Shown: positions 1-64,000 of the stretch, in pieces | Layout of the letters: each line of letters starts with the position of its first letter | Position numbering within the stretch: position 1 is the stretch's first letter | Assembly (NCBI GenBank): GCA_963920765.1 | Contig: OY987247.1 | Location: 12,000,471-12,064,470, forward strand | Direction: 5' to 3' | Source: Ulota crispa | Lineage: Eukaryota > Streptophyta > Bryopsida > Orthotrichales > Orthotrichaceae | DNA: 64,000 bases | Notes under the pieces: model-generated | Seen by the model: the letters and a program-made list of their open reading frames with translations, nothing else | What the model was told of the DNA's origin: nothing | Database searches by the model: none | Program-made: the position numbers and the translations under genes

Positions 1-3000
1 GGTTATATGATCTTCAATAGTTGCAAAGCGCACTTGATTGAGGAAGTTTTCATCTATATGTAATGATATAATCGTAGTGCACAGACAAAATACTTCTGAC
101 TTTAACAAAATTCTACGCTATTAATTAAATGCTATTTCTCCAATCTTAAGTATAAGATATGATCTTTTTGATAAAGCATCAGATAGTTCTTGTTGCTTCC
201 CCGGTCGATATGTGATAATAAAGTCAAACTGGAAAAGAAACATATTCCATCAAGTTTGACACCCATTTAAAACACAAAATGACATGAAGTACTCTAAATT
301 TTTGTGATCTGTATAAACAATCACCGGGTGCGTAGCTCTTTCAAGGAAATAATGCCACTCTTTAAAAGAATCCACAATAGCAAGAAATTCTTTATTGTAA
401 ATTTCATAATTAATCTCGACAGCAAAAAATTTCCAAAAGTAGAAGGCAATAGAATAAAGCTTCTTAATTTCTCCCATTTGTGAAAGTACAACTTTCAAAG
501 CAAAATCTGAGGCATCGGTTTCCAAATAAAATGCGTTTGAAAAATTTGGGTGTATTAAAACTGGAGCCGTAATAAATGTGATTTTTAAATTCTGAATAGT
601 TTTCTTCGCTAATGGTCCATAGTCAAGTTTGTCTTTGTTTGTCAATCGAGTGAGCAAAACAGCAACTTGAGAATAGCTCTTTATAAAGACCCAATAAAAA
701 TTAGCAAAACTAAAAAAACATTGTACGTTCCTAATAGTCTTTGAAATTTTCTAAGACAAGATAATTTCTACGTTCTTGGAATCCATTTTTAAACCTTCCG
801 TGATTGCAATGAATCTCAAAAATTCCATCTCAATTTAATAAGATAAACATTTCTCTGATTTGGCGTAGAGTTCTTGTTTGCGTAATTTTTTAAGGATTAA
901 ACGCTTGTGTTTTGCATAATCTTCTTTATTTTTGGAAAATACCAAAATGTCATTTAAATAGATAATAACAAAGTTGTCAAGATGCTCTCGAAAAATGTCA
1001 TTCATCATATGCTGAAGATTATTGAGGCATTTGTAAGACCAAAAAATATGATATTATATTTAAAATGACCATATCTTATACAAAATACTGTCTTCCATTT
1101 GTCTCTCTCTTTTATTCTTACGAAATAATAAGCTCCGCGTAGGTCAATTTTTGTAAAAATCTTTGCACTTCTGAGTTGATTTAAAAGTCTAGAGATTAAA
1201 AGTAATGGATAACAATTTTTTTTTGTCATTTTAATGAGGCCTCAATAATCTCTGCACATTTATGAAAAACCATTTTGTTTTTTCACAATAGCATAGACAC
1301 TTCAGTAGGTGATTTGAAGTGATAAATCAAATTCTTGGTCAAATTTTCGTCAATGTAATTTTGTAATTCCGCCAATTCCGTTTGTAACACGTTATAAATT
1401 GGGCTAAAAAGAGGTTGTGCTCTTTCCAACAAGTCTATAGCACAATCATATGGTTAATGCTCCGGTAGTATATCGGCATTCTTTTTCAAAAAGACATCTT
1501 TAAAGTCTTTATACTATTCCGGGATATTAGTTGTTGTAATCTTCTTTTCACTAATTGGAGCCACATAGATAATAAATAGTGTATCTTATTTGACCATTTT
1601 TATAAACACTTTAGCTTTAATGAACACATATTTTCTTACTTGGAATTTGCTAGTTTATTTGCTAATAGATTTCTCAACAAGTTTTTTAACATGTTGTATA
1701 ACTAATATATTAATTAAATGACTTTTGAGAAAAGTCGTCTTTCGTATTTTCCAGTCTATTGACGAATTGTACTCTTCTAACCACGAAATATCAAGAATAA
1801 CATGATTTCACGGGGTTTTTATAACATTGAAGATAATTTGACTATTATGACATTTGAACGTCACATTTAAAGACATTGTTTTGTGTGTAACATTGCCAGA
1901 AAACAAATGAAGTCCATCTATCATTTCTATATTGATGGATTGAAATTCTGAACTAAAGGAAGTTTTTGACTTTTAATAAATTCTTCATCTAAAAAATAAG
2001 CAAATGCTTTTGAATCTAATAGAGTAGTAGTTTCAAGTTTTTGAGGATCAACAAATAAAGAAATAATAAAACAAGAGGCAGGTTGAGCGGAAAAGAAGGA
2101 ACCTAAATGTTATTGTGAAATTGCATTATCTAGCCGCACGGTTTTTATTGTGGCTAGGTATCTTTGTTTTCTTGGACCATGGCAGCTCTGATCTTAATAA
2201 TACGTTGACTCGGCTTTTTTTGGCAGCTAGAAATTCTATGGCCTTTCTCGCCACAATACAAACGTAATCCTTCCTCTATGCGACGCTTCTTTTCTTTTGG
2301 AGTGAGATGCTTCATATGTATTCTGTCGATTTACATGTCAGCAGTCTCCAAATGCGAAATTGGATTATTTATTGATATAAATGAAGTAGGACGAGTCGTT
2401 TGTTCCCTCAGTGGAATCTAATCGTAACGGCGTTGGAAAAGTCAATTGTCGCATTTAACTACTTGACTAATTGCATCTTTTAACGTTTGCGGATCAAAAA
2501 GTGATGAAAATAAATCTTTCACAGAATCTTTCAATCTCCAATAGAATTGGCTCATGAGACCTGCTTTATCCCAATTGATGTTGCACGTAAGTTGTCAAAA
2601 ATCTAAGGCATAAGTCGATATAGAGCGTGTCTATTGTCTTAAAGACCGAATTTTTGTAGTTGCCTAACAAACCTTTTCATGTTCACCAAACGCTTCTGCA
2701 AAAGTTTCAAAAAAAATGTCAAAGTTGCTCAATATAGGTGAATTATTCTCGAACAAAAGAGCAAACCATGATAAAGTTTATCATATAAGTAAAAATCCAA
2801 CCAATTTAACTTGTGATTCCTGTATTAAATAATGTCCTGATTGTAAGACGTTTATCAATCGAATCTGATTGACAAACCCTCGAAACTTGAAAAACGTGCC
2901 ATCAAATTTTTCATGAAGACTAACACAAAGTTTATTTTGTTATAGTGGTGGTAGTATATTTTGTCAAACTACAAATGGAGCTTCACTCTCCAAATTGGCG

Positions 3001-3540
3001 GAAGGTTGGCCTTGTTGAAAACCACCAATAACTTCTTTAATTGTTGTGGTATAATTTGACAACATGGTGATAGCATTGAGGATGGCTTCTAACTTAAACT
3101 CTACAGATTTGCGCATGACAAAATTCTGAGATTCAGCCATACTAAGAGACAGGAAATAACAGGATTTATAAAATAAAATAAAATATTGGTTTAGAGGAGG
3201 TAAACCGCAATCTCTAAACCTTCAAACCTTCAAATCTTCAAGGAGAGGGGATGTCTGCAACTCTTACAAGAAGAACAAGACATAAATATTGTAATAAATG
3301 AGATATTATATTAGAGGGGGTAAACCGCAACTTCTAACAAGGGTTCTGATACTCAAGTGAAATAAGACTCGACAAACTGTCACGAACATAGAAATAGAAA
3401 AATAATCAATAATAATTAGGAATGAATTTGGGTTCAAAGATGAGGAAACATATATAAAAAGAGATGAGTGATGGCTCCAAGACATGTGTTATCGAGTCTG
3501 AATAACACTTTAACCTTGACATCTATATATACTCTGATCT
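1..3540 (-). mobile_element. Broken Ty3/gypsy (Metaviridae) LTR retrotransposon, truncated by the window edge
   Basis: Read on the minus strand from right to left, the parts are: a primer-binding-site-like stretch complementary to the initiator Met tRNA near 3335-3355 with LTR-like sequence beyond it to about 3540; a gag start near 3139 and a CCHC zinc knuckle near 2195-2245; a protease-like region around 1.6-2.1 kb; reverse transcriptase motifs around 1000-1230; and RNase H (the TDASD-type start and the YTDHKNLEYF motif) at about 250-657. The sequence at 1-60 looks like the linker before integrase, which lies outside the window. The order gag-protease-RT-RNase H is that of Ty3/gypsy. It is a fossil with many breaks (well over five) and looks old; no second LTR is visible to date it. 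Confidence 0.85.
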
Positions 3541-3560
3541 AAAGTGAAAGAAATCAAAAT

Positions 3561-3632
3561 AAAAGATATTCTAAAGTCGAAAGTAAAAGATATTCTAAAG
3601 TCGAAAGTAAAAGATATTTTAAAGTCAAAAGT
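3561..3632. repeat. 24-bp tandem repeat, three copies
   Basis: Three head-to-tail 24-bp units lie at 3561-3584, 3585-3608 and 3609-3632. The first two are identical and the third differs at two positions. The unit is a multiple of three, so it gives repetitive open frames on both strands that should not be read as a gene. It sits just beyond the LTR-like end of the gypsy fossil. Confidence 0.9.
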
Positions 3633-3639
3633 AAAAAAA

Positions 3640-6600
3640 ACGGATCGTTTCGAAGTAACATCCCTAACAACAAGGCAAACTTTGCTACACCTCCTAGTTG
3701 CGCAAAATAAATTATTGCCTTTTCTTTGGATGGCACGTGCACATGTGAATAGTTCGGTGAGGGCAATGAGCAGTACCAATAGAAAAAACTACTTGCAAAC
3801 AAATGATAGGGTGCCTAAAATACATTTGGGATAAAAATTATAATTTGTTTTCTTATACTGTATAATACAAAAATGCCATGATATGTCTTCAAACTACTAT
3901 ATGGTATAGAAAAATAGGTCCAACTAGAAAAAAATTACTTCTAAGATATTCTCTTTTATATATATATTTTTTGTCAAACATATTAAATGATGTTGCCTAG
4001 CTTGTAAGTGGCATATTCAAAGTGTTTAATCATTTTATATATTCCTAGCAAATGAGTGTCATTGACAATTTTTACTGAAGATACAATAGTAGTATTGACT
4101 ACATTTTTCTATTAAGTTATAGTTGTAAGTAATCATTAGTAATAAAAAAAGTTTGAAAGAAATTTAATGTAGGAAAGAAATTGTAGTAGAATTTATTTTT
4201 AATCTAAATTACCATATCATTTATTCATATCAATTTAGGATTATAAGTAATGCAAGCTCCTTCTCTAAGCCTAATGTAAAAAATTATATAATGATAGCAT
4301 GTTCAAAAGAAAAAAGTAATACCCACCTAAAAAATACTTGGTGTTTGCAACTTTCCTTTATTTTCTTACATACTAACCTCCCTTCCCCCTCCTCCCTCCC
4401 TCAAGTGCTGCTCAAAGTTGGTATTTGAGGTGATTCACTTCTTCCTTTTTGCTAGGGTCTTCTTTTACAAACTCCTACTTTTTATATGTTTCTTGTATCT
4501 AATTGCTAGATTTGATAGATTCCTAGAGAAAACATCTAGTCTAGGGGTTTAGCCTCTTAGGATTTTAAATCCTTTTTATTCAATCTCAGCATCTTAGAGT
4601 TTCACCACGTTGAGCAAATTACACTAAAAAATATATTAAGTAGGGAATTGTAATTTTTTGTAAGTACTAAAGGCCTTTTGCAGATCATTTTTATCTTTGT
4701 ATTTTAGTTGTTATTTTAATGCAACTTAATTTTTGTTCTTGCTTGTGGGTTTATATGCTACTTAGGGTTGTTGTTGTTTGTGTTTCATTACTATTGATGA
4801 ACTAATGATCATCCTTAAGCTTGAGCGTGGAACATACTACTTCAATAGCTTCAAGATATCATGTTGAATACTTTAGGAATGATAGAGGAATGGAGTGGTA
4901 TATATTTGCAACAAAGTGTGTGGACTCTGACAATGTGTGTGATGCATGCAGAGGGAAGTCCACCTTCAAAGAATGCACAACTTGCAACTTCATACCATTA
5001 GCAAGCATTTGTCCAATCAGTAGCAAAACATTATAGAAAATGAGGAGAAAGTGACGCCGCTGATGTTGAAAAACATTGTGGTATGAGTTTTTTGACCGTG
5101 ATAGCTAATCCTTATTACAATTTTTTGAAAAAAATTCTTATTGATATCCAAAATTGCTACAAAAATTTGAAGGAGATCATAGTGGATTTAGAGCAAAGAG
5201 AGCGTCTTGTTGTATTGGGTCTTGGGTAGTTCATTAACCCATGTCTTGGAAACTACATGAGTTACAAAATGGGGTTCATTTATTTCATATATAAAAAAAT
5301 TATATAATATATAGAGCTACTATAGGATTTATGAAATATAATATATTTTTGTATATATAAATTAGGGTATGTAAAATTATTAGGCAGCATGAACTTTTAC
5401 TAATAAATTAAATTTGATAAATAGGGGTTATATAAATTTATATTGGACATCAAATTTTGATATTTTTGTATTTGGACTGGTGATCACACACTTATTTAGT
5501 TCACTTTTATGATTATAAAATGAATATTGACAATAATTAGAAATTAAATTACTAAGTAAGTGTCATCTTACCTTATTTTAAGTTTTAGTATAAAATTTAT
5601 TAGGTAATGATTCATCAAGTGGTCCAGTGAACTGATTGCTACATACAAAAGATCAAGTCTTGTGTACACAATAGACCAAGTCTTGTACAGTATCCAAACA
5701 ATAATTTTTGTTAGAAGGGCCAAATTTTGCAAAACAAATATTATTGTGTTTTTTACTAGTTTTTGGCAAAACAAGTATACCATTATGCTCAAAGGTACTA
5801 ATGGAACCATAATGTATGAGTCAAATAGAAAAATCTAATATAAAAAATGGTTCTTTTTACAAAATTAGGACATGAACTCTCAACATTGAAATTTGAAACA
5901 TTTTTGGAGATGTTTGTTAGAAAAAAGATATGCATATGAATATTACCTACATGTCCATGCAATCAAATTTTAAAAATTCATCACCAATGTTTTTCAATTA
6001 ATTATCATGCAAAATCATGATCAATATACAGAATAATTCATCAAATATTGAGTTTGAGTTTTTCAAAACTCAATTTTGTTTTGCTAGTAAGAATCAAATG
6101 TTAATGGTGCAAAATAAAAAAATGCCTTTATATTCTCCAATATGCTAAGTTTTGTGAATGTCAAAAGGGTACGGCAAAAATTATTGTCTGGGTACTATAC
6201 ATTAGGATCTATTATGGAGACACTGCCAAAAATGAACCTTGGCTTATTTTGTATGAAAACAAAGTTGAAATATTCATGTTGCACTTTTAATGTTGTTTGT
6301 TGCTCTCCATATTAAATTGTTTTAAAATACATGCTATAAAATTAAAGAACACTTAAAATTTGTTAATAAAAGTTGCCAATTGGACAATAGTTCTTCAGTT
6401 CATATGTTTATTGTTGGTTTCATAGTTTATACCATATGCAAGTGTGTGATAGAAAGAAAAAACTTATTTTGACAAATAGCAAGGACAAGATAAAATTGGT
6501 CTAATAAAAATTATACACAAAATAGCCCCATTTAAAAACCAAATAAACAAATTTACAAAAAAACATAGGGTAATTAAAATATGTCTTGCGTAGCTTTTTA

Positions 6601-8312
6601 TATATAGACATAGTCATTTTAAATATCATATTTTAAAATAATAATCCTGCATCAAATATCCTCTTAAATCAAGTGTAAACCATAAATTACATAAAGTGAT
6701 TTTCCCAAGTGTTGGATACATTGGGCATTGAAAATCTTATTTTTCTATTTTTTGGATTTGTTTTATGGCAACATTGAAGAAAAAGGTGATTTGGAAGTTA
6801 GAAGATCAGTTCTTTCTATTGGACTTTAGAAACGTGGCTTCATTAGTAGAAAACACTATGGTTGCAAAGGCTTATGATCCATTAGATTTAATGGACTTTG
6901 GAATTCAGGAAGAGCTTCAAGATTTTGAAGCTTGGCTTATTATATATGAGATACTCACACATGCTCCTATGTGTCATTGCCATAATTTGCTACCATGTTG
7001 TAATAAAAATTGAAACTATGTGAAATTTGCCAAGAGCAAGCGTATTACAATTTTGCAACTTCATGTTTAGAAAGAGGAGGAGATTAGCTAGTTTTTGGAT
7101 GCTTTTGAAGATCATAGGGTTAGCTATTCACCTTGAGAATTCAATATGTGACATACCTACAAGGAGACTACCTTGATTGGCATCACTAATGTATTAATTA
7201 TAAAGTGATTCAATGTTCATTAGTTGTCTCAATATTCTTAAGTTTTCTATAATTGTTTTAAGTCCTACATTAAAACATATATATATACTTTTACAAACAA
7301 GGACATGAGATCATAAAATATTAGAAAATGGGGTATGGTTCAAAAGTTGTTATGAATAGAAGCAAGACATAACTATAAAAGTGATATTGTCATATTATTC
7401 TTTGATTTGCTTATGATAAAGTTAAGCAGACACAATCAAGTGTATTGTAGAAAATTGAAGAAAAAGGCACAGCATCCACACATGTAGGTAGTGCTATTGA
7501 TGAGAAGTTCTTCAAAAGATCTTAAGTTTGATGGTGGACAACAAATCAATGATGTTTAGGAACAAAGACAATAATAATAATGTATCCATATTTGCAATTA
7601 TTTTGTGACTTTGTGTTCTTTTTCGTAATTTTTCCTTAAATTTGAATATGTTTCCTTGTTTTTCTTTCTTATTGAAAGTAATGGTTGCATCACAATACCC
7701 TAGTTAAATCTTCTCAATAAAGATTCTTGGTGTTTCTTCAAGAATGAATGTAGTTGAAAGATGAACAAAATCATACATCAATCAATGCCTACACCACATT
7801 CCATTAAAAACTCTAGGTTCAACATAGGTTTGCAACTTTGATGAATTGTATAAGGAAAAAAGTAAAACTTTAAAAAATGGTTAATTATTTCATGCAGGAA
7901 ATTTAAACAAATTGGCTTTTGAGCTAGATCTCTAATTTACTTTGCACTCACTCTTGAGCAAAATTCCACTTACAAACACCAAAACTCCAATAAGAATTAC
8001 CATATCTAAGTGAATCAAGACTTGAGACATGCTATGCAAGTAAACTTATTTTCTTCCATTTACCAACTAAATTATAAGATTTACGCATAAACTTGGAACA
8101 TTGTAAGAATATTCTTTTGATTCATTGTGCTTTAAAAATGTTCAAAATATTCTTCATCCCTCAAGTTATACCTTTGCTAAGAGCATTTGTAGCGTTGCCC
8201 TTGCAAGGTTTGACACACTTCAAGCATGGATGATAAGTGCCTCAGGCCCCTCAAAATTCTCTAACAACACTCCATCTTAGAGTGTAAAAGCAATAGCCCA
8301 TCAAAACACTTT
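3640..8312. other. AT-rich intergenic stretch, no supported gene
   Basis: I see no convincing gene. The longest open frames (4821-5036, 5568-5810 on minus, 6765-7013) are 70-82 residues, have no domain I recognise, and lack neighbouring exons that agree in phase. The stretch has short poly-A and poly-T runs, TA-rich patches and a pyrimidine-rich run near 4377-4404. It may be old, decayed transposon sequence, but nothing can be assigned. Confidence 0.5.
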
Positions 8313-8570
8313 TATTGCAGTTTTCATTAAATTGGGAAAAAGCTTACATAGTGAGACTTTTTCATTTTTTTATTTTTAAGAGTTTTTAGGTAATTTAGAG
8401 TGAATATTATGATGATTTCTTCAAGGCCTTACACCAATGATGAACTACCTTACAAGAAATATCAAAAACTCACTTCAAATTACCGAAACATTCTAAAAAA
8501 TGCAATATTTAATATTCTCAAAATATGTTTTGGATAAATGCTTTTTCCCAATTTAATGAACAATGTATTT
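8313..8570. mobile_element. MITE, member D of the 4-bp-TSD family (diverged)
   Basis: Inverted ends share TTCATTAAATTGGGAAAAAG (left near 8322-8345, right as its complement near 8540-8560). The element is about 258 bp, the same size as copies at 28.4 and 33.2 kb, and the same inner TIR block is found in those copies and at 29.9 kb. The outermost bases are diverged here and I could not see a clean target duplication, so the ends are approximate. Confidence 0.6.
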
Positions 8571-8898
8571 CTTCATCCTAAATTTAATAAACTTTATCCT
8601 ATATTCCCTTTGGTGAATAGTCAAATGACTAATTGTTGGACAGGCTTGAAGTGCAAGGGCCATATTTGAAGTGCGAGGCTAGAAAACAAGAATTTTGAGG
8701 ACCCTTCTGTTATCTTTTGAAGTATCAAATTTGGAGTGCAACCCTGGAGATGCTCCGCGGCATTGGAGAATGGCGCGGCATAATTAGGGTTTCTGCAACA
8801 CTCTCCACATGTCTGCTATTTATAGCCAGAGACACAGTTTTTAAAACTAAAAGACAGGATCTGCGACTTGCAAGGTGACACGGACGAAAATGAACTAT
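8571..8898. other. Intergenic, probable promoter region of the gene at 10 kb
   Basis: No gene is seen here. The stretch precedes the GATCT-type microsatellite and the inferred 5' untranslated exon of the gamma-glutamylcyclotransferase-like gene, so it probably holds that gene's promoter. No core promoter element could be fixed with confidence. Confidence 0.35.
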
Positions 8899-8930
8899 TG
8901 ATCTGATCTGATCTGATCTCATCTCATCTG
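8899..8930. repeat. GATCT/CATCT microsatellite
   Basis: A short run of five-base units, GATCT repeated and then CATCT repeated, lies immediately upstream of the inferred untranslated first exon. Confidence 0.8.
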
Positions 8931-9192
8931 GATGCCATTTAGGTTTACTTGTTCTGGATCGGAGAGAGAGATCCTTCAATGTCCATGTCTTGTGCGGTTT
9001 GGAGCGTCGCTACACGATTGCCAAGCCATGGAGGATCTCAATTCCACCTCCATGGTCGCAATCTCATGACCTCAGGCAACTCTCAATTACGCTCTCACCT
9101 CGCTCACAACAACACGCACAAGCTCTCAGCGAGAAGAATACGACTACTGCATTGCACGAGCATGGATTCCAGATTTGTTCCTCCTACTAAAG
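8931..9192 (+). other. Probable 5' untranslated exon of the gamma-glutamylcyclotransferase-like gene
   Basis: A donor-like junction (AAAG/GTCAGT) ends this block at 9192, and a good acceptor (TTTTTTCAAATTCAG) lies at 10006, just upstream of the start codon at 10035. Open frames in the block (from 8949 and 8990) look transit-peptide-like in composition, but neither joins in phase to the downstream frame through that acceptor. I therefore read it as 5' UTR with upstream start codons. A targeting peptide joined by another splice site is possible. The 5' limit is a guess. Confidence 0.4.
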
Positions 9193-9249
9193 GTCAGTTT
9201 ATCTTTACCCTAACTTGTCATTATTTCTTATTCTTGTTATATGAACTTG

Positions 9250-9893
9250 CTCACTTGATTACCGTGTTAATGCAAGTGCACGTCTCATAAATAAATTGAA
9301 TACTGTATAAATTAGCGTTTCATTTTTTCATTTTTTCGCTTCTCGCTAAGGCGCTTCCAAGAATTGAATTGAATTGATTCTTACAGTTCTAGCGAATTTT
9401 GAACATTTTGTTATCTACTGAATAGTTTATGACAATGTACAACAATTTTCGTCGAAGTCTTGCACACTTGATGGCCGTGTTTGATGCAAATGCACGTCTC
9501 ATGAATGAATTGAATACTGTATAAATTAGCGTTCCTTTTTTTCATTTTTTCGCTTCTTGCTAAGGCGCCTCCAAGATTTTACTTGAATTGATTCTTACAG
9601 TTCTAGCGAATTTTGAACATTTTGGTTGCTACTAAATAGTTTATGACAATGTACAACAATATTCTTCGAAGTCTTGCACACTTGATGGCCGTATTGATGC
9701 AAGGTGCACGTCTCATGAATGAATTGAATACAGGATAAATCATCGTTCTTTTTTTTCAAATTTACGCTTCTCGCTAAGGCGCCTCTAAGAATTGAATTGA
9801 TTCTTACAGTTCTAGCGAATTTTGCATCATTTTGAACATTTTGGTTGCTATTAAATAGTTTTTGGCAATGTACAACAATTTTTGTCGAAGTCT
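9250..9893. repeat. Three tandem copies of a ~212-bp unit in the 5' intron
   Basis: Units begin near 9250, 9466 and 9677. They share blocks such as TGCACGTCTCATGAATGAAT, TTCGCTTCTCGCTAAGGCGC, GATTCTTACAGTTCTAGCGA and GACAATGTACAACAAT in the same order, with scattered substitutions and small indels. The third unit ends near 9893. The array fills most of the intron between the inferred untranslated exon and the first coding exon. Confidence 0.88.
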
Positions 9894-10034
9894 GGCTGCA
9901 TATTTGTATTTGCGTGTAAGTTTGTATGTAGGCCATGATCTGAGGATTTATGGTCAGAAAATAGAGCTACTCTTGTATGCGATTGAGATCATTTTTTCAA
10001 ATTCAGACGGGCGAGGGTTGGAATTTGTGTAGGA

Positions 10035-13000
10035 ATGGAAGGACTCCGCACGGTTGCACTGGAGCTGCAAGACGAAGCTGACTTTGCGAGTGTTGCCAAT
10101 GGCGATGGAGAGATCTCGATTTGTGGATTTGGTTCGCTGCTTTCAGGTTTGTTTAATTTAGGTTGAATCGTTGGTGTGGCCAGTGCGTGTGTGTATGTTG
10201 TGTTGCGTTGTGTTGTGTATGTTGTGTTGCGTTGTGTTGTGTATGTGTGTGTGTATGTGTGTTGTGCATGTGTGTGTATGTTGTGTTGTATATGTATGTG
10301 TTGTGTATGTGTGTGTTGTATATGTATGTGTTGTGTATGTGTGTGTTGTGTATGTGTGTGTTGTGTTGTGTTGTGTATGTGTGTGTTGTGTTGTGTTGTG
10401 TACATGTGTGTGTATGTGTGTGTATGTTGTGTTGTGTATGTGTGTGTGTATGTGTGTTGTGCATGTGTGTGTATGTTGTGTTGTATATGTATGTGTTGTG
10501 TATGTGTGTGTTGTGTTGTGTTGTGTGTGTGTATGTTGTGTTGTGTATGTGTGTGTACGTGTGTTGTGTATATGTGTGTACGTGTGTTGTGTATATGTGT
10601 TTAAGTGTGTTGTGTATGTGTGTGTGTGTTGTGTTGTTTGTGTTGTATTGTGTTGTGTATGTGTATGTGTGTGTGTTGTGTATGTGTGTGTATGTTGTGT
10701 TGTGTATGTGTGTGTATGTTGTGTTGTGTATGTGTGTGTGTATGTGTGTTGTGCATGTGTGTGTATGTTGTGTTGTATATGTATGTGTTGTGTATGTGTG
10801 TGTTGTGTTGTGTTGTGTGTGTGTATGTTGTGTTGTGTATGTGTGTGTACGTGTGTTGTGTATATGTGTGTACGTGTGTTGTGTATATGTGTTTAAGTGT
10901 GTTGTGTATGTGTGTGTGTGTTGTGTTGTTTGTGTTGTATTGTGTTGTGTATGTGTGTGTGTTGTGTATGTGTGTGTATGTTGTGTTGTGTATGTGTGTG
11001 TATGTTGTGTTGTGTATGTTGTGTTGTGTATGTGTGTGTATGTTGTGTTGTGTATGTGTGTGTATGTTGTGTTGTTTGTGTTGTGTATGTGTGTGTGTTT
11101 TGTGTATGTGTGTGTGTATGTTGTGTGTGTGTGTTGTGTATGTGTGTGTATGTGACCATTGATCTTACGTAGCTGATTTGTTGTTATGAGATGGAAGAAA
11201 AGAGTGCTCTGTATACGTTTCCGAACTTGCTTAACTTCAGAGTAGCTGTGCTGCGCGATTTTCGTCGCGTGTTTGCTCACGTCGCTCCAGTGTTTCTAGA
11301 TCGAGGGATTGCCAACGTGGAGACCAAGGTAGGTCACTGGATCCTATCTTTGTGTTGGAACCTTTGCTAAGAATATATTTCAACTGATTCCACTTGTGCA
11401 ATTGTATGCCATAAGTCTTGTACCTTTTGAGAAGGCTGCAACATTTTTTCGTGGAGAAATTTCGTTTACAATTCAAGCTATAAAAGCTCTTTGGATATGA
11501 AGGTGTGTAACCTTTGCAAAAAAATCAGAAACTGTAAAGTCATTTAGTATTAGTGTAAGTGTATCACTTACTGTGGACTAAGCTAATGATTTTTTTTCTT
11601 ACATTAATTGCCTGATAAGAATAGCGATTTTTAATACTGGTATGGCGCTCTAATGCTAAATTGATATCTTCAGTTTCTAAGCATCATGGCATACGAGGTA
11701 AAATTCTCGAACTTGTAAAATTATTTGGAAGTTTGATTTTAGAAGTTTGAGCCGCGTAATAAAACCTCAGATTTTTATGATGGTGCTAAAATTATTAGAA
11801 CTTTATCTACCAGCAGAAAATTGAGTTTTCAATTCATAAAAATAAGTTTTTTTTTGAAACTGTTTGTAACTTTCGCCAGGCGACTATATAAGTTCGTTCT
11901 TGCTTTTTAGAGGTAGGATCACACTTTGTGCTTATTCAGGAGAATCTTATGTGAAATATTTCTGATACCTAAAGCATTATCCGTTCCGGGTAGAACTCAA
12001 ACCAAATGTTTGACTTCTGATGCATACTATCTGCAGGAATTATCTAGTCTGAGTGTTGAGCCTTGCGTGGGAGAATCCATCGTTGTAACTGTTTTTGAAA
12101 TATCAGTTGCTGAGGTATGAACACTATCTACCAATTTGAGAACGTCTTTGAGAACTTCAGGTAAGCTTTGATATCAACTAGTGAGCGAGGACCACGTTGC
12201 TTATATCTGGCATGATTGTTTGCAGGTTCCAGCATTTATTGAGAGAGAGCACGAATTTCGGTTTCTTGCGGTAGGTGACGCGTTTTGCAACAATTCTGTG
12301 CAATATCCTGTATAATCTTGTGTTCACCCCTCAACATCCAACCTTTATCGTCATTTTAACACTCGTTTTGGCACGTATCTGTTGTCTTTAAACTATTTTT
12401 TGATTTTGGATCGTAACGTATATGAAAGTATACCCAAAAATCTATAGTTCTTCACTGGTGCCAAATAATCTAATTATGCAAGCAATGCAAAGCAGGTTGT
12501 CAAAAGACTGCTTGTTGAACTAGGTTTTTTTTTCATCATTTGAAATTAGGTGACAATGCGAGTCTCTAGGTATACAATTTCTTTTATATAAATGAAATGA
12601 TGAAGTTGATACATCCGAAAGAAATGAATATTATCGTTGAATAAATGTTCACGAAATCAGTAGTCGAAGCTTGTTTTTTTAAACCATGTCACTAAGATAG
12701 TTATATATTTTCCTGATCAGCTCTATATCCATTGAAACAAAGTGCATTGAAAAGCTATTTTGAGAGTGTATCTTTCTCTTGTTCCATTCGTATGCTGATT
12801 CTGCCTTGGTTTGTTTCTGTTAACCTGAAGTTGAAGTCAAAGGCCCAATTGGGGCTGCTTGGATGTTTGGGGTTAAAGTTGTTACTTTCAAAGCACATTC
12901 AGGTTCGTTAGCTGAGATCGTCACATCCTAAACTTGCCTTGCACCACAGATAACTGTCGAAGACAAAGATGGGAAGCCCTTCTCTCAGCGAGCCGTGAGT

Positions 13001-13916
13001 ACTCTAATATCAAATCATTCCCTACTGTGAAACACATGTCACGCCATAGCTGATAGGTTTCTCCCTATCTTTGTGATAATGAGTTTCTGATTCTCGACTG
13101 GACTGTGACTGGGCAGGTCGTTTGTTCTAGATATAGTGATGAGGAATATCGTCGCATACGATGTCAAGGTATGATCCATTCAATCATATTCAGAGCTTGT
13201 TGCATGTATACTCTTCTGATACAGAATTCATTTAGGCATCTCATATCATTCAAATTTCAGTTACATCTGTACTCCTTTATCACTGAATCTCACTTAGTAA
13301 TTTATTAATTTTGCAGGAAGTAAGGAGGAGTACCACAAACGTTACGGGAGGCACAAAATTGAGCAGATATGGCGAGATGATATTTTTCCATGTCGTGTCT
13401 ACCTTCGCCACTGGTATGATCTATACGCCTTATAAACAGTTCATTGAGTTCTAGTTGAGTTTGTAGAGAACCAAGGTAGAGGATGCTATTTAAGTCACTT
13501 TAAGCATTTTGATGTATGTGCTAGTGTGATATCTGGTAGATTCTAAAGCTCCTGAGACATCACTTTGGGTACAAGAGCAAATCTGTTGAGATTAATGATG
13601 AGTGGCTACAGACATTTAACCAAATCGTGTTTACACCATAAGTGCCTAACCAGACGTATGATTAGTCAGTACAGAAAACACGATCAAGTTTGTAACAGAA
13701 ACTCAATCTTTCGGAGCTGATTCTTTGGTGTTAATGCTTGTGAACAGTGTTCTGGCCGCCAAGAATCTGGGGATGGATGCATACGATAATTTCTTGGACC
13801 ATACGTATTTGGGGGACAGGACGATCACTATAAGAAAGTACTTTGAAACAGGTTTAGGTGTTGGTGTGATGGACGAGCAACCACCTGAAGCCTTGCGTGA
13901 TAGATATGGTGGCTAG
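10035..13916 (+). CDS. Gamma-glutamylcyclotransferase-like protein (AIG2/ChaC fold), 8 coding exons, 242 aa
   Basis: Exons 10035-10146, 11198-11328, 12037-12114, 12226-12270, 12950-12994, 13117-13168, 13317-13413 and 13748-13916 join in phase with GT-AG borders to give 242 residues and a stop. Residues 31-37 (GFGSLLS) match the nucleotide-binding-like loop of the gamma-glutamylcyclotransferase fold. An acidic cluster at 113-117 (EREHE) is placed where this fold carries its catalytic Glu. The sequence closely follows, from memory, a conserved plant protein with blocks VFAHVAPVFLDRGIA, ARYSDEE, IWRDDI, VLAAKNLG and NFLDHTYLGDR. The likely role is cleavage of a gamma-glutamyl peptide such as glutathione to 5-oxoproline, probably in the cytosol; the substrate is inferred. 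The start is the first ATG in the open frame after the acceptor at 10006. Intron 1 is filled with TG-rich repeat. The gene is convergent with the USP gene. Confidence 0.85.
10184..11154. repeat. ~970-bp TG-rich higher-order satellite inside an intron
   Basis: The stretch is almost only T and G with scattered A and rare C, built from TGTGTATG, TGTTGTGT and GTGTACGTG blocks. Longer segments recur: a block of about 250-300 bp starting with TGTGTTGTGCATGTGTG and running through TACGTGTGTTGTGTATATG and GTTTAAGTGTG occurs twice (about 10450-10670 and 10745-10960), so the array has a higher-order layer. It lies wholly in the intron between coding exons 1 and 2. The long Cys/Val and His/Thr open frames here are artefacts. 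Confidence 0.95.
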
Positions 13917-13976
13917 TAGCACATATTCAGTGCCTATCACATCCAGAAGCGTGCTACATACTATTCTTTTTTTCAG

Positions 13977-14484
13977 TCAAGAAATGTTGAATGCATGGTG
14001 GAAGACTCTGGGAGCAAGTCAACAAAGATATGCATCGCGGTTGCAGCGCAAACTGGGTGTTGACCTAGTGTACTGGACTTCACAACTTGATCTTTTCAAT
14101 AACATCTCTCTGGCAAACAAGGAGATGGAAGCCTCTTTACAAAAGGTACGTACACCTAAAATTGTCCACCTAATCATTCAACCATGGTGAGTTTCATGGT
14201 TAGCAGCTTATTCATACTTCTTGGGGTATTTGGAATACGATTACAGCCAATCTCAGCATACATTTTTTGGATGCCGTCGAAACAAATACGAAATTTGGTA
14301 GTGTTGGTGCTTTGTATTCTTTCATGTTCGGGCTTTTTACGTGCAAGTTAATATTCGCAGTCAAATGCATTACTCTTCAACATTCGTTGCCATGGAAATG
14401 GAAAACAACAAGCCATGTTGCAAGATTAATGCAGGCTTGTTTTTTTTTTTTAATTTACAGGCAGTTTTAATACCAAAATGGTAA
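13977..14484 (+). CDS. Unassigned small two-exon ORF downstream of the GGCT-like gene
   Basis: An exon at 13977-14145 is flanked by a strong polypyrimidine acceptor and a GTACGT donor. It contains an ATG at 13984 and 54 codons starting MLNAWWKTLG, helix-prone and charged. An acceptor at 14460 (after a long T run) adds AVLIPKW and a stop at 14482-14484, for 61 residues in all. I recognise no family. It may be a small separate gene, alternative 3' exons of the upstream gene, or a spliced 3' UTR with a chance frame. The phases agree between the two exons, which is mild support. Confidence 0.35.
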
Positions 14485-14683
14485 TTGTACAGAGTTGTCA
14501 AGGCAGTCCACAAGTAGACGCTACAGTGTCTCAAAATGTTCTGACTGAACGTGAAAAGGCCAACTCATGTGAACTGCTAGCCGATAACCCTCATCCGTCT
14601 GCAGGCGGTGGTTCTCACTTTACATCTATCAAAAAATTGCGTATGAATCATGTAGGCTGGATAATGGTGCAGTCCCAAACTCG

Positions 14684-14811
14684 GCTCTCAAAAAAAGTGG
14701 GCCATTACTCAAAGCACGGGAGTCTTCTTCAGTCAAGCTTTTCTTTTCTGCTCTCAAAGTGGGTCATTACTCAAAGCATGGGAGTCGTCTTCAGTCAAGC
14801 TTTTCTTTTGT
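14684..14811. repeat. Tandem duplication of ~62 bp overlapping the USP stop codon
   Basis: Two copies, 14684-14749 and 14750-14811, share GTCAAGCTTTTCTTTT, CATTACTCAAAGCA and CTCTCAAA. The USP stop codon (14793-14791 on minus) lies in the right-hand copy, so the left copy is a duplicated C-terminus plus 3' flank. Confidence 0.85.
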
Positions 14812-17800
14812 GCGCGTCACAGGTTCATGGACGTAGAAGAACATGTAGGCCTCCCTCTCGTTGGCAAAAACTGAGTCTTCTGATATCTGTCAAACAAATA
14901 AAACTCAAGGTTAGTACAAGGAAGACAAGGTATGGTCTCCCAAAATTCTCATAAACCAGTCCAAAAAATCTGTAGCTAAAAGTACGTGCATCATCGTTTG
15001 CAGGATGTAAACCACGTAAACAAAAGCTACCAATTGTTTAAATGGTAGCTTTTGTCTATCTACCCATACAACCTTTAACTTTTGCAGATGGTACCCAAAT
15101 TAACCTGTTTTTTGCTACATGGTTGTCCTGATGCAAGCACCAAAATAGCAGTAATGGATGTCTCTATCTGACATTCATTGCTACCTTTCATGTGTAAAGA
15201 CTCGGAAATTTGAGTAACAACATAGACAGAAAGGGTCTTACATCAGAGACCGTGGAGTCGTCACATCTGAGCCACGTGTCAGCTTCAGGATCAAGCACGT
15301 CGGCCAGGAAATGGCCAGCTGAGGCGGTACATCCCAAATGGTTCACAACCCCGTACAACTTGTAACAGGTACTCACGTTTGGGGAAGCCACATTAGAAGG
15401 TGCAAAATAGTCTGGTAATTCAAGGCAGTTTGAGTTCGAAGGCGTTCCATAGTTCATGCTTCCATCACTGCTGCTGGTAAAGGAACCCCAGTCTAAGCTT
15501 CCACCACTCGCTGTTGTACAAGTTGATGCACTCGAATCACGGCTTGCAGAATAGAGAGCATCACTCAGTGTCGGGCTCCAAAACTTTTGCTTTTCTTGTG
15601 CACAAAATGGTCCTGAAGGTGAGAAAAAAACTTTAGAGTAAGAAGTAAGAGAATACGAAATACTTTAGAAACCTGAGATTGAATGGTAACATGGGGTTGG
15701 CGGACGGGTTTTGTCCAATGCATAACAAAAAAAATGCTTTGTAAGATGGGAAATAGCTGGTTTGAGACATGGTCCATCATGGAAGGCAAAAAAAACCAAA
15801 CCTCATTAAATGCACTCATATTTGGACGTATCCCAAATTGTCAGAAGATTCATAAACATGGTGTTAGGTTCCCCTTCTAGCAATTTTCATAAGAGCAGCA
15901 TGCACTGTTGACTCTTCCGCAACTTTTGAAATCAATATTATGATGAGTGGGCACTACAATACAGTGATTCTTGGATAAGGTCAACAACTTTTGAAACCAA
16001 TATTATAATGAGTGGGTACTGTAGCACTACAATACAGTGACGCTTGGATAAGGTCCATAGCTTGGGCAAGAAAAAGACATTGACCATATTCAAGCGTTAA
16101 TCATAAACAAGCACTCTATTTAACTAGGCCTAGAACACAAAAAAAATTGGGATCTTTACAATATCCAAACATTTCTCTTACAAAGGTTGACCTTATTCAA
16201 GCATCACTGTAGAGGGCAGCCACGGTAACCACAGCCCGGCGGTTAACTCCTAAATGCCTGAGGCACCAAATTCTGATGCCTCAGGCATTTAGGGGTTAAC
16301 CTCTTAGGAGACAAAGTGCATGAAATTACATACAAGTGGAATCTCTTATGAAGGGGAATTTAAGCAAGGGCTGCTTGGATAGGATATATTAGAGAAGGAG
16401 ATCTTACCGATATCAAGGTGAGAGTTGAACTTCACAGGTGCGGAGACTTTGGTGCAGGGGACATCACGGTCCATATGTAATCGCTTCAATTGAAGCACTA
16501 GCACGTGTGGCAGTTTCAGAATTTCAGCCTGTGCTTTTGTATCTTCACATCCACATTTTTGGCACTTGCGAGACATAGTGGTCTCCTGCAATCATCATAT
16601 TCAACCAGACATAAGATTTCAACGCACCAAAAACATCAAATTCTGTATTTTGCAATTAGCCCCTTACAGACAAAATTGTGGGGACAAAGGTAGGATAAAA
16701 ACACCCGTGTATCATGAAAATCTTATTTTGTTCACTTTCTCTTGCTTGATTATTTTACTGTCAATTTTTCCCCACCTGAGATAGGTGAGAATAACTGCTT
16801 GACTAAACTTGCGGGAGTGTCATGGCAATCGAGATTTCTTAAGAGTGAGGAACCTTTTACATGCATAATTAGGATAGCACATAATTGCTTCAAGGTCCAA
16901 AAACATTAACTGCTCTGTAATTTTAGTCCCAAACACTAAATCTGCTTGCAACTTTACTTCCACAACAAAGTTTGACTTATCATGAAAAAGTCTGTGCCAG
17001 ATCACGTAACTCTTTGATGATAAAAATTTGTAACTTTGAAACATCTGGTAGTGCAAAACTATTTCATCACAAAATGCACTCGCCAAGTACAAACGTAGGA
17101 AATTGTGAGTTCAGATTTAAATGTAATGACTGCGACGAACTGGAAATTACAATGCTTCGTTAGGAATGGTGCAAGATCAACACACCTGAAAGTAAAGGTT
17201 CAACAGAGACTCCAGGCTGCAATTCTGGGATTCATCGATCCTGCGAACACCACCCAAATCCATAAGTTCACATGCATTCTAGAGCGAATAGTAAAGGATC
17301 TCGACTCACATCTTTGTCCTCAATCTAACCCTCAAGTATCCAAGCTACAAGTAAATATTCCACTTGAGAATAAAATAGTGGATTACAGTAACTTTCAAAA
17401 ACTAGTTTTCAGGAACGTAGACATAATTGATCCATTCTTACTCTAGGCAATGTACATCGTGTTGTAATAGAACAAAATGAAAATAAATAAGATTTAACTA
17501 ATACAATGATAATTCCTATTACTACGTTAATAATTAGGTTAGTTCCAATATTAAAGTTCCATTCTAAATAATTGGAATTTGATATGAACGGAATAGAAAA
17601 ATACCATCCACCTAAATAAAGAGTTGTTATAAATGATGAAGAAACAAATGAATTTAAATAAGAAAGCAACATAGAATAACACAAATTTTATACCTGAATA
17701 TTAAGTTTGATAACCTGCGACTAAATCTTCTTCTGCTTCTGGTAAATCAAAAGGTAATCTTTCACATTCAGCTAAAGAAGCAATGAAAAAAAGCTAGAAA

Positions 17801-20158
17801 AACCACTAGGTTGACGGCATACATTCCATCCCCCAAAAACCATATTTTGATTGTGCTTCCACGGTAGACATGATTTTCTTCTTTCTAATAGTAACAATTA
17901 TTCCTTTCCTTAGAGCTTCATAACAACTTATACCTATTAGAGCAGCCAGTTTTAGGCAATGAAACATTGAGGGGTTTAGATCTAGAAATTCTAACTTGTT
18001 TCAAAAAGAAAGCTTTCGTGAATTGCTTACAAAACCCGTATAGACACAGTTTTCCCCGGAATAGCAATAGAAACTTGCAAGGGAACACGAAAAGGAGGAT
18101 GGATGGGGTACTAAGTACCTCTCGTCCTCTGGCAAAGCTAGACAAAAGTCACGGTAAGTCTCCTCCACCGATGATGTATTCCCGCATCCAGTACATGTCA
18201 AGTTATTCCTGACTAAGCAGCTGTATGATCACAACATTACCATGTTAAAGAGGCAAAAAAGTTAAGGCTTCAATTGCGCACACTAAAATAGCACAAAAAA
18301 TCAGCGTTACTGCAAAACATAATCAATTTAACAAACCTGCCAAAAATCGCAGTAAAATCTGACAAACCTGAAATTCTGTGTCGTCGGACACACAATCTCT
18401 AGCTTGGGCCGGTCGGCGTCTGTGCGGTACTGCTTCTTGAGCTCAGATGAAACTTCTTCTTGAACTTGATCAATCAAACTGCAGAAAAACTCGTGTGCGT
18501 CCTGGACATGCACGTCATCACAAAGGTTAACAACGTATTCAAAACATGTTTTTATTTAGTATTTGAACAGCAAGAACTAAGGAATAATGGTCTGTAAAGC
18601 TTCAATAATAGAATCTATAACACAAGCAAAGATGCTTTGGCGTTGAATTTTCAAATACCTGCTGGATGCAACCCCAAAAGCTCGATTGTCGCTTAGCAAA
18701 TGCATCTTTGAGAGCAGAGGGATTCACGCTGTCATATCTTTCAGCTCGCTTCAAGTCATGGAATACTCTGAGCAGAGCAGTATGAACACTTTCGATAATT
18801 TCAACGTCTGAGGAGAAAAGCGTTCCCATGTCCTGCAAAACAAAAATTCAAGGGTTACAAAGACTAACAAGCGCCCAAGTTTTTAAGGTGGAAAGTCTGA
18901 GCAACTTCAATCAGTAAGAAAGTGAGTGACATATTACTGAGATGATGAATGAGAAAAGCCTAGTAAAAAAATTCACCTCAAAAGCATTCTCATTCACGAG
19001 TGGACCGAAAAAACGCTCCAAGCCAGTTAAAAAGCTGGGCAAGTTGTAGAGACACTGAATGATGACGTTCATGTAGCATGTATTTCCGAGGTTCATTAAC
19101 CTGCAATAGAAATAACAAACTTCAGCGAGCACTAGAATTTTAAGGTACATCTCAAAATCTAAGAAGCGATAAAGAAACAAAATTTTGGTGAATTGAGCTT
19201 GCAAGTTAACATAAGAAAACCAAATCCTGAGCAGCACGGAACTAACCCGTGCGCCTTTCTTGAGCTCTGCGAAATGAGAGAGAAGGATTGATCTTCAACT
19301 TCATGAACTGGAGTCTCTGGCTCGCTCCAAAGCACAAGGGCATTCGATTCCTCCAAATCACCTCTCACGGAGTTAAAGCCGTAAGGATCACTGCAACGCC
19401 CAATCGACAGAATGAGTAAAGCTTGCAGGAAAATCATGGAAAAATCGTACAAGAAAACCCGCAACTCAAGACGATGGCTGGAAAACACACTTCAAAGTGG
19501 TCGTTTTTAATCTATAAATCCTTAGTCCTTTGAGCATCAACTAAGCTAAACTTTCACAAAAAGAGCTTGGCACAGGGAAATCGAAAGACAACAACAAAAT
19601 GAATGAACAAACCGCAGATTCTGAAGACACACAGAAATCAAATTATGGAGATATCTGATTGCTGACTTACTTTTCATCTTCTGCTATGGAAGGAGACATC
19701 GGTTCCAAATTCACAAGTTGTTCAGCCTCAGCATCCGCATCTTGCTCTGGCATGGGCAGGGGAGAAGCCTCAGTTGTCGTCTCAATTCTCATATCAGAAC
19801 TGCAAGATTCGAATCCGGGTGGCGGAGACACTTCTTTCGCTCCTCGTCGTCGAAACAAAGACGACCTCAAGGGCGGTGTCAATGGTGAGCTTCCCGTCTT
19901 CTGCCGTTTCGAATACACAAAGGTTCCTTCTGTTTTCACCGGACTACCAACAGTGCAATCCGTGCAGTTATTATTCTCGGACTCGTCTTCGGTATTCAAA
20001 ACAGACAACGGCGCTCTCGTCGACGAGAGACACAAACGCCTTTTGCGAGTGTCGGAGGTGGACAAATTGTTCGCAAGGAGCTGCTCCACAGGAGCCACTC
20101 CAACTTCACTCTTATTTGCGCTGCCTCCAAGTAATTTGTTTCCGGACAGAGGGCTCAT
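14791..20158 (-). CDS. Ubiquitin-specific protease (peptidase C19), 10 exons, 617 aa
   Basis: Exons (high to low) 20158-19671, 19390-19247, 19100-18977, 18832-18659, 18501-18368, 18208-18119, 17240-17186, 16585-16408, 15612-15242 and 14886-14791 join in phase to 617 residues. The Cys box LGNTCYMN is at 215-222 (Cys219), DAHEF follows at 311, a zinc ribbon is formed by C360-x2-C363 and C411-x2-C414, the His box AGHFLADV has His563, and a CDDSTVS acid motif sits near 580. The last exon supplies the expected AYMFFY strand. The protein would remove ubiquitin from substrates or chains. The catalytic core layout recalls the USP37/USP1 type; a specific orthologue is not claimed. The 210-residue N-terminus is serine- and acid-rich and probably disordered. 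Start chosen at MSPLSG (20158); an in-frame upstream ATG at 20242 gives a hydrophobic leader and is less likely. The gene converges on the GGCT-like gene. Confidence 0.9.
15020..15055. repeat. 13-bp perfect hairpin in the last USP intron
   Basis: ACAAAAGCTACCA at 15020-15032 is followed after a 10-base loop by its exact complement at 15043-15055. It is in USP intron 9 (15241-14887). It is short enough to be incidental. Confidence 0.7.
15921..16057. repeat. ~70-bp tandem duplication in USP intron 8
   Basis: Two copies starting at 15921 and 15986 share AACTTTTGAAA, CAATATTAT, ATGAGTGGG, CACTACAATACAGTGA and TTGGATAAGGTC. The second copy has a small insertion. Confidence 0.8.
16241..16301. repeat. 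25-bp near-perfect inverted repeat with an 11-nt loop (USP intron 8)
   Basis: The left arm 16241-16265 starts GGTTAACTCCTAAATG and the right arm 16277-16301 is its complement with one mismatch; the loop is CCAAATTCTGA. The arms are more GC-rich than the surrounding intron. The stem sits between USP coding exons 8 and 9 in a spliced intron. Possible readings are a tiny inverted-repeat transposon remnant or a small-RNA hairpin; the sequence alone does not decide. Confidence 0.9.
17422..17870 (-). pseudogene. ndhA: Nuclear plastid DNA fragment: partial ndhA (NADH dehydrogenase-like subunit A)
   Basis: Minus-strand translation in pieces gives [54 protein letters not shown] and [10 protein letters not shown], in the order of the plastid NDH-1 subunit A, about residues 189 to 340. 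The [14 protein letters not shown] block separates it from mitochondrial nad1. It is broken: the frame shifts near 17838 after the GFWG codons, and a TAA replaces the Glu codon in the YQTEYSG block (near 17700). It lies inside USP intron 6 (18118-17241), in the same orientation as the host gene, and is far more AT-rich than USP exons. It is a NUPT and not a functional gene. Confidence 0.88.
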
Positions 20159-20400
20159 CTCTGCTGAGAACCAAAGTTTCAGAACAAAGACAATCATCAT
20201 TATACTAATCACGGAATATGGGTCCGTTATATACTGGAGCATTGCAAGAGAACCTCGATTGAAAGGACGTTAGGAGCTGCAACGGAGCGCCACGAAACCC
20301 TAAACCTTGATAGTATATTATAAAGGTCGATGCAGTGCCACCTTGTTTATAGGCAAAAGATAATCAACAACAACAACATAAAAGTCTACATGGAAAAAAG

Positions 20401-21415
20401 CTAATGAAAATAAAACAAAGTAAAAGTAGCAAAGCCTGTGAACCAGAAATCCTTGGTTTTTCAGGGGTAAGGGTTTCAAAAATACAAGAGGAATCCTTGG
20501 TTCTCTAGAAGTTGAGGTTTCAGAACTACAAGAAGAATCATTAGTTCTTTAGAGGTTAGGATTTCAAACCAAAGGATATTCCTTGCTACACTTATATATG
20601 CCGCATGCACACAAATGCAAGCGACATTGTATCACAAAGCCGTGCTAGCGAAGTCAGATTTTATGGCAGGAGGATTGAGAAGAGGAGAGAATGAAGATTG
20701 CATACCAAGAGGAGAGTTTTCAGCCGCTTGGTTCTTGTGTAGCTCAGCGAAGTACGGTTGCCGACCTCGTCCTGTGATTCCAATCACAAAAACGAAACCC
20801 TAGGGATTAAATACTACATAACTACAACCACAACTCCGAGTCCACACGAAGAAATAGAAAAAAGAAGGGAAAAGCAAATGAACTTTTTACGTAGTGAGGA
20901 TTAGGTTTTACATCTTCAAGACAAAAAGCGAAAATCCTAAAATGAGGACAACAAAACAAGAATGAACGCTACATTTCTTACCAAAACTGTTCTTGCTGTG
21001 ACTGAGAACCTCATGAATGGAGTTCTCGACATCATCATCAGAAAATTTCTTCGGCGTCAGCTCCTTCTCATAAACTATTACACGCCAAAACAGAAATCCA
21101 CAAGAACATGCTCACGCAATGAATTCACTTGAATCCATCCCTAGAAAATATGGAAATGCTTCACATTCTAAAGATATATTTATTCACCGGCATTCCTCAC
21201 AAAAGAACTTTCTAGAACCTTGGACGATTGCCAATCTACAAAAAAGAGCTTAAGATTGTGCTGAGACATTAGTTAGCCACGAACCAGTTTTGTTAGGATC
21301 CTGGTTCTGTCCCCCGGCGGCTACCGTGCGCAGTTTCTGTTGCATATTTTCCACCACGCTCATCGTTTCTCAGAGAGCTCCAATCACTCGCAATCGAAAT
21401 GAAGCGGAGTTTCAT
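20401..21415 (-). CDS. Small five-exon gene of unknown function, ~110 aa
   Basis: Exons 21415-21325, 21235-21188, 21074-20982, 20771-20706 and 20435-20401 have GT-AG borders, all in phase 1, and join to 110 residues plus a stop. The most gene-like part is VYEKELTPKKFSDDD, then ENSIHEVLSHSKNS, then GRGRQPYFAELHKNQ. I recognise no family. The first exon could start earlier, since the frame is open upstream to 21583. The last exon (FATFTLFYFH and stop) is weak: read-through of exon 4 gives a different short tail. It ends only about 240 bp before the USP start codon on the same strand, so the USP promoter must lie in or near its 3' end. Confidence 0.5.
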
Positions 21416-22120
21416 AAGAAGAACGGCACTTGCAAGCTCCGAATCCTCCTCCCATTCCCGAAATTGCGGCTCGAAACCCCAAACCTCGAGCCTTAGTATG
21501 AAATTCTCGTCTCTCCAGCTTCCTCTTCCCGAGTTTAGATTATCAGCCGTCTTCGTGCGATTGCTACGGTGTTTGTGTGACAATGCAGAGCACGGATTTC
21601 GTGATCGTGATCGTTCTGGTAACGATCGAAGCGATCGATGCGAGCAGCCAGCGAAATGGCGATGCGGGGATAGGCTTCGGTGTGTTCGGTCCCGCCATGA
21701 GTGTCCACTTCCCGCGTTCTGTTCCCGCGGGTTCCGACTATATACCCGCCGGGTAGGAGCGGTTCCGTCCCCGGACGAGTGGAACAGGTTACAGGTTTAC
21801 CGCTGATAGACGGTTGGTTGGACGGGTATGTTGCCGGATCTCAGATGGATATTGATAGGCTGCCGGTAAATGGGTCAAAAAGACGCTTTCGCGAGGCTGC
21901 TGGAAGGATCTAGAAGGTTTGGCAAGGGCCGCGTTCACACCGCGCTTCGGCTGACTTGTCACAGAAATGAATCTGTCGTTGCAGCGGCGGGGGAGTCAGT
22001 AAGGAATTTCAAAATTCTGCTGGGTATTTCAGGGAAATCTTTTCTATTTTTTGGAGCACAGTTTTTCTCCGCCCCCATTTCGCAAGCCAGAAAAAGAATC
22101 TCTTATAGTGGTTTTAATTT
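21416..22120. other. GC-richer stretch upstream of the small gene; no supported gene
   Basis: This is more GC-rich than the DNA to the right and includes palindromic CGATCG-type patches near 21620-21640. Plus-strand frames 21399-21806 and 21701-21913 are open but have no splice partners or recognisable domain. It most likely holds the promoter and 5' UTR of the minus-strand gene that starts at 21415. Confidence 0.4.
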
Positions 22121-23305
22121 GGGAAAATATCAAAAATGACCCTCGATCAGTTCTTTCGAAATATCCAATATACCCCCTGTATTATTTGAAGGGAATTGAT
22201 ATGTGCATCGCACCCTTTCAATTACTGTACCACACCCCAGAGTAAAATTTAGATTTCTGCCATCAAAAAGCTGAATTTGAGAATTTGGAATTCAGATTTG
22301 GATTTAGAGACCATGCTTTAGTCTAAAACCACAAAAAACGTTGCAATTTAACAACATCTAATGAAAAAGTTTATTTTTTTTTACAAACAAAAGTAAAAGT
22401 AATACTTATCTCCCTAACTAAACTTTTGCATTGGGTGTTGCTGAATTGCAACTTTTTTTATGGTTCTAGACAAAATCATGGTCTCTAAGTCCAAATTTGA
22501 ATTCCAAATTCTCAAATTTAGCTTTTTGATGGCAAAAATCTAAAGTTTACTCTAGCGTGTGGTACAATAATTGAAAGGGTGTGGTACACATATCAATTCT
22601 CTTATTTGAAATATCAAAAGAAACTTTGGTCTTGCGTAAGAATATTAATTATACCTCAAGTTATTTTTGAAAACAACTAATAGCCTTAACCCCTAAAGGG
22701 CCCTTGGGCTCTGGAGATACGGTACCAAATACGGTCGCAACCAATATTCAGAAGTTTGAATCAGCTAGAAATTAAGTGTTACAACCATACATATTGAAGG
22801 GTTGTATGATGGTGGGTGCATAAAAAAATTGGAAAGCCCTCTGAGCAACTCAAATACGTTAACATAAAATCGTACATATGGTCGCAAAGGGCTTTTGGGC
22901 TATTGAGGGGTTGATTTTCTTGTGCCTCTATACATATTTTATTGTAAGTTACATTTGCACCAAAGACATTGACAAAGAAAAGCATAGTGTTCAATCAATG
23001 CAATGGCTTTGGCCACAATAAACTTAAATGCAAAAACCCTATATAAAGTTTGAAGAGTTTGCTTCCAAGATTTGACTTACATTCCACTTGCATATAGTTT
23101 TTGTAATTTTCATTGTCATCACAATATTTACAGAAGTTTGTACTAAAGAGGTAGAAGAAAACTAAGGGTATTATATGTTTTCAAAGGTAACTAGGGGTAT
23201 AAATGATATTCTTACACAAAAACCAGGATATTTTTTATATTTCAAGTAATATATGGTTATATTTGATATTTTGAAAGAACTAAGGGGTATTTTTGATATT
23301 TTCCC
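22121..23305. mobile_element. MULE-like non-autonomous element, outer element of a nest
   Basis: Ends are inverted repeats starting GGGAAAATATCAAAAAT (22121 onward; complement ending at 23305). Similarity continues inward on both sides through AGTTCTTTC.AAATATC, and then, past the nested insertion on the left, through TTGTGTAAGAATAT-like and TACC-rich blocks. The flanks, TTTTAATTT on the left and TTTTGAATT on the right, could be an imperfect 9-bp duplication. The inside (about 22660-23150) shows no transposase that I recognise. Confidence 0.7.
22191..22601. mobile_element. Long-TIR MITE with a 9-bp target duplication (Mutator-like), nested
   Basis: The 411-bp element has inverted ends of about 125 bp: GAATTGATATGTG, CACCCTTTCAATTA, TGCCATCAAAAAGCT and GAGAATTTGGAATTCA occur in order on the left and as complements on the right. 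It is flanked by exact 9-bp direct repeats TTATTTGAA at 22182-22190 and 22602-22610. Long TIRs plus a 9-bp duplication are the mark of Mutator-like elements. The insertion splits the left TIR of the outer element, so it is younger. Confidence 0.92.
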
Positions 23306-23626
23306 TTTTGAATTTTGTGGATACCCTTGAAATTTGCAATATTTACATAGATATCCTTGCCTTTTCACAAATTACACAAACACCCTTGGACCATAATTAT
23401 TAGGCATTTATTTGTTGTTCTTGTACTTCCATCATGACCAATGTTGAAAAAGGGAATGTAATGAAACAAAAAAGAAACAACTTGCGCACAAAGGAAAAAA
23501 GGAATTGATGTGCACAAACAAAACAAAGGCCTAAACTTTTGGTCCAAGGATATTTGAGCAATTTCAAAAAAAGCAGGGTATGTATGTAAATTTTGCAAAC
23601 TTCGAGGGTATCCATGAATTTTTCCC
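23306..23626. mobile_element. MITE of the GGGAAAATTTCATGGATACCC family, copy 1
   Basis: Inverted ends carry GTGGATACCCTTGAA / TTCGAGGGTATCCATG and CCTTGGACCA / TGGTCCAAGGATA blocks. The middle (GTGCGCAA, TTTCATTACATTCCC and AACATTGGTCATGA in one orientation) matches the element at 50930-51269. It directly abuts the right end of the outer MULE-like element, and its left terminal GGG is not clear. Confidence 0.8.
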
Positions 23627-25043
23627 GTAAAATTATGATTTTTTACTTGCGTCGGTGGATACCTGTATTATCTCATAGAATTCTCATGCAATGGAATCTG
23701 CTCTCCAAGAGGCTCTAGTGGAGTTTTCTGCACTTCTCAATGTGCAAAAAACTTTGATTTTCTCATGGCGAAACCAGCTTTTTTTCGTGGAGAAAATTTT
23801 GGTTTTTACTTGCATAAACTGCCCATTTCTTGAGCAAAAAGAGGAAATTTGATTTTCTCTTAATTTTGAAACGCCTCTAGTATAGTTAATTGGAACTAGG
23901 GATAGAGGGCAATCATTGAGGTACATTACTTATAGTAGAGGAAATTTGAGAGATTTTGAGTACATTTTTGTCTTCTACTCTTGTCGTAAGAATCTTTTAC
24001 GCATTAGAATCATGAGTAATGGACTGGCTTTAGTACAAAAACCTTTTGTCACACATCAATTTCAAATGAAGACACCAACTTTTGGGGAGAATTGGTACTT
24101 GATGTTATTGGTAACAAAACCTCAAAGAAGAGTCAAATTAATTAATGAAACTAGAAAATTAAAATTGGTTTAATTTCCAAAAATATATATAATTATATTT
24201 TAGATAGAGACAAAATGTGGAATAGGCTAGTGAAAAAATCAATTGAGTATAAAAAACATGAGCAATAGTTCAAAAAAAATCTCACATTTGACATATTAAA
24301 TCATGACAATTGTATATTTTAGTAGCATTGTTCTTGAACATGGACAACTTTGGTTTGGAGAGGCACTTCTTATACAGATTTCCATTAATGTTGTATTTTG
24401 ATGGTGAAAGTCATGATTAAATGGTAGAGTTGATTTTACAAAGTTAGACTTCTAATACTCCCCATACTATCAAAGAAGGCTTGTCAATAAATAAAACTTA
24501 TGCTTTCACATAAATTTGCAATAAGATGAAACTCAAAGCATCTTCCCAAATATTGATATTTTGGATTGTTTACAACGTTGTAAAATTGCACCTTTATTTG
24601 GAAATAACATCCTTGTGATTTGGAGATTTGGCATATTAATTCTCATCACAATCCTCTACTTTCACAATGTCAATTGTTTTGCAAGTTGCGATGTCCTTGA
24701 AAAGAAAAGGTTGGTGGTTGCAAATGTCCTTTTTCATTACTTGGATACATATTGATTTCTTATTTCATGTGCACTGTAGCAAGAAAAATGTTGGAAAGTA
24801 ACAAATTTATTAAGTGGTTGAAGGTTTTATGGTGCTTGGTCAAAGAATCAAATGCCAATTTGCTTAACAAACAAACTTATAACAAGAAATACATATTCAA
24901 GAAAGCATACTTAGTGTTAAAAAATACAGGGTTTTTATATTAGTTTTTGCACCATATGCACTTTTCAAACATCAAGTGCACTTATAGTATTAAATTTTAT
25001 GTTTTATGCACGGTTTCAATATAGTGGTTGGTCCTAGCGGTAA
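23627..25043. other. AT-rich intergenic stretch, no supported gene
   Basis: No domain-bearing frame or convincing exon is seen. A weak inverted similarity (CTCTAGTGGAGTTTTCTG near 23710 against a complement near 23870) may be an old foldback element. Confidence 0.4.
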
Positions 25044-25046
25044 TTA

Positions 25047-25411
25047 GGGCGGCTTCACACTATGGCCAAAGGTCAAGAGGCTGTTGGTTTGCACCAATTA
25101 AATTGCACAAAATCAAGAGTCCGGCGGCTCAAGCCTTCACACTAGAGGTCAAACTCCAAAGGCTGTCATTCACCATTTGCCTACATGGCAGCACTTTATC
25201 ATCCAAGGTTGACGGCCTCTCAAAGGAAAGTTTGGGTCCAACAAAAATAGAGACCCAAACTATGGGCGAGAGGCCATCAGTTTTAGCATTTATTGCTATC
25301 AATTTCAGCATTTATTGTCTATTTTCAGTAGATTTTCTTGGCCTCTTGGCAAAGTTTGGCCACTCAATTTGAGGGCCTCTCGACTTGGCCGGTCATAGTG
25401 TGAAGCAGCCC
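25047..25411. mobile_element. MITE with GGGCGGCTTCACACTATG ends
   Basis: The left end GGGCGGCTTCACACTATGG and the right end (complement of GGGCTGCTTCACACTATGA) are inverted repeats, followed inward by AAGTCGAGAGGCC-like blocks. The 365-bp element is flanked by TTA on the left and TAA on the right. That could be a TA duplication (Tc1/mariner type), an AAT duplication with one-base-longer ends, or a degenerate Harbinger site, so the superfamily is left open. Confidence 0.75.
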
Positions 25412-25886
25412 TAAATCTAGCTAAATTTTGCAAAATTTCTATCTCAAATTTGGTTGCACTAAAACTATATTGTGAAAACAAATAGGAAAATTTAAAAAAT
25501 AGCCAAACTCTCAAGATGCAAAAGTGCCTTTGAGGTGAGGTGCAATTTGACGTGCTGCCCTATTGTTGATGGGACCTCATATTAAGACAACTTGAGAAGC
25601 CATCAATCATATTTGCTTTCCCCCCACTTAGCTATAATGCAAAGTGTAAATGCACTCTTTAATCACCTGCCCTCTCTCAAACAACTACTTGTAGTTAATG
25701 TGTCTTGGCATGGTTTTGCACTTGTATGCATGTACTAAATAGTCTTTTAGCGGCTTCTTGACAAAATTGTTAGTGCACACTTTGCAAATGTCCAAGTTTA
25801 GCATTTTAACTAACAAAATAAAACAACTATTGAAGATTGATGTTAGCCCCTAAACCCTAGGGATGGTCATCGTGCCTGCTTGTGTA

Positions 25887-27226
25887 CAGTGGCCTCCAAC
25901 AAACCTTGTTGGTTTTTTTTTCCGGACCTTCTGTTAGGTCAGATTTGGCCACAAAAAAGCCCGTATGCACAGATTTCAAGCCCAATTGTTTTGAAAATTT
26001 GTAGACACCTTCATTACCACATTGAGCTACTTTGATAAAAGTATCAAAGCTTTAGAAGTACAACTTTGCATGTAACAACAAAAGAAGCTAGAAGTATGCT
26101 ACCAACAAGTTGACCCTCTTTTTGCAGCAATCACCGCTTGGATTTGATCAGGAAGTATGTCTACTAAGCTCTGCAACCATTCTCACTAAAGTCCTTCCTA
26201 TATTGCTTGCAAATGTGCCCAAATCTTGTCATCATTTCTAACTTTAGGATGTTTCTGTAACTCTCCTTTCATCTTGGCCCAAACATTCTCAATAGGGTTC
26301 AAATCTGGACTGTTTGCTAGCCATTCAAGCTTTTCAATCAAATGCAAATCCCTCCATACCTTTGGCGCCTTTCATCAATGGACTGGGGCACCATCTTCCA
26401 TCATAATGCGGTTGCTAATGGTCAGAAAAAAGTGAATTAACTCACCATCATAGACTTGGTCCACAAAATCAACTGCAATGCAACGTCTTTTGGCCATGCG
26501 AACAAGTTTGCTCTTCTTGTTGCTTGCAAACGCTCCCCAAATCATCACTAAAGAATGCCTGGACTTGAAAGTTGGTGCAAGACAGTCCATGTCGTACTTT
26601 TCATAGGCCCTTCTCCATACCAACATTTGGTGAAAATTCTTCCCAATTTCAAAAGTTGACTCATCAGTCCAAATGATGCTAATCCACTACTGCATAGTCC
26701 AATTCTTGTGTTGCAAGGCAAACTCCAACCTCTTTTGTTTTATGCACAACACTAAAAAAAGGTTTTTTTGGTGCAACTCGCGCAAATAGTCCAGTAGAAT
26801 GAAGAGCCTTTCTAACAGTGTTAGAGCGTACCTTCTTTGGCAGAGTGTTTGTGATTTTGCCCAAGGTAATATGTTTGTCGCTTTTGATCTTGCGCACCAA
26901 GGTCCTCACATCCCTCTCATTCAATTTTGTAGGTCTACCCAGATTCTTCTTTGGCTCTAGTGAGCCTTCTTCTTGAGCATGCTTCATAACCCTCTGAATT
27001 TGTCTATCTCATACCCCTAGCAAAGCTGCAATCTCAGGCATTCTTGTCCTTGAAATCTTCATTCCAATGATACAAGCCTTCACCTGAACACTCAAGCAAA
27101 CCCTACCCAAAGTTTGAGGATCCATAGCAACTCACAGAGAAAGAAAAAGTTCACAAACGGAGGTTGAGGGTTTGAACTGGGAGAGAGATAGTCGGTTTCT
27201 TCGACAAACATTATTGGAGGCCATTG
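25887..27226 (-). mobile_element. Tc1/mariner transposon, DD34E type, decayed transposase
   Basis: The 1,340-bp element has inverted ends CAGTGGCCTCCAA (25887) and TTGGAGGCCATTG (ending 27226), each flanked by the TA target duplication. The minus strand encodes a Tc1-like transposase: start MDPQTLGRV at 27122, a helix-turn-helix region with GRPTKLNERD near 26930, the first acid in WTDESTFE near 26665, the second in MEDGAPVH near 26385, and the Glu in SPDLNPIEN near 26285. I count 34 residues between the second Asp and the Glu (DD34E). Decay seen: a TGA before DRQIQRVMKH near 27007, at least one frameshift near 26750-26700, and two adjacent TGA codons after DGAPVH. It is inactive by itself. 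Plant mariner-like elements are usually DD39D. Confidence 0.9.
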
Positions 27227-27228
27227 TA

Positions 27229-28403
27229 TAGTGTTTAGAGGGTGAACAATAATATCTACATTGGTGCCCCATAATAAAACATTCTCCTTGAAAGTTGCAC
27301 AAGTGAATAGTGCATGCTGCCCACACAAAAATTGTAAGAAGGGCAAAAGGGGACTTACAACCGTGCTTGTCAATCTTTTCACAAGTTTGAGTTTTGAACA
27401 ATACAAGGACGTTTGATGAGTCTAATTCCAGCACTCCATGATGGAGCACCTTGCAATGACCACTTTTTTTTAAATTGAATGAAAAAACTTTTTCCCAAAC
27501 CTCAAACTGTTTTTTTGGCATTGAAAGGACAAAAATTGTCGCCTTGGATGTCTAGGAGTTAGACATCACCAATTTACATAACTAAAGAATATATGAACTA
27601 AACTTAGAAGTTCCCATTTATAACCTAATAAGCTGCCATGCATGTAGCTAAAAGTTCTTAGGCAAAGAAAAAACTTGTAAACAAAATATTAAACTAAATG
27701 AGAAAGTATTGCAACTTGCGCACTACTAAAATTCAAGATGGGTTACAAAGAATTCAACCTACAACCCATGTTTTTGATAGGTAAAGATACAAACAAAAAA
27801 TGAAATCAATAGGGCTGGTTGGTCCTCCATGCCACCTGACTTTTATACACCTAATAGGTTTTCTTCCACACAGTCTGTAATGCATGTAAACAATTTATTT
27901 TTGTTATGTACAAAAATATTCTAAATTGTTTTTGTCTTAAAAGTATCTCCATCTTCTCTAATAACTAGGTTCACAAGTCACAACATCAAGTTAGAGCAAC
28001 AACGTGAACGAGGTAATGTTGATCATTGGACAAATATGTTGCACCAACAAAGTAGCTCAAAGCTGTCAACAAATGTGAGATTACATATGGTCTCAATTTG
28101 CCATGCGGGTTGACATTATACCATATTGGAAAGCCAACCTACTACATCCACATGTTAGGCTATCAATGGATATTGAAAATTTGTCAAACTCTAATAAGAG
28201 TCTTCATTCTAATGGCATTTTAAGAACGGAATTAAAAGAGGTGGTAGTAATTAAAGGTTTCGGAGAGTACGGATTTGTTTAAGGCTAGAAACGAGATGAT
28301 TATAACAATTATGAATTTGTATATGTTTCTGAATATTTGAGGTTTTAAATGTTGCATTTTTATGCATTTTTAAAGTTGCTTACATGTTTCTTTGCACTAT
28401 GCT
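27229..28403. other. AT-rich intergenic stretch, no supported gene
   Basis: No recognisable gene, RNA or element end is seen. Short frames on minus near 27230-27520 overlap the Tc1 end and lack partners. Confidence 0.4.
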
Positions 28404-28407
28404 ATCA

Positions 28408-28663
28408 AACACCATATTAGGTAAATTGGGAAAAAGGGTATAATTTGGGACTTTCAGACTTGTTTTCAAAAGTTTGAGGTGATCTCCTCAGATCGAGCTC
28501 AACATTTTTATTGTACACATGTCCTCACCTGAGAGGAGGGATTTGCGAGGGAAAAAATTGTAGTGGCTCAAACCAAATCTGATACCTTTGAATCTAATTT
28601 TTTGGGCTGAGAGAGAGTACAAGTTGGGACACCTCTTTTTCCCAATTTACCTAATATGGTGTT
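28408..28663. mobile_element. MITE A of the 4-bp-TSD family (256 bp)
   Basis: The ends AACACCATATTAGGTAAATT and complement are inverted repeats of about 30 bp with no or almost no mismatch, and direct repeats ATCA flank it at 28404-28407 and 28664-28667. The inside matches MITE C at 33212-33469 (TGTCCTCACCTGAGAGGAGG, GTGGCTCA, TTTTTGGG), so both are copies of one family. No coding capacity. Confidence 0.92.
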
Positions 28664-28667
28664 ATCA

Positions 28668-29909
28668 ATAGAAAATTCTCCTTTTAGATTTTTGAGACTT
28701 ATGGAAGAATGGAAAGTTTGAGGATGATGGGCTTGCACATTTATGCTATATGGTTGAATATTTCTCAAAGCTAGTTGAAGAGATGTAAACATTGGCATAA
28801 ATAGAGTTATTTGTAGGATTCAAGACATTTAATTGAGGATATAAAACGTTAGAAGCACAGTCCGGGAATTTTTTCTAGCTTGACTGGCCAATATCCAACA
28901 TTCTCTTGGGCCAACCGGTTGTCTACTCCTGGCTAAGCCTATAGAAAATAAAAATATATTCTCTTTTTTTCCTCTTAAATGGTCAATTTTTTTCCTAAAC
29001 TTTTAAATTTCTATTTGACAATTCTCAAAATCAACCGGCTAGCTTGTAACTAAATGCCGGTACTCCCCATACATTGGTTAGAAGGGTTCAAAAAGGAAGT
29101 TGGTGTGGAACTGTCTTTGCAAAATAGTATATGTAAGGCTTATACATTTGATTGTCATTTAGAAAATATATGAATACAAATCCATACAAATGTGGTCATA
29201 CTATTTTTTTAACCTCCTCAATTGGATAAAGGTTTTGTAACTTTACTCAATGGACATCATTCATTAGGTGCAGTCTAATGTCAAGAGAATAGTGTGTCAA
29301 TATATATTTTAAACAATAGTCCATATATAGTTGTGCATTGATGTTTAAAATTTACTTTAGTGATCCATTCATTCTTTATTTTACTACATCTTTGTCATAG
29401 TTCTATGTACTACCAAATGGAATGTAACACCTATTCATTTTATTCAATATATTATTATGACTCAAGGTACTTGTTTGAAGTAATATCAACTCTAAATCTT
29501 ATTATAATCTACATTTTTTGGAACAAAGCTAGAGCCAATACTCAAGTGACTATCTATTGTTACAATCATTCATCATAAAATTTATCATTTTAATCTCAAT
29601 GCTTGTTAATTACAATTCAAACAAATTAATGAATTGTCACACTTGTTAGATTTTGTTTGTTATATATATCCTTCACTCAAAATAATTCTCTAATTTTTCA
29701 ATCAATTCATTAAATTTAAAAATGAACCTTATGTGCTTACACTATAGTCATCTTTATCCTTTTTAGTTGAAGTGATTAGATAATTATCTAGTAGTAGTGC
29801 TTTGCTTATTACATACTCTCATCTTAACCCCTAAAGGATTGAGCTCTTTTTTCTTGCAAAAGTCACTAAAAACTGCCACTTCTAGGGCAATGAGCAGAAA
29901 GGTAGAAAA
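28668..29909. other. AT-rich intergenic stretch, no supported gene
   Basis: Nothing recognisable is seen. The 72-residue frame at 29360-29578 has no domain and no splice partner. Confidence 0.4.
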
Positions 29910-29913
29910 AAAT

Positions 29914-30033
29914 AACGCCACATTCATTAAATTGGGAATTTTGTAACATTTTGGGATTAAAGTGACCACCTTAAACCAAGCATTAGGGTACAACTTGGGA
30001 ATCTGGTTTTCCCAATTTAATGAATATGGCGTT
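29914..30033. mobile_element. MITE B of the 4-bp-TSD family (120-bp internally deleted form)
   Basis: Inverted ends AACGCCACATTCATTAAATT and (complement) AACGCCATATTCATTAAATT surround only about 60 bp of inside sequence. Direct repeats AAAT flank it at 29910-29913 and 30034-30037. It shares the TAAATTGGG inner TIR block with copies A, C and D. Confidence 0.9.
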
Positions 30034-30037
30034 AAAT

Positions 30038-31189
30038 GTTTTCTTGCTGCCCAAAAATTTCAAAAGCCTTGGACCACTCCTATATTAAAAAAATTGCTCT
30101 ACTCAAAGTTGAGGTTTATTTTTTCCACATAGAATACCAAGTTAGGTAAGTATGGGAGAATTTTCAAATGAACTGGAGGTATGAATCATACTTTGTAAAA
30201 TCTTGCAATGGTGTAAGGCCGTGAAATTTGCTTATACATTAGGCAGAATTGGAGGATTTATGTAAAATTCAAAAGTTTGAATTACTTTGATCCAAATACT
30301 ACTAACCAAGTAATTTTAGTCTACTACAACTTGGAAAAAAAAAGTCAAAAAACAAAAACACAAAGAGCTCAAAAAAGTAAAGCACCATTCAAAATTGAAT
30401 GATTGAAAGCTTCCCACGTATACATAAATCTAAAAGACCAATTTCAGAATTTTATATTTAAAAAGTGCAAGTTTGAACTTTTTTGGGAAGCCCGCTTTCC
30501 TCTATTTTTTGAAAACTCATGTGTAACTTCTTCTATAAATGTCAAAATGACAAAAAAAATTAGATGCTCACATAGATCTTTGAATTCCCAACCTTCAATA
30601 AGAGTTTCAAAAAACCACACAAAGTAGTTTAGTTATAGGTACATACCCAAAATCCCATTTGTCCCCCAAGGGGACATTGGTCCTTTAGGGATTAACAAAT
30701 ATGTATGCATTCATAACATGGTGTGTGACTATGATGAATTTGGCACAAATAAGGAAAACCATGTTGACAAGGCAAAGGGATTGTATCAACAACGCTTAAA
30801 CAAATAATTAACTTTTTTTTCACAAATTGCTAGTTGATGTTGCAAAATACTCCAAAGAAGAGAACATATTGAACAATTGCCATATAGTAAGTGCAAAAGG
30901 AGTGCAAATTGCAAATGAAGTAGAATTTGAAGTCTCAAGTGAAGAGAGGCCTTCAATAAAAGGTATTTTTTTCTCTCGTGCAGCCAATTGAAAATGAATA
31001 GGCCAAAAAGCAAACCTTGTAGATGCCAAGCTTCAAAGATTTGCATTTACATTTAGCAATGCCATGGTTGCTATGATTATTAGTAGTTTTAAAAAGGTTG
31101 GAGTGGTGCAAAATGATGTTAAACTATAAAGTTTTTGCAATACTTCTAGATGTAACATTTAATTTATATACAAGAGCTACACCATGTAT
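30038..31189. other. AT-rich stretch, no supported gene
   Basis: No gene is supported. A short GC-richer motif with inverted bases (CCCCCAAGGGG near 30661) stands out. The part after about 30780 may already belong to the decayed Helitron downstream, but I cannot recognise codons there. Confidence 0.4.
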
Positions 31190-33060
31190 CTACGTTTGGG
31201 AAGAGGCTCCAGGGTCTACAAACAATGTTGAGAAAAGGAGAGCAGCTGCTACAAAACATAGAAGGCTTATGCAAACATCTGATTGTCAAGATGCGCAAGC
31301 TAAGATTCAAGAACGTTGTCAAGCTTTACAAGTTGATGGTGTGTGAGAAGCGCAACAATTGGCACATGTTGCACAACAAAGGCTAACACGGGAGTTAGAA
31401 GCAGATGATGTGCAAGAAAGGCAACAAAATCTTATATTCATTAATTTAGATATTCTAAACCTCTCAAAATAACCATATTGATTTAGGTCAAAGCTCAACT
31501 AAAATCACCAATTTTCATTAAAATGAAAGTATGAATTTGGCTATTTAGCTCAAATTGAGTTGAATTGACCTAAAACCTTTTATTATTTGGTCAAATCAAC
31601 CTAAAACCCTTCCAATTTTAGGTCCAATCAACCTAAAACCTTTCAATTTCAACTTGAATTGCGCTGAATTGACCTAAAACCTTTCAATTTTAGGTCGCAT
31701 TTCCTTTATATTTCAATTGATTTCCTTTCAAATTCATAAGAATCTTTCAAAAAATAAAAAGGAGGTACTAGGATCTCTCATTTTAGAAACTCTCATTTTA
31801 ATGAATATAGGGTTACAATTGGTTGATGTTGCAGGCCAAATTGTAGCACAGGAATTAGAAGCAAAAAAAGTGCGAGAAGCGCAACAATTGGTAGAGGCTG
31901 CATGCTCAAGGGAATATGGTCAAAAACAAGCTCAAGAGAATGATTTTTAGGTTGCTTGCCCACCAGGATTGCAAGACATCCATTTTCCTATGGCAAATCT
32001 ACTAGTAAACACGGAGGTTCAAGAGTCCATGAACCAAGAATCTCCATTTTGTGGAGCGCGCTTTTAGCTCCAAGAAAGGACGGGTGGCTTAGTTTAGACA
32101 CCAAAATATAGTAAATGTTGTGCAGAGTGTAAAGTTGTTTTGCTGCCGACTTATACTCCAAAATATTTGGCATTGTTGCAAGACTCTAGAGTCAAAGATG
32201 TACGCAAGCTTCTTTGATTGTATAATGCCAAGTTTGCATTTACATCTACGCATGTTCAAAGTGTGGGTTTTGAACTTGAACCAAGGTGCACACTTACATA
32301 GGACAAATATGATACTACCACATGATTGGTGGAATGCAAGTGGAAAAAATGCAAGTGCCACGTTTTCTTTAAATATATGTGTTTATGATGCGGCAAATGA
32401 GGGACAAATTTTTGACTATAAAACCCAAATTTCAATCCTAGGACCTTAACTACCATTAGAGCCATCCTTAGACACACAAATCCTTACGTCAATGTCTTTG
32501 TGCAAATAGCAGATTGCTTAACTGCAAATCCAAAAAAGGAAGTTCAAATTGTTATCACAACTGTGCAAAATAGTTCAACAAAGAGGATCTACTTTGATAC
32601 AATGTACCTAGCACCAACAAACTTGCAATGATTATTTTGAAAGAACTAGGGGAAATTGAAAATCAAGACATTATTGTACAGCAACAATATAGAGGCGATT
32701 TGTCATAAATGAGTGAGTTAGTACCATTGTATGATCCTTTACAGTATCCATTGTTGTTCTTGGCAAAGGATTATGGATGGTCTAAGAAAATCCGTCTGTG
32801 GAACAATGAAGGAGGACCTCAACACAAAGTCACAATGGTTGCACTTTATGCAAAAAATTGCATTTTACTTAAAACCTATTTGCATTATACTTTGGATGGC
32901 AATTGTTTCAACAATATATTGCTGACATTGCTGCCAAAATGAAGCAAAATACACTTAAATTTTTGACACATAATCAAGCATTGCTTTGGGTTGAACTATA
33001 TCAAAGATTAGCTAACATGTTGGAGCAAGATGCTTGGATTGAAATTGAAATGAAGGGGTT
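31190..33060 (+). mobile_element. Decayed Helitron, N-terminal Rep/helicase-like region
   Basis: Plus-strand translation in pieces gives the typical start of a plant Helitron protein: a basic coiled N-terminal region (RRAAATKHRR near 31240), then CCAECKVVLLP near 32115, YNAKFAFTS near 32220, IRAILRHTNPYVNVF near 32465, DTMYLAPTN near 32600, DIIVQQQYRGDLS near 32670, and LYDPLQYPLLFLAKDYGW near 32730-32790. Many stops and frame changes interrupt it (for example stops near 31346, 31948 and 32065), so it is non-functional. The Rep HUH motif and helicase domain were not found and may be lost. An unrelated segment interrupts it at about 31432-31815. Confidence 0.82.
31432..31815. mobile_element. 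AT-rich insertion inside the Helitron, with internal repeats
   Basis: This segment breaks the Helitron coding similarity. Its ends are short inverted repeats (TATATTCATTAA at the left, TTAATGAATATA at the right). Inside, CAATTTTAGGTC / GACCTAAAACC-type units occur about four times near 31565-31705. It is probably a small non-autonomous element; no target duplication was resolved. Confidence 0.5.
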
Positions 33061-33211
33061 GAATTCAAAAAAATAAAAAAAATAAATAAAAGAAAAAGAA
33101 AAATAATAATAATAATAATAATACCGATTCTATTCATAATGTATGATTTATTTATTTATTTTTAAATGTGGCTATGCAATGAATTTTCCTATTCTTTTTT
33201 CCCTCTCTAAT

Positions 33212-33469
33212 AATACCATATCTGTTAAATTGGGAAAAAGAGTACATCTTGGGACTTATGAAGGTTTTAGATGATCATTTAAAATCAAGCTTGTAGTGTT
33301 TTTTTTGGTACACGTGCCCTCACCTGAGAGGAGGAATTTGCAAGGGGAAAAATCTTAGTGGCTCAGACTGATTCTAATACCTTCAAATATGGTTTAAAGT
33401 AACTTTTTGGGTTTAAGGGGGAGTACAAAATAGTACCTCCGTTTTTCCCAATTTAACAAATATGATGTT
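33212..33469. mobile_element. MITE C of the 4-bp-TSD family (258 bp)
   Basis: Inverted ends AATACCATATCTGTTAAATT and (complement) AACATCATATTTGTTAAATT, flanked by TAAT direct repeats at 33208-33211 and 33470-33473. The internal sequence is clearly related to copy A (CCCTCACCTGAGAGGAGG, TTGCAAGGGGAAAAATCTTA). Confidence 0.92.
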
Positions 33470-33473
33470 TAAT

Positions 33474-34884
33474 GGAACCTATGATACTAATAGAAAAGTA
33501 TATCATGAGATATTTCACTTGAACAAAAAAAAACATTTATTTCTAACTAAAATTCTATTAAGTATTATACTTGTAATGTCATTTGCAAACAAAATATTAT
33601 AATTACATGTGAGCTGCTAAAGTTTCAAATTTTATTGCATGTGGGTATTTAAAATTTATATGAAAAATATTTTATCCAAGGTAGATAATAAAAATTAATT
33701 ATGTTTGTTGCAAAAAAAAACTAAAGCCTAAAAAACAAACATATAAGAAATACACATGTGTGGAATAATTTTTAGAATCAAAATAAAATAAAAAGTGTTG
33801 GTGAAGATGAAGTTCAATATTGGAGACATCAAGTTAATAAAATGGATAAGTAAAGGATTGTAACAATAGAGCATTGTAGTAGGAATTTGGATAACCTAAA
33901 TAAGGTAACCCTTGTCTATAGTTGAGTTCAATCAAGGAGATTGGTTAATAATTTGTTGCTAATTGATTGAACTTCCATAAAACCCAAATAAGGATAATTT
34001 CTCAATAACTAGATCATGGCTATTGGACTTCTAATTACTATTAAGATGATTTTCACTCTTAAAAGAACCAAGTAGGATAGAATAATTCAAATCTAGTTTG
34101 CTTCTTTAATCTCCAACTTAGTGTTCAAGCTTTCTTTCTTTTCCAGCTCCAATCTTTATCTTTTCCAAGTTGGTCGTAATCACCATGAGTCAGTGCCACA
34201 GCTTAGTCTCATTTACTCCAAGTTGAAAATTAACTATTCTCACAGCCACTAGGCTTTCTTTCTCCAAATTGATCTCTCATTTTCTCTCAATTCTCACTCA
34301 TCAACTCAAAATATTATATTCCTTATTATTCTCTGGCTTTAACTTCCCAATTTGGCTTATGTAATTTTCTCTTAGTACTTGACTTTCCAATTTGGCTGGT
34401 AGCACTCAATCTTTTCCAAACAGGCTTACATCACTCCCTGGTAATGTTCTCTCCTTTCATTCCACTTGGATATATCTCACCAACTCAACTAAATACTTGT
34501 AGTCTAGACATTAAAGTAGAAGCTTTAATTAAGAAATTTATAACTTTTAGAACTACTTTAGACTTTAAATTGAATAAAAAAGAAGAAAGTTCTTTAATAT
34601 AATTTAAAAAACTAAAAAAAATTTAAAGTAAAAAACTAAAAGTAAAAGTATATAAAAATATTTTGGATCACATCCTTTTGGAAAGGATGCAACCTATCAA
34701 ATTAGGAAGTGTAAATGGAAGTAGAAAATATGTTGAAAATTGGCATTCTTGTAATTCCCAAGTGTTGTTAATATTATCATATTTTTATGTTTTGTTGCAT
34801 TGTTTTGAGTAATCTTGCAAGTGTGTGAATGTGAGATATTAACTATAACCCTAGTTGAACTAAGGTTGTGTCAATTTGCTTGTA
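33474..34884. other. AT-rich intergenic stretch, no supported gene
   Basis: No domain or paired exons are seen. Pyrimidine-rich text near 34130-34460 has splice-like motifs but no coding frame. It runs up to the truncated 3' part of the copia fossil. Confidence 0.4.
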
Positions 34885-37800
34885 CTAGGCTCTAGGACTT
34901 TGTTTTAAGCCATAAAAAAATTTGTTTAGTTTGCAAACTCTGTTTTCTTGGCCACAAACCTCAAAGCCTGGTGGTTGTCGCATGTATACTTGCTCCTTCA
35001 GATATCCATGTAAAAATGTGGTTCTAACGTCCATGTGATGCATTCCCCATTGTTTTGTAGATGCAATGGCTATTATGGTTTGAATAGTTGCCCACTTAAT
35101 CACTAGGGCAAAGGTCCCTCTGAAGTCTATATCGTGTGTCTGTTCAAATCCACGCGCAACAACTTGCGCTTTCTTGCGGTTAGGTTCTCCATTGCATCCC
35201 AATTTAAGCTTGTATATCCATTTACAAGTTATTGCTCTTTTGCCTGGTTATAGAATGTCTAGAGTCCAGGTCTTGTTTTTGTTGATCGAGTCTATCTCTT
35301 TTGTCATTGCTAATCTCCATCTAGGGTCAACGAAGGTTTAACAAAACGTGAGTGGTTCTTTGTCATTGATAATCACGTCTTCAGGTGACTGCAATAAGAG
35401 GCAGGGTTTGGAGTCTTTGGTAGTGATGTACAGGTCATAGCCATCGAGACGTACACTCCGAGCACGAGGTCTGGCTGATCGCCAAAGTGGTGCTGGCTTA
35501 GGAGGTGACAAGGGATTAGGGAGACCGATTGTGGGAGGGTCTTCCTGTGGCTTGTCGCCAGGGGTGTCTGGTGGTGGCGAGATGAGGAATGGGTCTGTAT
35601 CATGTATGACTGTAGGAAAGGGTGATGGGGCAGGGCCAAGGTTGGGAGTGATCAGTTTGCTAGGGTTGTAAAGGATGTCGTCATAGAGGGGCTCTGTGGT
35701 TTCTAAGCACTTTGGGTCAAAGTTTGCTTCATCAAATCGAACGTCACGACTGATTATGATTGTCCTAGTGGCTGGGTTGTAGCATTTGTAAGCTTTGCTG
35801 TTTTCATCATATCCTACAAATATGGTAGGGATAGAGGTGGGGTCAAACTTCTTTTTTTTGGATGTGGAAATGTGGCAGTAGGCAATGCATCCTACAACTT
35901 GGAAGTGGCTGATGTTGGATTTGATGCCTGAGTATGCTTCTTGTGGTGTAATGAGTTGTAGGGCTCTAGTTGGAGATCAGTTTTGTATATAGTTAACTGT
36001 ATTTGCTACCTCCTGCCAAAAGTGTTTTGGGATTTGTGTGCCGGATACTACTGTACATATGGCTTTGAGCAAGGTTCTATTTTTCCTTTCTGCTACGCCA
36101 TTCTAGTGCGGTGAATAGCCTGCAGTGAGCTGCCAGTGAATACCCTTTGATTTGCAGTATTTAGTGAATTCCTGTGAGAGGTATTCCCCTCTGCAATCCA
36201 TATGAAGGGCTTGTATTTGGTGGGTGTATTCAACCAGTTTGTGGAATTCTTGGAATGCTACTAGGGTTTGCAACTTTTTTGCCAAAAAATACAACCATGT
36301 TTTTCTGGTGTAGTTGTCAATAAAGGTGAGGATATATCTATTGCCAATTCGAGAAGGTATTGGCATGGGTCCACATAAGTCTCTATGGACAAGCTGAAGG
36401 GGTTGGGATGTCATGGTGGTGAGTGTTTTGGGAATTTTATCCCTGGGCATCTTTTCTAACATGCAGGGACTACACACATGCTTGGTGAGGGGAAGATTTG
36501 GGGTACTTGTGACTAGGGAGCAATTTGTCATATGATATAGTGACTGAAAGTTGAGGTGGCCAATTTGCTGGTGCCACATTTCAAAGTCTTGTTGTGTTGG
36601 TGTAGGGGTGGTATTTGCCAAAAGTAATGCCTTGGGTTGTGTTGGTAGCAGGTGGCAAGCATGGGCGGACGTTGGAGATGTGGCAAGCTTTCTCTGCAAT
36701 CTGTATAGCTTGTTATGTATATCATGTGTGCTGTACAGAAAGACTTGGTTTGAGATCATGTTGTTGTATATGAGGTAGCGATTGGATGTAAACAAGATTT
36801 CATAGCCCAAATTGGTGAGCTTGCCAACTGAGAGAAGGTTAGTGGTTACACCTAGAAAGTAGAGAATGTTTGTGATCGTTTTTATTGCACCAGTAACACC
36901 AATAGTTTCTACACTACCTTTGCTTGCTATTGCTAGTAGGTGACCTCCGGTAGTCTTGATGTTGGTGGTGGGCGTAGGGAGAATGTTGGTGAGGAGCAGT
37001 GCATTGCCAGTGACATGAGATGATGCACTAGAATCCAAGAACCAAGGTTCTTCAATGCTGTTGGCGGTGATGCATGCGTTAACAATTTTGTACTATTCAT
37101 CTTTGACAAATGCAGAGATGCAATCCTTGGCGTGGGCGACTTCATCGTATGTATCGACTGGGTCATGGGTGTTGTCTTTGTCAACAGATTTGGTGATGTT
37201 GACTGCACGCGCTCGATCAGACTGGAGCTTGGCAATTTGGGCGGTGATGTGGATGAGTTGCTCTTCTAGCATGGCTTGCTTGCAATTGCGTGCAAAGTGG
37301 CCCCATTTTCCACATTTGTGGCACTGAGTAGTTGATGATGAGAACTGAGGGGTGCGGCCTGGCTGGGGTGCTTTGCTTGGAGTGTAGCTCCATCCGGGGC
37401 GGGTGAAACTGCGTCCTCCGCCGCAAGGTGTGAAGTTCCTAGCATAATGAACTTCCTCGTCTGGAGCATTGGTAGATTCTAACGCCTAGTTGTGTTTTTC
37501 CTGCAGAAGGAGACCTTCAAGGGCAGAGAACGTGGGAGATGGGACTATGCTTTTTTGAATTTGACAAAACACATAACAACTCCTAGGTAGGTTGGAAAGT
37601 GTCTGATCAACTAGATCTACATCAAAGATCTGTGCTCCGAGACATGCTAACTATGTGGTGATTGCATTGATCTCTTGCAAGAAATCAGCTACTCTACAAC
37701 CTTTGCCAAAGCGTAAGGAGTGAAATTTTTACTTAAGTGCTAGGCGGCAAGAGGAGCTATTGACATTGCACATAGCTTCCAGACGGATCTAAATCATGTG

Positions 37801-38531
37801 CGGGTCCTTTTAATGAACAATGCTGATAAGGATGTTATCTCTTACCGAAGCTATAATGATCCGACGTGCGCGGGCGTGGGGGTTGTATGCATGCTTGTCG
37901 TCTTGAGGAGGGGAGGAGTCGTCAACTACAGGTCTCTTCTCGGTGATGTCCAATGATGCAGTGGTGGAGGAGCTGCCTGTATCTGCAGGGGCTAGCATTT
38001 GGACATTGGGGAAGAGTTTCTCTTAATCGAGCACAGCTTTGATCTTATATTGCCAAAGGATGTAGTTTGACGATCTTGCAAGTTTCATGCTCTTGGGATT
38101 GTCTTGCACAGCAGGATCCATGATGTAGATATGAAGAGGTGGGATAACAAGAGTGGAGGGCGGCTGAAAAGAGGCAGGACTGTGATCGATGGCAGGGACT
38201 AGAGAGGAGAACGAGGACAGAAACAATTGTGCACTCTGGCACGACTAAGAGAAGCAATTGGAACTTGTGATAACCGCACATTCCGGCACAATTTGGAAGA
38301 CAAAACAAACTACGCACAATAGCTACTCTGTGGCCTGCGCTGATACCATGTAGACAATCAGTGTATCCTACACTGTTTGCTCTGATCTGACTGACGTGAA
38401 AGCCAAGTGAAAAGGAGACGCTTATATAATGACATGGTGTGACCTAATAGTGACCTAACTACATGAATGTAATACAAGATGAAATACGAGTGGATGATAA
38501 CCGAACTATGGGTTTGGGACATATTCTAGCA
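34885..38531 (-). mobile_element. Broken Ty1/copia LTR retrotransposon, 3' truncated
   Basis: Read on minus from right to left: an LTR candidate at about 38349-38531 starting TG, a primer-binding site complementary to the initiator Met tRNA at about 38337-38348, gag from about 38130 with a CCHC knuckle near 37320 (CHKCGKWGHFARNC), protease (FLDSSASSHVTG near 37035), integrase (GNRYILTFIDNYTRKTWLYF near 36340 and a GVAERKN block near 36100), and the start of reverse transcriptase (HHMDVRTTFLHGYLKEQVYM) ending near 34890. The order protease-integrase-RT is copia type. The rest of RT, RNase H and the 3' LTR are missing. It is a fossil with several breaks (more than five), moderately old since long stretches remain open. 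Confidence 0.9.
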
Positions 38532-38895
38532 GATAGTTTAGTTTTGATAATTGATTGCTTTGAAAGGCTAATAGTGAATACAAATGCTTGACAATTGGAG
38601 GACCTTAGGGTGGTCAGAGAGCAAGCAAGGCCAGATGCAGGCAGGCATTGATGGGAGTGAAGTAGAGCATATTGGCCAGGTGAAAAATAGCTAATTATCT
38701 CAAATTTGGTGATCGTGCAGAGCTCTTTGCATTAGAATGTGGATTTTTGGACATTTGAAACATTTTTTAATATTTATAAGGGGCGTTGATCTTGTCAATT
38801 AATGGAATCCATAGCACAATGAATTGCATTTGTTAGGATTTTTTTGCATTGTTGTTGTTTGTGCTAGATTGAGTCTTGCAATGTACTAGGGCTAG
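38532..38895. other. Intergenic, no supported gene
   Basis: AT-rich flank of the copia fossil, with nothing recognisable. Confidence 0.4.
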
Positions 38896-38973
38896 TGGTG
38901 GGCACATGTCACATCTAGGCACATGTCAGTACCGTATATATATATATATATATATAGTGACATGTGCCCACCA
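38896..38973. repeat. 17-bp perfect inverted repeat around a TA microsatellite
   Basis: TGGTGGGCACATGTCAC at 38896-38912 pairs exactly with 38957-38973. A further GGCACATGTCA lies in the loop, which also holds a run of TA dinucleotides. It may be a very short foldback element, or a hairpin that promoted TA expansion. Confidence 0.85.
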
Positions 38974-41235
38974 TAGTCCAATACAATACTATATTTGCAT
39001 CACAGCTGACTTATTTCTTTTGGGTTCGTTTTTAGAGTTTTGGGTAACTATTGCCAGATGCACATGACACTCTTTTTTGGCGTACGCCAGCAAATGCTAG
39101 CTCTAGCGCCTAGCGGGGTGACAGATTTTACATTAGCGGACTTGAGCCCTGCTAAGCTCCGCCAGCGTTCGCTTTTAAGTCACTCACACCCCACCACTTG
39201 GCCAGGTGGATGGCGTGTGGTAGGGCTCATTCTTGTCATGTGCCCTAACTATATATGTTCCACTCCACTTTCCGTACAATTAGGGAATGCATTTCATAGT
39301 GCACTTACTGCAATTCTTATAACTTTCATTATTAACTACAATGGATTAGTTGCATGTGGTGCGTCAAATGAATGAGGTATTCCATGAAGTACGGTAAGGC
39401 TTGTTTTCAATTCATGTCATTATTCTTCAATTTTGAACATTCTATGCACCCACTACAAAAAATATGAATTTTATTAAAAGATCTTATCTAACATAGTAAT
39501 TTTCTTGTGCTTGTCAATTTTGTTGTCATTACACTTGTATGCATGTTATTTTTGCCACCTAACCAATTGCATTAAAGAGTATAAAGTGCCATTGAAAATA
39601 ATTTCTTTGGAAATGACTTATTTAACCACATAAAACAATGTGAATATTGGCTTGGTTTGCATATATATTAAAATCCACGAGTAACTTGATTTAGGTGTCA
39701 ACATAAATTTGAAGCTACATAAAATCTTAGAAAGATACTTCTTTAGTATTTTAATTTTAGGAAAAGTTGTGTTAAAGGTTGCTCTTGCCATCAACAAAAA
39801 AATACTTAATTGTCCAAGGCAACCCAAATGCAATATTTAAGGTAGCCACACTCATGGGCGTGACGTCCCCATGGGCGTGACGTCCCCATGGGCGTTACTA
39901 ATAAAGTCAAGGTAGTTATGGGTACTAAAGTGATAGTTATAAGTGACAAAGTGATGGTTGTGTGTGACTCCGTGACCGTTTTGAGTACCCATCTCACTAT
40001 TTAAGAACCAACAAACCTTGTTTTTAGCATCTTTTACACATGGTTCTTACAATTTTAATGATTTTGGACTTTGAAAAATCTTTGTGAACAAATGTTTGCA
40101 ATTGAAACCTTGAAATTGATGCCAATATTTTTGATTTCCATTTCGTAACTTACAATATTTTTTTCAAAGTTAGTCAATTGTTTTACCTACTCCAAAACCC
40201 TTATTTCCACGCTTATGGGTGCGCCTACCTTAGTCGCCCTCAGACAGGAGCACAAACATTTGATAACAGAAAGATCGGGATACCCGGCACCTTAAACCCT
40301 GAACCCTCGATCCTTTCGACGAAGGGGAACACTGAGAACATAGGGAACAAGGGGAACACCAAACCGTTCCCCTGTCTATCGACGGTTTATGTTCCCGCGA
40401 TACTGCATCGGACGGCTACGAGGGCAGAAAACTTTTCTCCAAGGTCTCTCTCCTATTGGGAGCCACTCAGTTGACAAGGGCGAGGCTCATCCACAGACAA
40501 GCCCAGCCACTGCTCCTCTCTCGCACCAAAAGGGCCCCTTTTCCTTCTCTCCTATCAACGCACCCCTCCCATTTCCCGTTGTCCCTTTTCTGGTACGTGG
40601 AGAATTGCTCACCCCTGTTGCTCTTGTGCCGACCTCCCGCACGCACGTGATTACCTTATTCCACAGGTTTAGGGTTTAAGTTTAACCACCGACCCCTTCA
40701 ACTCAACTCATCTCAATTCCACATCACTCAACTTGAATCCCTTGCTTGAAGCAAATCCTTTGGTAAGATACTCACCACATTGTTCACAATTGTTTGGACC
40801 ACATTCAGCTCAGAATTGTTTGCAACTGTTGCTTAGCATGTTTCTGAACCGTTCATAGTACCAAACGCGCTTGGTTTTGCAATTTGGGTACATCACCACG
40901 CCGCTCATCTCTTCGTTGTTGATGTTTCTCAAGATTGCTTCCGGAGCTGTGCATTTCAATCTTCCTGAGAGCTTTTGTGGGTGACTGAAATTTGAGTTGT
41001 GCGTTACTGAAATTTGAGTGTATATTGGTGGTGGTGACGCAGAGATTGCGCTGTGACGGAGAATTTTGTGTTGGTTTTGTCAACGTGAGTGGTGTTTTGT
41101 GGAGTTGCTGATTCGCATTGTTGCTGCTCACGGTGAGTGAGAGAAGAGCTCAAATTGTTGCACTGCACTACCCTCCGTTAGACTTCGAGGATTCACCAGT
41201 AACTTAACTGCCTTTAGTTCGTTGTTCGCGAATTG
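38974..41235. other. Intergenic to 5' flank of the TypA gene; no supported gene
   Basis: The left half is AT-rich. A 17-bp unit (ATGGGCGTGACGTCCCC) is repeated about 2.5 times at 39854-39896. From about 40200 the DNA becomes GC-richer, with CT-rich blocks and a TTTAGGGTTTAAG telo-box-like motif near 40668-40680, as in many plant housekeeping promoters. Open frames (40178-40474, 40389-40679, 40853-41131 on minus) have no recognisable domain. Confidence 0.45.
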
Positions 41236-41440
41236 CCAGAGGTTTTGTACAGATTTTGCAGAGGTTTTTGCAGAGGTTTTTGCAGAGGTTTTTGCAGAGA
41301 TTTTGTAGAGGTTTTTGCAGAGATTTTGTAGAGATTTTGCAGAAATTTTGCGGAGCACATATTTTGTGGACGTTTTACGGAGCAGATATTTTGTGGAGAT
41401 TTTGCAGAGGTTTTGCGGAGGTTTTGTAGAGGTTTTTTTG
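41236..41440. repeat. Degenerate 12-13-bp tandem repeat (GCAGAGGTTTTT) in the TypA 5' region
   Basis: About 15 units of the type TTTTGCAGAGG / TTTTGTAGAG / TTTTGCGGAG follow each other up to about 80 bp before the TypA start codon, probably in the 5' UTR. Many units contain an AG after a T-rich run and so resemble splice acceptors. Confidence 0.85.
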
Positions 41441-41521
41441 GAAGTATGACGGTGAATTTGTCTGTCTGTGTGTGTTTGTGTTTTTCTTGCTCGCCAGGCA
41501 GCGTAGCAGCAGGCTCAGGCT

Positions 41522-44500
41522 ATGGCGGTGTCCATGGCGGCTTCAATGGCTGCTGCTGCTACTATATCGTTGCCGTCCGCCGCTGGCTCGCGGCTCGCTC
41601 TCTCGTCACCGTCATCTCCCGCCGCCGCGCGTCCGTGTCCCGCTTACTTGCGTGTGCTGCCATTGCTCGCCGCTCGCCCTAATTCCTGCTCTCCTTGCAG
41701 CTCAAGTGAGTCCTCGTCTCCCTCCAACCCTCGCAATTCCTCTAAGATAGGAGGCTCTAAAATGGAACACCTCCTCAAATGTACACTAGTTGTAAGGTTT
41801 GTACACCCATAAGCGTCAAACCAAGGGTTTTGAATATGATGAGTATCAATAAACAGCTAGCAAATTATAGGATCCTATTAGGAACAAAAATAATAATGAG
41901 TTTGCACTTTCGAATGTATTATTTGGATACTGTGAGAATAAGTTGTGAATTTTTACAGAGCAAACTGCCATTGCACCCAAAACCACTATTAAGATTTCAT
42001 GGTACACATGTTGTACATCCTTGTTATTACATCTATTCACTTCTACAGATTTTCCAAAGATTTCAGAGGTGATGGTTATAGGGCACAGTGGTGCTTATGG
42101 GTGTACATACTTTACATGTTTTTCATAGCCCTTTAACAATGTACAGGTGATGTACATTTGAGGAGGTGCTCCATTTTAGAGCCCTATGGCCTTTCCACTT
42201 CAAAATTTCATAACTAATTCCACAAAGCTCCAAAAAAATATGAAACAACTTGGGTTAGATGCCAAATCTTCTTGTCTTTCAAGGAAAATTCACTGAAAAG
42301 ATTTCAAGAAGTTTCACCTACCCAAAATTCAGTTTCAGTCCTTAGATGCTCCATTTATGAGCCTCCTACCTTACTTGTTACGTTTCTTTCCACTCTTCCA
42401 TTCTCTCTTGGGGGGTTTTTTTTTAATCCTAAACTTTGGTGCGTTTGCTTTGGCAGCCGCAAGCACGCGTGCGCGGCCTTGCAGTGCCGCGTTGAATGGA
42501 GGCAACGCAGTGAACACCGTGGATGAAGAGGAAGAGCTTCGACTGCAGGAAGAATCCACGACGCCAAAAGAAAAGAAGCTGAACCTCCGAACTGACGTTC
42601 GCAACATCGCCATTGTTGCTCATGTTGATCATGGCAAGACCACTCTCGTGGACGCCATGCTTCGACAAGCCAAGGTACAGCCTCACAATGCTCATGTGCC
42701 ACGTGGACCTTGCATTTCTAACTTCGCTGTGGAAGCAAAACCAGAAGTGAGAACTTTAGCTTTGCGAGGAGAAATTTGATTCTCACTGGCGTCGTGTGGT
42801 TTTAAAATTAGGTTTTCCGGGACAACCAAGCAGTTCAAGAGCGCATTATGGATTCCAATGATTTGGAGCGAGAGAGAGGGATTACTATTCTTAGCAAGAA
42901 CACTGCCATTCGGTATAAAGGTACCAAGATTAACATTATTGACACGCCCGGGCATTCGGACTTCGGTGGTGAAGTGGAGCGCGTTCTCAACATGGTCGAT
43001 GGTGTGCTCTTGCTGGTCGGTGCTTTTCCTTTGCAAATTTCTCAGCTTTTCATGTGCAAATTTTTAAGCTTTTCTTGTGCAAGTTTCCTCAGCTTTCGTG
43101 TTTAAGTTTCTTCAGCTTTTCCTCTGCAAAAGTCTTCAGCTTTTCTTGTGCAAGTTTCCTAAATCGTTTCCTGTGCAAGTTTCTTCAGCTTTCCTTTGCA
43201 AATTTTTAAGCTTTTCCTGTGCAAGTTTCTCTTCAGCTTTTCCTATGCAAGTTTCTTCAGCTCTCTTGTGCACGTTTCTTCAGCATTCCTGTGCTCGTAA
43301 CGTTAAAAAAGCACACACAGTCCGACCTTTGGCTTGGAATGACAAAACTCTTTGGCAAATCAGGTTGATTCTGTGGAAGGACCAATGCCGCAAACTAGGT
43401 TTGTACTGAAGAAGGCTTTGGAGCTTGGTCAGACTGTGGTGGTGGTTGTGAATAAGGTAGACAGGCCTTCAGCACGGCCTGACTACGTGGTCAACACCAC
43501 TTTCGAGTTATTTGTGGAACTGAATGCTTCCGATGAGCAGGTTCGTAAATCTTTGTGCAAATTTTGAAGTCTATAAGGATGTCATCACTTTACCTATCTC
43601 ATGACATGCGTTGGTTTTTATGGTATGAGACTGAGAGATCTTATCTTGTGCAGCTTTTGTTGGACTTTTTGTACATGGGCTAGAGTTTTTTTATTTACCT
43701 GTATTTTTTGTGTGTTTGTGGATTCTGTTGCAGTGTGATTTCCAAGTTGTGTACGCCAGTGGTATAAATGGGACGGCCGGATTGGAGCCAGATCAGCTGG
43801 CAACCGATCTGGAGCCGTTGTTTGAGTCGGTGATTCGGTGTATTCCAGAGCCTAAAGTTGACCTCGAAGGTCCTCTCCAGATGCTTGTATGCCTTCCCCG
43901 CCCCCCACTACTCTTACATTCTTTTATTTTTTTACAGTTTTAATGATTGTCAAGATGGGTCTAAGGCTTTAAAAATTGATTTGTACAATTTCTCTTCAGT
44001 TTACTGACATTATTTTCTCTTTTTTTCATTTTTTTGATGATATAAGATTACGAATTTGGATTATGATGAGCACAAGGGTCGTATTGCTATTGGACGCGTC
44101 CACGCTGGCCGCATTAGGAAAGGCATGGAATTGAAGGTAAAGTTCATTCTGTTTTTTGTTTTATTTTTTTGTTGTTTGCTCTACATTTTGATATTGAAAT
44201 TGCTCTATCTATTCCTTGAGAAGAGGTTCCTTTATTTCGCCTTTTGAAATTTGGATTGTTGTTCGAATACATAGGTCTGCACTCCAGATGACCGTTGCAG
44301 GAACGCCAAAGTGAACGAGCTTTTTGAATACGATAACTTTGCTCGAGTTCCAGCCAGTGTTGTTGAGGCTGGCGATATTTGTTGTCTCTCAGGAATCGAC
44401 GATGTTCTGGTATTGGTTCTAGCTCTCATCAGCTTCTAACAAAACACTACCTATTACCGTGCTTAAGTACTTGTTGATCTTTATTTCTACATTAAGGCTT

Positions 44501-47187
44501 TTTTGTTCTTTTTATTTTGAAAAGTGGCTTAGTTTTTAGAATTCAGATATTTTCTTTTTGTCATTTCAACCCTTTTTAATGTTTGTTTTGCATTGTGTGT
44601 TTCCACAGATTGGAGAAACTTTAGCTTGCAAGATAGATGGGATAGCACTGCCGACAATCACAGTTGAGGAGCCGACCGTAAGAATGTCGTTCTCAGTCAA
44701 CGTGTCACCTTTTGCTGGTAAAGAGGTACGGCTATTTTTACATTTTTTAACAATATTTTCTTAAAAGTTTTTTGTTGAGCTTTGTTTATAGAAAGGGTTA
44801 GAATCATAACTGGTAAGTTTTTATTTTGCACAGGGTAAGTACGTGACAAGTAGGAATTTGAGAGACCGGCTGTATCGAGAGTTGGAGAGGAACTTGGCTA
44901 TGAAGGTCGAAGATGGAGAAACTGCCGATACTTTCATTGTCAGCGGTCGTGGCACTTTGCACCTCACCATCCTCATTGAAAACATGTAAGTTTAAAAAAA
45001 ATGCTTTTTGTATTCAAACTTGAGTTATTATTTTTTTCTCAAAACTTTCACTACATATTATCATTTAAGGCCTAGATGTTCAAGTTTCATTTTGGTTTGT
45101 TTGTTTTGCAGGAGGAGAGAAGGTTATGAATTTATGATTGGGCCTCCGAAAGTTATTAACCGTGAAGTGAATGGCAAGAAGCTTGAGCCCTTTGAGGTAA
45201 AGTCATGCTTAACCATACTAACCCTGCAATGATAAACAGAACTTTCCATACAAACTTTTTCTTAATGATCTTTTTTTTTTGTAGAAACTTGTCCCAATAT
45301 CTCTATATTTGATTTAGTTAATATTATTTAGCTTATGTCTACTACTACATATGAGTTTTTCAACGGTGCTGTTTTAAATGTTGTTTTTGTGATTTTGCAG
45401 GATGCTATTGTGGAGGTTCGTGAAGAGTATGTAGGAGCAGTGGTGGACATGTTGGGCAAGCGCCGGGGTCAAATGTTGGATTTGTCAACTGCCGGGTAAG
45501 TTGAATTTGTCATTCTTTACATGTGTTCTCCTATGTATAGCCGTTCTAGTCGATTTTAGTCTATTTTAATTGTCATTAATTGAAATTTACTCTTTTTTGT
45601 TTTATCAGGTGTTTGCAAGTCAAGTTGAAGCTCTAGTGCTTGTTGTCTCGTTATCTCCGCTGGTTGTGTGAAAGTTTTTGCACGGATACATTCTTCTTAT
45701 AATTTGAATACGTTTTGGTCCATAGAAGTGTGTTTTTAATGCTTAAACTGGCAGTTTTTAGTATTATTTTTGACGCCGTGCAAATTCTGTAGGTCGGAGA
45801 ATACGACAGTGGTGAAGTACCGGATGCCGACACGTGGTTTACTTGGGCTGCGAAACGCCATTCTCACCGCCACTAGAGGCACTGCTATTCTGAACACCAT
45901 ATTTTTCGGTTATGATACGTGGGCTGGAGAGATAAGCACTCGTGAACAAGGATCTTTGGTAAGATACCGACACATCTCCTTCCAGTTTGTAACAGCCAAT
46001 TCAAAACTTGAACTTTATGATGTAGTATGGTCTTTCTTGTTTCAAAATCCCGACTCAAAACTTCATAGTATAATATCATCCTTCTAAGTGTATGAAAACC
46101 TACTCAAAACCTGAACTTTATGATGTAAAATCGTCCTTCTAGTTGGAAATCTTACTCAAAACTTGAACTTCGGGCTTTGATATCGTCTCTTCTAGTTACA
46201 AGTCTTGCTCAAATTTTGAATTTTATGGTTTACTACTACTGTAGCACAGATGTGAATTTTGCTTACTTTTTCTGCAAAGCAATGATCTTTCTCTGGAAAT
46301 ATCTGTGTTTTTTTGCTTGTACTGCAAGCATTTATCAATAAAGGATTCATTATGAGAAGATGGAGTAATTGCCTGAGGGGGTTGGGTTGGACAGGTGGCC
46401 TTTGAGACGGGACCGACAACCTCGTATGCGTTGTTCAGTTGCCAGGACAGAGGCAACCTGTTTTTGGCACCGGGGGTGCCGGTATACAAGGGCCAAATCA
46501 TTGGCATTCATCAAAGGCCCGGAGACTTAAGTTTAAATGCGTGCAAAAGGAAGGCTGCAACCAACGTACGCTCCAACAAAGAGGCTACAGGTACTTCTTG
46601 CTCTTTCTCTTCCGCTTGGCCTTAAACTTTAAGAAGAAATAGTTTTGTGGTGAACTGGCATTATATATTTTTCCGCCCAAAGCATCGTTGAGTTGCTTTT
46701 AGAGAGGATCACTCTTTCATTGTTCTTTGCATGCAGAGAAAAGATAGTTTAAATATTAGAGTAGGCTCACTCCGTGTTTTGTGTGACTGCATGGTCATAA
46801 AGCCTTTCTCCAACTTGTTGCCGATCTTTGATCTGATTCGTTTTAGTTGTACTCACCTATGAATGTTCGTTTCTTCGTTCTTCTAAAACGTGTTGGTCAA
46901 ATTTTCAGCCCCTAACAACAACAATAAAATATTCTACCTCTTGTATTTTTGTGTAAGAAACTTTCAAGCTTATTGAATAATGTCATATGTTGAAGTTATG
47001 GTACGCTCTAATACTGGATCTCTAACCAAAAAATTGATTTCTTTTGGTGTGTGCAGTTGTTTTGGCATCCCCAATAGAGCTGAGCTTGGATGATTGTGTG
47101 GAGTACATTCAGGAAGATGAACTTGTGGAGGTGACTCCCCAGAGCATTCGAATGTGTAAAAACCCGAAGTTGCTCAAGAAGCGGTAG
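41522..47187 (+). CDS. typA: Chloroplast TypA/BipA translational GTPase, 14 exons, 700 aa
   Basis: Exons 41522-41705, 42457-42674, 42812-43015, 43364-43540, 43734-43886, 44047-44136, 44275-44409, 44609-44725, 44834-44985, 45112-45196, 45401-45495, 45793-45958, 46395-46590 and 47057-47187 join in phase to 700 residues. The first ~70 residues are rich in Ser, Ala, Pro and Arg and are a plastid transit peptide. The GTPase domain has AHVDHGKTT at 116-124, DTPGH at 178-182 and NKVD at 232-235. EF-G-like domains follow ([11 protein letters not shown], then [17 protein letters not shown]), then the TypA-specific C-terminus ([36 protein letters not shown]). The length fits plant homologues (about 675 in Arabidopsis SVR3, from memory). 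It binds ribosomes and acts in plastid rRNA processing, translation and stress tolerance. The donor after exon 3 (GTCGGT) is weak but fixed by the protein match. Confidence 0.95.
41750..42184. mobile_element. MITE in TypA intron 1, with a third isolated end
   Basis: Inverted ends GGCTCTAAAATGGA.CACCTC and CTCAAATGTACA occur at 41752 onward and as complement up to 42184. TA on both sides (41748-41749, 42185-42186) would fit a Tc1/mariner-type TA duplication, given a 2-base indel in the left end. A third, diverged copy of the end (complement of TAGGAGGCTCATAAATGGAG) lies at about 42345-42370, suggesting either a second decayed element or an internal rearrangement. It is fully intronic. Confidence 0.75.
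43021..43300. repeat. ~24-bp degenerate tandem repeats in TypA intron 3
   Basis: About ten units of the type AGCTTTTCCTGTGCAAGTTTCTTC run from just inside the donor to about 60 bp before the acceptor. Units vary by single bases and short deletions. Many contain TTTCTTCAG, an acceptor-like motif, but the protein match fixes the real acceptor at 43363. Confidence 0.88.
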
Positions 47188-49626
47188 TCCCAATGTACCA
47201 TTTGCTTCCCCTTTTATATTTTTTACGAGTTACTACAATTTATTGAATTAGTACAAGTTCGGCAACAAAAAAATTAGTGAATTAGGTGTAAGAATAATCA
47301 ACCATTACGAAAAATTTGAATTCATTCATTTAATGTTTACGTCCAAGGTATTCACACTCCAGGACTTTAGAATTTTGATGATAGGTTCATATTTGATTTT
47401 AGGGGTGGTGATAGTTACTGCAAATCCAGTCCAAAGGTCTTTCTTGGACATTTCTTTAGAATTATGGGGTGCCAAGTGCCAAGTTAGTTATCCAAACCTA
47501 TCAGTCCTGTTTTGTACGCTCAAAAAAGTTCTGAAATTGCAAAAGTTCTGAAATTGTAAAAGTTTCTGCTATTGGAAGTTGGTTGTTTGTTAATGTAGTT
47601 ATTCGCTTGGGCATAGGTTTATTTTGTCAGATTCTATGTTATCAGCATGATGTTTTGTCCTGGTTGGTTAATTTTATGGTTTTATAGAAGTTTATATTGG
47701 TTGTAGATTTTTGAGACTTTTTTGACTCGTTTGTTGATTTTATATGGTATTCTGTCTTAGAATCTTTTCGAGGTAATTGTGTGATTATGAAATTAGTTTT
47801 TCATCCACTTTATTCACCTTCACAATACATGAGGCAAAAGAAACTTTTTTTTCAGGTGAATAGTAAGACGAAAGTGAACAAATGGTTTCATTCAAATTTG
47901 TAGATTTATTTTTTAGCATATTTGCAAATCAACAAGGAAGGTGGGTAGGAAGAATTAGAAGAACTAATTTTTTTGCCATTTGGTATTTGAAGCTAAAATA
48001 CCCTGCTCATAGTTCATAGATGTGCAATGAACTTAGGTTGTCCTTCCTTGGAGCATCTATGATAGGGAGAAATGTTGAACAACAATAGTTCTCCCAATTT
48101 GTATGATAGCAACTTTTAGGCTAACCCTCTTCATGACTTTTCACTAATGCGTCAATCACTTTAGAGCTATGGTTTTTATTAGAGGAAAAACGAGCTCAAG
48201 AGAAGGTCCTCAAGGGATGTGCCTAGAAGGGTCAAAAGCATTTAAATGTAATGTCCTTTTTTAGATAAAAAGAGACTAATGCCCTATACCTGCTTGCAAC
48301 TCATGATGTAGTACTTCATGAGTATAATTTCTTTTTAAAATATTCTATTCTATTTGATGAGTGTCCTTGTTTGATTGGGAATTCTAATTGTAGTTTATTC
48401 TTGTGTCCCACTAGAGGTCCTTGCATTAGTGATTGTCATGTTATAATATTGCTTTGCATCATCAAATCCTTTTGTTATGTAGCATGGTACATTTGAGTAC
48501 TTCACACAAGATAAAGACCCTTGTGTAAGTACCTTACCTATGCTTTTCTTACCTCAATATATATGGTAGTTTGTCAAGATTGAGAGACCTACTTTTGAGC
48601 TTATGTTTCCTCTAAGGCTTCTTTCTTATTTCTATCAATCATCAGTGAGGGCTATTTGCACCAGCCCCTTCTACTTGAAAGTGTCGAACAAAAAAGTTTG
48701 TAGCTTTGGCTTGGGGATCTTCCACCCAAACCATCCCCAACCCCCTTGCATGGAAGGAAGCCTTTAGTCACAAGAGTTGTAATAAGACGCTAAGATTGGT
48801 CATTTAAATTAGGATAGAATAGACAGTTTGCAAATGTTGTATGCTTGTAATCTCCTAATTTTGCGCTTTGTAAAGTGCATATTGTCTTCAAATTATTTTG
48901 TAGAAACTCAAATGATTTTGGACAATATTTGAAAAACCTTAAGAAGTTTTCGTTAATTTCTATATGAAGTACCTGTTTCTCTATTGCTGCTACAACTCAT
49001 AATTCCTATAAAAAAAAGTCCTTGAAATTGAATTATTTTTGGCCCAGCAACCAATTGGAGGCTAAGTGCGAGATTATAAGCAGAAGTGCAAAATACCACA
49101 CTAATTAAAGCATCAATGATTATTTGCAAGTTCCTTGAGGATCTTGTTTAAAAATGGTGGTTAAAAATAAAGGTAAGTGTACTTCAATGATAATCTTGTG
49201 CTGAACATTTTCAAAGTCACACTAAATTGATGTTGTCCAAGGCATATCCAGTTCTTAGGTGTAAAATACTTTACAAGCAAACAAACACTATTGATTAATA
49301 TGCTAAGAATACACAAAAAGCCTTGGCAACAAACTAACAGTAATCTCCGAAACACAACAACCAGCAGTTATTCATATTAAATATAGATCTTAAAATTACA
49401 TGACTTTCGTTGCAGCAACCTGTGCTTTAAAGATCACCAGCTACTCAAGTGGTAAAAAACCATACTCTAAAGAAATCCTTTCTCAAATGCCTGACAAGTC
49501 AAATACAAACTCAACTTGATCCTCATTCCTCACCGCCACGCGTCTACTTGTACACAGAATACACAAAATGGTGGACACCCTTGTCGGTATGACAACACCA
49601 AACAACAAAACTAGCAAACTAAAAAA
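47188..49626. other. Intergenic between TypA and the long minus-strand gene
   Basis: TypA's 3' UTR occupies the first part. No other gene is supported. Frames at 47333-47551 and 49161-49355 (minus) are short and lack recognisable domains. The two flanking genes converge here. Confidence 0.45.
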
Positions 49627-49800
49627 AATGGCAAAATGACAAAGTGGCAAAATGGATAAATGACAAAGTGGCAAAATGGATAAATAGCAAAGTGGCAAAA
49701 TGGATAAATAGCAAAGTGGCAAAATGGATAAATAGCAAAGTGGCAAAATGGATAACTAGCAAAGTGGCAAAATAGGGAAAGAGCAAAGTGGCTAAATGGG
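49627..49800. repeat. 24-bp tandem repeat (~7 units) in the 3' UTR of the long minus gene
   Basis: The unit AAAGTGGCAAAATGGATAA.. of 24 bp is repeated about seven times, with shorter units at the ends. It starts about 90 bp beyond the stop codon at 49891. Because the unit is a multiple of three it yields long His/Phe/Cys-rich frames on minus that are not genes. Confidence 0.92.
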
Positions 49801-49890
49801 AAGTTGAGTGCAAGAAGAGAATGGGAAAGGAACACATACAAAAAAACTGCTGTGGTTTTTTTAGGGTTTGGTGGTGTTGCTGGTTTGTGG

Positions 49891-52800
49891 TCAAAACACA
49901 AGCTCCTGCTTTTGCTCAACTTTGCTCCAAAGAGGCCGAGTTCGAGAGAGGGAGACATCATCAGGAGCAAGGAGGTCCTTGTCTTTCTGGCGCTGGGCTA
50001 AGTAGTCTTGAGAGGCAGACTTCATTTGCTGCGCAATGCGCTTCACTCCGCCAGAGTCACGAGGGCTGCTGCTGCTTGTTGCTGCAAATTTGCGACTGTT
50101 GCTGTTGCTGTTGCTGTTGCTACTAATGCAGGTCTTGATCTTGGGCAAGCCCAGCCTCTCCTTCTCCAGAGCGTCGATGAGCTCCTCCCAGCGAGCTCGC
50201 AGCTGCGCGGCGTCCATGCTTTCCATTTGCTTTGGAATCACTCTCGACAGCACCGATGCCAAGCTCACCACCGAGGAAGACGAGGGCGCTGCTGCTGCTG
50301 CTGCGTCCTCGTTTGCCAGATCCGGTAATCCTAAATCTTTGGTGTCTGTTGTGACCTGAGTGCTGCTAGGATCCGGCTCTATGCTTTCGTCCATGTCCAG
50401 CTTTGGTAAAGCTTGCTGCTTTATAACAACACCTGCTAGCACAGGAAACCAAGACTTGACTGCTCAGCAAAAGAAAATTCAAGGTTTATCAGATGTCAAA
50501 AGCTACGCAAAGTCTTTTGAATGAGAAAACCTTAAACCGTTTACTACAGGAAGTATGCTTGGCAAAATCAAACAAAATCTCTGAAAGTGGACGGCAGATC
50601 AATCTGCATCCGTCAGTATGATTGGTATTGTAAACATTGTTCTAGAATTTGCTTGACACTGCCTTGAAGTTGTCCACTCATGAAAGCTAGAAATGCTACC
50701 ATTTGTACAGTACATCCAAGAGTATGAACGTTAAACTGTTAAAAGGGATAAAAGAGAAACACAGGATTGAAACAGCCATTGAGAGGTGAGACTCTGAGAA
50801 ACAATGCAACAAGGAATAGATGATAATAAAAAATGGGAGAGATCTGGCTTTTACATCGGCTAGTACCTTACAGAGGGGAGCGGGTAGGGTTTATGCTAAG
50901 GCAAGGGTAAGCTAAGATTTAATAGAAAAGGGAAAATTTCATGGATACCCCTGAAGTTTGCAAAATTTTCATAGATATCCCTGCTTTTTCAAGAAAATCA
51001 AAAATACTCCTCGGACCAAAATTTTCAGGCGTTTGTTTTGTTGTGCATGCCACTTCCCTTCTATCTTTGTGCGCAAGTTGTTTTTTTTTTTTTTTTTTTT
51101 TTTTTTTGTTTCATTACATTCCCATCTTCAACATTGGTCATGAAGGAAACATAAGCACAACAAATAAATGCCTGAAAATTTTGGTCCAAGGGTGTTTGTG
51201 AAATTTCTGAAAAAGCAGGGGTATCTATGAAAATATTGCAAACTTCAGGGATATCCATGAAATTTTCCCAAGAAAAAACAAGGTCTATCAGATGTCAGTC
51301 AAAGCCACGCAAAGTCCTTCTGAATGAGAAGGCCCTTAACCCTTTTACTACAGGAAGTCCACTTCGCAAATCAAACAAAATCTCTGAAATTGGACAGTAG
51401 ATCAGTTTCAAATTTTGATGCGCAAAAAACAGCTAATTCAATGCATAATCTTCGTGGTTGGAATCCTAAATACTGTTCTAGAATTTGCTTGACACTGCCT
51501 TGAAGTTGTCCATTTAGAAAAGCTAGAAATGCTGCCATTTGCACATCCAAGGGTATGAACAGTTAAAGGGATAAAAGAGAAGCAGATAATTTGAAACAGC
51601 CACTGAGGGGTGAGACTCTGAGAAAACAACGCAACAAGGAATAGATGATAATTGAAAACGGGAGAGACGTTGGCATCTACGACGGCAAGTTTGTACTAGA
51701 GAAGGGTCTTGACGAGCAAAGCAAACGTACTTAGAGGTTTGTTTCTTCCTCCAAGTTCGATTGCTTTGAAGATGAAGCCTGCATTTGTGGTTTCAAGGTG
51801 ATCTATGGAGAGATTCGTAAGTAGTGTGTACCATAAAGAGGGGAGCGAGTAGGGTTTATGGTAAAGCAAGGGTCAGCTAAGGTTTAATATAAAAAATACG
51901 TGAAAAGGGGTACCCTAGGGGTTGATCTCGTAGACCTTTGAGTTTAGTGAATACACTAGGGTGGGTTTTCGATATGTTAATTAGAGTTTCGTTGCCTTGA
52001 ATATCCTCCAGAACACTGGATGTGCCTGACAAGTTACAAGTTTAAGGTTTAAGGGTTTAGGGTTTGGGTATCATTATGTCACATCTCACTAGTCACTGAA
52101 CAAATAGAAGGCAAGAACTGACACCACTGATCATCCCGGGGGTGTCATGCTTTGCCGACTTTCTCTTCTAGTGGAATCACATACCAATAAATGTTAGACC
52201 TAGTATAAAAAAGACGAGTTGCAAAAATAACGCAAAAAAGTGTATGTAGTTCATAAACCTGCGGGGGGTAACAACCATACCTTCCTGAATCTGAGGTTCA
52301 ATATGACACTCTTCATGCAACGGCGATTCTGAGCAACCAACCCTTCGAAACGAGTATCGCACGCCAGAACCGTTGCGACCATTGCTGCACTTCGAAACAT
52401 GGATATTCTTCGAACTCGCAACCACCAAGTCGATACACCGAATGAACGTCTTCTTAGGCACTTGCAAGGATTTCATGGAGCTCACCACAGACCCCTCCGA
52501 GAGCTTAGCTTTCTCCTCAGGAATGGAGACAACGCAACTCCGTTTCCGAGACTCCTCTTCTTCTGCTTCTTCACTACACGGCTCTTTTCTCCTGGAAGCA
52601 TTTTCTTCTTCACATCCACCGACATCCGTGTTCTCCACAAAAGTCTCGTACTCCGCTTCACAGTCTGTAACTTCACTTCGCCATGGCACATCAGCAGAAA
52701 CCTCTCGACACGGCGGCCAGGGCTTGTCAACCACCTTTGCAGAGAAAGCCTTCAAATTCAAGTTCAGGTCCAACAAAGTCCGAGTGCGCAGACGCTTGCC

Positions 52801-55800
52801 ACCGTCTTTCCTCGGACTTCTGGACCCGAACGTTTTTTTTTTCACTCTGAGAGCGTTCCGAAGTGAAGGCGCCCTTCGCATCCCTGCCTTGAGTAAATGG
52901 TAACTGATCCTCGAGTCCAACACTCCCATTTCTTCAGGCGAGAGAGTTCGCTTGCCGTTCTTCCCAGGCCGGTGTTCTAAGCTGCTACTGCTGCTATCCG
53001 GGCGTCTTTTCAGCCTGCTTTCATTCTCTGTTGTTGTTGCTTTCAACGCAGCAGGTTTGGAGTCATAACCCCTGTCGTCTCCTACACTCTCCTGCACATC
53101 TCCAATACCTGACGCTCCTGATTTACTTTGAAAGAGAGGGTTACGCTTGAAAACCCTCCCGGATTTGAAACAGCCCTCTGTTGAAACTCCACTCGTTTGT
53201 ACTGATTTGCTCACAGAGGTCGGAGCATGCTCATCACTTGAAGTTGGCGGCTTAGCTTGAGCAAGATCAGAGCAGACTTGGTTTTCACGGACACCAGCAA
53301 TTCGGAGAGTCTTTACCCAATCGAAGCGTTTGCTTCCGTTAGGGTACCCCTGCAGCACGTTTGCTCCTCCGACGGTGGTTTTCATAAGCTCCTTCATGTC
53401 GTCAGAGTGAGAGCACTCATCAACGTGTGTTTCTGGTTGTCTGTCTCGTCGTTTCCTCTGAGGACTGGCAAAAGTTCTGGAATCTTTGCTTGGTTTGCCA
53501 CCTTCAACGCCTGCTGCTGCTTGTGCACTCAACTCACTTGCTGCCATTGGTTGACACCAGTTCTGAGCTGCACTTGCTCTTGATCCAAATGTGCTAATAT
53601 TTCCCTGTCCAGACACAAATTTGGAGTGCACAAAATTCTTGCTGGATGCTGCTTGCACCCCTGAATCACTTCCTCTGTTGGAAGATTGCGCGGGGGCGGA
53701 TGAAATTCCCTTGGTGTTTGTCCCACCGGTTCTGCCTGCTGCTCCAAGCTTTTTTTCTTCCGGTTGGCACCTGGACCAGTGAAATAACATGTTATCTCCA
53801 GTGTTAAATACTAACCATATTTAGCAACGTTGTAACCAATCAAGCCACACCATGTATTGAATCTAGTGTTTATCCGTGGACCATTTAGGCTAACCTTGTC
53901 CTTCTAGGATTGTACCATGTAAAAAGAACTACTCAAGACAGCACGAACAAATTAACAACTCTAGCGGTCACACTTGGTGCGCAGCTCTAGATCTTCTACT
54001 TTAGGCTATAGACATTTAAGGATAACTTGATTTTTGCACTAGCTAGAGTAGCGACATTCATTGGAATTCACAGTGTGGTTCTCAAAAAACGGGTAACATA
54101 AACCACTGACCTAGACTCTGGTGGTTGCCTGTGAGCGATTCTTGACGAGCTGGGAGCACGAGGATTGCTCTTGACATCCCTCCGAGTAATATCTAACAAG
54201 AGAGGGGTGAGTGGGCAGCTCAAAACAGCAGGCGTCGTGCTGTCGAGGACAGGACGCCTGGCTCCATATCGTGCCTGCAAGTTTGCCAGTTTCTGACTTA
54301 GCAACAGGATTTCCTGGGCAATTTGCTCTTCGAGGTGGCGTTGGGTTTCCATGTCCAGATCATCGGCAAAGCCATTGGAATGGCCTGGAGGATATACAGG
54401 GTCTGGCATTCGGTAGGTTTCGTCCCTCCCTTCGTGAACCCACGGAGCTGGACACACCATCACGTCTTTACTAGAAATGTAATGCACAGCTCTGCCCCCA
54501 CATCCACCAACAACTCCAACTTCTGAGCAAAAAACTCCAAATTCTGAGCAAAGAACTCCAAATTCTGAGAAAGCAAATCCAAATGCGCAACTCCAAATAC
54601 AGTACACTAAATAGTGCACTTAGGTTGCCTTAACAAATAGGGTGCCTTACCTTGAAAACTTACCTCATGTGTCATTGCTTAGCCACTTGGAGGTGCATGC
54701 AACTCTTTAGATGTTAGGATTTCACATGGTTACAACCTAGACGCCGCAATTTTGTTTTTCCGCAGTTTTATTGTTGTTGCTTAGCCCCTTAAAAGTTGTT
54801 TGTTACAAGAGTTTTTGATGAAAATGACTGTATCACTATTAAGTATCTACATAGTGTAGAATGTCAAGAAATCAGTGTGGGGAACCTATATTGCACTATT
54901 TAGTGTAGCATTTAAAACTGAACTTGGCACAACGGTTAAAATTTGGGGTTTATTCCTTAAACTCACTCTATCTACAAGCGTTTTAAGCCATTCATCAAGA
55001 GTGCAATTGAAAGTACTTCAAAAGAGGATAGGCTATCACCTCGGGACACCGTGTTGAAAAGAGGTAAATCTGGTGGCAGCACAAGCGTTGCAGGGATTCC
55101 TAGTTTGGTTATTCAGCGCCGGAGGAACGCAGCAGCTCCTGCAAACATTGGCATTCAAGATCCACCCGGGGTTGCTTGATTGAGGGAAGCAGGCTTTTGG
55201 TTGACCTTGTTCAAAGGCACTCCCAGCCTGTCCAACACTGGAATCCAGCACGCAGCAACTCTTATCCAGGCTCCTCCCCATACACTCCCCTGCACCTTTT
55301 TTTCCAGTTCTCGATTCAGGAACTGAACAAGAAAGGAAACATATACTCCGTCTATCCCTCTGAAAAGCTCCAAATCAGACACATTTCTTGTACCCACTAA
55401 AAAGCTCCCTTTTGCTCATTTCAAATGCTGAGAAAGCGTTTGCCATGTTCAATGATCTCATGGGGGCAGGTTAAGCGATTAGAGAGCATTCCTCTCCTAA
55501 CAAGCTTGGCCTTGCCCATATGAGGTACCATTGTTGTTACTAATCTTTAAATCATCAATAATGAGGAGCTGGCAGCATGCACAAATATAGTACTTTTTGC
55601 ATGGAATTTGGGTGCCCAAACAACGACATCTAAGCTGGAGATTATGCATACATTTGGTAGATGGTGTATTGATTCTAGAATGCATGTGTCACAAGCACAA
55701 AGACTAAAAACACAGTTAATACTTTGCAAGGAAGCTCTTTGGACGTTTTTAAAGAGACAGAGGGAGTATAAAGCATTTGAAAAAAGAGAGGGGTATAGTT

Positions 55801-57745
55801 GCTGTGACAAGTAATAACCTGAATCATCTCCACAGCCTCGTTTGTTTTCTTTCACCTCTTCCTTCGACCCGTGATTTTGAACAGCTGGATGCAAAACTTT
55901 GACAGGAGCGCTCTGAGAGCAACTCTGTACGTCTGGCTGAGTAGGATTCATGACATGGTTGTTCTGCATGCATAATGTCTCGTGCTGGGACTCAGCTTCC
56001 GTTCCCATGTTCATCACAGATTCTGTCAGCCACCCCTACTCCATGTCATTTCTAAATAACTTGCAAGCATTAACCATCCAGAGTGTTAAAAAGGAAATCA
56101 TCTAAAAAGCTTCAAGATAAACGGAATGGAACCCACAGAAAGCAGATATAATGGCTTTGGAGAGGCGGTTTCAGAAAGTTATAAAAACTAACTGTTAATT
56201 TCCAAAGCGAAAGATTTCTAACATTCGTTGTTTTTGAGCAACTCACTGTCAGTCATCTATTATAGATTTGTCATAGAGAGAACCAAAGGAGGAAAGAAAA
56301 GCTCATACCACCATATTTGACAGAAGAAGGCTCTCCTAGAGTAGCAGGACATCGTCGTAAACCAGACAATCTGAGCACAATTTGTTTCACTCCAGTAGTG
56401 GAGGCTGGCTGTTGTGGAGGTCTGACAGAGCCCACGCCTCCCACCTGACCACAACATAAAACAAAAAAGGACTTCAAACCATGTATCCACCACAAAACAA
56501 ACCACACAAAAAAATCTTTGACATCAATATCCTCAGCAACTTTGAAATTGGCCACAGATCTCCTAGCTAGCGACTACTAGAGTTGTACATTTCGAATTCT
56601 CATAGCAGAGCCATGTTAAACTTGAAAAACATGGTTTCACTTCGATTCCTTCTCACTTTCACTTGACTACTCAAGAAAACTTACTAAGGGCTATGGATTA
56701 GGAGATTTCATTGTGCGGGAAAACCAAGACAAAATACGATGTTAGAGCAGTGAAAAAAAGCAATGACAAAGCAGGGTTGGAGGGGGTTAGCTGGCAAGTA
56801 TACCAAGGAATGTTGCTGGCAGGCAAAAGCACCATCCTTGAAAAAAAAGCAATGACAAAGCAGGGCTTGAGGGGTGGAAGCTGACAAGTATACCAGGGAA
56901 TGTTGCTGGCAGGCAAAAACACCATCCTTGACATCGCCCCGCTCCACGACGACGTGCTGCAGCAGAGTTCCAAAGGAAGCAGAGTCGTGGGATTGCTCGG
57001 CGTCGCTGGCAGGGCGCTTCCGACCCGCGAGGCTGGTGTCCACGGGAGTACCGATGGTGGACAAGCCTCTTGGAGTGGGGATGGTGAAGGCTTCATAGCT
57101 GGGACCAGAGCACACTCCTGCTGCAGCCCACACTTCCACATGGCTGCTTGACACCACATTCTTCCGCTGCCTTGAACGCCGCGTCTTCATTTCCTGCTTA
57201 ACAGGTCAACCTGTAGAAACAACCTCAAAAACAAACTCCATCTCCACAAATGGTTGCAGAAGTGCCACTTCCATCCTTGGAAAAGTGGGAGAGATTAGAG
57301 TTACAACGAGAATGTCCAAGGATTCTTCGTTACTCACCCACTCCAAGCAGCTGAGTAAAGATTTTCAGCATTGAAAACTGATCTTCATGCTCTGAGATTC
57401 GAGGCTCATCTTCATGTGGAGAGTCATCTATCTACCTCTACCTAGAAAATAGGAGTTTCAAAGTACCAGAGGCTTTTTGCTCCCTCCCATTAGTCCTCCT
57501 ACTATAACATTGCAGGTACTCAGAATTTTATCCTTTACATTTTCTAAACTATGCAGAAACGAGTTGCTTTCTGACCGTTACTGACTCCCTCTCAGACAAA
57601 CATTGAGATCCATGGCAACTATCTCAGCAAATGCAAACATAAAGCTGTTGCGGATGATCAGAAAACTGTACACCATAGCCAGGCACTTGTTATATCTTAC
57701 CACATCCTCGGTGGCAATAGTAATAACCCTACACCATCGAAGCAT
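49891..57745 (-). CDS. Unrecognised, probably nuclear protein of ~1,050 aa with LDLNLNL motif, 7-9 exons
   Basis: Core exons 56444-56309, 56022-55819, 54522-54111, 53770-52281, 51778-51731 and 50432-49891 join in phase. The 5' end has two models. Model 1 starts MKTRRSRQRK at 57190 with exon 57190-56894, giving 1,042 residues. Model 2 starts at 57745 with exons 57745-57701, 57431-57338 and 57117-56894 (CAGCAG tandem acceptor), giving 1,064 residues and adding a DDSPHEDEP.. acidic segment. I recognise no family. Visible parts are VKQIVLRLSGLRRCPATLG, a coiled helix (HLEEQIAQEILLLSQKLANL), a large Ser/Lys-rich basic region, LDLNLNL (an EAR-like LxLxL repression motif), an acidic run, and a C-terminal helix (LRARWEELIDALEKERLGLP). 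Composition suggests a nuclear regulator; this is inference. The 48-nt exon 6 is symmetric and could be skipped in frame. Confidence 0.65.
50467..51892. repeat. Direct duplication (copy A 50467-50929, copy B 51271-51892) with a MITE at the junction
   Basis: Shared blocks in order include TATCAGATGTCA, TTACTACAGGAAGT, AATCAAACAAAATCTCTGAAA, GTTCTAGAATTTGCTTGACA, GCAACAAGGAATAGATGATA and GAGGGGAGCG.GTAGGGTTTA. Copy B is longer by a segment of about 150 bp that contains coding exon 6 of the long minus-strand gene; copy A lacks it. Both copies are intronic apart from that exon. A MITE occupies exactly the gap between them. Confidence 0.9.
50930..51269. mobile_element. MITE of the GGGAAAATTTCATGGATACCC family, copy 2
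   Basis: Inverted ends of about 65 bp: GGGAAAATTTCATGGATACC and GAAGTTTGCAAAATTTTCAT on the left, with complements on the right up to 51269. The 340-bp element holds a run of about 30 T near 51080-51108. The flanks AATAGAAAA and AAGAAAAAA agree at 7 of 9 places but are low complexity, so a 9-bp duplication is only possible. It shares ends and inside with 23306-23626. Confidence 0.88.
54961..55179 (+). other. Open frame without a start codon, opposite strand inside an intron of the long gene
   Basis: After a TAA at 54958, 72 codons run open to a TGA at 55177-55179 with gene-like composition (for example PFIKSAIESTSKEDRLSPRD and GIPSLVIQRRRNAAAPANIG). There is no ATG in frame. It may be an exon of an unrecognised plus-strand gene, or a gene fragment carried in by a transposon. 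No family recognised and no splice partners found. Confidence 0.25.
55346..55766. mobile_element. Stowaway-like MITE in intron 3 (Model 1 numbering) of the long gene
   Basis: The left end CTCCGTCTATCCCTCTGAAA and the right end (complement CTCCCTCTGTCTCTTTAAAA) are inverted, and TA flanks both sides. The CTCCCTC start plus TA duplication is the hallmark of Stowaway (Tc1/mariner) MITEs. The 421-bp length is above the usual 70-350 bp. Confidence 0.75.
56754..56930. repeat. ~88-bp tandem duplication at an exon/intron border of the long gene
   Basis: Copies 56754-56842 and 56843-56930 share AAGCAATGACAAAGCAGGG, AAGTATACCA, GGAATGTTGCTGGCAGGCAA and ACCATCCTTGA. Each copy contains the same minus-strand donor CCCTG or CCTTG before GTATACTTG, so the first coding exon has two possible donors, both in phase 0. 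Confidence 0.9.
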
Positions 57746-58969
57746 GGGATGATGTATGTTTGTGTGCATAATCTGAGCAGGTACAGAGAGAAGAATACAG
57801 TTTATGCAATTCACCGCCACGGCACAAATTGGAGCGACGAAGTATTAGACATCAACAGAGTGTAGCTACGCCTGCATGTAAAAGTTTCAATCCAAAAGTG
57901 CCGAATGCCTACCTACTCCAGAAACATCTATTGCTAGTCCCTTTTGAAAAATTTAATACTTGACGAAGGTTTTGTGTATGTACATGCAACCCCATTGGAA
58001 CATTTGTCAAACAAATTTGCAGATGAGGATTTATAGAGTTGACCGTTAAAAGGAGCAAAGGGCGGAAGGACCGGCGGTTGCCCTCGTCAAACCGTCCCCC
58101 ATCGTCGTCGTCCTCCTCCAGTCGGCTGTCAAATTTCAAAAATAGCAGGATTCACATGATGCTCGCTCTTTTTAAGGGGAACTGCCTATAAAAACTTTAT
58201 TCAGGTTCCCCAATCGAAACGCCGCGTGCGTTTATCACCATTTCGTTACAACCAAGACGAAATCACTGCCCCTTATACCTGAACAATTCAAAAATTAACT
58301 CACGAAACTGACGGTTATTTGCACGAAAATCCTGTTTCTTTAACAAAAAAGGACTAGTTAGTAGTGAAACTGCCATATGAAGTACCATATGAAGTACTTC
58401 TCATAAGAATCAGCGTAACATAGAGATACCTGACCTCCTCGCAACACCAGCAACCACATGAAAAAGCATTTACTTATAAGAAACTGTAATTTTGAAAAAA
58501 ACTATATCATCAGAAAAAGGAATTAGGGTTTCAGTGAGAACCAACATTGCGTTTATACATTAGCTGCCTTGCTAATCCTTCAAAATTTTACAATTGCTCT
58601 CTTCCTTGCCTTTGTTGAGAACCTTTTGTGTTCTTCTATCACCTATCTACAGTATAAACATCTACTCTACATTAGCCACAAGCTCCCGGGAAAATCTAAT
58701 AGCTAACCACAGCCCAAACCCTAACCCTAAAACTGAAACGAATGGTGCTTCTCCTCATCTCCATTCGTAACGAGCATCCTTGCAGCTTCACACTGAAAAC
58801 ATAACTAAACAAATATTAAGCGTATGATTTCACATCACGAATCAAAGTTTCTCAAAACGGCTTAGGTTTGGTGGAAGCGCAGAATGGGCAAAAGTAGGTT
58901 AACCCTAATTTTTCAGAGAAGAAGCCAAAGCAAAGACATCAGAGAGAGACAAGGAGAGAGAGAGAAGCC
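57191..58969. other. 5' flank and upstream exons of the long minus gene, then 3' flank of the 59-kb gene
   Basis: 57338-57431 and 57701-57745 are candidate upstream coding exons (described with the long gene). The frame 57909-58139 on minus (MKFDSRLEEDDDD) may be an upstream frame in the leader. From about 58150 to 58969 I see no gene; telomere-type CCCTAA units occur near 58720 (AAACCCTAACCCTAAAACTG), probably a short interstitial or promoter telo-box stretch. Confidence 0.4.
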
Positions 58970-59479
58970 TTAATCGGCCGTTTCTTCTTCCTTAAGCTCG
59001 CCAGCAGGGCTCAAGGCCTTGAGAGGATTCTCTCCTTTGATCCACCACCCGATACCAAACAACGAAACCCCAGCCAGGATCGCCGTTCCCCACGCATGCG
59101 AGTACATTCGCGCATACATTCGCACGGCGTGGTCCCATTGCGCTCTCAATGTCGTCCGGTCGGGGTTCTCCGGGTCCGGCGGGTTTACGGGCGGCGGCAA
59201 CTTGAAATTCTGCACCTCCGGTGATGCTGGCCGCGTCGAGGACGTCGAAGTCGACGTCGAAAACAGCGCTCGCATTCGCATCATCGGCGGAAACACCGAG
59301 GCGTCAAGTGCACTCGCATAACATGGTTTGAAATAGCAGGAGCTCAGAATTGGCACCAGATTAGCAGCAGCGGCATTGTGATGCGAGAGAGCAGAGTGGT
59401 GGCGAGAATCACGAGGAGCTGCAGATTTCATAGCTGCTGCTAATTTTGCTCTCAATGTCGTCGCCATAGCCAAAGACAC
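58970..59479 (-). CDS. Intronless single-span membrane protein, probably mitochondrial, 169 aa
   Basis: The frame has 169 codons. The start is MSLAMATTLRAK (59479) or the inner Met of MATTLRAK (59467). The first ~80 residues are Ala-, Ser-, His- and Arg-rich with few acids, as in mitochondrial presequences. A Pro-rich linker (KLPPPVNPPDPENPD, about 93-107) follows. Then comes a conserved-looking segment LRAQWDHAVRMYARMYSHAW, a single membrane span at about 129-147 (GTAILAGVSLFGIGWWI), and a short acidic tail. It resembles small plant inner-membrane proteins of respiratory complexes, but I cannot name the family. The neighbour downstream on the same strand is the long unrecognised gene. Confidence 0.75.
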   Translation of the reverse strand: MSLAMATTLRAKLAAAMKSAAPRDSRHHSALSHHNAAAANLVPILSSCYFKPCYASALDASVFPPMMRMRALFSTSTSTSSTRPASPEVQNFKLPPPVNPPDPENPDRTTLRAQWDHAVRMYARMYSHAWGTAILAGVSLFGIGWWIKGENPLKALSPAGELKEEETAD

Positions 59480-59781
59480 AAAGTTTTAATCACAAAGAAA
59501 CCCCAAAACTTGTGACTATGGAAAGATTTACACAATTGCTTGTGATTTTGCTTCGAGAATTGGCGACTATGAGCATTCGATCGTCTCTTCCGTCGCCATT
59601 TTGCACTGAATTTGGAGCAACGGGATCCAGTTCTTAAGCTGCATGCAATAGACCGGCTCAAGTATCCGGTCTGGGATCTACGAATCCGACGTGGCAGCCT
59701 TTCGCCACGTCGGAAAATGCTGACTTGGCGTTTTATTTATGTTGAGCGAATGAGGTTTAGTAATTCTGAAATCTAGAGTAA

Positions 59782-60197
59782 GGGCATCCCTAATCCAGCA
59801 GGCATATTAGCTCCGCCAACTGTGTTAGACAGAGTCTGACTGTGGCCCTCTCATAGAGCAGGGCCTTTTCCCAATCCATCACCTCCCAATGCACATACCT
59901 TATGACACTCATTAACCATAATGTTTTATTAGTTTATGTTTTTTCTAAGTGCTTATGTGTGGCTGATACATGTCAGAAGTATCTGAAATTCTCTGAAATT
60001 GCGTGAATGTCAAAGCTGGAGTGGTATGCAGGACTCTCCAAATAGTGCAAATTTGCAAGGGAAGGGCTCTTATGTGGAGAGCCCTTAAAAAATTAGTATG
60101 GTTTAACTGCTACATTGGAGCCCATGATTTTGCTCAAGTCTAGTTTAAAGTCATGCACAAGCTTTTGCCTGCCTCTCTTACAGCATTGGGGATGCCC
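59782..60197. mobile_element. Tourist-like (PIF/Harbinger) MITE, 416 bp
   Basis: The left end GGGCATCCCTAATCCAGCAG and right end (complement GGGCATCCCCAATGCTGTAA) are inverted repeats, flanked by the 3-bp duplication TAA (59779-59781, 60198-60200). GGGCATCC-type ends with a TAA/TTA site are typical of PIF/Harbinger MITEs. It lies upstream of the 59-kb gene, close to its promoter. Confidence 0.88.
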
Positions 60198-60200
60198 TAA

Positions 60201-60953
60201 GGTAGGAGGCTTGAAAAGTGACCCTTTAACCCCTCACCGCCCAAGGGGCTCGCCCCTCTGAATTTTATTTAGAATTGTGCAATCTTTTTCAAAAAATTTC
60301 TTAGTGATTACTATTATTTTTAAATTCTTATTAAAGTCTAGTTTCAACATTGGGAGTCTGATTTTGAAAATAAATTAAAGTGATTTGTCTATTCAAGATT
60401 TTGTGCAAGGGTGTCTATTGTAAATCTTCACTTTCTAGTGTTGAAGGCTCTTGGAGATGAGCCTCAAGTACACAAGAACTTGGAGAAAAAATCACATTAA
60501 AAATTCATCTAATAAAATCATAGAATAGATTTTGAGAAGCCGTAAATTGATTGGGGTTAAGCATGCTATACTTTACATACTCATATTTTTTTGATACCCT
60601 CAATTTTAGGTTTGAGATGCAAAAAAAGGATTGAAATGCTTCAAAACACTTTTGCAGTTCTAAAATTCTCACAGTTTCCAAAAGACCCAACTCAACTTTG
60701 TTTCAAAAAATTGCACAAAAATTGTTTGATAAACCCTTTGTTTTTGGGTTGCTTTATACTAGGAGTGATGACCATATAAACTTGAAAAATTGAGCAATCC
60801 TATTGGTGGAAAGAATTGGTCTTAAGAAATTTATACTAAGAGTTGAGACCAAGAATGTGAAAACAACATGGAACCTACAAGGCACCAATCTAGCACCAAA
60901 TTTTTATAGTCCTAGTTCAACAAAATAGTCTTACTCCACCTTGAAACTAAGCT
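60201..60953. other. AT-rich intergenic, no supported gene
   Basis: Only short frames on both strands, none with a recognisable domain. Confidence 0.4.
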
Positions 60954-61145
60954 CTAGTAGAAAACCGCATTGGAACCCACCAAAAAATGTCTAGTGGTTT
61001 ATGTTGAGTTCCGTGTTTCTAACGCAAAAATTTGCTGAACAATGCAAAATTTTGTTGTGTTTAGCAAAATTTTGCATTGGAAACATGGAACTAAACATAA
61101 ACCACTAGACATTTTTTAGTGGGTTTCAACGCGGTTTTCTACTAG
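60954..61145. mobile_element. Foldback MITE, almost fully self-complementary
   Basis: The two halves are complements over about 85-90 bp each (CTAGTAGAAAACCGC, ACCCAC.AAAAAATGTCTAG, TGGTTTATGTT.AGTTCC), with roughly ten differences. Inside TA at 60955-60956 and 61143-61144 the ends read GTAGAAAACCGC, which would fit a TA duplication. The transcript would fold into one long hairpin. Confidence 0.9.
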
Positions 61146-62145
61146 TATAAGATACATGCTTCAATAAAATATGATATTTTTGGAGCATTCTTGTTGGCAA
61201 ACCATTGCACCTTTCTGCTCTTCCCTCCCTCTTCCTCTCAACCATTCAGCTCTTTTCTTCTCTTCCTTTCATTAAATGTTCCATGAAAATCTCTCTTCTT
61301 TAATTACATTCACCTATTTCATATTACAGTGTTTGAAAATTTCAAATTTCTACAACATTAAAATTGGACTCATAATTGACTTCAAGGTCTTTGGGTCAAG
61401 AGTTGGGATCAACATACATACTCATGTTTTAATACCTTCTTGAATCCAATACTTGCTTTAATATAGAGTTTTTTGAACTTGGACTTTTCATGGTCTTGAA
61501 AATGCTGCCCATGTCGCTTGCTCATAGCCTTTCTCCAGACTCCGCTTATGGGATAACAAACCTCACAAAAGCCAGCTTGTGGATGCGAAAGCCATCTTGC
61601 TTGGGTTTGCGAGGCAATGCAGCAATTCTGAACTTACTCCTGAACTTACAAGGGCTTATTATATGCCAATCCTCCCACATATAATTGTACCAACCTGGTT
61701 CGTTATTAGAATCAGTGTGTCCATAATAAACTCAAACATGTCAATACACCAGTTGATACTCAATTATTTTGGTCAACTAAACAATCATTTCTAACCATTT
61801 GCCATAATGCTTGCCATAATATTTTTGTAGACATGTATGCAGAAACAAGTTGAACCTCATTAAGCTGGAACTTACTCCTGAATTTACAAGGGCTTATTAT
61901 ATGCCAATCCTCCCACACATAATTGTACCAACCTACAGGCTTAGTAGCGGTGATACACAAAATGGTTCCTTAACATCAGAACTTTTCCACCAACAAAGAA
62001 CTCTTAATTACTCAATCACAAGGTCCTTCATAAAAGAAAAGGCAGTTCTAGGACTCCCGTACCTCAATTTCCACATCATACTGCCTTGGCTGACCAAAAG
62101 CAGTAACAAGAATCAAGAGCCTATGGTAGAAGCAATAACTCTGTT
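61146..62145. other. Intergenic with a duplicated ~72-bp block
   Basis: The block CTGAACTTACAAGGGC/TTATTATATGCCAATCC through CATATAATTGTACCAACCT occurs at about 61620-61692 and again at about 61866-61934. These may be duplicated remains of the SINA-like gene's 3' part, but the translation is not convincing. A block near 62040-62090 (minus: FGQPRQYDVEIEV) may be its last coding remnant. Confidence 0.5.
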
Positions 62146-63039
62146 CTAAGTAATAAATTTTGTCTCAGCAGCTGACGCTTCAATGGAGAACAATGCAATC
62201 CTTGCTGTGCACTTCACTTTAAGGTTGTACACTTGAGAAGTTCCTGTAATTATGGTGTAAAAGAATAGTTCTCTTAAATAATGCAGCTCACAATGAACAA
62301 GAATCAGCAAATTGTTACCTAAATCCACCATTGTGTAACAATTCATAGTTGACATTTGAAATTTTGCATTTCTTCAAGGGTCGAGTTGCACTCTTTGCAC
62401 TCCATGGGCTGCCGCCAAATGAGAGGGTAATGTAAAACCTTGAATGCTTAAAGGGGCATGTTGGATATGGACAAGGGAAGGGCTTATGCTGGCATGCTTC
62501 CTGTTCATGCATTCTCCTCTCAGTTTCCTTGTTGTATTGGAACATCTCATTGCAACTATGAGGAGCATGCTTGCAGGGGGCTTGCGTTGACTCTAGAATC
62601 TTCTCAACCATTAAGGATCAGATCTGACCAGTGGGTTGAGAGCATGATGGGCATTTCTGTTGAATGATCCTCTGACAACAAGATGAACAAATAGAGTGGC
62701 CATTCTAACACTACACACCCCACAAAACAGTTGCATTTAGTGTCATCACCAAAGAACAATGGAAAAATAAGGTCAAATTTGTTACATGGACTTTTGTTCA
62801 AAGTGAATGGAATGATTAATTTAACCTCTATGATGTGTCTTGTTCAATCATGAGTTCAACAAACAAAGAAAATAAAAGGGTATGGATAGTACTTGGTACA
62901 CGGGTGGAGAGAAGGGCTCCACGCAAATTAGACAATCAAGGAGGCTAGTGTCTAGAGAATATCTCATGCTCCAATCCTCCAAAGCTTGTCTCAGATTTAG
63001 TGACATGCTTGGCATTGTCGAAGCCAGAATCATTCGCAC
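62146..63039 (-). pseudogene. SINA/SIAH-type RING E3 ubiquitin ligase, decayed
   Basis: Minus-strand pieces follow the family order. LLDCLICVEPFSPPVYQ (RING start) ends at a donor at 62893. After an acceptor at 62711 come NGHSICSSCCQRIIQQKCPS (rest of RING), APCKHAPHSCNEMFQYNKET and EACQHKPFPCPYPTCPFKHS (SIAH zinc fingers), then LPSHLAAAHGVQRVQLDP, and a substrate-binding-domain remnant (LLILVHCELHYLRELFFYTI) down to 62146. Breaks: TAG directly after the third RING Cys codon, TGA where the family has Arg (GQI-R), a frameshift after CPFKHS, and a TGA after VQLDP. An active relative would attach ubiquitin to substrates. Alternative splicing could bypass the first stop only by losing a zinc ligand. 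No full-length parent gene is in the window. Confidence 0.85.
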
Positions 63040-64000
63040 GATGGTCTCTCTTTGCCTCCAAGGTTGGGTGCACTAGCTAGAAATGAACAAAGCTTTGCAT
63101 GCAGAACTCGACACCTGATGACCAGTTTGGATTCCCTATTAGCAACAAAGGATGGCCAATACAAGAGTGTACATAAAGCTTGATTGAGTTCTAAGGTTAA
63201 CAGTTTGGATCTTGGAATCACCGCAAGTAATAGCATGTCAATATGTAGAGCCATGCTCCATCAGCACATGCAGCTTAGCCCTTATCTCTGCCCCTTTCAC
63301 GTATCTTCAAAGAAGGAAAGGTCTGCTCAACTTCTCCCGTTCCTTGGTTCTTGTTTCTCTCTCCTTGCAAAAATGACAACTGATAAGACTCTTAACAAAA
63401 AAGGAAGAGAGATTTTGCTAAAAACACAGCGTCATTTGCAGCATGCATTTTCATTGAAGGCAAGATTGCAAGAGTACAAGAGCATAAGACAAATTTGACG
63501 TGGATTAAAAGTATATGCCACTTGCTGAATTAAGTGGTTTTGAAAATCTAAGAATAATTACGTGAGAGTGATCAGAAAGTGGCCGAAATTCAACAAGTTC
63601 AAGCACAAGCATGTGTGGTTTATTGTTTGAAAGAGTTGTAGACCAGACTTCCTTGTGTCCCAAATGCCGGTGTAAGATAGCGTACTTTCAAAGAAGGAAA
63701 GGTCTACTCAACTTCTATTGCAATGACCTAGATACAAACCTAAACGCTGCAATTGCGATGGTAATGCTGTTGTCTTGAGAGAGAGAGAGAGGGAGACGCG
63801 TCCTCCGCACCCCACATTTCATTGCATCACCAGCTCCACCATGGTGGGGGGAAGGGAAGGGCAAATTCATCCCCCGCATCCCACATCCCTTTCAATTCCA
63901 TTGCATTGCCAGCTCCGCCACGGTGGGGGGAAGGGAAGGGAAGGGAAGGGCAAATTCATTTGTGTTTACAATGACAGAGACAATGTCCGGGGAGGTTTTA
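63040..64000. other. Right edge: duplicated blocks, no supported gene
   Basis: The frame 63184-63498 (plus) has no recognisable domain. TCAAAGAAGGAAAGGTCT.C at 63306 recurs at about 63688. A GA microsatellite lies near 63777-63795, followed by a ~85-bp tandem duplication (about 63808-63872 and 63885-63958) with GGTGGGGGGAAGGGAAGGG, CAAATTCAT and GCATTGCCAGCTCC-type blocks. A promoter of a gene beyond the edge is possible. Confidence 0.45.

Follow-up and report, generated by a model that had tools for sequence, protein, structure and literature searches.

A fossil Tc1 (DD34E) transposon, most likely in a moss nuclear genome, with ends common to non-coding partners

We analysed a window of 64,000 nucleotides (the whole stretch of DNA under study) and found in it an element that is, with high confidence, a fossil autonomous Tc1 transposon (DD34E, IS630-Tc1-mariner group), most likely lodged in the nuclear genome of a moss and having its ends in common with non-coding partners. 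An earlier note on this DNA had called the element complete-length. This is true of the DNA, whereas the gene is broken: from MDPQ to GSTCW the transposase is interrupted by seven in-frame stops, and a single base more than in the copy L002 shifts its frame. The coordinates of the element, of its target site and of the pieces of its gene are given in Table 1.

Table 1. Positions in the window of the Tc1 element, its flanking TA dinucleotides and the remains of its transposase gene
Feature	Position	Strand	Remark
Left TA of target-site duplication	25885..25886		compared with related empty sites
Left terminal inverted repeat	25887..25909	+	starts CAGTGGCCTCCAACAA
Entire Tc1 element, 1340 bp	25887..27226	-	transposase on minus strand
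Right terminal inverted repeat	27204..27226	-	reads inwards CAATGGCCTCCAATAA; 1 base off the left repeat in the first 13
Right TA of target-site duplication	27227..27228		compared with related empty sites
N-terminal transposase part from MDPQ, helix-turn-helix region (HTH_Tnp_Tc3_2)	26682..27125	-	one in-frame stop; frameshift before its end
First catalytic piece	26378..26686	-	Asp1 26663-26665, Asp2 26393-26395
Second catalytic piece	26201..26371	-	Glu of DD34E 26288-26290, in PDLNPIENVW
C-terminal remnant, ends GSTCW	26102..26197	-	assigned by resemblance to L047 and L063 at their C-termini; two stops close to its start

The element carries two features that mark membership of the family, a TA target-site duplication and short terminal inverted repeats at a size of about 1.3–1.7 kb. 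Its left and right repeats agree at 12 of 13 bases, and its 24-base ends, with the TA counted in, are alike at 19 of 24 positions. The earlier note had placed both ends correctly but had read both repeats as CAGTGGCCTCCAA; the right one reads CAATGGCCTCCAA and is off at the third base. Such an end pair is by itself weak evidence, since TA-bounded inverted pairs of this quality are not rare in the window: 26 pairs alike at 19 or more of 24 positions and lying 300–5,000 bases apart were counted in the real window (several being registers of the same repeat), against 0–3 in each of 15 first-order Markov copies of it. What takes the element beyond chance is the Tc1 transposase between its ends, the occurrence of like ends on the related copies L002 and L004–L007, and four empty sites. 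In these five copies the ends are alike at 17–24 of 24 positions and the lengths are 1,341–1,346 bp with the TA, except for L006 (1,603 bp), which holds an insert. The terminal bases are CAGT/CAAT in the window element and L002, CAGC/CAGC in L004, CAGC/CAGT in L005, CAGT/CAGT in L007 and CAAT/CAAT in L006, while the outermost bases of the copy L003 are damaged.

Empty sites were sought with the joined flanks of the element as the query. The search gave 684 candidates, 40 of which were scored and listed, two of these being the flanks themselves. Four of the 40 listed matches span the junction (from query position 158 or 159 to 400, at 80–88% identity), and all four have a single TA where the window element has one on either side, which upholds the earlier claim of an intact TA duplication. 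This TA is followed directly by a second TA in three of the four sites, as in the flank of the window element itself; the remaining site has CA there. Two more flank matches (C2:10516278 and C5:3282647) begin at the junction without spanning it. The element therefore entered an older repeat and duplicated the TA in doing so.

The surroundings of the element hold several other features. Slightly to its left, at 25686–25846, lie 161 bases of a highly repeated sequence, 89–93% alike among the copies listed. A broken copia-type retrotransposon occupies 34888–37485 on the minus strand, its neighbouring frames holding RVT_2, SH3, rve, gag_pre-integrs and a weak zinc knuckle, and the RNase H domain of a gypsy-like reverse transcriptase lies at 253–750, also on the minus strand. 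On the plus strand, 42297–46084 has GTP_EFTU near its start and EFG_C near its end, and is perhaps a single translation-GTPase gene with introns. A piece of a ubiquitin carboxyl-terminal hydrolase is found at 15191–15664 (minus strand), and a TG-rich tandem repeat of almost 1 kb at 10183–11154, in a 2-kb bin with strong GC skew. A search of the whole window against Rfam at the gathering threshold gave no matches.

The transposase assigns the element to Tc1. The second Asp and the Glu are separated by 34 codons, two of which are now stops; this is the spacing given in the earlier note, and the acid is Glu at 34 rather than Asp at 39. Glu stands at +34 in most aligned related loci as well (spacing measured in query positions, inserted residues being removed), several decayed copies having lost a catalytic residue. 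Comparison of the transposase pieces with known protein families, which the earlier note had proposed, identified the helix-turn-helix region as Tc3-type (PF01498, HTH_Tnp_Tc3_2; E 7.4e-10, 39.4 bits, cut-off 31.5). The catalytic domain DDE_3 (PF13358) scored 47.5 bits, above its cut-off of 28.6, when the window copy was read through its stops in the genome search, while its separate unbroken pieces scored 13.2 and 28.3, under the same curated cut-off. As DDE_3 also matches in three of 14 prokaryote control genomes, a match to it alone is no proof of Tc1. For the protein of L002, a copy 91% identical to the window element, the best solved relative is Sleeping Beauty (SB100X, 5cr4; E 2.6e-20), with which its catalytic core aligns, and its helix-turn-helix region aligns with the DNA-binding chain of the Tc3 transposase (1u78; E 0.035). 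The motif at Asp2 is MEDGAPVH here as against HDNDPKH in Sleeping Beauty. In flowering plants the IS630-Tc1-mariner group is usually represented by DD39D elements (PMC4054914), but the chance that such a plant mariner-like element was misread here is negligible given Glu instead of Asp at +34, the motif PDLNPIENVW, the Tc3-type helix-turn-helix region and Sleeping Beauty as best solved relative.

The Tc1 element of the window would have moved, as would its family, by standard cut-and-paste transposition. A live transposase of about 340 codons would bind the ends, of about 28 bp, through its helix-turn-helix region; its DDE catalytic triad would excise the element and then insert it at a TA, duplicating the TA. 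Once inside the older repeat, the window copy lost its gene to transitions, stop codons and a single frameshift.

Copies in the source genome, which the earlier note had proposed to count, were sought in the assembly (274.8 Mb, 157 contigs), whose contigs C1, C2 and C4–C10 measure 15.8–41.4 Mb. The window element has 33 DNA matches, of which some are fragments of a single copy; nine reach at least 1 kb, the window's own included. The seven aligned copies form three subfamilies, the first made up of the window element, L002 and L003, the second of L004 and L005 (joined by L008 in the tree) and the third of L006 and L007, with K2P distances of 0.091–0.110 within subfamilies and 0.213–0.260 between them. 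Relative to the average of the first two codon positions, change at the third stands at 0.66–1.10 within subfamilies (five pairs) and at 1.18–1.75 between them (16 pairs), which indicates that the subfamilies split as working genes and that their copies later decayed neutrally. The transition/transversion ratio is 2.1–4.7 within subfamilies as against 1.2–1.5 between them, and CpG in the seven copies is at 0.25–0.43 of expectation, compared with 0.56 for the whole window. Transition-rich decay and low CpG are as expected of methylated DNA. The reading frame of L002 is open over 312 codons, a stop preceding its last 28 codons. Its protein gave 128 matches in the genome (127 of 404 candidates scored), and among the matches scored only L002 itself covers the full 312 residues of the query free of stops, so that no intact copy was found among them; a working copy may exist, since scoring reached 127 of the 404 candidates.

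The ends of the window element are also found on non-coding elements. When a single mismatch is allowed, the genome contains the pattern TACARTGGCCTCCAA 596 times and the reversed pattern 11 times. We took the 100 exact end sites listed (the list ending on contig C8) and paired adjacent sites facing each other within 3 kb. The 21 resulting pairs comprise the window element (1,344 bp with the TA), 17 elements of 889–961 bp and three of 83 bp; hence 20 of the 21 perfect-ended pairs, among 100 listed of 596 end sites, belong to non-coding families. Elements of the longer kind, of about 0.93 kb (L066–L071), were read on C1, C2, C5 and C8, none of them within the window. In all six, inverted repeats cover most or all of the length, with arms 81.5–95% alike; L068, for instance, consists of two 422-base arms plus a spacer. 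Compared by blastn with the window element they have only end sequences in common, up to 40 bases, and their longest listed open frames, flanks counted, do not exceed 113 codons. This family has at least 43 copies (41 long places listed from 40 of 2,807 candidates scored, plus L067 and L071). The 83-bp elements (L072–L074, on C8, C1 and C2) carry the same 18-base ends as the window element. The three that were read are near-perfect hairpins with RNA fold z values of -11.1 to -11.5, and the 29 candidates of a search with one of them yielded 56 matches when both strands are counted.

The resemblance of these ends to those of the window element is closer than to any others compared. Over the first 18 bases, the ends of the 0.93-kb family match the window element's at a mean of 17.8 of 18 positions on the left and 16.2 on the right, and those of the 83-bp family at 17.7 and 16.3; past 18 bases the 83-bp ends are unlike the window element's. 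The same comparison gave 11.7–15.9 with the ends of L004–L007 and 8.7–12.8 with eight loci of other lineages (L017, L019, L020, L022, L043, L046, L047 and L058), and clear ends were sought in the remaining Tc1 lineages of the genome and not found. The simplest reading of these end sequences is that both non-coding families were most likely mobilised by a transposase from the window family. Bari MITEs share their ends with an autonomous Tc1 relative. Foldback or MITE partners of DNA transposons have been described, such as Tetris in Drosophila virilis (PMC4079207) and the Bari MITEs (PMC4877112), and like these the partners found here are non-coding inverted-repeat elements. They differ from them in their moss host and in having inverted arms, 81.5–95% alike, that run across most of a 0.9-kb element. 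In the limited literature that we searched, as far as the sources cited go, we found no published description of moss Tc1 elements with palindromic or MITE partners.

The host was identified from its plastid and nuclear sequences. The plastid contig C157 carries psaA and psaB, and when its PsaA was compared with solved structures (84 sequences at the threshold used, the best 60 of which were examined) the highest score went to 8htu (1,733 bits), followed by 6l35, 7ksq, 7kux and 7xqp (1,713 bits) and by 9lut (1,698 bits). We take 8htu and the four entries after it to be photosystem I of Physcomitrella, and know of no liverwort entry in the solved-structure library. PF01000, which marks the alpha subunit of the plastid RNA polymerase, exceeds its cut-off in a single match, on the nuclear contig C2, and is not matched on C157; a plastome that has lost rpoA is a trait of mosses. 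The PsaA ranking and the nuclear instead of plastid rpoA together make a moss the most likely host, and not an early streptophyte alga; the earlier note had spoken of "early streptophytes". Among the 48 matches of the plastid PsaA and PsaB in the assembly, 46 lie on other contigs (the nuclear C1–C10), and four of these fall within open frames 230–259 codons long.

DD34E Tc1 elements in a moss are a known kind, of which the window element is a further example. PpTc1 and PpTc2 of Physcomitrella were described as such in 2014, in a paper that also reports fragments from nine angiosperm genomes (Liu and Yang 2014, PMC4054914). Both are expressed, and their transfer from fungi has been suggested; the cited part of that source gives no significant hits of similar elements in Marchantia, Arabidopsis and rice (PMC7466625). 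With a moss DD34E Tc1 published in 2014 and fungal transfer already proposed, the surprise that the earlier note saw in such an element in a plant is gone. By description, PpTc1 and PpTc2 resemble the window element in being moss DD34E Tc1 elements with a TA target; they have CAGT ends and one ORF of 338 amino acids (PMC4054914). Compared in the same way, they differ from it in length (1,584 and 1,709 bp, with 33-bp ends, as against 1,340 bp) and in age, their average identities of 96.3 and 96.6% contrasting with the old, decayed copies of the window family (PMC4054914). Mariner2_PPa of Physcomitrella (Repbase), a moss Tc1-mariner element likened to the window element by description, resembles an element of Pleurotus (P. 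ostreatus TIR_1) and is grouped with basidiomycetes, Physcomitrella falling within their clade (PMC4905642). PlantMar elements were not found in Bryophyta according to the cited part of PMC7325037, in which new Tc1-family sequences from 'archeaplastids' are mentioned.

The window family is one of several Tc1 lineages in this genome. A search of the genome with the PF13358 profile gave 134 matches (150 of 206 candidates scored). From 60 loci, eight duplicates of the same places and nine identical rows were dropped, and a tree was built from 43 host rows with Sleeping Beauty as the root. The host rows fall into two clades, one of five rows (support 98/98), four of which (L017, L019, L020 and L025) have a DNDPKH motif at Asp2, and one of 38 rows (100/100), in which this motif is mostly of the EDGAPVH type. 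The window family forms a single clade of 10 rows (97/96) inside the larger clade, which also holds lineages only about 40–50% identical to L002. The deep order of the tree is unsure owing to long branches, which were flagged for L010, L011, L014, L022, L023, L048 and Sleeping Beauty; and since the root is its sole outside row, the tree is silent on fungi, on animals and on which host clade is nearer to Sleeping Beauty. Three elements of the small clade (L017, L019 and L020) measure 1,571–1,590 bp and L022 measures 1,719 bp, the TA included; these lengths are close to those of PpTc1 and PpTc2, which is a lead only.

A recent horizontal arrival of the window element from a fungus or an animal appears unlikely. 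In its favour are published trees in which two Tc1 elements of Physcomitrella fall close to fungal ones (PMC7466625) and another element of that moss lies inside a basidiomycete clade (PMC4905642). Against it stand the seven aligned copies, which are 0.09–0.26 apart (K2P) in subfamilies that diverged under selection, and the lineages about 40–50% identical within the larger clade, which favour long residence or repeated entries; Tc1 diversity within one genome likewise argues against a single recent arrival. Searches of sequence collections gave no confirmed relatives: the L002 protein had four pattern matches, none confirmed, in IMG/VR, a viral collection silent on plants, animals and fungi, and no match among the plasmids of PLSDB, silent on the same groups. 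An alignment of nine open pieces from nine loci had 56 pattern matches in IMG/VR and 18 in the prokaryotic GTDB genomes, none confirmed in either, both collections being silent on fungi. That the window sequence is contaminating animal or fungal DNA, a thought suggested by animals and fungi being the groups in which Tc1 is most common, can be set aside with near certainty, since the window sits within a 22.9-Mb contig, its family or the non-coding partners are matched on every one of C1–C10, and the element's flanks are repeats of the same genome.

What the fossil Tc1 element adds to the known moss examples is a moss genome with old and diverse Tc1, in which non-coding partners outnumber the dead autonomous family whose ends they share. 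It is a tentative proposal, to which we give somewhat less than even weight, that mosses outside Physcomitrium harbour a long-lived and diversified Tc1 (DD34E) radiation kept in moss nuclei, its lineages being about 40–50% identical in one genome, and that at least one lineage of it has abundant near-palindromic partners. If this is true, mosses are an old home of Tc1 and not occasional recipients from fungi. Other moss genomes would allow descent of moss Tc1 elements within mosses to be tested against their repeated arrival from fungi.
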